DNA from: a virus
Length of the DNA: 31,656 nt
Direction: 5' to 3' (one strand)
IMG/VR virus record: IMGVR_UViG_3300042507_005026
Location: 1 to 31,656 of that record
Shown here: piece after piece, positions 1 through 31,656 of the stretch
Numbering within the stretch: position 1 is the stretch's first letter
How the letters are laid out: each line of letters opens with the position of its first letter
The notes under the pieces: model-generated
The model's input: only the letters and a program-made list of their open reading frames with translations
The model's database searches: none
What the model was told of the DNA's origin: nothing
Made by a program: the position numbers and the translations under genes

Positions 1-2
1 TG

Positions 3-530
3 CTCATCCAAAACGAGGACTGGACGGGTGAGCCTGCGCCAGCGAGCGAGCCGCCCACAGCCGCCCCGGCCTACGAGGCTGCCGCGCCTGCGGTGCAGCC
101 GCCCGTGAACGTGCACGAGGCACAGGCAGCCGCCATCGCTGGCGACAGCACGAGGGTGTACCCGAGCCTGTACGACAGCACCAGCGGCACCCTGCTGGCC
201 ATCACGCTGGCTGCCGCTATCATCGGCGGTGTGCTGTGGGCGGTGGCCCGCATCTACCAGCGCAGCCGCGACGAGCACGCGGCGCTGACCCAGTTCGTCA
301 CCACGATGGTGGCGCTGGTGGTGGGCGCGTACATCGCTGACCTGCTGGTGGCTGGCCCCGACACCAGCCTGCTCACCGAGGGCGAGCACGCGAGCATCCT
401 GTCGTTCGTCAAAGACACCTGCCTCATGGTGTTCAGCTACTACTTCGGCACGCGCGCCGTGCCGCCGCCGCAGGCAGCCGCGCCTGCTGGCGAGCCACTG
501 CCCGACGCACCGCCTGCACCTGTGGAGTGA
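3..530 (+). CDS. Multi-TM membrane protein, likely holin (5' end outside window)
   Basis: The reading frame is open from the first complete codon of the window, so the gene begins upstream. GTG codons at 93, 105 and 111 have no Shine-Dalgarno site and were not chosen as starts. After an Ala/Pro-rich stretch come two clear hydrophobic segments (roughly 183-255 and 282-354) and a weaker third near 400-460, then a Pro/Ala-rich tail. The stop lies 3 bp before the ATG of the M15 peptidase, and the GGAG that serves that ATG lies inside this gene's end. Two to three TM segments directly before an endolysin is the usual holin arrangement. That role is inferred from position and topology, because holins have no diagnostic motif. 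Confidence 0.6.
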   Translation, partial: LIQNEDWTGEPAPASEPPTAAPAYEAAAPAVQPPVNVHEAQAAAIAGDSTRVYPSLYDSTSGTLLAITLAAAIIGGVLWAVARIYQRSRDEHAALTQFVTTMVALVVGAYIADLLVAGPDTSLLTEGEHASILSFVKDTCLMVFSYYFGTRAVPPPQAAAPAGEPLPDAPPAPVE

Positions 531-533
531 CCG

Positions 534-1340
534 ATGCCTGCACCCGTTGCCCTCGTCCCCGTTGACCCGCGCATCCTGTCCAGCTACGCGCGCGCAGGTG
601 GCACCAGCGGCCCGCGCAGCGACCTGCGCCCGCTCGCGCAGCTGGGCAAGGCTGGCGTCTGCACCGCCGACACTGCCGCTGCCCTGCTCGCGCTGCACGA
701 GGCAGTGCAGGCTGCAGGCGGCGACTTCCGCGTCACCGAGCTGCACCGCGACGTGGCCGTGCAGCAGGCGGCCCGCGCCAAGTACGACAGGTGGGTCGCG
801 GCGGGCAAGCCCAAGCCGGGCACCGCTGGGTTCGACGCGGCGACCATGAAGGGAGCGTTCGTGGCAACGCCCGGTCGCAGCCTCCACAACGCAGGCCGAG
901 CCATCGACATCAACCTCGGCGCGCTGCGGTTCCCCGGCCTGCCCGCGAACCAGCAGCTCGACAAGCTCTGGGAACTGGCGAAGCCGCTCGGCTGGCAGCC
1001 CATCATCAAGGCACCGGACGAGGCCGCCAGCGAGGCTTGGCACTTCGACTACTGGGGTGACCTGCGGGGCGTGTACGCCCGCCTCGGATACGAGCAGGCT
1101 GGGTTCTGCGGCGCGTTGCTCGTGGGACACGCTGGCCCCGGCACGAGCTGGGCGAGCGTGACGCAGGCGCTGCTCCAGCGAGCAGGGCACAGCATCGGCC
1201 CCATCGACGGCGCGTTCGGTGCCAAGTCACGGGCTGCCCTGTGCGCCGCGCTCGGCATCAGCGACAGCGAGGCGCTGGCCGTGGTCCAGCGCAGTGACGA
1301 AACCGTGTGGCCGCGCCTGCTGGCGCTGCCCGCAGCGTGA
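534..1340 (+). CDS. Endolysin: M15 (VanY/D,D-carboxypeptidase-like) peptidase with C-terminal repeat
   Basis: The 268-aa protein has the zinc-peptidase signature of family M15: S116-x-H118 through D125 (SLHNAGRAID) supplies two ligands, and E167-A-W-H170 supplies the catalytic Glu and third ligand. In the family these enzymes cut peptidoglycan cross-bridges or stem peptides. Residues about 204-240 (a GHSIGPIDGAFG-type segment) resemble a short peptidoglycan-binding-1 repeat, so the order is catalytic domain then wall-binding domain. There is no signal peptide, which fits export through a holin. The ATG is preceded by GGAG overlapping the end of the membrane gene. Its place between a membrane gene and a spanin-like gene supports lysis. 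The exact bond cut cannot be read from sequence. Confidence 0.85.
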   Translation: MPAPVALVPVDPRILSSYARAGGTSGPRSDLRPLAQLGKAGVCTADTAAALLALHEAVQAAGGDFRVTELHRDVAVQQAARAKYDRWVAAGKPKPGTAGFDAATMKGAFVATPGRSLHNAGRAIDINLGALRFPGLPANQQLDKLWELAKPLGWQPIIKAPDEAASEAWHFDYWGDLRGVYARLGYEQAGFCGALLVGHAGPGTSWASVTQALLQRAGHSIGPIDGAFGAKSRAALCAALGISDSEALAVVQRSDETVWPRLLALPAA

Positions 1341-1351
1341 AGGAGGTACGT

Positions 1352-1726
1352 GTGGAGCCAGTGACGTGGGTAGTGGTGGCGGTCGTGGCCTCGCTGGCAG
1401 CCGGGTTCGGTGCTGGCTGGGGTCTGAAGCCCGACGACACCGCGAAGGCGCTGGAGGCGCAGGCGGCGGCGCTGGCCGACCTGCAGGCTGGGCAGGTGCA
1501 GCTCGTGGAGGCGAGCGCCCGCCCTGTGGTGCTGGACGCCGAGCTTCGCAGCGAACTGGCACAGGTGCCCGTGCAGTGCCGCAAGGATGCGGGCGGTGAC
1601 CCGCGCAGCGCGGTGTGTGCGTGGGCGACCTGCCTGCAGTTCGGGCAGTCCTCGGCGCAGCGCCCCGAGTGCCGCGCCGTCGAGGCACTGATGGTGCAGT
1701 CCATCGAGGTTCACGAGTGTGACTGA
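1352..1726 (+). CDS. Small membrane-anchored coiled-coil protein, spanin-like
   Basis: The GTG start at 1352 is set by AGGAGG at 1341-1346, just after the endolysin stop. This gives 124 aa. The N-terminus is a single hydrophobic segment (about residues 5-22) followed by an Ala/Glu/Gln-rich stretch able to form a coiled coil, then a cysteine-containing C-terminus (five Cys in the last 50 residues). One N-terminal TM plus a periplasmic-type helix downstream of an endolysin is the layout of Rz-like inner-membrane spanins. In a Gram-positive host it could instead be an accessory lysis or membrane protein. No family was recognised and the spanin role is inferred. Confidence 0.6.
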   Translation: MEPVTWVVVAVVASLAAGFGAGWGLKPDDTAKALEAQAAALADLQAGQVQLVEASARPVVLDAELRSELAQVPVQCRKDAGGDPRSAVCAWATCLQFGQSSAQRPECRAVEALMVQSIEVHECD

Positions 1727-1738
1727 AGGACGACGCCG

Positions 1739-2494
1739 ATGGGCTGCGTGGTAGCCGCTGGCGAGGTGGCCGAGGTCACCTCTGGTGGGCTGCTGCTGGC
1801 TGACGGCAGTGTGTGGCCGCACGAGCAGTGCGTGCTGGAGCGCGGCGCAGTGCTGCGCTTCTACTACGACGAAGAACCGCAGGAGGACACGATGCCCGCA
1901 CCTACACCGACGCCAGCCGCACCCAGCGCCCCGCAGGGCGCTGTGCAGGCCGCACCCGCTACGGCACCCGCCCCCGACGACGCGCAGGGCACCACGGCCA
2001 CGCCAGCAGCCGCCGCAGAGGCCACCGCCGCGCCTGTGGAGGCAGCGGCACCCGCCGCGCCTGTGACCGCTACCGAGGCGGCCACGCTGGTGCCCGACGC
2101 CGCGCAGGACGTGACGGCTGCCGCTGACGCCGCCGCCAAGCTGGGCGGCGACTACGCGCCACTCGTGGCCATCGTGCTCGCGGCCATCGCCGTGCTCGGC
2201 GGCAGCAAGGCGTGGTCGTACTGGAAGGACCGCAGCGCCCAGCAGCACGAGCTGGCCATGAAGCAGCTGGAGCTACAGGCGCAGGCACAGGTGCCCACCG
2301 TTCAGCCGCCGCCCTGCCAAGCGGCACAGGCGAAGGTGGAAGCACAGCTCGCCGAGCATACGAGCCAGCTCGCCGAGCTGGCGCGCAAGCAGGCAGAGGC
2401 CGAACGCCGTGCTGTGGCGATGCCCGACGTGGACGTAGGCGAGCTGGACGAGCGCGTGGCCAAGCTGGAGAAGGCTGCCAAGCGCAAGGCGTAG
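1739..2494 (+). CDS. Ala/Pro-rich membrane protein with coiled coil; two possible starts
   Basis: From the ATG at 1739 the protein is 251 aa: a compact first 50 residues with two Cys, a long Pro/Ala/Thr linker (about 52-125), one hydrophobic segment (about 140-156), then a Gln/Ala/Glu-rich helix ending in a predicted coiled coil and a basic tail. AAGGA 8 bp upstream serves this start. A second in-frame ATG at 1892 (residue 52) has a better site, AGGAGG at 1881-1886 with a 5-bp gap. It would give 200 aa starting at the linker, so both forms could be made. Its place after the lysis genes suggests an envelope role. No family was recognised. Confidence 0.6.
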   Translation: MGCVVAAGEVAEVTSGGLLLADGSVWPHEQCVLERGAVLRFYYDEEPQEDTMPAPTPTPAAPSAPQGAVQAAPATAPAPDDAQGTTATPAAAAEATAAPVEAAAPAAPVTATEAATLVPDAAQDVTAAADAAAKLGGDYAPLVAIVLAAIAVLGGSKAWSYWKDRSAQQHELAMKQLELQAQAQVPTVQPPPCQAAQAKVEAQLAEHTSQLAELARKQAEAERRAVAMPDVDVGELDERVAKLEKAAKRKA

Positions 2495-2537
2495 CCGGGC
2501 CGAGCAGGGTACACGCACGGGCAGCGACGAGGTGCCT

Positions 2538-3245
2538 GTGCGTGTGCTGGTCAGTGGTGGAGGTGGACGGCTGGGGCGGCTGCTCGTGCCGTGGCTACGC
2601 GAGCACGGGCACGAGGTACTGGCACCGACCCGCGCGGAGCTGGACTGGGCACGCCCGCTACAGGTAGCCTCCGCGCTCCACACACACGCACCAGACCGGG
2701 TGCTGGCGCTGGCGAGCTGGACGGACGTTGCCCGAGCACAGCACCAGCCCGGCGCGTGCGTGCGGGACACGGTGGTGACCGCCCAGCACGCCATCGACGC
2801 CGCTGCGTCAGCGCGCGTGCCGCTGCTGTACGTGAGCACCGACTACGTGCACGCTGTGCTGCGACAGGACGGCGCTGGCGTGTACGCAGCGGCGAAGCTG
2901 GTCGCCGAGCAGCTGGTGCTGCTCGCTGGCGGCTACGTGGCTCGCGTGGCGTTCACCACGCCCGAGCAGGTGGCTGGCTGGCAGTGGGCGAACGGCTACT
3001 CGCTTGCGAACCGCTGCTGGGTGGACGAGCTGGTGCCGATGCTCGGAACGTGGGCCTGCTACCCGGCGCACCAGCTGGAGCGGCTGGTGGAGCTGGGCGG
3101 CCCGCACCCGTGCACACCCGCTGACCTGCTGCGCCGCAGGCAGCCCGAGCACCCAGCACTCACGCGCATCGTGGCCTCTGCTGAAAGCGCCGTAGAGAGC
3201 GGGCTTCCGGTTCAGCCGCGCGACACGAGCTGGCGGCGACCGTAA
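2538..3245 (+). CDS. Short SDR, dTDP-4-dehydrorhamnose reductase (RmlD)-like
   Basis: This is an NAD(P)-binding extended short-chain dehydrogenase. The glycine motif SGGGGRLG lies at residues 6-13, STDYV at 100-104 is the usual active-site strand, and Y116-x-x-x-K120 is the catalytic pair. RmlD reduces dTDP-4-dehydrorhamnose in dTDP-rhamnose synthesis, and this fold also covers other 4-keto-sugar reductases. At 235 aa it is shorter than a typical RmlD (near 300 aa), mainly in the substrate domain. GTG at 2538 was preferred over GTG at 2532 because GAGG at 2529-2532 is correctly spaced. An RmlC-like cupin is encoded at 7743. RmlA and RmlB are not in the window, so the sugar substrate would come from the host. 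Confidence 0.7.
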   Translation: MRVLVSGGGGRLGRLLVPWLREHGHEVLAPTRAELDWARPLQVASALHTHAPDRVLALASWTDVARAQHQPGACVRDTVVTAQHAIDAAASARVPLLYVSTDYVHAVLRQDGAGVYAAAKLVAEQLVLLAGGYVARVAFTTPEQVAGWQWANGYSLANRCWVDELVPMLGTWACYPAHQLERLVELGGPHPCTPADLLRRRQPEHPALTRIVASAESAVESGLPVQPRDTSWRRP

Positions 3246-3330
3246 CTTTTTCTGCGTGGTCGCCTTGCGCGTCTAACCGCCCTGCGGGTATAGGGTTTGC
3301 ACGGTGCCCGTGCGCCGTAGTCAGCAGCAA
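3243..3330 (+). promoter_or_regulatory. Cassette promoter P1 (TTGCGC + dyad + GTCAGCAG)
   Basis: TAACTTTTTCT at 3243-3253 is followed 11 bp later by TTGCGC (3265-3270). The dyad is TAACCG (3274-3279), 5 bp, CGGGTA (3285-3290), one mismatch from the consensus CGGTTA. TATAGG at 3289-3294 sits 18 bp after TTGCGC and is the best canonical -10 among the seven copies. GTCAGCAG is at 3320, 29 bp after the dyad instead of the usual 10. It drives the gene at 3350. Confidence 0.7.
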
Positions 3331-3349
3331 CCCGCAAGGAGTACCAGCA

Positions 3350-4435
3350 ATGAGCCTCACGCAGACCACCGACCGCCTCTCGTCCATCGCTTCCGGCCTC
3401 GCCTCGCTCGTGTGGTGGGAGTTCAACGGCACCGCCATCACGCCCGCCGACCTCCGCGTCCGCGTGGAGGCCGCTGGCCTCGACCCGGTGTCGGTCAAGG
3501 ACATCGACCCGACCGACGCGGTGCGCCGCGCCGTGCGCGAGTTCAAGGTCCACGAGGGCAAGCGCGTGACGATGGAAGCCGCCATCGCCCACGAGGACGA
3601 CAGCTTCATCGTCGTGAACCTGCTCACGCTGACCCAGCAGGCCCGCGAGCGCGTGGCCAAGCTGCCGACGGACGAGCTGGTCTGGGACAAGACGGCCCGT
3701 GCGTGGCACACCACCGGGCTGACGCAGGAGGCCGCTACCCTGCGCGCGAACGCGGGTGAGCTGGCGACCTACCTCGACGGGAACGCCGTGCGCGACCTGC
3801 TCGTGCAGCCCGCGCTGGAGCGCGCGAACAGCTTCACCCTGCGCCGTGGGATGCACGTCGTCCCGCACGCGACGTCGCAGCCCGTCGTGAACGCGCAGCG
3901 CGCCCTCGCCGGGCTGGACAGCTTCCGCGTGCAGGTGGCGCAGGTGCAGGCTGGACAGGGCTGGGAGCAGCCGCTGGCCGAGGCCAGCCGCGCCGAACTG
4001 CGGAACGACCTGCAGGAGCTGCAGGTGCAGATTGAGGGCTGGCGCGACATGGCCAAGCGCGTGCGCTCGGACACGCAGGAGCACGTGCTCGCCCGCTTCA
4101 GCTCCATCGCGCAGCGCGCCGCGCTGTACCGCGAGGCGCTGCAGGTGGCGGTGGAGGACATCGAGGCCGACGTCGCCGAGATGCAGGCGCTCGCCGAGGA
4201 CATCATCGCGGGCAAGGACGCCGAGGCCGACAGCCGTACCAGCACCCGCAAGGCCGAGCAGTCCACCAGTGCGCCCGCCACCACGCCGCAGCAGGCCCGC
4301 CGCGCCGCCCTGCGTGCCATGACCTCCGCGCAGCTGGGCACCCTGTGGGACGCGCTGGGCAGCGGCGAGCAGCCCGCTGACCGCGAGGCGCTGGTGGAGG
4401 CGCTGGCCACCGCGATGGAGGCGCAGGCCGCCTAA
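3350..4435 (+). CDS. Unknown protein ahead of MoxR/VWA genes, coiled coil in C-terminal half
   Basis: The 361-aa protein has an N-terminal region (1-150) of mixed fold and a long helical, Gln/Glu/Ala-rich segment (about 195-280) likely to form a coiled coil. A Ser/Thr/Ala linker (about 290-315) and a short helical end (to 361) follow. AAGGAG lies 9 bp before the ATG. Proteins of this general shape beside MoxR and VWA genes are known from phages and plasmids as domains of unknown function (DUF6744 came to mind, from memory and unverified). It has its own cassette promoter, as do the MoxR and VWA genes that follow, so the three are probably expressed together. No enzymatic motif was seen. Confidence 0.75.
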   Translation: MSLTQTTDRLSSIASGLASLVWWEFNGTAITPADLRVRVEAAGLDPVSVKDIDPTDAVRRAVREFKVHEGKRVTMEAAIAHEDDSFIVVNLLTLTQQARERVAKLPTDELVWDKTARAWHTTGLTQEAATLRANAGELATYLDGNAVRDLLVQPALERANSFTLRRGMHVVPHATSQPVVNAQRALAGLDSFRVQVAQVQAGQGWEQPLAEASRAELRNDLQELQVQIEGWRDMAKRVRSDTQEHVLARFSSIAQRAALYREALQVAVEDIEADVAEMQALAEDIIAGKDAEADSRTSTRKAEQSTSAPATTPQQARRAALRAMTSAQLGTLWDALGSGEQPADREALVEALATAMEAQAA

Positions 4436-4457
4436 CGGCAGCCGCGCTGCACGCGCC

Positions 4458-4501
4458 GGGCGGCGCGCTGGCCTCGGGCTGGCGCGCCGCCCTAACTTTT
4501 T
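4458..4501 (+). terminator. Probable intrinsic terminator between 3350 gene and MoxR gene
   Basis: A perfect 11-bp stem (4458-4468 with 4482-4492) around a 13-nt loop is followed by TAAC and five T (4497-4501). The same T run is the upstream box of cassette promoter P2, so terminator and promoter share bases. Confidence 0.65.
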
Positions 4502-4558
4502 CTCTCGCTTCTGCTTGCGCGTCTAACGGCTGCGCGGTTAGTGGAGACACGTCAGCAG
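4493..4558 (+). promoter_or_regulatory. Cassette promoter P2
   Basis: TAACTTTTTCT (4493-4503) is 11 bp upstream of TTGCGC (4515-4520), exactly as in P1. The dyad is TAACGG (4524-4529), 5 bp, CGGTTA (4535-4540). GTCAGCAG starts at 4551, 10 bp after the dyad. It precedes the MoxR ATPase gene. Confidence 0.75.
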
Positions 4559-4597
4559 GGCATCCCGCCCACCACCACCCGCAGGAGCAAGACCACA

Positions 4598-5740
4598 ATG
4601 ACCACCGCCGCTCTCGACCTCGCCACCGCCCGCGCGCAGCTCTCCACCCTCCGCACCCAGATGAAGGGCGCGTTCGTCGCCCGCGACGCCGAGATTGACG
4701 GGCTGCTGCTCGCGCTGCTGGCCCGCACGCACGTGCTCCTGCTCGGGCCTCCGGGCACCGCCAAGTCGCTGGTGACGCAGGTGTTCGCGGGCGCTCTCGG
4801 CGGCGACTACTTCCAGCGCCTGCTGACCGCGTTCACCGCGCCCGAGGAGCTGTTCGGCCCGTACGACCTCGCCGCGCTGGACGCGGGCCGCTACGAGCGC
4901 GCCGTGCAGGGCTACCTCCCGACCGCCACGGTCGCGTTCTGCGACGAGGTGTTCAAGGCGAACAGCGCCATCCTCAACAGCCTGCTCACGGTGCTCAACG
5001 AGCGCCAGTTCGACAACGGCACCGCACGCCTGCAGCTGCCGCTTGAGCTGTGCGTCGGCGCGAGCAACGAGTATCCGGAGGACGCCAGCTTGGAGGCGCT
5101 CTACGACCGCTTCACGCTGCGCTACTGGACCCAGTACGTGCCGACCCGCGCCGGGCGGCTCGCGCTGCTGACCGCCGCCGACCCGGCGAAGGCGGTGACC
5201 GCGAAGCTCGCGCCCGAGGCGGTGCAGGCGCTGCAGCAGGCGGTGCGCGACGTCGTGGTGCCGCAGGCGGTGCTGGAGCTGCTGTGCGACGTGGCCGACA
5301 AGCTGGCCAAGGACAACGGCATCACCGTGAGCGACCGCCGCCTGCGCGGGATGGTGCGGCTCCTGCAGGCGAGCGCCGCGCTGGACGGGCGCGACACGGC
5401 GACCGCCCGCGACCTGCTGGTGCTGGCCGACAGCGTGTGGCACCGCCACGAGCAGCGCCCTGCGGTGCTCGCCACGGTGATGGCCGTCGCCGCCCCGCAG
5501 CTCGCCGCTGCCACGAAGCTCGCCGACAGCGCCCGCGAGGTGTACGACGCGGTCAAGGACGTGCAGGGCGACGGCGCGCGCGCCCTGCAGCGCATCAAGG
5601 CTATCGAAGCCGAGCTGGCCGCCCTCGGGCTGGACGACGGCGACGTGGCCGCCTGCCACGCGCAGGTGACCGAGCTGCGGAAGGGGCTGGCCCGTCGGTT
5701 CATGGCCGCGAGCGGGCTGGGCGTCGGCCTCGCCGGGTAG
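4598..5740 (+). CDS. MoxR-type AAA+ ATPase
   Basis: The 380-aa protein shows a Walker A motif (GPPGTAKS, residues 50-57), Walker B (VAFCDE, 112-117), sensor-1 Asn in GASNEYP (N157) and the YDRF arginine (R171), followed by a helical lid. This is the MoxR/RavA/CbbQ class, which forms rings and usually works with a VWA partner to remodel or activate a target protein or insert a metal. The VWA protein is encoded next (5871). The ATG at 4598, with AGGAG 10 bp upstream, was chosen. A GTG at 4541 extends the frame but lies inside promoter P2. The 5' leader is very like that of the gene at 13061. The target in this phage is unknown. Confidence 0.9.
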   Translation: MTTAALDLATARAQLSTLRTQMKGAFVARDAEIDGLLLALLARTHVLLLGPPGTAKSLVTQVFAGALGGDYFQRLLTAFTAPEELFGPYDLAALDAGRYERAVQGYLPTATVAFCDEVFKANSAILNSLLTVLNERQFDNGTARLQLPLELCVGASNEYPEDASLEALYDRFTLRYWTQYVPTRAGRLALLTAADPAKAVTAKLAPEAVQALQQAVRDVVVPQAVLELLCDVADKLAKDNGITVSDRRLRGMVRLLQASAALDGRDTATARDLLVLADSVWHRHEQRPAVLATVMAVAAPQLAAATKLADSAREVYDAVKDVQGDGARALQRIKAIEAELAALGLDDGDVAACHAQVTELRKGLARRFMAASGLGVGLAG

Positions 5741-5760
5741 CCGCTCGGCGGTGCGCCGCC

Positions 5761-5801
5761 GCGCGCCTGCGCCAGTCGGTGCGGGCGCGCGTGCTTTTTT
5801 T
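5761..5801 (+). terminator. Intrinsic terminator after MoxR gene
   Basis: A 13-bp stem (5761-5773 with 5778-5790, two G-U pairs in RNA) with a 4-nt loop is followed by GTGC and seven T (5795-5801). The T run merges into the upstream box of promoter P3. Confidence 0.8.
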
Positions 5802-5862
5802 CTCACGGCGACCTTGCGCGAGTAACCGTGGCGCGGTTACCGGGTAACCGTCAGCAGCAAGG
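5795..5862 (+). promoter_or_regulatory. Cassette promoter P3, with extra palindrome
   Basis: A T run ending in TCT (to 5803) is 10 bp before TTGCGC (5814-5819). The dyad is TAACCG (5823-5828), 5 bp, CGGTTA (5834-5839). A second, overlapping 15-bp perfect palindrome GGTTACC-G-GGTAACC (5835-5849) adds another half-site. GTCAGCAG starts at 5850, and the AAGGAG of the VWA gene follows at once. Confidence 0.75.
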
Positions 5863-5870
5863 AGCATCCG

Positions 5871-7340
5871 ATGAGCGCAGCCTACACCACCGCCCGCCAC
5901 ACCGACGCCACCCGCGCCGTTTCGCGCTGGGCCGACTACCTGTTCACCACCCGCGAGGCCGCGAGCACCGCGCTGCGCGGCGCGCGCTACGAGCTGGGCA
6001 GCGCGTACCGCGCGCACGCCAAGAGCGCCGACGCCGCCGAGGCGCGCCGCATGGACGCGCTGGCCACCGCGACCGCGCGCGAGGTCTTCGCGGGCCTGTA
6101 CGACGCCGAGGAAGCCGCCGCGCTGGAGAAGCCCGCGCCCGACACCGAGCTGGTCGCCCGCGTCCACGCGCAGCTGCAGGGGCTGCCCGAGTACGCGCAG
6201 CTGCAGGCGCAGGTGGCGGGCGACCCCGACCTCGCCGCGCTGGCTGCCGCCCAGCTGCTGCGCGGCGTTGCGGGCGCGCTCCCGCAGGTCGCGGAGCAGG
6301 AGCGCCAGCAGGCCCAGCAGTCCGCGCAGGGGCGCGCCCAGCGCGGCCCGGCTGCCGACCCCGACGGCGCGATGCGCCGCGCCCTGCGCGCGGCCTGTGG
6401 CGATGCCGCGCAGGCCGCCGCCGAGGCCGCTGACGGGATGGAGGGTCTGGCTCCCGGCCTCGGCGGCACGCCCGCCCAGCACGAGCAGGACGGCACCGCG
6501 CGCATGGCGCTGGCCGAGCGCGTGAGCAGCGATGCCCGCCTGCGCCGCGTGATGAAGCTGGCTGGCCGCCTGCGCCGCCTCGCCAGCGACGGGCGCAAGG
6601 TGCGCGACGAGCTGGGCGCGGACACGCTCGTGGGCACCACCATCGGCGGCGACCTGCCGCGCGCCCTGCCCACCGAGCTGGGCCTGCTGCGCCACCCGCG
6701 CCTGCGCCGCGTGCAGCTCGCCAAGCTCGCTGACCGTCGGCTCCAGCAGTACCACGTCGTCGGGCAGGTTCCGAAGGGTCGCGGCCCGGTGGTCGTGCTG
6801 CTGGACGAGAGCGGTTCGATGGAGGGCGAGCGCAACCTGTGGGCTGCTGCGGTGGCGCTCGCCTGTCTCGGCACCGCCGCCCGCGAGCGCCGCGCCTGCA
6901 CGGTCATCGGGTTCAACGGCGCGGTGCGCTACGTCGTGCGGCTGGACGCGCAGGGGCGCGCGTGGCGGCACGAGCCGCGCAACGTGGCGCAGTCCACGGC
7001 GATGGGCGGCTGCGCCGAGGTGGCCCTGCACGTGGCCAGCAGCCGCCCCGATGGCGGCACCCAGTTCGCGCCGCCGCTGCTGGCCGCGCTGGAGCTGGAG
7101 GACGGCGTGACCCGCGAGCGCGCCGACCTCGTGCTGGTGACCGACGGCCACGCCGAGGCACCCACCAGCGTGATGGAGCGCCTGCAGGCCGCCAAGCGCG
7201 ACGGGCTGCGCGTGTTCGGTCTGACGGTCGGAGGCGGGAGCCTCGGTCACGCGGTGCAGCAGCTCGCCGACCACTGCGTGGACCTCGACGCCGCCAGCGG
7301 GCGCGACGACGGCAAGGAGGTGGCGGGTGCCATCCCGTAG
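5871..7340 (+). CDS. VWA-domain (MIDAS) protein, partner of MoxR ATPase
   Basis: The 489-aa protein has a helical, Ala/Gln-rich N-terminal two thirds and a C-terminal von Willebrand A domain from about residue 300. All MIDAS elements are present: D312-x-S314-x-S316 (DESGSM), T397 in GGTQF and D425 in VTDGHA. These bind a divalent metal and form a protein-docking site. The combination of MoxR ATPase and VWA protein with a long helical N-terminus resembles CobS/CobT-like pairs. AAGGAG lies 6 bp before the ATG. The next small gene overlaps its end by 14 bp, so the two are translationally coupled. Substrate and role in infection are unknown. Confidence 0.88.
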   Translation: MSAAYTTARHTDATRAVSRWADYLFTTREAASTALRGARYELGSAYRAHAKSADAAEARRMDALATATAREVFAGLYDAEEAAALEKPAPDTELVARVHAQLQGLPEYAQLQAQVAGDPDLAALAAAQLLRGVAGALPQVAEQERQQAQQSAQGRAQRGPAADPDGAMRRALRAACGDAAQAAAEAADGMEGLAPGLGGTPAQHEQDGTARMALAERVSSDARLRRVMKLAGRLRRLASDGRKVRDELGADTLVGTTIGGDLPRALPTELGLLRHPRLRRVQLAKLADRRLQQYHVVGQVPKGRGPVVVLLDESGSMEGERNLWAAAVALACLGTAARERRACTVIGFNGAVRYVVRLDAQGRAWRHEPRNVAQSTAMGGCAEVALHVASSRPDGGTQFAPPLLAALELEDGVTRERADLVLVTDGHAEAPTSVMERLQAAKRDGLRVFGLTVGGGSLGHAVQQLADHCVDLDAASGRDDGKEVAGAIP

Positions 7341-7746
7341 CGGGCGCGGCCCGGTGCCGCAGCATCCCGTGGCGGTCACCGCACAGGTGCTGGCCGCCTG
7401 TGCCCGGCTGGAGGCGCTGGCGGGCTGGTGGCCGCCTGCGGGCGGGCTGGTGGAGGGCGCGCGCCTCGCGCTGGCTGGAGAGGGCGGGCTGGACGCCGCC
7501 CAGCTCCAGCGGCTGGTGCTGTGGTCGCGCCGCTGGGCGGCGCTGGACCCGCGCCTGCGCGAGCTGTACGCGCGCCACCCGGCACAGGGCGCGGTGGACG
7601 CCGCCCTGTGGCACGTGCTGGAGCAGCGCGACGGACAGGCCAGCGGCGCGGTGTACGGCACCCTGCGCGACCTGTGGACGCGCCTGTACGGCTACGCGCC
7701 CAGCATCGAGCTTCTGCCCCGCATCACACTGGAGGACCACGCATGA
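7327..7746 (+). CDS. Small protein of unknown function, coupled to VWA gene
   Basis: The 139-aa product starts at GTG 7327, 6 bp after AAGGAGG (7314-7320), inside the end of the VWA gene. Its stop overlaps the ATG of the following cupin gene (ATGA). It looks helical and Ala/Leu/Trp-rich, with no metal or nucleotide motif and no membrane segment. Tight coupling on both sides makes it a real gene of the P3 transcript. It may be an accessory of the MoxR/VWA module, but only position supports this. Confidence 0.7.
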   Translation: MPSRSGRGPVPQHPVAVTAQVLAACARLEALAGWWPPAGGLVEGARLALAGEGGLDAAQLQRLVLWSRRWAALDPRLRELYARHPAQGAVDAALWHVLEQRDGQASGAVYGTLRDLWTRLYGYAPSIELLPRITLEDHA

Positions 7747-8378
7747 CCGACACCGACGCAACCGCCGCGCTGTACGCCGCACAGGGCTACGTTCGCTGGG
7801 CGACCGTACCCCAACCGCCCCCAGCGCCCCCATCGCGCCCTGTGGGCCGCTACGGGCCGGGAAACGCGCACCCGGTGCAGGTACGCGGACTGCGCTGGCA
7901 CACGGACGCCCGAGGCGGGCTGGTGGAGGTGCACCGCCGCAGCTGGCACGGCGACCTGCGGCCCGACGACGCAGCCCCCACACCCGGCGAGGTCGCGCAG
8001 GTGTACGTCAGCACCACCGCCGAGGGCGTGGTCAAGGGCTGGCACCTGCACGCACGGCAGAGCGACCGCTTCACGGTGCTGCGTGGGTCCATCGTGCTGG
8101 GCCTGTACGACCTGCTCGCGCATCAGAACGCCATCCGTCTGGGCGAGGCACTGCCGCCAGTCCACGAGCTGGTGCTGCACGCCGAGAGGAACCCGTCACA
8201 GGTGGTCGTGCCGCCCGGCTGGGCACACGGTTGGATGGCACTGCCCGGCTACGGAGAGGCGCACGTGCTCAACGCGGTGTCGCACGAGTACGACGGCACC
8301 GACGAGTGGCGCAGGGACGCGCACGCTGGTCCGTGCGCTGGCGTTCATCACGAGTGGCGTCGTAGCCGCGACGGGTAG
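7743..8378 (+). CDS. RmlC-like cupin (dTDP-4-dehydrorhamnose 3,5-epimerase-related)
   Basis: The 211-aa protein has the RmlC pattern: a KGWHLHARQSDRF segment (98-110, H101 and H103) followed by a glycine turn and strand (LRGSIVLGLYDL), then VVVPPGWAHGWMAL (154-167), which matches the PxGFAHG-type motif of sugar epimerases. A loop with SHEYDGTDEWR follows. RmlC inverts C3 and C5 of the 4-keto sugar, and relatives act as 4-keto-sugar isomerases. The ATG overlaps the preceding stop (ATGA), so it is translated with the small gene before it. The RmlD-like reductase at 2538 could supply the next step. The substrate cannot be read from sequence. Confidence 0.75.
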   Translation: MTDTDATAALYAAQGYVRWATVPQPPPAPPSRPVGRYGPGNAHPVQVRGLRWHTDARGGLVEVHRRSWHGDLRPDDAAPTPGEVAQVYVSTTAEGVVKGWHLHARQSDRFTVLRGSIVLGLYDLLAHQNAIRLGEALPPVHELVLHAERNPSQVVVPPGWAHGWMALPGYGEAHVLNAVSHEYDGTDEWRRDAHAGPCAGVHHEWRRSRDG

Positions 8379-8379
8379 C

Positions 8380-8427
8380 TTGCGCGCTACCCTGCACACG
8401 GTTACGCAGTAACAGTCAGCAGCAGCG
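8380..8427 (+). promoter_or_regulatory. Cassette promoter P4 (divergent left half-site)
   Basis: TTGCGC lies at 8380-8385 and CGGTTA at 8399-8404. The left half-site is poor (TACCCT at 8388). GTCAGCAG starts at 8415, 10 bp after CGGTTA. A second small palindrome GTTAC-GCA-GTAAC covers 8401-8413. It drives the sigma-like gene, so the regulon may include its own sigma-like factor. Confidence 0.6.
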
Positions 8428-8449
8428 GCGATGCCGCGAGGAGGACGGA

Positions 8450-8932
8450 ATGACCGAGCAGAACGACAACGCCGCCGCGTGGGGCTGGGTGCTCCAGCAC
8501 GCGCAGGTGGTACGGTGTGCCGCGTGGCGCATGGCCAGCGGCACAGGGTTGGACGCGGACGACCTGCACAGCAGCCTGCTGGTGCGCCTCGTGGAGCGGT
8601 GGCGCAGCTACGACGCGAGCACCAGCGCCCCGAGCACGTGGGTCTGGTGGCAGGCGCGCGCGGTGCGTTCGGCGATGATCGACCACCGCCGCAGGCGGCT
8701 GGACGAGGTGGAGCTGACCGACGCCGCACACCCGGTCGCACACCCGGTCGCCGAGGCGCGCGTGATGGTGCGCGAGGCCGAGCGCATGGCCGAGCCGGGC
8801 GAGTGGCAGGCCGCTGTGGCCTACGCGGATGGACTAGTGGGTGACGAGCTGGGCGAGGCGTGCGGCTGTGCTCCGTTCAGCGCCCGACGACGTGTGGCGC
8901 GCCTGCGAGCGCGCATCGAGGAGGCAGCATGA
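8450..8932 (+). CDS. Sigma-70/ECF-like RNA polymerase sigma factor
   Basis: The 160-aa protein has a recognisable sigma region 2 at about residues 17-83. An acidic DADDLHSSLLVRLVERW segment is followed by a WVWWQARAVRSAMIDHRRRR stretch, which corresponds to the core-binding and -10-recognition helices ending in the basic run typical of ECF sigmas. The C-terminal part (126-158) could form a region-4-like HTH but is weak. GAGGAGGA is 4-5 bp before the ATG. It is the first gene of a coupled trio (HTH protein, RecU-like) and lies behind a copy of the cassette promoter. It may direct host polymerase to those promoters, which is an inference. A degenerate sigma-like DNA-binding protein is the alternative. 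Confidence 0.7.
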   Translation: MTEQNDNAAAWGWVLQHAQVVRCAAWRMASGTGLDADDLHSSLLVRLVERWRSYDASTSAPSTWVWWQARAVRSAMIDHRRRRLDEVELTDAAHPVAHPVAEARVMVREAERMAEPGEWQAAVAYADGLVGDELGEACGCAPFSARRRVARLRARIEEAA

Positions 8933-9249
8933 CGGTGGCGCTGGACGACGAGGTTCACGAGGCACAGCTGCTGCGAGAGCTGCAGGCTGGACACGAGCTG
9001 CCGCTGGTGGAGGTCTTCGCCGAGCTGGCCGCCGAGTGGCACCGCCGCAATCCCGGCACCCGGTCGAAAGACCTCGCCGCGCTGCTGGGCGTGCGTCCGC
9101 AGCTGTGCTCGCAGTGGAAAACGGGCACCGACGGGCGCAAGCCACCGTGGAGCGTGATCATCCTGCTGTGCCAGCTGTGCCGCAGGCAGGTGGTGGTGCG
9201 CCCCGATGGCGTCCACCTCGCGCAGCTGCGCCGCCAGCGCACCGCGTGA
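8929..9249 (+). CDS. HTH DNA-binding protein (Cro/XRE-like)
   Basis: The 106-aa protein starts at ATG 8929 inside the sigma gene's stop (ATGA), after GAGGAGG. Residues 45-65 (RSKDLAALLGVRPQLCSQWK) have the helix-turn-helix pattern of Cro/C1-type regulators: a short helix, a turn at LGV, then a recognition helix with SQW. The rest is helical and basic at the end. A small HTH protein coupled to a sigma-like factor suggests a regulator. The dyad TAACCG-N5-CGGTTA in the cassette promoters is a possible operator, but nothing in the sequence proves that pairing. Confidence 0.7.
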   Translation: MTVALDDEVHEAQLLRELQAGHELPLVEVFAELAAEWHRRNPGTRSKDLAALLGVRPQLCSQWKTGTDGRKPPWSVIILLCQLCRRQVVVRPDGVHLAQLRRQRTA

Positions 9250-9773
9250 CCCGCAGCGCCAGCCACGCCAACCGAGGCCGCGCGTGGGAGCAGCTACTGG
9301 AGCTGCTTCACGCGCGGTACGAGGCGCGCGGGCTGGCAGTGGTACTGCGCACGCCGCCACCGATGCGCATCCTGCGCTCCCTGCCGGGTGGACAGTTCGT
9401 GGCGGTGTACGCCACCGAGGGGCCACCCGACTACGTGTTGCTCACGGCTGGCCTTGCTGTGGCCGCAGAGGCGAAGGATTGCGTGGCCGACCGTTGGCAG
9501 CTCGCCAAGTTGCACCCGCACCAAGCACGCCGCCTGTCCGCGTGGGAAGCACAGGGCGGGCTGGGCGTAGTGCTGCTGCGCCACCAGACGAGCGGCACGC
9601 AGTGGGTGCTGCCGTGGAGCAACCTGCGCCCGGTGTGGGAGCGGTGGCACGATGCCGCCGAGGCTGGCCGCGAGCTGCCACGGGGCAGCGCCAGCGTCAG
9701 CCTGCCGCAGCTGCACCAGCTCGGCGTCCAGTTCTGCCCGGTGGACGGGCACCTGCCGCGCATCACGCGCTGA
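9246..9773 (+). CDS. recU: RecU-like Holliday junction resolvase
   Basis: The 175-aa protein starts at GTG 9246 overlapping the previous stop (GTGA). It follows the RecU layout: NRGRAWE at residues 9-15 (E15), GPPDY with D62, and the E75-A-K77 pair of the PD-(D/E)XK core, then HPHQARRLSAWEAQGG as in the RecU family. RecU cuts four-way junctions during recombination and, in phages, resolves replication intermediates. Length is close to the family norm. It is the last gene of the sigma/HTH trio, and its 3' end overlaps the convergent minus-strand primase-like gene by 11 bp. Fold and metal ligands are convincing; exact subfamily is less certain. Confidence 0.8.
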   Translation: MTRSASHANRGRAWEQLLELLHARYEARGLAVVLRTPPPMRILRSLPGGQFVAVYATEGPPDYVLLTAGLAVAAEAKDCVADRWQLAKLHPHQARRLSAWEAQGGLGVVLLRHQTSGTQWVLPWSNLRPVWERWHDAAEAGRELPRGSASVSLPQLHQLGVQFCPVDGHLPRITR

Positions 9774-11232
9774 CCACGTGCAGCAGGTGCGCCCGGTAGG
9801 GCGCGCCGTCCACGAGCCGCCAGCCGGGCCGCCGCCCGAACCGTCCAGCCGCACAGGCGCTGGCGTCGGCGTGGCCGCCCTGCGCGCCGTGCGCCTGCGC
9901 CACCGCCAGTAGGCGCTCGCCGAGGGCGGCGTGCCACGCCCGCACCTCGGGCAGCTGGTGCCACGTGGCGGCGCTGTGCCGGGCGTGCGCCAGCTCCACC
10001 CACACCTGCAGCCCGGTCGGCCCGGTGCGGACCACGGCACAGCGCCCGCTGGCCTCGGCGTCGGCCCGTACCGCTGCCGCCAGCGCCGGGCCGAGGGCGT
10101 GCGCCTGCTCGGGCAGCTGGACGTCGTCAACGTCCACCAGCACCCACTGCTGGCAGCGCGGCACCATCGGCGTGGACCACCCGCCGCCCTGTGCGCGGCC
10201 CATGGTGCTGACGGACAGCAGGCGGTCGGGCAGCACAGCCCGCGAGGGTAGCCCGGCACCGAACATGGCCGCCTCGTGCGCCCGGTCGTGTGCAGCAGGC
10301 GTGCTGCTCGCCTGCTCTGCGTACTGGAGCGCCTGCAGGACGCCGCCCGCCACCCGGTTGCCCGGTGTACGCCACGTGAGCGTGCGCCCGGTGCTGCTGG
10401 AGCAGGCCCGTAGCAGGGCGCTGGTGTTCCCGCTGCGTACCTGCCCTCGGGCTACGTGCCCGCCCACAGGCCCGCCCGGCTGGGCGCTGGGCACCCGTGC
10501 CGCCCCTTGGGGGCTTTTATTCCGCTGGAGGCACGAGGATGCAGCGCCCGTGCGGCTCGCGGGCAGTAGCCGCAACGTGCTGCCGCCAGCCTCCAGCCAC
10601 GCCCAGCGCGGTGCCTCGCCGCTGCTGGCGGCGCAGGCCATGCACTGCGCGCCACCGTTGGCCCACAGCACCAGCGAGGGCGTGCGGTCATCGTGCAGCG
10701 GGCAGCGCACGGTGGCCGTGCGGGCACCGCCGCGCAGGCGCGCCAGCGCCTCGCCAGCGTCCACCAACTGCTCCCCCGCCACGCCTGCAGGCACACCCGC
10801 CGCCGCGCGCAGGGCGGCCAGCTGCCAGCCGTGGAGCACGAGGTGCCGACCGTACCGGGTGCCCCACCGCACGCGGCGCAGGGGCGCTCCCAGTGCGCGA
10901 GCCTGCTCGGTGCTGGCCTCCAGCCAGCCGACTACCCGTTGCGCCAGCCGCCACGCGAGGCTGGCCGCCCAGCGCGTGCACCCGTCCACGGTGGCGACGT
11001 AGCTGGGGCAGCTCTCAACGTACCAGCGTCCACAGGGCAGCAACACGGCTCGGGGTAGCTGCACGGCCCAGCCGTACAGCGCCGCGCGCAGCCCGGTCGC
11101 CAGCGCACCGACGCCCGACGCCGCAGCCTGCAGGGCACCCTGCACGCGCCGCGCCGCGCACGAGAGTTCATCTCGCGGTAGCACGAGGCTCGACAGCCCG
11201 ATGCGGGCATGGTACGGCTGCGAGGTCGCCAT
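9763..11232 (-). CDS. CHC2-zinc-finger primase-like protein
   Basis: The 489-aa protein is on the minus strand, opposite to its neighbours. Residues 177-200 form a CHC2-type zinc finger: C177-x2-H180, then DDRTPSLVL, then C197-x2-C200, as in DnaG-type primases. The C-terminal third has VLVDVDD (D367, D369) and RTGPTGLQVWVEL (402-414), which recall motifs I and II of archaeo-eukaryotic primase (PrimPol) domains. That reading is tentative because the motif-II His is Gln here. ATG at 11232 was chosen; a GTG at 11271 would add 13 residues. Neither has a strong Shine-Dalgarno site. It is a second primase-like gene besides 17831. The protein could instead be a degenerate replication accessory. Confidence 0.72.
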   Translation of the reverse strand: MATSQPYHARIGLSSLVLPRDELSCAARRVQGALQAAASGVGALATGLRAALYGWAVQLPRAVLLPCGRWYVESCPSYVATVDGCTRWAASLAWRLAQRVVGWLEASTEQARALGAPLRRVRWGTRYGRHLVLHGWQLAALRAAAGVPAGVAGEQLVDAGEALARLRGGARTATVRCPLHDDRTPSLVLWANGGAQCMACAASSGEAPRWAWLEAGGSTLRLLPASRTGAASSCLQRNKSPQGAARVPSAQPGGPVGGHVARGQVRSGNTSALLRACSSSTGRTLTWRTPGNRVAGGVLQALQYAEQASSTPAAHDRAHEAAMFGAGLPSRAVLPDRLLSVSTMGRAQGGGWSTPMVPRCQQWVLVDVDDVQLPEQAHALGPALAAAVRADAEASGRCAVVRTGPTGLQVWVELAHARHSAATWHQLPEVRAWHAALGERLLAVAQAHGAQGGHADASACAAGRFGRRPGWRLVDGAPYRAHLLHVVSA

Positions 11233-11271
11233 TGACGTTGGTCCGTGGATGGTGGCACGCCGGGAGGGCAC

Positions 11272-11422
11272 GTGGTGGTGCTGCCCGGCAACCCGTTATA
11301 GCGCGGCGGTGTGCGCGATGCACACCTGCAGCCTACTACGGTCTGGGGGCTGGCTACGGTCGTCCTCCTGCGCTGCTGACACTGTGCTCTCGGTGAATGT
11401 AGCCAGCCCCCTCCTCCCTACG
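11272..11422. promoter_or_regulatory. Divergent intergenic region, primase-like gene / SF2 helicase
   Basis: This stretch separates two divergent genes and should hold both promoters. On the minus strand TATAAC (around 11294-11299) is a -10 candidate. On the plus strand CTACGGTC occurs twice, 18 bp apart (11336-11343 and 11354-11361). The cassette dyad is absent, so both genes appear to lie outside that regulon. Confidence 0.4.
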
Positions 11423-12907
11423 ATGGCCACCACCCCGAACGCGCACGTCGCGTCCACGCTCGCGCTCCACGTGCCCCAGCTGCCGCTGCGGTTCGCGCAA
11501 GCTGTGCAGCAGCTACTGACGGTGCCCAACCCCGAGCGTGAGCAGATGGCCCGCGCTGGCCTGTCGGGCGGTCACCTGCCCGCCACGCTCCAGCTGTGGC
11601 AGCAGGAGGGCGAATGGCTCCACGTGCCGCGCGGTGCCGTGAAGCGGGTCAAGCAGCAGGCCGCCCTACATGACACGGAGCTGCGCTGGAGCACTGCGGT
11701 AGTCAGCCGAGCCACGCAGCGCGTGCCGCTCGCCGACCTCGCGGTGGAGCTGCGCCAGTACCAGCGCGAGGCGGTGGACGCGATGCTGTTCGGCGTGCAG
11801 GGCCACGTGGTCGCACCCTGCGGTGCGGGCAAGACGGTCATCGCCAGCAGCGCACTGGCAGCCTGTGGCGAGCCGGGACTGGTGCTCGTGCACACGCACG
11901 ACCTGCTGGAGCAGTGGGTGCGCCTGCTGCGGGGCTGGGGCTACCGCGTGCGCGTGGTGGCTGGCGGGCAGGCCCGGCTGGGGCCGCTCGGCGTGTTCAA
12001 CGGGCAGCCCGAGCTGTGTGTGGCGATGGTGCAGACGCTCACACGCGCTGGCGCTGCCGCCGACCCGCTGCTCGCGAGCGCGGGCGCGGTGGTGCTGGAC
12101 GAGTGCCACCACGCGCCAGCGAGCACGTTCCGCGAGCTGCTGAACCGGGTGCCTGCCCGGCACCGCTGGGGCGTCACGGCCACACCCGAGCGCGGGGATG
12201 GGCTGTCGTCCATGTTGGAGCTGGCGCTGGGCGAGCAGCTGTACGAGATCACGACACAGCAGTTGCTCGCTGGCGGCTGGCTCATGCAGCCCATCATCCT
12301 ACCCGTGTTCAGCGCGGCGCAGGTGGACCTGCAGCGGTGTACCAGCGCGAACGGGCAGCTCGTGATTGCTCGCGCCGTGCAGCAGCTGGTGGACGACCCC
12401 GAGCGGCACCAGCTGCTGCTACAGCTTGCCAGCGTGGCGGCACAGGCAGGCCGCACGACGTTGCTGCTCGTGCCTCGCGTGGAGCAGGCGCAACGCCTCG
12501 CGCAGCACCTGCGCGCCCGAGGCGTGCTCGCCTCCGACGCTACCAGCGCCACGGGCAAGACGCAGCGCATCGCCCAGCTGCGCCAGCTGCGCGCCCGGCA
12601 ACTGCAGGTGCTGGTCGCCACGCAGCTTGCCGACGAGGGGCTGGACGTACCCGTGCTGGACTGCCTCGTGGTGGCGAGTACCGGGCGGGCGGCAGGCCGC
12701 GCCGTGCAGCGCATCGGGCGCGTGATGCGAACCGCCGAGGGCAAGGGGCAGCCTGTCGTCGTGGACGTCGTGGACCCGACACCGTTTCGGGGCCAGTGGC
12801 GAGCGCGAGAGACAGCGTACCGTGACGCGCTGGGCCTGCAGGTGCCGTCGCCGACGCCACGGGCACAGGCGGTGGACGCGCTGCGCCGGGCGCTGAACGG
12901 CAGCTGA
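11423..12907 (+). CDS. SF2 DNA helicase (XPB/UvsW-like)
   Basis: The 494-aa protein has a complete superfamily 2 helicase core: an LRQYQREAV Q-like motif, Walker A (GAGKT, 134-138), DECH box (226-229), TATPE motif III (252-256), an ATQLADEGLDVP motif V and QRIGRVMR motif VI (429-436). The order and the DECH box fit the XPB/RecG-UvsW side of SF2, which remodels forks and recombination intermediates. A 100-residue N-terminal part of unknown role precedes it. ATG 11423 was chosen; the frame stays open upstream but through the divergent promoter region. No Shine-Dalgarno site is visible, so translation may be weak or leaderless. Confidence 0.88.
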   Translation: MATTPNAHVASTLALHVPQLPLRFAQAVQQLLTVPNPEREQMARAGLSGGHLPATLQLWQQEGEWLHVPRGAVKRVKQQAALHDTELRWSTAVVSRATQRVPLADLAVELRQYQREAVDAMLFGVQGHVVAPCGAGKTVIASSALAACGEPGLVLVHTHDLLEQWVRLLRGWGYRVRVVAGGQARLGPLGVFNGQPELCVAMVQTLTRAGAAADPLLASAGAVVLDECHHAPASTFRELLNRVPARHRWGVTATPERGDGLSSMLELALGEQLYEITTQQLLAGGWLMQPIILPVFSAAQVDLQRCTSANGQLVIARAVQQLVDDPERHQLLLQLASVAAQAGRTTLLLVPRVEQAQRLAQHLRARGVLASDATSATGKTQRIAQLRQLRARQLQVLVATQLADEGLDVPVLDCLVVASTGRAAGRAVQRIGRVMRTAEGKGQPVVVDVVDPTPFRGQWRARETAYRDALGLQVPSPTPRAQAVDALRRALNGS

Positions 12908-12972
12908 TGCCCCGGTAGAACCGAGGCGGCGTCGTGCCCGGCAGAAAAAAGATGCGAACGTGAACGGTCTGC

Positions 12973-13020
12973 TCTGGACGCTAACCGCCCGACGGTTAGT
13001 AAGGGGTGTCAGCAGCAAGG
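12973..13020 (+). promoter_or_regulatory. Cassette promoter P5 (no clear -35)
   Basis: A perfect dyad TAACCG (12982-12987), 5 bp, CGGTTA (12993-12998) is followed 9 bp later by GTCAGCAG (from 13008). Where TTGCGC stands in other copies the sequence is TCTGGA, and there is an A run instead of a T run upstream. It precedes the gene at 13061. Confidence 0.6.
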
Positions 13021-13060
13021 GCGCTTCGCCCAACACCCACCCAGCAGGAGCAAGACGACA

Positions 13061-13666
13061 ATGACCACCACCACCTTCGCCACCGCCTCCCTCGCCGACA
13101 TCCGTTCCTTCCTCGCCGCGAACAACGCGGAGGCGGGCCTCGCCAGCGTGATGAAGTTCGACGGCTGGAAGATGGCCGACGCGCGCGGCTACGCCGACCG
13201 CGTGCAGGCGCTCCGCGAGGCGGGCTTCACCGCCGCCATCACGCCGCGCACGGTGGCCGCCGCCGAGCAGCAGGTTGCCGACGAGCGCGCCGCCGCCGAG
13301 GCCGAGCGCGTGGCCGCCGAGGCCGCGACCGCCGCCGAGCTGCTCGCGATGGTCGAGGCGCAGGTCGCGCGCTCCACGAGCAAGCGCGCCCGCAAGCCCG
13401 CCAAGGCCGACGGGGAGGCCAGCGGCAACCGCGTGCGCGTGTCGTCGCTCGCCGACGCGCTCCGCGCCCTGCTTGCCGAGAAGCCCGTCGTCGTGCTCAC
13501 CGTCGCCGACCGCATGGCGATGGGCCTGTCCTCCAGCGCGGTCAACCACCGCGCGTACTGGGCACCCTGCAACCCCGGTGGCAAGGCGGCGGCGGCCATC
13601 GGTGCGAAGGTGAGCAGCGCCAAGGCCGACGACGGGTTCAACGTCGTGATCAGCGCCGCCGCGTAG
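13061..13666 (+). CDS. Unknown 201-aa protein of the cassette regulon
   Basis: The N-terminal 60 residues look globular, the middle (about 65-105) is an Ala/Glu-rich helix, a basic linker follows (SKRARKPAK), and the C-terminal 80 residues look like a second small domain ending in a strand. No motif was recognised. The 5' leader and first codons (CAGGAGCAAGAC..ACAATGACCACC) nearly repeat those of the MoxR gene at 4598. Together with promoter P5 this suggests co-regulation or a duplicated leader. A terminator follows. It may belong with the MoxR/VWA group, but this is only inferred from shared control. Confidence 0.7.
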   Translation: MTTTTFATASLADIRSFLAANNAEAGLASVMKFDGWKMADARGYADRVQALREAGFTAAITPRTVAAAEQQVADERAAAEAERVAAEAATAAELLAMVEAQVARSTSKRARKPAKADGEASGNRVRVSSLADALRALLAEKPVVVLTVADRMAMGLSSSAVNHRAYWAPCNPGGKAAAAIGAKVSSAKADDGFNVVISAAA

Positions 13667-13696
13667 CCCGGCAGCGGCGCGCCGCGCCGTGAGACA

Positions 13697-13742
13697 GCAG
13701 CCGCCCCGAGCCGCACAGCGCGCCTCGGGGCGCTGCGTTTTT
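13697..13742 (+). terminator. Intrinsic terminator after 13061 gene
   Basis: A perfect 9-bp stem CGCCCCGAG/CTCGGGGCG (13702-13710 with 13724-13732) extends by 4 more pairs past a one-base bulge (13697-13700 with 13733-13736), followed by CG and TTTTT ending at 13742. Confidence 0.8.
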
Positions 13743-13850
13743 CGGTCGCGGACAGATTCTGGCCGAATGGTGCGCCGGGCACGAGTTACCGTGTGCGTGT
13801 TAGTGCGTGGCCGCCTACTACTGGACAGCCACCCACGCAGGAGGTGCACA

Positions 13851-15272
13851 GTGGCCCAACGAGTGACGAGAAACAGGCAGCGGTTCCGCGCTGCCGCCAC
13901 CATCGCGCCGCGCTACGAGAGCGGCGTGCTGGGCCTGCCGCCCGGCGCGATGGTGCTGACGAACAGCGAGCGCCGCGCCGCGTGGTGCCCGCGCCGCTGG
14001 TGGTACGAGTACGGCACGGGCCTGCGCGGCGAGGCCAGCGGCGCGATGCGGTTCGGCAGCGCGTACCACGCGGTGATGGAGCGCGTACTGGGCTGGCACC
14101 AGCGCCACGACGGCGAGCTGTACCCGGTGGACGGGCTGCAGCGGTGCCTCCACTGCGGAGGCGCTGACAGCGCGTGCCCGCTGTGCGGCGGCACGGGGCT
14201 GGGCGCGGTGGAGTACGTGGCGCAGCAGCTGCGGGCCACGCCCGAGGTGTACGACGCCGAGGATGGCGGCGTGGAGGGAGAGGTGGACCGCCTGCGCCGG
14301 GCTGTGCAGGGATGGCTCCACGTCTACGGGCAGGGGATGCGGGACGACTGGCGGGTGCTCGCCACCGAGCTGCCCGTCGCAGCGCCCGTCACCAGCCCTC
14401 GCACGGGCGAAACGTACCGCAGCCGGGTGCCCGTGGTAGCCACCGCTGACGGCTGGAGGCTCGCCAGTGCGGGAGACAGCCCCGCACAGGTGCAGGAGGT
14501 GGTGCTGCCGTGGTTCCAGCTCGCACAGCTGGACGCGGTGGTGGAGAACCGACGCAGCGGGAACCTGTGGCTCTGGGAGACGAAGACCAGCGCCAGCCCG
14601 ACCACCTACGGCGAGGGGCTGGGGCTGGACACGCAGCTGCCCGGCTACCTGCGGGCGCTGTGGTTCCTCTCCGCGACTGGGCGGTACGGCGACGGGCGGC
14701 AGGTGGAGGGCTACGTCTGGGACGTCGCCAGCAGCAGCCACCAGCGCGACCCGAAGCGGCTCGCCAGCGGCAAACTGTCCACCGACAAGCGGCAGCGCGT
14801 GCCGAGCTGGACCTTCGCTGCCGTGCTGGAGGGCGAGGACGCCAGCAGGTACACGCCAGCTGACCTGCAGGGTCTGCGCGAGCTGCTGCAGCACCTGCGC
14901 GAAGGCGTGGACGGCAGCCTGTACCACCGCGAGTTCGGGCGCTACACGCCCGACCAGCTGCGTCGGTACGAGGTTGAGCTGTACGTGGAGGCTGTGCGCC
15001 TTGCAGCGTGGCGGCGGGCTGTGGTGGGCACGGCGACCGCCGATGGCGGTACGGTGAGTGACGACGAGCAGGTGGCGAGCCAGTGGCACCGTGTGCCGCT
15101 GTGCCGCCAGCCGGGCGGCAGCTGCCCCTTCACGGGTATCTGCCAGCAGGACAGCGCCGAGGGGCGCGCGGCGTTCGCACAGCGGCACCCGGTGCGCTGG
15201 CTGACGACCGAGGCAGTGAAGCAGACGAGCAACGCCGCGCAGGCGGCAGGAGGTGTCGAGTGTCCGTTCTGA
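13851..15272 (+). CDS. PD-(D/E)XK nuclease, Cas4/AddB-like with Fe-S cysteines
   Basis: GTG 13851 is set by AGGAGG at 13839-13844, giving 473 aa. GSAYHAVME (H73), LDAVV (D228) and ETK (E243, K245) are the active site of the RecB/Cas4 nuclease fold. C46 near the N-terminus plus C418-X6-C425-X5-C431 near the C-terminus match the split four-cysteine Fe-S cluster of Cas4 and AddB. Unusually, a CXXC...CXXC knuckle (C99, C102, C109, C112) sits between the His and the catalytic acids. Such nucleases process DNA ends for recombination. The next gene (Sak4) overlaps its end by 13 bp, which fits a recombination operon. No helicase domain is attached. Confidence 0.88.
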   Translation: MAQRVTRNRQRFRAAATIAPRYESGVLGLPPGAMVLTNSERRAAWCPRRWWYEYGTGLRGEASGAMRFGSAYHAVMERVLGWHQRHDGELYPVDGLQRCLHCGGADSACPLCGGTGLGAVEYVAQQLRATPEVYDAEDGGVEGEVDRLRRAVQGWLHVYGQGMRDDWRVLATELPVAAPVTSPRTGETYRSRVPVVATADGWRLASAGDSPAQVQEVVLPWFQLAQLDAVVENRRSGNLWLWETKTSASPTTYGEGLGLDTQLPGYLRALWFLSATGRYGDGRQVEGYVWDVASSSHQRDPKRLASGKLSTDKRQRVPSWTFAAVLEGEDASRYTPADLQGLRELLQHLREGVDGSLYHREFGRYTPDQLRRYEVELYVEAVRLAAWRRAVVGTATADGGTVSDDEQVASQWHRVPLCRQPGGSCPFTGICQQDSAEGRAAFAQRHPVRWLTTEAVKQTSNAAQAAGGVECPF

Positions 15273-16084
15273 ACTGGAGCCGCGTGGGCGAGATGGCCAC
15301 GCAAGAAGTCAAGGTGAAGGCCCTGCTGTACGGTGACAGCGGTGCAGGCAAGACCCACACGGCGAGCACCGCGCCGCGCCCGTGCTACCTGCTCACCGAG
15401 GCCAACGGGCTGCCGACCATCCGTGCGGCGAACCCCGACGCGGTGGTGGTGCAGGCCAACGACATGGAAACCGTGCGGGCGTTCTTCAAGGCGGCCATGG
15501 ACGGTACGCTGGCCAAGGAAACCGGGTGCGAGACCATCGTGCTGGACAGCTTGACCGAACTCCAGCGGATGCTCCGCGACGAGATTGTGGCGAGCCGGAA
15601 GGGACAGGTCGGCGGCGAGGCGTTCAGCCTGCAGGACTGGGGCACGCTCACCGACCGGATGCGCAAGCTGGTTCGTACCGTGCGCGACCTACCCTTCCAC
15701 GTGGTGTGCATCGCGCTGGCCGCCAGCGAGAACGACGAGGCAACGGGCCAGCGGTACACGCAGCCGTCGTTCGACGGTCGCAAGCTGCCCAACGAGATTG
15801 CGGGCTACTTCAGCCTCGTGGGCTACGTGTACCGCGAGCGCAGCAAGGCCGAGGACGGCACCGTCAGCGTGGCGCACCGCGTGCTGCTGCAGGGACCACC
15901 GAGCCTGCTCACGAAGGCGCTGCCGGGCCTTGACCCGGTGGAGCAGCCCAACGTGACCGCGTGGCTTGCCAAGCTGAACGGCGAGCAGGCACCGCAGGCG
16001 GCACAGTCCAGCCAGCCTGTCCCGGTTCGCACCGAGGCACCCGACCCCACCCAGCCCGCGCGGCGTCGTCGCGCGGCACAGTAA
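15260..16084 (+). CDS. Sak4-like RecA-fold ATPase (phage single-strand annealing/recombination)
   Basis: The 274-aa protein starts at GTG 15260, 6 bp after AGGAGG, inside the nuclease gene. Walker A is GDSGAGKT (25-32) and Walker B is TIVLDS (92-97). The single RecA-like core with short length fits the phage nucleotide-binding/Sak4 family, which anneals or exchanges strands together with a dedicated SSB. The C-terminus is a Pro/Ala/Gln tail ending in a basic run. The SSB-like gene follows 24 bp later, the typical partner arrangement. A DnaC- or RadA-like role is less likely. Confidence 0.82.
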   Translation: MSVLNWSRVGEMATQEVKVKALLYGDSGAGKTHTASTAPRPCYLLTEANGLPTIRAANPDAVVVQANDMETVRAFFKAAMDGTLAKETGCETIVLDSLTELQRMLRDEIVASRKGQVGGEAFSLQDWGTLTDRMRKLVRTVRDLPFHVVCIALAASENDEATGQRYTQPSFDGRKLPNEIAGYFSLVGYVYRERSKAEDGTVSVAHRVLLQGPPSLLTKALPGLDPVEQPNVTAWLAKLNGEQAPQAAQSSQPVPVRTEAPDPTQPARRRRAAQ

Positions 16085-16108
16085 CCAAGCCAACAGGAGG
16101 ACAAGCAG

Positions 16109-16687
16109 ATGGGATTCATGGTTGACCCGAACGCGCCCAGCAAGGGCGGCGGCGGTGGCGGCAAGCGTCGGCCCGACGTGCGCGCCGGGAAGAAGCTCGT
16201 GTGGTGCGCCGACATCGAGTACGGACGAAGCAACGCCGGGAACGACAAGATTGACGCGCGCTGGTGCGTCGTGGACGACCCCGACGGTGGCGCGGACGTG
16301 CGCGGCCTGTTCTACGACACGCTCACGCTCTCCGAGCGCGCGGCGTGGCGCGTGCAGCAGCTTGCGAAGGCGCTCGGTCAGACTGCTCCGTGGGACGCCA
16401 TGGACCACGAGGCCACGTGGGCGGTGCTCACGCGCCGCCCGGTCTGGGTGACGCTGGTGAATGACACGTACAACGGCAAGACCCGCGTGAAGGTGCAGGA
16501 GTTCTCCCTGTTCGGCGGCGAGGTCACCGAGGCGATGGAGGACACCATCAACGAGGCCGAGCAGTGGTGCCGCGAGGGCAAGGCGAAGCGCGCGGCCAGC
16601 GGTGGAGGTGGTGGTGCGCCGTCGTCGGGCACGCCCTACACTGGCGGTGGCGGCCACGTGGAGCAGGACGAGGACATCCCGTTCTAA
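16109..16687 (+). CDS. Single-stranded DNA-binding protein (phage type)
   Basis: The 192-aa protein has a glycine-rich start, a central beta-rich domain (about 28-140), a Gly/Ser linker and an acidic end DEDIPF, the C-terminal tip by which SSB proteins recruit partners. Central segments such as WVTLVNDTYNGKTRVKVQEF fit the DUF2815/DUF669-type phage OB-fold proteins found beside Sak4; the exact family is not certain. AGGAGG at 16095-16100 serves the ATG. Its place after Sak4 and before replication genes supports the role. Confidence 0.8.
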   Translation: MGFMVDPNAPSKGGGGGGKRRPDVRAGKKLVWCADIEYGRSNAGNDKIDARWCVVDDPDGGADVRGLFYDTLTLSERAAWRVQQLAKALGQTAPWDAMDHEATWAVLTRRPVWVTLVNDTYNGKTRVKVQEFSLFGGEVTEAMEDTINEAEQWCREGKAKRAASGGGGGAPSSGTPYTGGGGHVEQDEDIPF

Positions 16688-16700
16688 CGGTGCCCGCAGT

Positions 16701-16729
16701 GCCCGCCCGGTAGTCAGCGCCGGGCGGGC
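16701..16729 (+). other. Perfect hairpin between SSB and initiator-like genes
   Basis: A 10-bp perfect inverted repeat GCCCGCCCGG/CCGGGCGGGC encloses a 9-nt loop. No T run follows, so it is not a standard terminator. It may protect mRNA ends or partly attenuate transcription between the highly expressed SSB and the genes after it. Confidence 0.5.
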
Positions 16730-16758
16730 GCTTGCTCACACAGCAGGAGGACAGGCCG

Positions 16759-17844
16759 ATGGTGCGAGATACCGTGCTGCGCGCAGCGTGGTGGGCAGAT
16801 GCCCGCGTGGCTGGGCTTCACCCCGAGCAGAGGGTGCTGCTGCTGTACCTGCAGGCGCTCGCCGACAGGGACGGCATCGTGCAGGTGGACACCACGCAGC
16901 TGGTGCCTCTGATGAACCACGGCGCTGGCCGACTGCAGGCGGTAGCCTGCGTGCGCGAGCTGGAGAGGTACGGGCTGCTGGGCCTGTGGGGAGTGGACGG
17001 TCGCACGTGGGCGTGGCTGGTGCGCCAGCACGACGACCAGCCCAACGGTGGCGCGCTGGCGTTGCCGCGCTGCACCGACCGCCCGGCACCTCCGCGTGAG
17101 CTGGTGCTCGGATTGCTCGGGCGGCAGCTCGGGCGCGAGGCGACCGCCGCAGAGGGCAAGCGCGCCAGCCCGCGCAGCTGGGGGCTGGTGCGGCAGGCTG
17201 CGCCCGACCCAGCGCAGGACGTGGAGCGCGTGTGGACCGCGTGGCGAGACAGGCAGGCGCGTCCCGGTGCGTGCGTGCTCGCCGAGCCAGTGCAGCGGCA
17301 GGTGCGCGCGGCGCTGCAGCAGGCCACCGCTGACCAGCTGGTGCAGCTGGTGGCGTTCGCCTACGAGGCCGACGAGCCAGCCGCCCGGTTCTGGCGCGGG
17401 CAGAACGACCACCGCCGCACGTACCTCGGGCTGGACAATCTGCTGCGCCTCGGCAAGCTGGCCGACCGCCTGCAGCTGGTGGAACAGTGGGTGAGCACGC
17501 AGCGCCCGGTGGACGGGGACGGAACCGACCTCGGGCCGCTGGCTGCCTACAGGCGGCGCGGCCCGGCTGGGACGCAGACCAGCCTTGACCCGCGCCCGGC
17601 ACGGCTGGCGGCGCAGTGCGAGGCCATGCTGCGCCTGTTCGTGGAGCGAGGCGAGGGCGGTGTGCGGACGCATGAACTGGCCGAACTTGCTCTCAAGTAT
17701 TCCAGCCGCATCAGCGAGCTGCGCGGCCACGGTGCTGACATCGTGGTCGCCGAGCGGCACGAGGACGGCGACAACGTGTACCAGCTGCTCAACCCCGAAC
17801 ACGTGGGGCATCTGCTGGCAGGAGGCGACAGTGGGATGGATTGA
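16759..17844 (+). CDS. Replication-initiator-like protein with winged-helix ends
   Basis: The 361-aa protein starts at ATG 16759, 8 bp after AGGAGG. The N-terminal 100 residues look like the winged-helix domain of phage replisome organisers (DnaD/RepA-type: a helix, LLLYLQAL, then DTTQLVPLMNHGAGRLQAVACVRELERYGLL). The C-terminus (about 290-345) is a second winged helix (LRLFVERGEGGVRTHELAELALKYSSRISELRGHG). The middle is helical. It overlaps the primase-helicase gene by 14 bp, a usual place for an initiator or helicase loader. Function is inferred from fold pattern and position. Confidence 0.65.
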   Translation: MVRDTVLRAAWWADARVAGLHPEQRVLLLYLQALADRDGIVQVDTTQLVPLMNHGAGRLQAVACVRELERYGLLGLWGVDGRTWAWLVRQHDDQPNGGALALPRCTDRPAPPRELVLGLLGRQLGREATAAEGKRASPRSWGLVRQAAPDPAQDVERVWTAWRDRQARPGACVLAEPVQRQVRAALQQATADQLVQLVAFAYEADEPAARFWRGQNDHRRTYLGLDNLLRLGKLADRLQLVEQWVSTQRPVDGDGTDLGPLAAYRRRGPAGTQTSLDPRPARLAAQCEAMLRLFVERGEGGVRTHELAELALKYSSRISELRGHGADIVVAERHEDGDNVYQLLNPEHVGHLLAGGDSGMD

Positions 17845-19858
17845 CGACGTGAAGGCGCGGTGCACCGTCGGCAACGCTGCCGACGCCATCGGGCTGCGGG
17901 CGACCCGTGGAGCTGGCCTCGCGCCATGCCCTGCGTGCAAGGTGGAGCATCGGGGCAGCGACGACAGGCGCGGCCCGGTTGGTAGCCGCACCGATGGGCA
18001 GGGCTGGCGGTGCTTCCGGTGTGACGCCAGCGGCGACCAGATTGACTTGCTGGCGCTGGGCTGGGGCGGCGCACGGATGCGCGAGCTGTCGCCCGAGCAG
18101 CGCACCCAGCTGCGCGAGCGGTGCGCCGCGCAGGGGTGGTGCACTGCGGACGACGAGGGGCGCGCAGGGGCGGCCCGTAGCGCGCCTGCGGTGCGTAGGC
18201 TGCCCACACCCGCGCCAGCCGCCCCATCGCGGCCACGCACGCCCGTAGGACCGCCAGCGGCCACGCCGCAGCAGGGCGGCCCGTTCGGCTGGAGGCCCGA
18301 GCTGCCCGCCGAGTGCGAGGCGGCGCTGTGGACTGACGAGGGGGCACAGGTGCTCGCGTACCTACAGGGGCGCGGGTTCAGCGAGGAGACACTGCGCCAC
18401 TGGCGCGTTGGGGCGCACCTCGTGCGCGCCAGCGACGGGCGCGTGCTGGAGCAGTACGTGGCGCTGCCTGTGCTGGACGCCAAGGGCGACCCGATGAACG
18501 TGCGCTTCCGGAGCGTGCCGGGCACCTGCCTGCGGTGCGGTGGCACAGGCTGCGAGCGGTGCAAGGCGGGGCAGGTCAAAAAGGTCTACCTGCGGTGCCC
18601 CGGCGCGGCGAGCACGCTGTTCGGCGTGCACCAGCTGGACGGCGACCCCGACACCGAGGTCGTGGTCACCGAGGGCGAGCTGGACGTTCTCGCCCTGTGG
18701 CAGTACGGGCTGCGCGCCAACGTGGTCACGGGCACGGCTGGCGCGGGCACGTGGCTGGACGAGTGGCTGGACGTACTGGAGCCATATCGGTCGTTCCTGC
18801 TCGCCTACGACGGTGACGAGAAGGGCGAGGAGGGCGCACAGGCGTTGGCGGTCAAGCTCGGGCGCGAGCGGTGCAGCCGGGTGACCCTGCCGCACAAGGA
18901 TGCTGCCGACTGCCTCGCGGCGTGCGTGGGCCAGCGCACGGTCCACGCGGCGCTCGACGCGGCTGCGCCGATGATGGACGTCAAGCTCGTGCGCGTGGAT
19001 ACCTACGCCGACGCCATCGAGCAGCTGGTACAGCGGCCCGCCGAACTGCGCGGGCTGCCGACTGGCAGCGCCAAGCTGGACGAGGCGCTGGGCGGCTGGC
19101 GTCCCGGCCTCGTGGTCGTGACGGGCGACACGGCAGCTGGGAAGACCTCGTGGACGACGTGGGTGGCCCGCGAGCAGGCGCTGCGCGGCGTGCCCGTGAT
19201 GCTCACCAGCTTCGAGCAGCGCCCCATCGGTACGGTGCAGAAGCTGCTGCGCGCCCAGCTCGGTGGCGACTTCAGCCACGCCAGCGAGCACGAGCGGCGC
19301 ACGGCCATGGCACAGCTGGGGCAGCTGCCCATCTACGTGCTGGACCACTACGGCGAACTGGGAACGCAGCAGGTGCTGGAGGCGGTAGGCTACGCAGTGC
19401 GGCGGCGCGGCGTGAAGCTCGCAGTGATTGACCACCTCGGGTTCCTCACCACAGGCGCGGAGGACGAGCGCCGTGCCATTGAAGACGCGGTTCGGAAGAT
19501 GGCGGTCTTCGCCGTCCAGCGAGAGGTCACGCTCGTGCTGATCTGCCACCCCAACAACCTGTCCGTGACGCAGCAGCGGCGGGTCATGCTGGGCGACTTG
19601 AAAGGCGCGAGCGCCATCCGGCAGGACGCGCACGTGGGCGTCGTCGTGGAGCGCATCCTGCCCGGTCGCGCCGTGCAGCACCCAGCGACAGCGGTGCACG
19701 TTGACAAGTGCCGCAGCGAGTTCGGCCTGCAGGGCGCGCGCGTGACGCAGTTCTACGACCCCGAGAGCTGCGTCTACGGGGACAGCTGGGAGGCCACGCC
19801 AGCTGGGCGTGCTGGCCGAGGCTCGGCGCTGGCCGCGCAGGCCAGTGGCGGCTCGTAG
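17831..19858 (+). CDS. Primase-helicase (T7 gp4-like: zinc ribbon, Toprim, DnaB helicase)
   Basis: The 675-aa protein begins at GTG 17831 after GGAGG. Domains in order: a zinc ribbon (C33-x2-C36, C61-x2-C64); a Pro/Ala linker (115-150); a Toprim primase domain with EGELD (281-285) and YDGDE (326-330), into which a CXXCGGTGCXXC knuckle (C233-C244) is inserted; then a RecA-like replicative helicase with Walker A GDTAAGKTS (432-440), Walker B LAVIDH (530-535) and a DNA-binding H4-type segment (GDLKGASAIRQDAHVGVVV). This is the phage replicative primase-helicase that unwinds the fork and makes primers. It closes the recombination/replication operon. Confidence 0.92.
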   Translation: MGWIDDVKARCTVGNAADAIGLRATRGAGLAPCPACKVEHRGSDDRRGPVGSRTDGQGWRCFRCDASGDQIDLLALGWGGARMRELSPEQRTQLRERCAAQGWCTADDEGRAGAARSAPAVRRLPTPAPAAPSRPRTPVGPPAATPQQGGPFGWRPELPAECEAALWTDEGAQVLAYLQGRGFSEETLRHWRVGAHLVRASDGRVLEQYVALPVLDAKGDPMNVRFRSVPGTCLRCGGTGCERCKAGQVKKVYLRCPGAASTLFGVHQLDGDPDTEVVVTEGELDVLALWQYGLRANVVTGTAGAGTWLDEWLDVLEPYRSFLLAYDGDEKGEEGAQALAVKLGRERCSRVTLPHKDAADCLAACVGQRTVHAALDAAAPMMDVKLVRVDTYADAIEQLVQRPAELRGLPTGSAKLDEALGGWRPGLVVVTGDTAAGKTSWTTWVAREQALRGVPVMLTSFEQRPIGTVQKLLRAQLGGDFSHASEHERRTAMAQLGQLPIYVLDHYGELGTQQVLEAVGYAVRRRGVKLAVIDHLGFLTTGAEDERRAIEDAVRKMAVFAVQREVTLVLICHPNNLSVTQQRRVMLGDLKGASAIRQDAHVGVVVERILPGRAVQHPATAVHVDKCRSEFGLQGARVTQFYDPESCVYGDSWEATPAGRAGRGSALAAQASGGS

Positions 19859-19925
19859 ACTTTCTGCGGCTGGCACCTTGCCGCTAACCGCGCTCCGGTT
19901 ACTACAGCCCGGTCAGCAGCAAGGC
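19856..19925 (+). promoter_or_regulatory. Cassette promoter P6
   Basis: GTAGACTTTCT (19855-19865) lies upstream of TTGCCG (19878-19883). A perfect dyad TAACCG (19885-19890), 5 bp, CGGTTA (19896-19901) follows. GTCAGCAG starts at 19912, 10 bp after the dyad. The gap from TTG to the dyad is 2 bp shorter than in the other copies. It drives the small membrane gene at 19946. Confidence 0.7.
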
Positions 19926-19945
19926 CGAGAGGCCGAGGAGGTCAG

Positions 19946-20260
19946 ATGAACGAAGGCAAGGTCGAGACAACGCGGTTCGCAGTCGTGATGAACATGGTCG
20001 TGGACGCGCTGTGGAGCGCACTGGCGCTGTCGGTCGGCGGCTTCCTCGTCGCCGTGGTGGTGTATGCGTTCGTCATGCCCGACCCGGCGATGGAGGAGAG
20101 CGGTGCGCGCGGGTACGCAGCGATGATGGAGCGGCTGGAGGACGAGCAGATGCAGTGCGAGGCGCAGATGCTGCACGATGTGCGCCTGTACCGCGCGCCG
20201 ACGCAGGCCGACGTGGACGAGGTGCACGCTGCGTGCGACCGCACGAGCGCGTGGCGCTGA
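19946..20260 (+). CDS. Small membrane protein of unknown function
   Basis: The 104-aa protein has one long hydrophobic stretch (about residues 12-44), which could be one long or two short TM helices, then an acidic helical tail with two Cys. GAGGAGG lies 4-5 bp before the ATG. It is the only gene of its transcript, with the cassette promoter before it and a hairpin plus another promoter after it. A membrane protein under early-type control could act in host takeover or superinfection exclusion; nothing in the sequence decides. Confidence 0.7.
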   Translation: MNEGKVETTRFAVVMNMVVDALWSALALSVGGFLVAVVVYAFVMPDPAMEESGARGYAAMMERLEDEQMQCEAQMLHDVRLYRAPTQADVDEVHAACDRTSAWR

Positions 20261-20283
20261 CGTAGCAGGGCAGCAGGTACACC

Positions 20284-20317
20284 AAGGGGCAGCCGAGGAA
20301 AGTTCTGGCTGCCCCTT
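20284..20317 (+). other. Perfect hairpin overlapping the -35 of P7
   Basis: An 11-bp perfect stem AAGGGGCAGCC/GGCTGCCCCTT encloses a 12-nt loop. Its right arm runs into the TTGCGC of promoter P7 (20316). Without a T run it is a weak terminator at best; an operator or insulator between the two transcripts is possible. Confidence 0.5.
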
Positions 20318-20360
20318 GCGCGTCTAACCGCCTCTCGGTTAGCGTAGCGGTGTCAGCAGG
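20301..20360 (+). promoter_or_regulatory. Cassette promoter P7
   Basis: TTGCGC (20316-20321), then a perfect dyad TAACCG (20325-20330), 5 bp, CGGTTA (20336-20341), then GTCAGCAG from 20352, 10 bp after the dyad. Spacing matches P2, P3 and P6. It drives the serine recombinase. Confidence 0.75.
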
Positions 20361-20368
20361 AGTAGCCG

Positions 20369-21109
20369 ATGGCCCGCAGCACTACGAGCACCAGCACCCG
20401 CACCCGCGCCGTCGCGTACCTGCGCGTGAGCACCGACAAGCAAGCCGACCTCGGGGTGAGCCTCGACGCACAGCGCGCGAAGGTGCAGCTCTACGCAGAG
20501 CTGTACGACGTGGAGCTGGTGGAGGTGGTGGTGGACGCAGGGGCCAGCGCCAAGACGCTGGAGCGCGAAGGGCTGCAGCGCGCGCTGGCCATGCTGGACA
20601 GCGGCAAGGCCGACGCCCTGCTGGTGGCCAAGCTGGACCGTCTCACGCGCAGCGTGCGCGACCTCGGCGAGCTGCTGGACGGCTGGTTCGGGCGCAAGGA
20701 CGGCCCGGCGCTGCTGTCGGTGCAGGAGCAGGTGGACACCCGCACCGCAGGCGGTCGGCTCGTGCTGAACGTGCTGATGTCCGTCGCGCAGTGGGAGCGC
20801 GAAACCATCGGCGAGCGCACCAGCGCGGCCATGGCGCACATGAAGGCCGAGGGCGCGTACACGGGCGGGCGTGCACCCTACGGGTGGCAGGCCGACGCCG
20901 AGGGCCAGCTGCACCCGGTGGCTGCGGAGCAGGCCGCCATAGTGCTGGCGCAGCAGCTCCACGCCGAGGGCAACAGCCTGCGCGGTGTAGGTGCGCTGCT
21001 CGCCGAGGCAGGCCACCTGCCGCGCAGCGGCGGCACGTGGCACGCCAGCAGCGTGCGCGTGGTGCTGGCAGCCCGGCTGGCAGGCACAGCGCAGCACGTT
21101 GCGGCGTAG
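20369..21109 (+). CDS. Serine recombinase (resolvase/invertase-type), short
   Basis: The 246-aa protein has the serine-recombinase catalytic domain: YLRVSTDKQ (R19, nucleophile S21), an AKLDRLTRS segment (88-95) with active-site arginines, and the WERETIGERTSAAM E-helix (142-155). After it only about 90 residues remain: a GRAPYGWQ segment and an HTH-like end (NSLRGVGALLAEAGHLPRSGGTWHASSV). It is longer than classic resolvases but far shorter than large serine integrases (450 aa or more), so it is either a resolvase/invertase or a minimal integrase. AGGAG precedes the ATG. It lies under promoter P7 and about 0.7 kb from the repeat-rich region at 21780-22260, a possible target. Confidence 0.85.
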   Translation: MARSTTSTSTRTRAVAYLRVSTDKQADLGVSLDAQRAKVQLYAELYDVELVEVVVDAGASAKTLEREGLQRALAMLDSGKADALLVAKLDRLTRSVRDLGELLDGWFGRKDGPALLSVQEQVDTRTAGGRLVLNVLMSVAQWERETIGERTSAAMAHMKAEGAYTGGRAPYGWQADAEGQLHPVAAEQAAIVLAQQLHAEGNSLRGVGALLAEAGHLPRSGGTWHASSVRVVLAARLAGTAQHVAA

Positions 21110-21240
21110 CCAGCGGGCACACCGCGCGCGCCGCGCCCAGCGGCCCGTGTAGCCGCGACACGGCCTCGGGTCGGGGTGGAGTAGCCCCTCGCGCACATCG
21201 CAGCCTGTACGCGCACACGGCGCGTGCTACGCTGTCCCCG

Positions 21241-21765
21241 ATGGAGCGGCAGGCAACGCATCGGGCATGGCACGGGCCAGCACTGGTCGCGGCCTACCTT
21301 GCGTCGGTGGTCGCAGCGAACGTCGGTGTGGCTGTCTTCGGGCCAGCAGCGGTGCTGGTGTCGTCGTGGGTCGTCATCCCATTCGACCTCACGCTGAAAG
21401 ACGCCCTGCAGGAGCGGTGGACTGGCCAGCAGGTCGCCGCCCGGCTCGGCGCACTGGTGCTGGCTGGCTCGCTGCTGTCGGCTGTGCTCGTGGGCGGCAC
21501 GGGGCACATCGCCGCCGCCAGCTTCGCAGCTTTCGCGGTGGCGGGTGCCGTGGACGGCATGGTGCTCCACGGGCTGCGGGGCAAGCACGTGCTCGTCCGC
21601 GTGAATGGCTCCAACGTCGCGGGTGCCGTCGTGGACTCGTTCGTGTTCCAGCTCGTCGCCTTCCAGCAGGCGGTGCCCGAACTGGTCGTAGGGCAGGCCG
21701 CGTCCAAGTCGCTTGGCGGGCTGGTCTGGTCGGTCGTGCTGGCGCGGCTGCTCTCACGGAGGTGA
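21241..21765 (+). CDS. VUT/YhhQ-family queuosine-precursor transporter
   Basis: The 174-aa protein has five to six hydrophobic segments and the conserved pattern of the VUT (DUF165) family: a PFDLTLKDALQERW loop (residues 44-57) and SNVAGAVVDSFVFQ near the end. YhhQ members import preQ0/preQ1, and phages with 7-deazaguanine DNA often carry them. Here it stands about 3.3 kb before a full preQ0 pathway, so the phage can both make and import the base. No Shine-Dalgarno site precedes the ATG. TACGCT (21228-21233) lies 7 bp before it, so the mRNA may be leaderless. An 8-bp hairpin (21207-21227) sits just upstream. Confidence 0.82.
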   Translation: MERQATHRAWHGPALVAAYLASVVAANVGVAVFGPAAVLVSSWVVIPFDLTLKDALQERWTGQQVAARLGALVLAGSLLSAVLVGGTGHIAAASFAAFAVAGAVDGMVLHGLRGKHVLVRVNGSNVAGAVVDSFVFQLVAFQQAVPELVVGQAASKSLGGLVWSVVLARLLSRR

Positions 21766-21779
21766 GCGCCTACTGGCGC

Positions 21780-22260
21780 TCGTGGCAGCACCGTGAGCGC
21801 CACCACGCCACCGCTTTGAGCGGCTGGTACATGCTCAATGAGCGACGGATTGCCGCTCAATGAGCGACGGATTGCCGCTCAATGAGCAGGCTATGATTCG
21901 CTCACCGATGGAGCCGAGAGCACTCAACGGACGCGCCTTGATCATGCCTGTGAGCGAACGCCGACCCTGCGTGATGCTCACGGGCGTAGCCTGCGAGCGC
22001 CCGAAACCACGGCGTTTCGCAGAAACCTTGCGAGAAAGCACTGAAACCGAACGAGGCTGGGTGCCAGCGACCACCATGACGCTCGCGGCGAGCGTCACAC
22101 CCGCGCTCACTGACGGTCGCGTGAGCGACCGTGATGCGTCGTGCCGAGCGTCACGGTCGCTCACGTGAGCGGCAATGATGCACCACGGTGAGCACCAGTG
22201 ATGCTCGGTGATGTCGCCACGAGGCCATCACGAGGGTGCTGACGTGCTCACGTGAGCGGT
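21780..22260. repeat. Gene-free iteron-like region of TGAGC/GCTCA repeats
   Basis: The stretch 21766-22317 has no convincing gene. It holds about twenty copies of GAGCG/CGCTC, mostly as GTGAGCG or CGCTCAC. A 22-bp unit starting GCTCAATGAGC is repeated in tandem at 21833-21854 and 21855-21876, with a third partial copy at 21877-21887. Perfect palindromes are CGCTCACGTGAGCG (22158-22171) and GCTCACGTGAGC (22246-22257). A relatively A-rich patch lies at about 22008-22055. Dense short repeats, palindromes and an A-rich patch resemble an iteron origin, a ParB-type centromere or a recombinase site. A simple promoter region for 22318 is the plain alternative. Confidence 0.65.
21833..21887. repeat. 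22-bp tandem direct repeat with palindromic core
   Basis: Two exact 22-bp units and an 11-bp third copy are joined head to tail without spacers. Each starts with GCTCA-A-TGAGC. The copies are contiguous, so this is not a CRISPR. Confidence 0.85.
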
Positions 22261-22317
22261 CGCTGGCGCTGTGCGTGATGGAATGGTCGCCCCTATACCC
22301 TCTGCGGAGGAGAACCG

Positions 22318-23214
22318 ATGCTCGACCTGCGCAACCTGCCCACCAGCGCCGTGATGCGGCTGGTGAAGGCTGCACCGCGCCGCGATGGCGCTGGCGTCGT
22401 GTGGGACTACGACCTGTCGGTGGACGTACCCGACGCCGAGGCCGCCGAGCTGGTGGACACCTACGTGCCCGGCGCTGCGCGAGCGTTCGACAGTGGAGGC
22501 GACGGGGCACGCGGCAAGGCCAGCACCAGCGGCGGGTTCGACCTGTGCGCGGTGGAGCTGGCCGCCGAGGACGGGCGGCACCTCGCGCGAGGGCACGCCG
22601 AGGTGCGACAGGCCACGGTCAGCGTGACGGCAGCGCAGGCGGTGCTGGTGGTGCGCCTGCGCGTCCACGGGCTGCTGGAGCGCGCCGCCACCGACGTGGT
22701 GTACCAGCTGGACGAGGTGCTGCAGGTGCGGCTGACAACGCAGCAGGCGGCCCGCATCAGCGTGGCCGATGCGGTGGGCGCAGGCTCCAGCCGCACGCAG
22801 CGCGGCAGCCAGCCGGGCGGCTCGCTGACCGGGCGGCTGGTGGTGGTGCAGCAGGGCGACGAGCTGGTGGCGGGCGTCGTGACGAGCCAGCACGGCGACA
22901 CGTTGCAGGTGGAGGCGCTGGGCGAGTACCCGGTGGTCGTGGAGCTGGGCGACACGCGCCCGGCCACCGTGCTGGACGTTGTACCGCCTGCTGGCGAGGC
23001 GCTGGGCGACCTCGTGCTGGACTACACCGAGCGATGCGACGAGGCTGGCGTGCGGGCAAGCTGGCACGATGTCATCACCGCCATCGGCGCGCTGTACGCC
23101 CAGCAGCGTCTGCAGGCGCTGCCCGACTACAGCTGGGAGCTGGTGCCCGAGGTGTGGGACACCGCACTGGAGCACGCCATCCGACAGGCTGGCACGATAA
23201 CCGCCGAGGCGTGA
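22318..23214 (+). CDS. Unknown 298-aa protein at head of the que operon
   Basis: GGAGGAG before the ATG and a TATACC box at 22296-22301 mark a likely promoter and strong start. The protein looks like two or three beta-rich domains: residues 1-120, a strand-rich middle (about 163-220, GRLVVVQQGDELVAGVV...) and a helical C-terminus. No nucleotide, metal or membrane motif was recognised. The next gene may start at a GTGA overlap with its stop. As first gene of the run leading to the 7-deazaguanine genes it could serve DNA modification or its control; this is only positional. Confidence 0.7.
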   Translation: MLDLRNLPTSAVMRLVKAAPRRDGAGVVWDYDLSVDVPDAEAAELVDTYVPGAARAFDSGGDGARGKASTSGGFDLCAVELAAEDGRHLARGHAEVRQATVSVTAAQAVLVVRLRVHGLLERAATDVVYQLDEVLQVRLTTQQAARISVADAVGAGSSRTQRGSQPGGSLTGRLVVVQQGDELVAGVVTSQHGDTLQVEALGEYPVVVELGDTRPATVLDVVPPAGEALGDLVLDYTERCDEAGVRASWHDVITAIGALYAQQRLQALPDYSWELVPEVWDTALEHAIRQAGTITAEA

Positions 23215-23246
23215 GCACGTACCGGATGCAACGGAGGGTCACGTTC

Positions 23247-23486
23247 ATGTTGGCAGGGAACACGCGCGAGCAGCTGGTGCTGCAGCCCGGCGACGTGGTG
23301 CAAGGGGCAACGCTGGCGCAGGTGCCAGCCATCGACCAGCGCGCGTACCAGCGCATGGAACAGCGGCACGCCAAGGACCACCCGAACGAGCGGGTGGTGT
23401 GGGTGCGCGCGCACGGTGTGGTGCGCGCACTGGTGGCGAACGTGGACTGTGTACCCAGCCGACGCCCGGCCACGGTGCCGCTGTGA
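23247..23486 (+). CDS. Small protein of unknown function (79 aa)
   Basis: ATG 23247 was chosen because GGAGGG at 23233-23238 is well spaced. The frame also offers GTG 23211, overlapping the previous stop (GTGA, 91 aa), and ATG 23226. The product is mixed alpha/beta with an Arg/His-rich middle and no recognised motif. Its stop overlaps the GTG of the following membrane gene, so it is a coupled member of the operon. Confidence 0.55.
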   Translation: MLAGNTREQLVLQPGDVVQGATLAQVPAIDQRAYQRMEQRHAKDHPNERVVWVRAHGVVRALVANVDCVPSRRPATVPL

Positions 23487-23770
23487 GCGCGCCGCTCCCC
23501 GAGCGCGCCACGGTGCTGGCGCTGCCGATGGACGACCCCGAGGCCAGCGTGCGCGGCAGCCCGGCGCTGGCAGCCCTGCTGGCCGAGGGCTGGCAGGTGG
23601 TGGCGAGCGTTCCCGCCGCCCGAGGCGACCGAACCGAGCTACTGCTGGTGCTCGCGCCGCCGCGCCCAGCGCCCGCGCTGCGCGTGCCGCGCGACCTGTA
23701 CCTGCTGGCCGCACTGGCCTGCGCCGCCTGCGGTGCGCTCGGCGCGCTGCTCACAATCATCACCCGCTGA
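23483..23770 (+). CDS. Small protein with C-terminal TM segment
   Basis: The 95-aa protein starts at GTG 23483 overlapping the previous stop (GTGA). The first 65 residues look like a soluble beta-alpha unit, followed by a Pro/Arg stretch and a single C-terminal hydrophobic helix (about 72-94, LYLLAALACAACGALGALLTIIT). That fits a tail-anchored membrane protein. No family was recognised. Confidence 0.55.
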   Translation: MSAPLPERATVLALPMDDPEASVRGSPALAALLAEGWQVVASVPAARGDRTELLLVLAPPRPAPALRVPRDLYLLAALACAACGALGALLTIITR

Positions 23771-23783
23771 ACTGGAGCAATCC

Positions 23784-24500
23784 GTGCCCACCGCTGAACT
23801 GAACCTCTCCACCGTGGCACTGGCCGACCTACGCCCCGACCCGGCCAACCCTCGCACGCACGACGCGCGCAACCTCGCCGCCATCGCCGCAAGCCTCCGC
23901 GAGCACGGACAGGTGGAGCCACTGCTGGTACAGCAGTCCACGATGATGGTCATCGGCGGCAACGGGCGCGCCGAGGCCATGCGCTCGCTGGGATGGAAGC
24001 AGGCCCGCGTGGCGCTGCTCGACGTCAGCGACACCGAGGCCCGCAAGCTCTCCATCGCGCTGAACCGCACGGGCGAGCTGGCTGGCTGGGACGAGGCAGT
24101 GCTGGCTCGCCACCTGTCCGAGCTGTCCGAGCTGGACGGCGCGTTCGATGTGGAGGGTCTGGGCTTCACGGGTGCTGAACTGGACGCGCTGGTGGCGGCC
24201 TACGTCGCGGTGGAGCCGACGCCGCCGCCCGTAGCCCCGCAGCCGACGGCACAGGGAACCGCCAGCGGTGTGACCGCTGGTGCGGGTGCTGGTGTGTCCA
24301 TCGGAGGGGCGTTGCCGCCCGGCACCGCGCCTGCGCCCATGCCGACCAGCGCGGTCAAGGTCGTCCAGCTGTTCCTCAACGACGAAACCATGGACCCGTT
24401 TCAGATGGCTGTCCGCAAGCTGGCAGAGCAGTACGGAACGGACAATATCACCGACACCGTGCTGCGCGCGGTGCTCACCGAGGCTGGCGAATGGCGCTGA
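23784..24500 (+). CDS. ParB/Srx-like domain protein
   Basis: The 238-aa protein starts at GTG 23784, 6 bp after GGAG. Residues 8-115 form a ParB-N/sulfiredoxin-like domain: VALADLRPDPANPRTHD, a helix with SLREHGQVEPLLVQ and the GGNGRAEAM motif (58-66), then LNRTGELAGWDEAVLARHLSEL. In phages such domains are found in DNA-modification and nuclease proteins as well as partition proteins. After a Pro/Gly/Ala linker (143-195) comes a short helical C-terminal domain. There is no helix-turn-helix typical of full ParB. queE overlaps its end by 10 bp, which ties it to the deazaguanine genes; a DNA-targeting or NTP-binding role there is inferred. Confidence 0.75.
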   Translation: MPTAELNLSTVALADLRPDPANPRTHDARNLAAIAASLREHGQVEPLLVQQSTMMVIGGNGRAEAMRSLGWKQARVALLDVSDTEARKLSIALNRTGELAGWDEAVLARHLSELSELDGAFDVEGLGFTGAELDALVAAYVAVEPTPPPVAPQPTAQGTASGVTAGAGAGVSIGGALPPGTAPAPMPTSAVKVVQLFLNDETMDPFQMAVRKLAEQYGTDNITDTVLRAVLTEAGEWR

Positions 24501-25153
24501 ACGTCCGCGAGGTGTTCGCCACCATGCAAGGCGAGGGCAGCATGGCGGGTGCGCCTGCTGTGTTCGTGCGGCTGTCGGGATGCAACCTGTGGAGCGGGCT
24601 GGCCCACCTGCGCCACGCAGGCACCGGAGCCTGTGCCGAGTGGTGTGACACCGACTTCGCAAAGGGTACACGCTACGAGCCGGGCGAGGTCGCGGACACC
24701 GTGCTGCGACTGTGCGACGGTTGGGCACGTCCATTCGTGGTCGTGTCCGGAGGCGAACCATGCCTCCAGCTCCGCACAGCAGGCGGCGAGGTGCTGGTGC
24801 GCTTGCTCCAGCAGGCAGGCGTGGCCGTGGCCGTAGAAACCAACGGGACAGTCGAGGCCGATGTGCTTGCCGACTTGCAGCACGTGACGGTCAGCCCCAA
24901 GGCACTACGCGCACCCGGCGAGGACGCACTGGCGCACGTTCGCGTTCGCACTGGCACCGACCTCAAAGTCGTTGCCCCGCAGTGGGGGCATGACGAGCTG
25001 GACCGCATGAACGAGTGGGCGTTCACCCACCGTTACGTCCAGCCGCTGGACACCGGAACTGGTCCCGGCGCGGTGCAGCCCGCGCTGGCGCTGGCGGCGC
25101 GCCTTGGCTGGCGCGTGTCGGCGCAGGTTCACAAGCTGCTGGAGCTACCATGA
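24491..25153 (+). CDS. queE: QueE, 7-carboxy-7-deazaguanine synthase (radical SAM)
   Basis: The 220-aa protein turns 6-carboxytetrahydropterin into 7-carboxy-7-deazaguanine, the ring-contracting step of preQ0 synthesis. Family features seen: FATMQGEGSMAGAPAVFVRLSGCNLW at the start (shown in part), CDTDF after the cluster, GGEP at 86-89 and ETNG at 115-118. The cluster cysteines are C31, C48 and C52, a CX16CX3C spacing. The X3 between the last two is unusual, since a CX2C end is the common form. The ATG lies inside the ParB-like gene, with GAGG upstream, and its stop overlaps folE (ATGA). Identity is clear; activity with this spacing is the only doubt. Confidence 0.92.
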   Translation: MALNVREVFATMQGEGSMAGAPAVFVRLSGCNLWSGLAHLRHAGTGACAEWCDTDFAKGTRYEPGEVADTVLRLCDGWARPFVVVSGGEPCLQLRTAGGEVLVRLLQQAGVAVAVETNGTVEADVLADLQHVTVSPKALRAPGEDALAHVRVRTGTDLKVVAPQWGHDELDRMNEWAFTHRYVQPLDTGTGPGAVQPALALAARLGWRVSAQVHKLLELP

Positions 25154-25746
25154 CAACGGATAAGGCAGCCGCCGCCGAGGCGGTGCGGGCGCTCCTCGCG
25201 GCGCTTGGCGAGGACACGGAGCGCGAGGGGCTACACGGCACGCCCGCACGGGTGGCCAAGGCGTGGCTTGAAATGCTCGCCGGGATGCACCTGCAGCCCG
25301 CCGATGTGCTGCGTACCAGTACGGGCGGCGCTGGGTTCTCCGACGTCGGTGGGTTCGACCAGATGGTCGTGCTGTCCGACATCCCGTTCCACAGCGTGTG
25401 CGAACACCACATGCTGCCGTTCAGCGGGTTCGCGGACGTTGGCTACCTGCCGGGCGACAGCGGGTTGGTGGTGGGCGTGAGCAAGCTCGCGCGCCTCGTG
25501 GACCTGTACGCGCGCCGCCTGCAGGTGCAGGAGCGCATGACGCAGCAGGTAGCACAGGCGCTCCACGACCACCTACAGGCGCGCGGCGTCGGTGTGCGGG
25601 TGCGTGGCGTCCACCACTGCATGAGCTGCCGTGGCGTCCGCAAGTCGGGCACGATGGCGACCGAGGTTCTGTTAGGCGCGTTCCGTGACCATGCGGTACG
25701 CGCCGAGTTCTGGCAGCTGTGTGAGCCGCTGCCGAGGGGGGCATGA
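25150..25746 (+). CDS. folE: FolE, GTP cyclohydrolase I
   Basis: The 198-aa protein makes dihydroneopterin triphosphate from GTP, the first step of the pathway. HSVCEHHMLPF (81-91) supplies zinc ligands C84 and H87, and HHCMSCRGV (155-163) supplies the third Cys and nearby catalytic residues. GLHGTPARVAKAW and SKLARLVDLYARRLQVQERMT are family signatures (the second shown in part). Length is normal for type IA enzymes. Start and stop both overlap neighbours (ATGA with queE, ATGA with queD), so the four que genes are made in step. Confidence 0.95.
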   Translation: MTTDKAAAAEAVRALLAALGEDTEREGLHGTPARVAKAWLEMLAGMHLQPADVLRTSTGGAGFSDVGGFDQMVVLSDIPFHSVCEHHMLPFSGFADVGYLPGDSGLVVGVSKLARLVDLYARRLQVQERMTQQVAQALHDHLQARGVGVRVRGVHHCMSCRGVRKSGTMATEVLLGAFRDHAVRAEFWQLCEPLPRGA

Positions 25747-26177
25747 TGGACACGACCGCGACCCGCATCTTCGGGATTGACGTTGGGCACCGGGTGATGC
25801 GCCACGAGAGCAAGTGCGCGCACGTGCACGGCCACCGCTACGGCATCGAGGTGACCTGCGCGGCACCCGCGTTGGATACCGTGGGGCGTGTGATTGACTT
25901 TGGCGTGGTCAAGGAGGTGGTCGGCAGCTGGCTGGACGACAACCTCGACCACGGCTACGCGCACCACCCCGACGACCCGGTGGGCGCGTACCTGCTGGCA
26001 CAGGGACAGCGCACGTTCGCCATGCCCGCCCAGTACGGTGAGCCAACAGCCGAGAACATCGCCCGGCTGGTTGGACACACCGCAGGCGAGCTGCTGGCTC
26101 CACACGGCATCACGGTCACGCACGTTCGCGTGTACGAAACGCCCAACTGCTGGGCAGACTGGCGTAAGGAGGTCTGA
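25743..26177 (+). CDS. queD: QueD, 6-carboxytetrahydropterin synthase
   Basis: The 144-aa protein converts dihydroneopterin triphosphate to 6-carboxytetrahydropterin. Zinc ligands H16, H29 and H31 and catalytic C25 are seen in GHRVMRHESKCAHVHGH; IDFG (51-54), the D69-H70 pair in LDHGY, E104 in PTAEN and E132 in YETPN complete the active site. Start is ATG 25743, or ATG 25746, both overlapping the folE stop, with GAGGGG upstream. Its stop overlaps queC (TGATG). Confidence 0.94.
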   Translation: MMDTTATRIFGIDVGHRVMRHESKCAHVHGHRYGIEVTCAAPALDTVGRVIDFGVVKEVVGSWLDDNLDHGYAHHPDDPVGAYLLAQGQRTFAMPAQYGEPTAENIARLVGHTAGELLAPHGITVTHVRVYETPNCWADWRKEV

Positions 26178-26890
26178 TGTCACAGCTGAACGGAAAGACG
26201 GTGGTGCTGCTGCTCTCGGGTGGGCAGGACAGCACGACCTGCCTGTTCTGGGCGCTCGCCAACGGAGCCAGCAAGGTCCACGCGCTGTCGGTGTGGTACG
26301 GGCAACGGCATGACGCGGAGCTGCGTGCTGCGTCGGCGGTGTTGGCCGTCGCCCGCGAGCACTACCCCGAGGCCGAGCTGCACCACGAGCAACTGGCCAT
26401 TGGCAACGTGCTGTCCAGCACCAGCCCGCTGGTGAGCAGCGCGCCGCTGGGCCAGTACGCCAGCGCCGAGGAACTGCCGGGCGGCGTGGAGCCGACGTTC
26501 GTGCCGGGTCGCAATCTCCTGTTCCTCACGCTGGCAGCGAACCGCGCAGCGGCGGTGCGCGCCGACGCGCTCGTGACAGGCGTGTGCGAGGAGGACTTCG
26601 GAGGGTACTACGACTGCAGGCGCGCGTTCGTGGACGCGACCGAGCGTGCTGTGGCGCAGGGGTTCGTTGGGTCAGACGAGTGGCTGCCCATTCTGACGCC
26701 GCTGATGAAGCTGGACAAGGCGGCCAGCGTGCGCTTGGCAGTGGAGCTGCCCGGCTGCATGGACGCGCTGGCGGTGAGCCACACCTGCTACGCAGGCGAG
26801 AACCCGCCCTGCGGCAAGTGTCACGCCTGCCACCTGCGGCAGCGTGGCTTCGCGCAGGCAGGCGTGGCCGACCCTCTCGTTGGGCGGTGA
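26177..26890 (+). CDS. queC: QueC, 7-cyano-7-deazaguanine (preQ0) synthase
   Basis: The 237-aa protein makes preQ0 from 7-carboxy-7-deazaguanine with ATP and ammonia. It has the PP-loop SGGQDS (14-19) and the C-terminal zinc site C204, C212, C215, C218 (CYAGENPPCGKCHAC). AAGGAGG stands 4 bp before the ATG, the strongest ribosome site in the que run. No QueF is present, so the expected end product is preQ0, with the QueC intermediate ADG as the alternative. The first DpdA-like gene begins 3 bp after its stop. Confidence 0.95.
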   Translation: MSQLNGKTVVLLLSGGQDSTTCLFWALANGASKVHALSVWYGQRHDAELRAASAVLAVAREHYPEAELHHEQLAIGNVLSSTSPLVSSAPLGQYASAEELPGGVEPTFVPGRNLLFLTLAANRAAAVRADALVTGVCEEDFGGYYDCRRAFVDATERAVAQGFVGSDEWLPILTPLMKLDKAASVRLAVELPGCMDALAVSHTCYAGENPPCGKCHACHLRQRGFAQAGVADPLVGR

Positions 26891-26893
26891 CCG

Positions 26894-27754
26894 ATGTTCA
26901 AGGCAGCAACGCTGGTGTCGTACCACGGGATGCGCGAGCAAGGGTTCGATGCTTGGTGGAGGCTGCAGGGCGCGTACCCCGACATAGAGGTGGTGCTGGA
27001 CAGTGGAGCGTTCAGCGCCGCCAACACGGGCGTGCCCATCGGCGTGCTGGAGTACGGCAGATTCGTGCGCCAGTACGGCGGTCGGTTCAAGTGGTGCGCC
27101 AACCTCGACGTGATTGGCGACCCGCAGGCCAGCTACAGACAGTGGCGGGCGCTCCAAGACCTGTCCGGAGGCCAGCTTGTGCCTGTCCTCCACTACGGTT
27201 CTGACCACCGTTGGATTGAACGCTACGCCAGCGACGGCGCTCCGCGCATGGCGTTTGGCGGCCTCGTGCCCCACATGGCCAAGCTGGCGCACGCCCGGCC
27301 CGACTGCCCTGTGACCAAGTGGGTGAGTGGCGCGTGGGAGGTTGCCAAGCAGGCTGGGTTGGTCGTCCACGGGTTCGGCGTGGCCAGTCCACGCATCATC
27401 GCCGCCTACCCGTGGGAGAGCTGCGACAGCAGCTCGGCGCACCACTACGCGCGCCGACGACAGAACTGGATACTCGACAGCAACGGCAAGCGCGTGCGGC
27501 TGGACAGCCAAACGGGCGGCCTGTCCGCTGACGAACTGAACATGATGGACAGGTTCGAGGTTCAGTACGTGGAGGGAGTTCACGGCAAGTACGGGATGGC
27601 GCGCGGCAAGCGGCTGACCTCGGTGGCTACGTCCATGCTCCAGTCGGTGGAGCTGGTCGGCTACCCAAGCGGGTTCGTGATGATGTTCGCGCTGCCCAAC
27701 GCGGCTGAACGGCACGTACTGTTCGACGTGAGCCGGGCTTGGAACGCCCGATGA
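26894..27754 (+). CDS. dpdA: DpdA-like DNA 7-deazaguanine transglycosylase, copy A
   Basis: The 286-aa protein has the tRNA-guanine-transglycosylase-type TIM barrel pattern of phage DpdA enzymes, which exchange guanine in DNA for a 7-deazaguanine base. LDSGAF (35-40, D36) matches the general-acid Asp motif, LDVIGD is at 71-76, and HGFGVASP (159-166) followed by YPWESCDSS carries D178, which aligns with the nucleophile Asp. No CXCXXC zinc motif is seen, unlike tRNA TGT. The start is 3 bp after queC with only a weak ribosome site, suggesting coupled translation. A paralogue follows with ATGA overlap. Family assignment rests on motif order and on the que genes beside it. Confidence 0.85.
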   Translation: MFKAATLVSYHGMREQGFDAWWRLQGAYPDIEVVLDSGAFSAANTGVPIGVLEYGRFVRQYGGRFKWCANLDVIGDPQASYRQWRALQDLSGGQLVPVLHYGSDHRWIERYASDGAPRMAFGGLVPHMAKLAHARPDCPVTKWVSGAWEVAKQAGLVVHGFGVASPRIIAAYPWESCDSSSAHHYARRRQNWILDSNGKRVRLDSQTGGLSADELNMMDRFEVQYVEGVHGKYGMARGKRLTSVATSMLQSVELVGYPSGFVMMFALPNAAERHVLFDVSRAWNAR

Positions 27755-28647
27755 ACGTGGGATGGCTGACGAGTTACTGGCACGTTCGTACCGACCCAGT
27801 GGACTGGCAGAAGACGCTGGAGCTGACGCGCCACGGCGTGAGTGTCGTTGTGGACAGCGGAGCGTTCACAGCCAAGTCGCTGGGTACACCCATCAGCCTG
27901 CTGGCCTACCAGCGGTGGCTCCAGCCCCGCCTGCGCTCGGTGAACGGTTGGGCGGCATCGCTCGACGTCATTGGTGACCACAGCGGCACCATGGCTAACT
28001 ACCGGGCCATGGCGTCTGCGGGCTGTGTTGGTGTGGTTCCCACCGTTCACTTCGGAGCGCCAGCCGACTACGTGGACGTCTACGCCGACCTCGGGGCGCA
28101 ACGCATCGCGGTGGGCGGCATCGCTGGGATGATGGTGCGCGGTCGCCCGTGCCTTGACGACAGCCAAGCTGGACAGCTCACACGCTGGCTGACCGCTGTT
28201 CACGGTAGGTTGGAGGCCCGTGGCATCAAGTCACATGGGTTCGGCGTGAACGCCCCGCAGTGGGCGAAGGCGTACCCGTGGGATTCGGTGGACGGCACCA
28301 GCTTCGCGTCGGGCGCGAGGTATCGCAACCTGCCCATCTACCGCAACGGAAAGATGACATGGCGGCAGCTGCGCGACGTGACCGACGAGGAGGCGACCTA
28401 CCTCGCAAGCATTGGTGGCGACGTGTCTCGGATGAACGACGCTTTCGTGACTGTGAAGGGGCAGGGCCAGCGACAGTGGCGCACGCTGATTGAGCTTGGG
28501 ATGGTCGCGGTGGTCCAATCCCTGCTGGAGCAAGCGCCGCACATTCGCACCCTCTACGTCAGCGAGTGGAGCATGACCGACCTCGTGCGCGGCATCATCC
28601 TCGACTGGAGCGACAACGGCTACCCGTGGCTGCGTGCGCGCGGGTAG
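27751..28647 (+). CDS. dpdA: DpdA-like DNA 7-deazaguanine transglycosylase, copy B
   Basis: The 298-aa protein is a diverged paralogue of copy A. VDSGAF (34-39, D35), LDVIGD (71-76), VHFG around H100 and SHGFGVNAP with YPWDSVD (D181) line up with D36, LDVIGD, H100 and D178 of copy A. Both putative catalytic Asp are kept, so it is not an obviously dead copy. The C-terminal third differs most, with a longer helical part after residue 190. ATG 27751 overlaps the stop of copy A (ATGA), so the two are made at a fixed ratio, as expected for a heterodimer or for two enzymes with different sequence targets. Confidence 0.83.
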   Translation: MNVGWLTSYWHVRTDPVDWQKTLELTRHGVSVVVDSGAFTAKSLGTPISLLAYQRWLQPRLRSVNGWAASLDVIGDHSGTMANYRAMASAGCVGVVPTVHFGAPADYVDVYADLGAQRIAVGGIAGMMVRGRPCLDDSQAGQLTRWLTAVHGRLEARGIKSHGFGVNAPQWAKAYPWDSVDGTSFASGARYRNLPIYRNGKMTWRQLRDVTDEEATYLASIGGDVSRMNDAFVTVKGQGQRQWRTLIELGMVAVVQSLLEQAPHIRTLYVSEWSMTDLVRGIILDWSDNGYPWLRARG

Positions 28648-28716
28648 TGGTGTGGCGGCAGGCGTTGCGCCCTACACCAACAGGCAGGCGCAAGACGCGC
28701 CTACGTGGAGGCACCT

Positions 28717-29085
28717 GTGGATACCGTGTGGACGACCCGCGCAGCCGGGCAAGCTGTGAGCCACGCCGACGACGGCACACCTGTGATGGACCCAAGCCTG
28801 TCGCCGAACTGGCTACGGATGCCGCCCGAGCTGGGCGGCGATGCCCTGCGTGTGGAGGGCAGCTGCTGGTTGCCGCTCGCGCCCAACCCCAACGCCGACC
28901 CCGAGCAGCCGCGCACGTGGTGGCTGGAGCAGCGCACGCGCTGGCACGTGCTGCAGGGCGTGCAGCTGGTGGTGGCCGAGGTGCAGGGGCGCGGCTGGGT
29001 CGTGCTTGACCCCGGTGCCGAGCGCCGGGCCATGCTGCGCGAGCAGTGCGGGCTGCCGCCCGAGCGCGAGGTGGCCCATGCGTAG
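28717..29085 (+). CDS. Unknown 122-aa protein
   Basis: GTG 28717 was chosen because GGAGG at 28707-28711 is 5 bp upstream; a GTG at 28705 lies inside that site. The protein is Trp-rich (WLRMPPELGG, TWWLEQRTRWHVL) and ends in a strand-rich WVVLDPGAE segment. No family was recognised. Its 3' end overlaps the next gene by 8 bp. A 13-bp sequence in its leader (28667-28679) recurs before the gene at 29881. Confidence 0.6.
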   Translation: MDTVWTTRAAGQAVSHADDGTPVMDPSLSPNWLRMPPELGGDALRVEGSCWLPLAPNPNADPEQPRTWWLEQRTRWHVLQGVQLVVAEVQGRGWVVLDPGAERRAMLREQCGLPPEREVAHA

Positions 29086-29485
29086 CCGCCGCACGCCGCA
29101 GCAGGAGCAGGCGCTGGAGCAGCTGCGCGCCGCCGCGCAGGGGCTGGCCGACCGCCCGGTGGACGAGGCCACCCGCGCACAGTTGGCGCAGGCCATCAGC
29201 GACGTGTTCGTGGGCGCACTGGCCGAGGGGCTACGCGAGGCAGCCGCCGCTGGGCGCGCGACACCGCAGCAGAAGGCACCCAGCGCGGGTGGCCAGCTGC
29301 ACCACCAGCTGCTGCTCGCGGTCGAGGCCGCCGAGGGGGCAGGCATGAAGCCCGCGCAGGTGGTGGATGAACTGTGCTGGGCGCTGGGCACCTACGCTCA
29401 TACGCACGAGCTGGAGCCGAAGGCAGTGCGCGGTACGCTGACCACCGTGCAGGGGCTGCTCGCGCGTAACGGGCCGCTGGCGTAG
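29078..29485 (+). CDS. Unknown 135-aa helical protein
   Basis: ATG 29078 follows GAGG by 6 bp and lies within the previous gene. The product is almost all helix, Ala/Gln/Leu-rich, without Cys-rich, membrane or nucleotide motifs apart from a single Cys. The stop is 2 bp from the end of the convergent minus-strand gene. Function not recognised. Confidence 0.6.
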   Translation: MRSRRTPQQEQALEQLRAAAQGLADRPVDEATRAQLAQAISDVFVGALAEGLREAAAAGRATPQQKAPSAGGQLHHQLLLAVEAAEGAGMKPAQVVDELCWALGTYAHTHELEPKAVRGTLTTVQGLLARNGPLA

Positions 29486-29487
29486 CG

Positions 29488-29805
29488 TCAGCCGGGCGGC
29501 AGGTACGACAGCAGGTAGTGCGCGCCGCCACCTGTCAGCGTGTACGTGCCGCCAGCGAGCAGACCGTGGAAGTCCAGCGTAACGGTGTCGTTATTGTGCA
29601 CGTGCAGGAACTGCCCGTTCGGGAACGTGAACGTGGCGTCGCCGCCGTGGGCGTCAATATGCACGTGGTGCACGTGCGCTCCAGCGTTGATGACGAACGT
29701 GGTCAACGCCGAAATCTGCCCAGCGAGCACCTGCAGCTGCCCGAGCGTGGTCGGCCTGCCGTCCAGCGCGCCCGCTACCCTGTCGTTCCAGCTGTGTGTC
29801 GGCAT
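29488..29805 (-). CDS. Histidine-rich small protein on the minus strand
   Basis: The 105-aa protein reads against its neighbours. ATG at 29805 has GGAGG 5 bp upstream and an ACACT/GATACA-type box further up (near 29824-29830), so it looks expressed alone. It has ten His, six of them in a short run (AHVHHVHIDAH, residues 43-53) and two in FLHVHNND (67-73). These alternate in beta-strand register, which suggests metal binding or a beta-rich structural protein. The ends of the protein are Gly/Thr-rich strands. It may be a moron gene or a small virion decoration protein; neither is proven. Confidence 0.55.
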   Translation of the reverse strand: MPTHSWNDRVAGALDGRPTTLGQLQVLAGQISALTTFVINAGAHVHHVHIDAHGGDATFTFPNGQFLHVHNNDTVTLDFHGLLAGGTYTLTGGGAHYLLSYLPPG

Positions 29806-29880
29806 GGCCACCTCCGCACGCAGTGTATCGGGTGCGCGCCGTGCGTGCGCGCCCTACACCACCGGGCGCGTGGAGGCATG

Positions 29881-29976
29881 GTGCGGAACAGGCTGGCAGT
29901 GGTGTGGCTCGGTGGCGTGGTGGCAGTGGCCATCGGCGCGCGGTTGGTAGCGCAGGCAGCGCGAGGTGCCCTGTGA
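29881..29976 (+). CDS. Membrane micro-protein (31 aa)
   Basis: The GTG at 29881 lies 4 bp after GGAGG; an ATG at 29878 is too close to that site. The peptide is one hydrophobic helix with basic residues at the start. The next gene's GTG overlaps its stop (GTGA), which supports translation. It is short enough that chance cannot be excluded. Confidence 0.4.
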   Translation: MRNRLAVVWLGGVVAVAIGARLVAQAARGAL

Positions 29977-30239
29977 CGTGCCCGCAGTGCAACGGGCCGA
30001 CCAGCGTGGTGGACAGCCGCAGCACGACGGGTACGGCTGTGCCGCCAAGGCTGCGCGAGCTGGCGCAGCTGTGGGGCGGCGCGCGCGAGGACTGGCGGTG
30101 CCGCCGCAGGCAGTGCCGCGATGGGTGCGGGGCTGCCGCTGTGTGGACGGTGGAGCTGGCCTCCGACACGCTCCACGAGATGCTGGTGGACGCGCACGGC
30201 GACCGCACGCTCGCCGACACGCTGGGAGGTGGTACGTGA
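29973..30239 (+). CDS. Zinc-ribbon protein, NrdR-N-terminus-like
   Basis: The 88-aa protein starts at GTG 29973 overlapping the micro-gene's stop. MTCPQCNGPTSVVDSR (C3, C6) followed by WRCRRRQCRDGC (C43, C48, C52) resembles the zinc ribbon at the start of NrdR-type regulators or phage late-gene activators. The ATP-cone of NrdR is absent, so it is not a full NrdR. A small DNA- or RNA-binding regulator is the best guess. Its stop overlaps the next ATG. Confidence 0.6.
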   Translation: MTCPQCNGPTSVVDSRSTTGTAVPPRLRELAQLWGGAREDWRCRRRQCRDGCGAAAVWTVELASDTLHEMLVDAHGDRTLADTLGGGT

Positions 30240-30577
30240 TGCCTGCGATGGGGTTGCTCGTGTGGGTCAATCTGACCGCCTACGTTGCGGACTGTGCCGG
30301 GTGCTCTGGAGTGATGGCCAACGGGCAGACCGCTGACCACAGCCTCGACGTGGTGGCGAGCAGCAAGGCGTGGCCACTGGGCACCTGCGTTCAGCTGCTG
30401 CAGGACGACGGCAGCTGGAAGCAGGTGGTAGTGGCCGACAGGCTCGGGCCGCGCTCGCGCAGGAAGCGTGGAGCAGACCAACACCTTGACCTGCTGGTGG
30501 GCACCGTGGACGAGGCGCGCCTACATGGCGTGCAGCGGGTGCTCGCGATGCCTGCGCCCTGCGAGTGCCAGCCATGA
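30239..30577 (+). CDS. 3D/double-psi-beta-barrel domain protein
   Basis: The 112-aa protein fits the 3D-domain pattern: NLTAYVADCAGCSG (11-24), a WPLGTCVQLL segment (45-54), VVVADRLGP with D67 and DQHLDLLV with D84, then a helix and final strand. Such domains occur in wall lytic enzymes and RlpA-like proteins. GGGAGG stands 9 bp before the ATG. The N-terminus is mildly hydrophobic but is not a clear signal peptide. It is far from the lysis group at the start of the window, so a wall role during entry, or a different use of the fold, is possible. Confidence 0.6.
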   Translation: MPAMGLLVWVNLTAYVADCAGCSGVMANGQTADHSLDVVASSKAWPLGTCVQLLQDDGSWKQVVVADRLGPRSRRKRGADQHLDLLVGTVDEARLHGVQRVLAMPAPCECQP

Positions 30578-30975
30578 CGGTCGCCGAGCGGCTGGCCGCC
30601 GCGCCGTGGTACGGCTGGCCCATCGGCAGCGCCGTGTGCGTCGATGGCTGCACCGACGTTCTGCGGGTGGTGGGCTACCAGCACCTGCGCCACCGCCGGG
30701 GACGGCAGCTGCGCCTGCGTAGCGTGCGCGGGCTGGCCGAGATCACCATGAGCACAGGGTCGTGCGTCCCAGTGCTGGACGACTACGCCACAGCCGCGCT
30801 ACTGCTCGCCCGGCTGTGGGAACATGACACGGGCTGGCACACGCACGACGACGAGCCGCCCGGCTACGTGGCGCACATCAGCCCGGCCAGCCAGTGGCGC
30901 GCGCCCACCCGAGGAGAGGCACTGGCGCTCGCCGCGCTGGAGTGCCTGCAGAACGAACCGCCCGCACCGAGGTAG
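30574..30975 (+). CDS. Unknown 133-aa protein
   Basis: ATG 30574 overlaps the previous stop (ATGA). The first half is strand-rich and basic ([14 protein letters not shown]), the second half helical with a [11 protein letters not shown] stretch that may bind metal. No family was recognised. It precedes the dUTPase by 8 bp, so the two share a transcript. Confidence 0.6.
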
Positions 30976-30983
30976 ACGCCGCC

Positions 30984-31454
30984 ATGCCCGCAACACGGAC
31001 ACAGTTGATGAACTTTTCTCACGTGCGCGTCGTGCAGTTGCCGCACGCCGCCGACCTGCCCCTGCCCACCTACGCCACCGAGTGCGCGGCAGGGGCTGAC
31101 CTGTACGCAGCGGCAGAGGTCCACCTGCTGCCGGGCGAGCGCGCGCTGGTGCCTACCGGGCTGATGCTGGAGCTGCCGCCCGACACGGAGGCGCAGGTGC
31201 GTCCGCGCAGCGGGCTGGCGCTGCGGTACGGTGTGACCGTGCTGAACGCGCCCGGCACCATCGACGCGGACTACCGTGGCGAGGTGCAGGTGCTGCTGGC
31301 CAACCTCGGGTCGCAGCCCGTCCAGCTCGCGCGCGGCGAGCGCGTAGCGCAGCTGGTGCTCGCGCCCGTGCACCGCGCCACGTGGCTGCCCGTGGAGCAG
31401 CTGGACGACACCGTGCGCGGCGCTGGCGGGTTCGGCAGCACGGGCCGCACGTGA
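30984..31454 (+). CDS. dut: dUTPase (trimeric deoxyuridine triphosphatase)
   Basis: The 156-aa protein shows all five dUTPase motifs in order: AAGADLYA (35-42), RPRSGLAL (73-80), [11 protein letters not shown] (91-101), RGERVAQLV (117-125) and [10 protein letters not shown] (145-154). The enzyme hydrolyses dUTP to dUMP, keeping uracil out of DNA and feeding thymidylate synthesis. ATG 30984 was chosen (GAGG is 11 bp upstream); ATG 31008 would lose eight residues without touching a motif. The next gene starts at GTGA overlap. Confidence 0.95.
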
Positions 31455-31656
31455 GCCGCGCCGTGCTCCACCTGCCCGTGGCTGCGCTCGGGCCTGCACC
31501 GTGGTCACCGTGGCGCACTGCTTGCGGGCACACGGTGCGCGACGAGGGACTGGCGGCTGACCCGGTGGAGGTCACCTGCCGCGCCTGCCTACGCACCCGT
31601 GAAGGACGGGAGGCGCAGGCCGAGCACAGCGTGCTGGCGCTGGGCCTGCAGCCCAC
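31451..31656 (+). CDS. Zinc-binding-type protein, cut off by window end
   Basis: GTG 31451 overlaps the dUTPase stop (GTGA), and the frame stays open to the end of the window (68 codons). CGH at residues 25-27 and CRAC at 43-46 form a possible C/H zinc site, followed by a charged helix. Nothing more can be said without the rest. Confidence 0.55.

Follow-up and report, generated by a model that had tools for sequence, protein, structure and literature searches.

Gene arrangement at the locus

The window analysed in this study, meaning the whole stretch of 31,656 bases, was an IMG/VR virus record for which no DNA-level relative was found in the phage collection. Genes for a DUF6744-like protein, a MoxR ATPase and a VWA protein, referred to here as the trio, spanned positions 3350–7340. 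A sequence-only reading of this DNA had described open reading frames at 3350, 4598, 5871 and 7327 as a module, and the ORF list and translations confirmed all four. The range it gave (3350–8378) also held a fifth gene at 7743–8378, encoding an RmlC-like cupin of the dTDP-sugar epimerase family (PF00908, E 2.2e-8), which we regarded as a downstream passenger. The trio, the two genes behind it, the gene at 13061 and the motif copies described with them all lie on the plus strand. Sugar genes stood on both sides of the trio, the cupin gene on one and an RmlD-like gene (2532–3245) on the other. Elsewhere in the window, positions 24491–28647 held an apparent preQ0 pathway (QueE-like, GTP cyclohydrolase I, QueD/PTPS and QueC) and, behind it, two TGT-like genes (PHROG 887) that overlap each other, a combination that suggests 7-deazaguanine DNA modification; que genes were present in halovirus HVTV-1 as well.

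The gene at 4598–5740 encoded a RavA-like MoxR AAA+ ATPase of 380 aa with the features of that family: Walker A (GPPGTAKS), Walker B (D116/E117), sensor 1, sensor 2 and AAA_lid_8. It matched PF20030 (E 3.6e-59), AAA_lid_8 and the RavA structure 3nbx (E 1.7e-81), and it passed the cut-off of the Pfam bpMoxR family (199.7 bits against 27). Its match to the NCBIfam RavA family (E 4.8e-64) scored 217 bits and did not reach the equivalog cut-off of 681. Because the RavA alignment stopped near residue 341 of 380, the protein was taken to be without a LARA domain. Across 27 relatives, K56, E117, N157, R171 and R247 were invariant, and D116 was conserved in 96%.

The VWA protein (489 aa, 5871–7340) carried a complete MIDAS (D312-S314-S316...T397...D425); in 50 proteins D312 was conserved in 100%, and S314, S316, T397 and D425 in more than 95%. 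It was ViaA-like in that ViaA was the closest family, at 47.4 bits against an equivalog cut-off of 500. The architecture comprised a helical N-terminal half (residues 1–242 in the model), a conserved segment at 250–300 and a C-terminal VWA domain, with no beta-propeller fused. NorD in NorQD was the second-ranked Foldseek match of the model (E 2.2e-5). The domain matches and conserved residues thus bore out what had been read from the sequence, a MoxR AAA+ ATPase next to a MIDAS-complete VWA protein.

The partner that had been left without a family (361 aa, 3350–4435) can be placed as a divergent relative of Pfam DUF6744. Its match to PF20529 (E 5.6e-5, 22.7 bits) covered only the first third of the profile and fell under the gathering cut-off of 27, and for that reason the protein was named "DUF6744-like". 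It could be aligned over its full length with established DUF6744 proteins, which share the motif R...GG.YFVP, with R148, G167 and V171 found in at least 90% of 51 sequences; the window protein departs from the motif by R166 where the first G is expected. Its AlphaFold model (pLDDT 90.8) consisted of an N-terminal alpha/beta region (approximately 9–200), a helical hairpin (206–306) and extra C-terminal helices (313–360). The model matched L7TK87 of HVTV-1 (Foldseek E 5.9e-10), which at 383 aa has the length of HVTV1_25 and was therefore equated with it; HVTV1_25 is itself a PF20529 protein (E 3e-19). This fold match was not fully independent, because DUF6744 sequences sat in the modelling alignment. 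The MoxR/VWA genes of Moorella phage MTATph1 had, three small genes upstream, a gene whose product matched DUF6744 strongly (E 5.6e-61).

Among solved structures, DUF6744 had no sequence match below E 0.01, and the DUF6744-like fold had no match in the PDB with E < 0.001. CorA and other helical hairpins were rejected as fold kin, their scores being at the level usual for helical bundles. Viral contigs searched with the MTATph1 protein as bait returned no match, and ten aligned DUF6744 proteins diverged too far for use as a search query. No mention of DUF6744 was found in the literature searched.

A shared promoter-like motif

The three genes were preceded by a common layout, TTGCGC-n-TAACCG-n5-CGGTTA...GTCAGCAG. 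The palindrome TAAC[CG]G-n-CGGTTA, counted with at most one mismatch, occurred six times in the window (at 3274, 4524, 5823, 12982, 19885 and 20325), while 0.07 copies were expected from first-order Markov sequences. Promoter/operator-like copies lay 5' of the DUF6744-like gene (3265–3290, TTGCGCGTCTAACCGCCCTGCGGGTA), of moxR (4515–4540) and of the VWA gene (5814–5839), and a further palindromic copy (12982–12998) lay 5' of the gene at 13061. The distances from motif to start were 76, 74, 48 and 79 nt, respectively. The remaining two copies preceded genes at 19946 and 20369, the latter (20369–21109) encoding a serine recombinase/integrase-like protein under the same motif as the trio. Most copies had a TTGCGC-like box on their 5' side and GTCAGCAG on their 3' side. 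In the nearest relatives the motif, at times degenerate, stood 5' of most of the same genes, with mismatches rising with distance.

From sequence alone, we infer that the motif acts as a promoter for the trio genes. Because each gene has its own copy, the three appeared to be co-regulated and not to form one operon; a single operon for the three main genes was ruled out on the same ground. A sigma-70 region 2 protein encoded at 8450–8932, with a degenerate TTGCGCG motif upstream, could be the reader of these shared promoters.

The claim that all four genes of the module are under the same control was right in substance, with a motif copy before each of the DUF6744-like, MoxR and VWA genes. The fourth gene, at 7327–7746, encodes a 139-aa protein with no family assigned. 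This gene has a GTG start and a 14 nt overlap with the VWA stop, and neither it nor the cupin gene, both downstream of the VWA gene, has a motif copy of its own. Its product was lineage-specific, occurring in near relatives and one more distant phage only, and in two viral loci (L003 and L004) its homologue lay approximately 4 kb away from the VWA gene. We rejected it as a core part because of this limited spread, and the small coupled protein was dropped from the module. The gene at 13061–13666, which encodes a 201-aa protein with no family assigned, did share the promoter motif, as had been noticed from its leader; it was found in close relatives only and was rejected as a further part of the core, leaving it a co-regulated gene.

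Co-occurrence of the three families

Reciprocal searches were performed with either MoxR or DUF6744 as the sole bait, so that the other two families were never used to fetch a locus. MoxR retrieved 22 viral loci, 19 of them divergent (L021–L039); in these divergent loci VWA was present in 19/19 and DUF6744 in 16/19, leaving three with a MoxR/VWA pair and no DUF6744. With DUF6744 as bait, both partners were found in 10 of the 11 plasmid loci examined and at 37 of 47 loci on genome contigs, with one partner at five more. Neither partner was present at the last five, and the exceptions were mostly short contigs; for L074 and a Subdoligranulum plasmid, the genome or record encoded a strong MoxR relative at another site. 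HVTV-1 had a divergent MoxR/VWA pair, to which its DUF6744 gene, approximately 15 kb away, was unlinked. Aphanizomenon phage CL131 (L013, 758–1600) had MoxR and VWA genes with DUF6744 not nearby; immediately upstream was a gene for an LPD29-domain protein, and downstream one for DnaN.

Complete trios lay on a single strand, within a span of approximately 7.5 kb, in three gene orders. All-against-all clustering of neighbouring ORFs, from which antisense shadow frames of the trio genes were set aside, yielded no further family in more than eight loci. Family searches found DUF6744 in 17 of 300 Bacilli and 4 of 297 Actinomycetes genomes, and a partner adjoined it at nearly all of the loci examined. 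Tree distances were correlated at 0.86 (DUF6744–MoxR), 0.88 (DUF6744–VWA) and 0.87 (MoxR–VWA), against a permutation maximum of 0.19; DUF6744 is therefore as closely co-inherited with the pair as MoxR is with VWA, although this congruence stems partly from the shared descent of the elements. Every near-relative contig spanning the region kept the trio. The sequence-only reading had named absence of co-occurrence in other genomes as grounds for giving up the module, and what we found was near-obligate co-occurrence of the three families far beyond this phage. DUF6744, MoxR and VWA form a closed module that is real and widespread. Its parts are of known kinds, and as far as the literature was searched, it is undescribed as a trio.

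Carriers and gene neighbourhoods

Carriers of the trio ranged from tailed phages and conjugative plasmids to an ICE-like locus, some chromosomes of Bacilli and contigs of Archaeoglobales, the last with all three families present. A 79-kb sibling of the window (L003/G002) was a tailed phage. Conjugative plasmids of Nocardia farcinica, Alicyclobacillus acidoterrestris and Pseudanabaena combined the trio with T4SS genes, and no virion genes were annotated in their gene tables, which were incomplete; for the Pseudanabaena plasmid this covers all but 50 kb. One Bacilli locus (G049) had a T4SS coupling protein within approximately 20 kb. These carriers bear on a role as virion assembly chaperone, as proposed for Acidianus two-tailed virus (ATV) and jumbo phages; PMC7824862 cites ATV p618/p892 and proposes an assembly role for the jumbo phages. 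Since the trio is present on conjugative plasmids without annotated virion genes, and on chromosomes too, its general role is unlikely to be virion maturation. In addition, the window trio adjoins replication genes, and in the sibling phage it lies on the opposite strand to terminase, portal and tape measure. We consider this explanation very improbable. Of the clients first listed (virion, host enzyme or defence complex), the virion is thus disfavoured as a general one.

In several Bacilli the trio lay on chromosomes among genes such as PEPCK, MFS, ResB and a UPF0004 radical SAM protein, with chromosomal neighbours seen in G333, G315 and G264, and the idea that it is confined to mobile elements was rejected. 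These trios among ordinary genes are not predicted by a replication role for mobile elements; they make a purely element-specific role less likely and leave room for a conflict hypothesis. Under that hypothesis, the trio would dismantle or restrain a complex belonging to a host defence or a competitor, or would be a new class of MoxR-vWA ternary conflict system. The range of carriers, from phages and plasmids to an ICE-like locus and variable sites in chromosomes, is usual for conflict genes, and other MoxR-vWA ternary systems have been proposed as such (PMC7159879). However, no effector domain was fused to any trio protein among the members scanned, and no window protein matched a PADLOC model, the only PADLOC matches being two weak, partial ones to plasmid homologues. 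Retention of the trio in all near-relative contigs spanning the region is also unlike swappable defence cargo, and its genes have separate promoter-like copies instead of forming a single cassette. A conflict or anti-defence function is, in our estimation, unlikely, but it is the chief alternative to the reading that we favour.

Neighbours at several loci included an SNF2 helicase, SSB, a DnaG-type zinc ribbon, a DUF6094 methyltransferase, DnaN, SMC/RecN-like proteins, RadC and Sak4. Such neighbours, of DNA replication and repair, may only mirror the early region of large elements, and on these raw counts a replication client is a tendency, not an established result. The trio of two Paenibacillus loci (L057, 13906–16854; L065, 12595–16692) had RHS/DUF6531 and RCC1-repeat genes as neighbours.

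Neighbouring genes also bear on metalloenzyme maturation, such as the loading of ribonucleotide reductase with metal or cofactor. MoxR–VWA pairs serve nitric oxide reductase and CO dehydrogenase elsewhere (PMC13036017), and MTATph1 has a ribonucleotide reductase gene immediately 5' of its DUF6744 gene, while in HVTV-1 such a gene is close to DUF6744. The larger neighbour clusters, however, held no recurring reductase family, and no reductase was found among the window genes scanned, making this role quite improbable. The MTATph1 ribonucleotide reductase gene (L012, 1789–4140) contained an intein-like insertion.

A proposed remodelling machine

We propose, with about even confidence, that the trio constitutes one ATP-driven machine inside the cell, with DUF6744 as a dedicated third subunit and a nucleoprotein client slightly favoured. 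The direct support consisted of gene association, co-inheritance, active-site conservation, motif sharing and carriers without annotated virion genes; the physical complex, the division of labour, the mechanism and the client are what we infer. MoxR would form a RavA-type hexamer driven by ATP, and the VWA protein would be its ViaA-like adaptor. The DUF6744-like protein could be a substrate belonging to the module itself, but a targeting role, possibly in place of the absent LARA domain of RavA, is more likely. As in NorQD, ATP hydrolysis would turn the MIDAS-bearing VWA domain, and this rotation would remodel a client gripped by the VWA and DUF6744 proteins. The machine would work intracellularly and not in virion building, on something common to phages, conjugative plasmids and cells, with a nucleoprotein complex engaged in replication or recombination slightly favoured. 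A more specific version, in which the trio, as shared among phages, conjugative plasmids and integrated elements as well as some archaea, remodels a nucleoprotein complex of the host or the element that is required for the establishment of DNA in a new cell, is conceivable but doubtful.

Viral and plasmid MoxR–VWA pairs had previously been noted singly, with virion assembly as the proposed role. A fixed third partner and carriers without annotated virion genes replace a vague annotation with a defined complex that can be tested, and they direct the search for its client away from the virion.

Comparison with known systems

MoxR hexamers work with VWA adaptors, and in NorQD a VWA finger inserts in the pore while ATP hydrolysis turns the VWA domain (PMC13036017). 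The VWA model matched NorD and its MIDAS was complete; the correspondence with NorQ–NorD was limited to the VWA model, its helical N-terminal half excepted, and no NOR client was present. Compared with RavA–ViaA of E. coli, the MoxR core was closest to RavA and the VWA protein closest to ViaA, but both were far under the equivalog cut-offs, the LARA domain was absent and a third gene was added. Linked MoxR and VWA genes have been reported in viruses (PMC7824862, PMC2147016, PMC7911831), among them ATV (p618/p892), jumbo phages, haloviruses and phage 0305phi8-36, whose MoxR subunits are orf66 and orf63 (PMC2147016); the available text of these sources describes them as pairs and does not mention a DUF6744 partner. 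Genes of the pCAR1 ORF100–103 type, found on IncP-7, IncH and IncT plasmids and SXT/R391 (PMC2642839), are plasmid-borne MoxR and VWA genes like those of the trio plasmids, but their MoxR has a CbbQ-type C-terminal domain, unlike that of the trio. The known MoxR-vWA ternary systems (VMAP, iSTAND, FtsH and beta-propeller), proposed as conflict systems (PMC7159879), likewise combine MoxR and VWA with a third conserved component, and the MoxR described here passed the bpMoxR cut-off. In the trio, however, the third part was DUF6744-like, the VWA protein carried no propeller, no effector domains were found, and the module was common on phages and plasmids.

Follow-up and report, generated by a model that had tools for sequence, protein, structure and literature searches.

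In phages phiEco32 and 7-11 a phage-encoded sigma factor serves the structural genes through -10-type promoters, according to the parts of the published account available to us (PMC4331800), and the phiEco32 sigma factor, whose relatives are annotated as ECF, is reported in a second, partly available account to have been shown to bind E. coli polymerase (PMC7881722). The accessible portions of three further papers describe phage ECF promoters as having an extended -10 and no recognisable -35 (PMC5333181), a Corynebacterium ECF sigma consensus of GGAAC-N18-19-GTT together with sigE-cseE, an operon of sigma and anti-sigma (PMC10012870), and a need of ECF sigmas for a rigid spacer (PMC6411747). 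The ESAS of cluster K mycobacteriophages, as far as the available excerpts go, combines SigA-like hexamers spaced 17-18 with an inverted repeat and, downstream, a start-associated element, and is found in the non-structural half only (PMC3203893, PMC11373665).

The locus described here lies in a virus record of 31,656 bases (71.6% GC), analysed as a whole and called the window below. As in phiEco32 and 7-11, to the extent that the available parts of their descriptions allow comparison, there is a phage-encoded sigma factor (P0001), structural genes stand behind -10-type promoters and early genes are probably left to the host polymerase. It differs in that the late sequence is TGATGT or TAATGTATA there and GATACAGT here, in that the sigma gene is coupled here to a gene for a helix-turn-helix (HTH) protein (P0002), and in that the early promoters share a dyad; tblastn in the phage collection (E 1e-5) found no sequence relationship between P0001 and the phiEco32-group sigmas, although a distant one is possible. 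With SAS/ESAS the locus shares a repeated SigA-like promoter, an inverted repeat, a downstream element and placement in the non-structural half, again judged from the excerpts available. The sequences themselves differ from the repeated promoter cassettes of the window (the 13-bp SAS, GGGATAGGAGCCC, which belongs near start codons, gave 0 matches in the window at two or fewer mismatches), and those same excerpts mention no sigma partner for SAS/ESAS.

A conserved sigma–HTH operon

The features of the operon, all on the + strand, are as follows.

8450..8932, +: predicted ECF-type sigma factor P0001, 160 aa; region 2 at about residues 14-83 and region 4 HTH at about residues 116-159
8929..8932, +: ATGA stop/start overlap, read from the sequence
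8929..9249, +: XRE/Cro-like HTH protein P0002, 106 aa; translationally coupled; predicted recognition-helix region RPQLCSQWKTG
9246..9773, +: RecU-type Holliday-junction resolvase (Pfam RecU, E 3.3e-15), with which the conserved operon continues

The preliminary description had called the product of the first gene a region-2-bearing sigma-like protein. Region 2 is indeed matched by Pfam (Sigma70_r2, PF04542; E 2.9e-8, 33.8 bits against a cut-off of 24) and is the only region that Pfam lists, region 4 being absent at E up to 10, but the description has to be extended. A profile built from six P0001 relatives matched SigE over profile positions 11-156 (E 1.3e-5), a span that takes in regions 2 and 4, and when the AlphaFold model (of modest quality, pLDDT 70.8 and pTM 0.43) was compared using Foldseek the eight top matches were all ECF sigmas, at low TM-scores of 0.33-0.43 and, for one, an E-value below 0.001. 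As region 4 is thus matched by profile and by fold, P0001 is predicted to be a complete small ECF-type sigma factor; the combination of region 2, region 4, no region 1.1 or 3 and a short protein is that of the ECF group (group 4). The best sequence and fold matches are the actinobacterial factors SigE and SigH, which P0001 resembles in domain content, size and fold class and from which it differs in being a phage gene, in having no recognised anti-sigma and in having an XRE-like second gene. With P0001 as query, tblastn gave no match at E 1e-5 in 50,697 phage records and none in plasmids, and the sigma alignment found 78 pattern stretches and 0 relatives in the species-genome collection.

For P0002 the earlier label, Cro-like, holds less firmly. 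The match to Pfam HTH_3 is weak (E 0.034, which does not reach the cut-off), that to a PHROG regulator has E 0.016, and tblastn in the 50,697 phage records gave no match. The model (pLDDT 79.1) has an extra N-terminal helix and a C-terminal hairpin, and Foldseek returned no match at E 0.001, XRE proteins being found among other weak matches. P0002 is like the XRE controllers (P22 c2, Aca1, restriction C proteins) in being a small HTH protein, a possible autorepressor of promoter palindromes and a weak fold match, and is unlike them in having no significant sequence or fold match and in carrying the extra helix and hairpin. The pattern PQ..SQWK.G.D is kept in two relatives discussed below, G007 and G019, and in a three-sequence alignment the predicted recognition helix of P0002 and the region-4 helix of the sigma factor are among the best-conserved stretches. 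That the PQ..SQWK.G part is so well conserved even at 37.5% identity suggests that P0002 binds DNA.

The sigma and HTH genes are adjacent in nine records of 45.6% to 72% GC, a number that includes two pairs that are near-duplicates in the operon region (G001/G002 and G004/G005). Two scans of viral contigs, one with the sigma alignment and one with the HTH alignment, returned the identical 7 contigs. A scan with a capsid-like protein of the family gave 39 loci, five of them in records already in the set; 15 of the 39 were searched for sigma and HTH genes, and 11 records were read fully. One of the 15 searched, G019 (71 kb, 45.6% GC), is a more distant relative missed by the sigma and HTH scans in which both genes are again adjacent, in a gene order (F8-F9-F1-F14-F10-sigma-HTH-RecU) matching that of the window, with 38% identity to the nearest member for the sigma factor and 37.5% for the HTH protein. 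The ATGA overlap of the two genes, already noted in the preliminary description, is plainly present at 8929-8932 and recurs in 6 of 7 GC-rich relatives; G007 has a gap and G019 has TAATG. The sigma and HTH genes are therefore one conserved operon, found together wherever either was found. It should be noted that gene calls were made by script, so that starts may be off (that of F9 in G019 probably is), and that three records found by the cassette pattern (G009, G010 and G013; GC 64%, 44% and 42%) lack TTGC and were excluded on sight from gene calls and counts. No annotated phage proved nearly identical to any part of the first 20 kb of the window, a host search by terminase (of G002) and Sak4 gave matches all below 60% identity and spread over many hosts, and no description of such a sigma–HTH operon was seen among the papers listed by a literature search.

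Two promoter classes on different gene sets

Sites fitting TAACCG-N5-CGGTTA with three or fewer mismatches number 13 in the window against 3.65 expected (the largest count in 100 shuffles was 8), and four are exact. Seven copies belong to full cassettes, all on the + strand with an ATG 27 to 62 nt downstream. In the window GTCAGCAG occurs seven times on the + strand, once in each of these cassettes, and three times on the minus strand. The earlier count of seven cassettes, with the operon behind the fourth (P4), therefore stands.

3265..3290, +: cassette P1, TTGCGC followed by TAACCGCCCTGCGGGTA, before ORF 3350; GTCAGCAG at 3320-3327, 29 nt past the dyad
4515..4540, +: cassette P2, before the MoxR-type ATPase ORF 4598
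5814..5839, +: cassette P3, before the VWA-domain ORF 5871; followed by a third half-site, GTAACCG
8373..8392, +: inverted repeat GGGTAGC-TTGCGC-GCTACCC around the -35 of P4, including the stop codon of the upstream gene
8380..8404, +: cassette P4 (dyad 8388-8404), TTGCGC and TACCCTGCACACGGTTA, with a variant left half-site, before the sigma gene
8415..8422, +: GTCAGCAG element of P4, 10 nt past the dyad
12982..12998, +: cassette P5, before ORF 13061, without a TTG -35
19878..19901, +: cassette P6, before ORF 19946
20316..20341, +: cassette P7, before the serine recombinase ORF 20369

The left half-site of P4 had been taken as degenerate, and its dyad TACCCTGCACACGGTTA does carry two mismatches to TAACCG-N5-CGGTTA. 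The variant left half, TACCC, is nevertheless kept before the sigma gene in 7 of 8 GC-rich records (G000-G006; G007 differs), a conserved variant and not a product of decay. The inverted repeat around the -35, which overlaps TACCC, is present in G000, G001, G002, G003 and G006 and in a shorter form in G004 and G005; it is possibly a terminator or a second operator. The conservation of TACCC could be due to weak autorepression or to its overlap with a terminator-like hairpin. A recognisable cassette precedes the sigma gene in 7 of 8 GC-rich records (that of G004/G005 lacks TTGC), and none stands directly before it in G019.

The usual cassette reads TTGC, 3-5 bases, TAAC-N9-GTTA, 10 bases (9 in three) and GTCAGCA. 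When genes of eight records were classed as structural or non-structural by the place of their family in G002 and counted without selection, TAAC-N9-GTTA occurred in the 130 nt before 31 of 165 non-structural genes and before 0 of 148 structural genes. In G007, whose dyads have TACC or TACG as their left half, the strict dyad stands before 0 of 14 non-structural genes. Small genes lying on the opposite strand among structural genes have their own cassette, in the manner of early-expressed morons (G006 41150-41594, L069; G011 11533-11977, L078; G012 37698-38352, L080).

As regards GTCAGCAG, its reading as the +1 sequence was not retained, for if the -10 is placed at the last TA most cassettes have the element beginning near +1, but in the type before gene 3350 it lies 19 nt further downstream; an mRNA element is equally likely. 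The element does not appear to be tied to the sigma factor, since the promoters of G004, G005 and G007 mostly lack it (the G004/G005 sigma cassette being the exception) despite the presence of the sigma–HTH pair. The extra 19 nt between dyad and GTCAGCAG in the gene-3350 cassette (window 3291-3319) can form a 6-bp hairpin and are kept in G002, G006 and G012, with compensating base changes, judged by eye, in G012. Third half-sites stand just before GTCAGCAG in P3 (GTAACCG, within 5823-5856) and P4 (GTAACAG, within 8388-8421), and similar ones are present in the matching two cassettes of G003 and G006.

Of 37 distinct GC-rich cassettes, selected by a filter requiring GTCAGCA 8-12 nt past the dyad (which leaves out P1-type cassettes, those of G004/G005 except the sigma gene's, and those of G007), T is found at -7 in 10 (6 of 10 with a spacer of 16, 0 of 4 with 17, 3 of 21 with 18 and 1 of 2 without TTG), and as the primary sigma factor wants T at this position most would be poor host promoters. 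G019 has 11 dyads on both strands against 4.0 expected (the largest of 20 Markov shuffles was 7), and 6 with an in-register TANNNT, one of these on the minus strand, against 1.0 expected (largest 3). Six early dyads of G019, before non-structural genes, carry the in-register hexamers TATTAT, TATTAT, TATAAT, TATATT, TATAAC and TACACT, and TTG is at the expected place in 5 of 6; this set excludes the + strand dyads at 24534 and 40355, which have no in-register TANNNT, and three minus-strand dyads. Judged by sequence, the G019 cassettes thus look like host promoters of the form TTG-N16/17-TATTAT/TATAAT with a 17-bp dyad over the -10.

The structural genes have a second class of promoter, with a -10 of (T)GATACAGT type and no -35. 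In the same unselected count of eight records (T/C)GATANNNT preceded 29 of 148 structural genes and 2 of 165 non-structural ones. Seven structural families, picked after the motif had been noticed in them, give 34 rows, of which 31 have GATA at most 110 nt upstream, usually in the form G(T/C)GATA(C/G)NNT; T fills the eighth position (-7) in 24 of 26, and no column further upstream is -35-like. Among 162 non-structural genes GATA was found in 16 and GATANNNT in 4. The late motif varies less than the early one: over a range of 45% to 72% GC, GATACAGT is present before F37 in 13 of 14 rows (the F37 late promoter sequence is TGATACAGT) and TACAGT before F33 in 9 of 10, it being noted that these rows are partly near-identical (G017, G018 and G019; G015 and G016). 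TACAGT or GATA(C/G)NNT is found in 50 of 77 rows of seven families from 14 records (G002, G004, G006, G007, G011, G012 and G014-G021), in five of which the sigma gene was seen (G002, G004, G006, G007 and G019), the others being fragments; the motif rule therefore misses many late genes. The same count gave 1 of 2 in G023, 0 of 2 in G024 and 0 of 3 in G025. The last of these (92 kb), in which sigma region 2 was not matched, showed no late motif in the 3 late families that could be checked, and TACAGT was found in 0 of its 61 intergenic upstream regions against 23 of 268 in ten other records; as a control it is weak because it is distant, the capsid-like protein being only 41% identical. Only one gene in the window belongs to the structural set, and no late site there exceeds chance expectation.

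Within G019 the third position of the -10 is C in 7 of 7 late and 1 of 6 early sites (Fisher p 0.005, indicative only; the late sites were picked by eye, and for F33 AATACAGT was chosen and two GATAT sites were passed over). A further Fisher test, which set the cassettes against late sites selected for T at -7, was circular and was discarded.

Proposed assignment of proteins to promoters

We read the operon as the early-to-late switch of a tailed-phage family, and put this reading a little short of an even chance. The host polymerase would read the cassettes as early promoters, using a TTG-type -35, a spacer of 16-18 and a -10 that begins with the dyad's last TA, and early transcription would yield the sigma and HTH proteins alongside the replication genes. 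P0001 would then redirect the host core polymerase to the late structural-gene promoters with their (T)GATACAGT-type -10 and no -35, and P0002, produced in step by translational coupling, would bind the 17-bp TAAC-N9-G(T/G)TA over the early -10 and close the early promoters, its own less strongly as the left half of P4 is weak. The basis is a comparison of the records, in which neither gene was found without the other and two classes of promoter stand before different sets of genes, together with the class of fold to which the sigma factor belongs and the way in which the two -10 motifs respond to GC content.

The pairing of proteins with promoters, and the role of P0002 as a repressor, we infer. 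The assignment of P0001 to the late promoters and of the host polymerase to the cassettes is moderately supported, by elimination and by analogy with phiEco32 and 7-11. It departs from the preliminary description, in which the sigma-like factor activates the cassettes: the G019 cassettes look like host promoters, and the -35-less motif before the structural genes fits the sigma factor better. Of the switch proposed there, lying inside its own regulon, what survives is the conserved operon with a recognisable cassette ahead of it in most GC-rich records, and not the activation of the cassettes by the sigma factor. For closing the cassettes P0002 is the obvious candidate, given its co-occurrence with the sigma factor, its coupling to it and its conserved predicted recognition helix. 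Any protein that binds the dyad should repress, since the dyad covers the -10, and the earlier suggestion that the HTH protein represses the cassettes fits to this extent, P0002 being the presumed agent. The repressor role is weakened by G007, given the TACC/TACG left half and the want of a strict dyad before its 14 non-structural genes.

The scarcity of T at -7 and a spacing like that of GGAAC-N18-19-GTT at first favoured a reading in which the cassettes are ECF promoters served by P0001; the host-type -10 hexamers in register in G019 displaced it as the preferred one. In its full form P0001 would drive the cassettes, including its own, P0002 would repress them, and the late promoters would be host extended -10 promoters; we now regard this as unlikely. 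TTGC-N16-18-GTTA does resemble the Corynebacterium consensus, if only loosely, 27 of the 37 GC-rich cassettes are without T at -7, a cassette at the sigma gene in 7 of 8 GC-rich records is what self-regulated sigma genes have, and the late motif of the GC-rich genomes can also be read as the host extended -10, TGnTANNNT. The G019 cassettes, however, resemble host TTG-N16/17-TATTAT/TATAAT, and the late motif at F37 and F33 does not adapt to GC content. In addition, the occurrence of both 16 and 18 spacers would be unusual for ECF sigmas with their rigid spacer, the initial supply of sigma factor would require another promoter, and the sigma cassette of G004/G005 has no TTGC.

ECF operons often carry an anti-sigma at the second-gene position. 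P0001 could accordingly be the late sigma factor and P0002 its anti-sigma or co-activator, or P0002 could act elsewhere, with another protein binding the dyad. This has the sigE-cseE operon as a precedent and is consistent with the finding of the two genes only together and with the weak HTH detection (E 0.034, under the cut-off, and no fold match at E 0.001). The conserved predicted recognition helix points instead to DNA binding, and the dyad is 17 bp long, the usual length of Cro-type operators; we consider an anti-sigma or co-activator role improbable.

That the host polymerase reads both promoter classes, with P0001 and P0002 acting on host genes or other promoters, is more doubtful again, for although promoters of either class in the GC-rich genomes would pass as primary-sigma promoters, G019 holds two -10 classes of which only the early one is host-like, and the distant phage G025, in which no sigma region 2 was found, is without the late motif in its 3 checkable families.

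If the early-to-late switch is correct, the phage family has its own orthogonal sigma/promoter pair and a matching off-switch in about 800 bases. A wider version, which we advance more tentatively than the switch itself, is that a coupled phage ECF sigma and XRE repressor form a timing module in which one transcript would open the late and close the early promoters, the early promoters following the composition of the host while the sigma factor and the late -10 motif travel between hosts of about 45% and 72% GC. The switch, if correct, would also show how a phage can hold its late gene control independent of very different hosts, would offer a compact orthogonal expression module, and would make the temporal gene classes of uncultured phages predictable from sequence alone.

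Other genes of the window

A dTDP-sugar epimerase-like cupin gene (PF00908; 7743-8378) lies directly before the sigma gene, and its family is found in 7 of 11 records and also in G019 but is absent from the map of G007. Upstream of this, at 4598-7340, a MoxR-type ATPase (bpMoxR, E 3.6e-59) and a VWA-domain protein have a cassette each, and these families are found in 7 of 11 and 8 of 11 records respectively and also in G019. A run of genes at 24491-28647 is of the 7-deazaguanine (preQ0-type) synthesis kind, with Pfam matches to GTP cyclohydrolase I, a PTPS/QueD-like protein and QueC; a QueE-like protein (24491) and two DpdA-like transglycosylases (26894 and 27751) were recognised by eye only, with no Pfam match. 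By its gene content this run suggests that the phage DNA may be modified, and relatives of the 7-deazaguanine genes are also present in G002.

Follow-up and report, generated by a model that had tools for sequence, protein, structure and literature searches.

Why does one virus carry two putative DNA-guanine transglycosylases of the DpdA type, encoded in tandem behind the genes for preQ0 synthesis? The question is raised by the IMG/VR virus record IMGVR_UViG_3300042507_005026 (31,656 bases, 71.6% G+C), the whole of which was analysed and is called the window below. An earlier note on this DNA had described the two genes, here DpdA-A and DpdA-B (A and B), and had suggested that they form a fixed-ratio heterodimer as in eukaryotic TGT, that they have two sequence specificities, or that they place two different 7-deazaguanine bases in one genome.

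The enzymes and the pathway as such are already known, and a two-DpdA version is present in GenBank for Microbacterium phage Megan without comment. DpdA3 and DpdA4 are later-described subfamilies from phages and archaeal viruses, and a 2023 paper reportedly defined the later subfamilies. We have found no published discussion of the two-DpdA version; the later-subfamily DpdA paper lay outside the search, and a prior mention is possible.

The window and its operon

The gene scan of the window finds replication genes and a serine-integrase-like gene, and no structural gene is recognised among the scanned genes of these 31.7 kb. The window is therefore probably a phage fragment. Its primase has distant relatives only. 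The operon runs on one strand in the order ParB-like, QueE, FolE, QueD, QueC, DpdA-A and DpdA-B (Table 1), and the preQ0 pathway upstream of the DpdA pair is complete, as the earlier note had read it, with QueE, FolE, QueD and QueC all detected. The cluster corresponds to the preQ0-type gene set, group 2 of PMC6884629 (DpdA, FolE, QueD, QueE and QueC), and no amidotransferase is seen in the window, which is an incomplete contig. In phages Rosebush and CAjan, a complete preQ0 pathway with no visible amidotransferase yields dPreQ0 (PMC6884629).

The iron-sulfur cysteine spacing of QueE is unusual, the window protein having Cx16Cx3C and the QueE of the relative L011 (1675-2538) Cx14Cx3C, while the common forms are Cx3Cx2C or Cx14Cx2C. 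Elsewhere in the window, a MoxR-type ATPase gene and the gene that follows it are possibly a phage MoxR-and-partner system, and an epimerase-like gene is also present (Table 1).

Table 1. Coordinates of the features discussed, in window numbering.
Feature	Position	Strand	Basis
NAD-dependent epimerase/RmlD-like gene	2532-3245		E 6e-17
MoxR-type AAA ATPase	4541-5740		bpMoxR, E 4e-59
489-aa protein, function unassigned	5871-7340		phrog_24053
ParB-like protein; may be a DpdA partner akin to DpdB	23733-24500	+	PF02195 E 1.6e-7; best match the ParB-like gene behind L011's second DpdA (45% identity)
QueE (radical SAM CDG synthase-like)	24491-25153	+	TIGR04508 E 8.6e-43, below cutoff; PHROG 2076; cysteine motif Cx16Cx3C
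FolE (GTP cyclohydrolase I)	25150-25746	+	PF01227 E 7.9e-61
QueD (6-carboxytetrahydropterin synthase-like)	25743-26177	+	PF01242 E 1.1e-28
QueC (preQ0 synthase), 237 aa, without Gat fusion	26177-26890	+	PF06508 E 4.2e-52; TIGR00364 above cutoff
DpdA-A, predicted DpdA1-type DNA-guanine transglycosylase, 286 aa; D36, D72, H100, H159, D178	26894-27754	+	ORF; PHROG 887 E 2.8e-35; AF2 model; catalytic columns invariant
ATGA start/stop overlap of A and B	27751-27754	+	sequence
DpdA-B, predicted second DpdA1-type DNA-guanine transglycosylase, 298 aa; D35, D72, H100, H162, D181	27751-28647	+	ORF; PHROG 887 E 5.4e-23; AF2 model; catalytic columns invariant

The two DpdA genes

The two genes lie head to tail, and coordinates and overlap agree with the earlier description. 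B starts at the ATG inside the ATGA overlap, and the third-position G+C bias is strong in both reading frames (0.84 in A, 0.82 in B). Both proteins match PHROG 887/7068 (queuine tRNA-ribosyltransferase) with E values from 1e-19 to 1e-35. The alignment of A with B covers 200 aa at 35% identity (E 4e-29), and past about residue 200 the similarity is no longer significant. The motifs reported previously are exact, namely D36/D178 in A and D35/D181 in B, LDVIGD at 71-76 and H100 in both, and HGFGV at 159 and 162, respectively. The strong C-terminal difference emphasised in the earlier note is real, the last third being 14% identical, but it carries no extra weight: single DpdAs of equal core identity differ as much in this part (13 +/- 5% identity, 2343 comparisons), so such divergence characterises the family as a whole.

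Active site and family assignment

In TGT chemistry, one Asp forms the covalent intermediate and a second Asp acts as the general base. D36, D72, H159 and D178 (A numbering) are invariant across 152 aligned family members, including both copies of every pair, and they align with D72, D114, H196 and D215 of the 9g DpdA; the His196 equivalent is present in both window proteins, as H159 in A and H162 in B. On the basis of these invariant residues and the retained histidine, A and B both look active and both appear to be of the DpdA1 type, with the full D/D/H/D set in each copy, as the earlier note had supposed for the Asp pair. DpdA2 (nt-1-like) proteins are marked by the absence of a His196 equivalent (PMC6884629), and membership of A or B in that subfamily was rejected on this residue.

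The AlphaFold2 models are of high confidence, with pLDDT values of 84.6 (A) and 88.4 (B). In BFVD both match proteins of Arthrobacter phage Sonali and gp2 and gp3 of Megan, and more weakly a protein of the DpdA2 phage nt-1; the TM-scores against the phage queuine TRT/DpdA models (Sonali, Megan) are 0.51-0.78. The two proteins are thus predicted to resemble the same phage transglycosylases, and neither models as a different fold. A PDB fold search with A gave generic barrels only, with low TM scores. A sequence profile built from 54 relatives was more informative: it hits the DNA-guanine transglycosylase of the bacterial Dpd cluster (DpdA, PDB 7ui4) at E 2.9e-5 with the catalytic D/H/D positions aligned; the window proteins, at 286-298 aa, are much shorter than this 436-aa enzyme.

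Assignment to the tRNA-guanine transglycosylases was considered and rejected. The TGT zinc site, CxCxxC-H, is in neither protein, the only cysteines being 68, 138 and 177 in A and 92 and 134 in B, and neither has a Pfam TGT match. Among the proteins tested, the PADLOC models gave no match to DpdA or DpdB.

Doublets in other phages

The two-DpdA arrangement is not unique to the window. DpdA is detected in some 220-248 records of named phages, and of these only those of Megan (two accessions) and Nicole72 hold two copies, which bears out the statement in the earlier note that known phages mostly use one. The genes in question (Megan gp2/gp3, Nicole72 gp2/gp4) are annotated as queuine tRNA-ribosyltransferases or hypothetical proteins. 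Like those of the window, they lie head to tail near ParB-like, QueC, QueD, QueE and FolE genes and keep the active-site residues, and in Megan they share the ATGA overlap. Unlike those of the window, they stand before rather than after QueC, a small ORF separates them in Nicole72, and the copies (46% identical) are closest to each other, which makes them an independent duplication. The DpdA1 systems of 9g, CAjan and Rosebush have in common with the window the Asp pair, the His196 equivalent, the FolE/QueD/QueE/QueC genes and a predicted dPreQ0 (Hutinet et al. 2019, PMC6884629). They differ in that a second DpdA is not described for them, and 9g in addition has an amidotransferase step to G+ (PMC6884629).

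Relatives collected from IMG/VR, genomes and named phages were clustered at 90% identity into 136 clusters. Two DpdA reading frames occur in 15 of them, and in 13, representing about 11 lineages, once L066, whose first copy is incomplete, and L103, where a single gene has been split, are left out. The corresponding doublet rate of about 10% is a biased estimate, since relatives entered the sample through their similarity to the query sequences. IMG/VR scans with A or B singly gave no close relatives and no near-identical pair.

We then have to ask whether all pairs go back to one duplication. The copies are sisters in L030, L039, L148 and L094, the larger trees unite those of Megan and Nicole72 with good support, and L114 and L011 combine distant DpdAs. 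An origin of all pairs from a single A/B duplication was rejected, the tree that separates first from second copies having a log-likelihood 759 lower (p-AU 7.7e-10). With the single ancient duplication rejected and sister copies in several lineages, the sequences indicate that doubling took place repeatedly, on at least about six occasions, and that both active sites were retained. The dN/dS ratios between close relatives, for first and second copy, are 0.12/0.44, 0.28/0.25 and 0.13/0.07, pointing to purifying selection on both; the ratios within pairs are saturated or unreliable and were not used.

A divergent DpdA subgroup is formed by L114 (4667-6865), L152, L132, L113 and L180 (SH-aLRT 100). 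In copy B of L114, which adjoins an ordinary DpdA, Thr replaces His at the H100 position, as in 12 sequences of the alignment.

The nearest relatives

The nearest relatives of the whole cluster are L011 and L012 (IMG/VR contigs 3300009128_001330 and 3300013118_000532), which provide the best matches of all five other cluster genes of the window: ParB 45%, QueE 51%, FolE 69%, QueD 54% and QueC 62% identity. They too have two DpdAs, and the one after QueC is the relative of A. In contrast to the window, QueC separates the two DpdAs, and downstream of each comes a ParB-like gene of its own. The trees place A together with L011's second DpdA and the singletons L018 and L022 (SH-aLRT 96), and B adjoins that group (87-93). 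The topology tests reject neither a sister relation of A and B nor a grouping of B with the remaining DpdA of L011 (p-AU 0.27 and 0.35). The nearest relative thus retains two enzymes but not their adjacency, which is easier to reconcile with two working units than with a complex that depends on coupled translation.

L018 and L022 have a single DpdA on the sequenced stretch. In these two and in L019, the fetched stretch holds a DpdA without preQ0 genes, so such phages would need host preQ0; the adjoining gene looks by eye like a DNA methyltransferase.

ParB-like genes

ParB-like genes lie within the fetched flanks of 71 of the 136 DpdA clusters, as found with a profile built in this analysis, and BLAST places one directly upstream on the same strand in 39. 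Frequently the ParB-like gene immediately precedes its DpdA and overlaps it. In L011 they follow each DpdA, at 4494-5261 and 6747-7520, the first being found by our profile and not by Pfam. L039 contains a duplicated DpdA-ParB module, with ParB-like genes at 5563-5871 and 6679-7266, the first of them short. The window has one ParB-like gene for its two DpdAs. That each DpdA has its own ParB-like gene in L011 and L039 suggests that DpdA and ParB form a working unit. Moreover, the separate DpdAs of L011 with their own ParB neighbours, together with the L039 module, fit two independent working units better than one obligate complex. A link between such ParB-like proteins and bacterial DpdB, a protein of the ParB superfamily, was proposed earlier for mycobacteriophage CRB2 (PMC6392294).

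Why two enzymes

We now turn to the explanation of the pair. The best one, to which we give about an even chance on the sequence evidence, is that A and B, as diverged but active DpdA1 enzymes, each insert preQ0, most likely at different subsets of guanines, and so block more host restriction sites than one enzyme could. FolE, QueD, QueE and QueC would convert GTP to preQ0. By analogy with TGT chemistry and with other family members, such as that of CAjan, whose modification is lost without dpdA (PMC6884629), we infer that A and B would each remove guanine from the phage DNA through a covalent Asp-enzyme intermediate, as in TGT, and put preQ0 in its place. The ParB-like protein may be the DNA-loading partner of the DpdAs, like bacterial DpdB. 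A division of labour by sequence context is something that we only infer; different target contexts fit best with the divergence of the copies, the retention of both active sites and the recurrence of the doubling. It is important to point out that a second enzyme is unnecessary for a second motif. CAjan modifies two motifs, GA and GGC (PMC10002423), and has one annotated DpdA. The single ParB-like gene of the window, set against two DpdAs, also counts against the explanation.

The next candidate, possible but in our judgement doubtful, is that A and B are an obligate or preferred heteromer, a paralogous descendant of a TGT-like homodimer in which both subunits bind DNA and one or both active sites are used. 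TGT enzymes are dimeric, and in eukaryotes the two subunits, QTRT1 and QTRT2, are paralogous transglycosylases that form a heterodimer. The tandem, overlapping genes agree with this, the copies of Megan, L036, L053 and L148/L125 likewise overlap by four bases, and most pairs are adjacent and probably co-expressed, so that a heteromer also fits. However, 4-base overlaps are routine in the window operon, occurring also at QueE/FolE and FolE/QueD, and the overlap of A and B is therefore no argument by itself for a fixed-ratio complex. This proposal of the earlier note is further weakened by L011, its QueC standing between the DpdAs, and by L094, where other genes likewise separate the pair, while L018 and L022, the closest to A besides L011, show one DpdA. 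The comparison with eukaryotic TGT also fails, because QTRT2 is non-catalytic whereas no copy of any pair has lost its active-site residues; in the window, moreover, neither copy has the zinc-site cysteines.

Returning to two active enzymes with different targets, we can compare them with another possibility, namely that two copies of one activity provide more transglycosylase during infection, through dosage or partial redundancy. The active-site residues kept in all duplicates and the repeated, independent tandem duplications would be in line with it. But pure dosage would need no divergence, and A and B, both of them intact, are only 35% identical; other pairs have likewise diverged (mostly 38-55% identity between copies). 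We therefore consider this unlikely.

Very unlikely, on the gene content seen, is the suggestion that the two enzymes insert two different 7-deazaguanines, say preQ0 by one and an intermediate, CDG for instance, by the other. Several deazaguanines do occur in other phages, and nt-1 DNA holds preQ0, ADG and G+, but these are ascribed to one promiscuous DpdA (PMC6884629). Among the scanned genes of the window, an incomplete contig, we find no QueF, ArcS, Gat or other base-tailoring enzyme, and QueC lacks a Gat fusion. Least probable of all is another substrate or role for one copy (tRNA, or a non-catalytic helper), in favour of which nothing specific speaks beyond the PHROG and GenBank names, which read queuine tRNA-ribosyltransferase, while both copies keep the D/H/D positions of the profile match to 7ui4 and lack zinc-site cysteines.

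Significance

On a broader level, we advance tentatively the view that in phages the replacement of guanine by preQ0 has repeatedly come to be divided between two active paralogues of DpdA, each perhaps assisted by a ParB-like protein for specificity or loading. Such sets would resemble those of DNA methyltransferases, as modular writers that place deazaguanine in a sequence-specific way.

Natural DpdA doublets that have arisen repeatedly and appear to keep both active sites are ready-made comparisons for the choice of guanine, which is little understood in phage DpdA. If the site preferences of the copies differ, the residues that set sequence choice could be located, and DpdA could be used as a site-selective DNA writer. 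A relative of the L011 type, with two separate DpdA-ParB units, is a test case for the ParB-like protein as a real part of the machinery. For the phages themselves, the doubling probably widens protection against host restriction enzymes.
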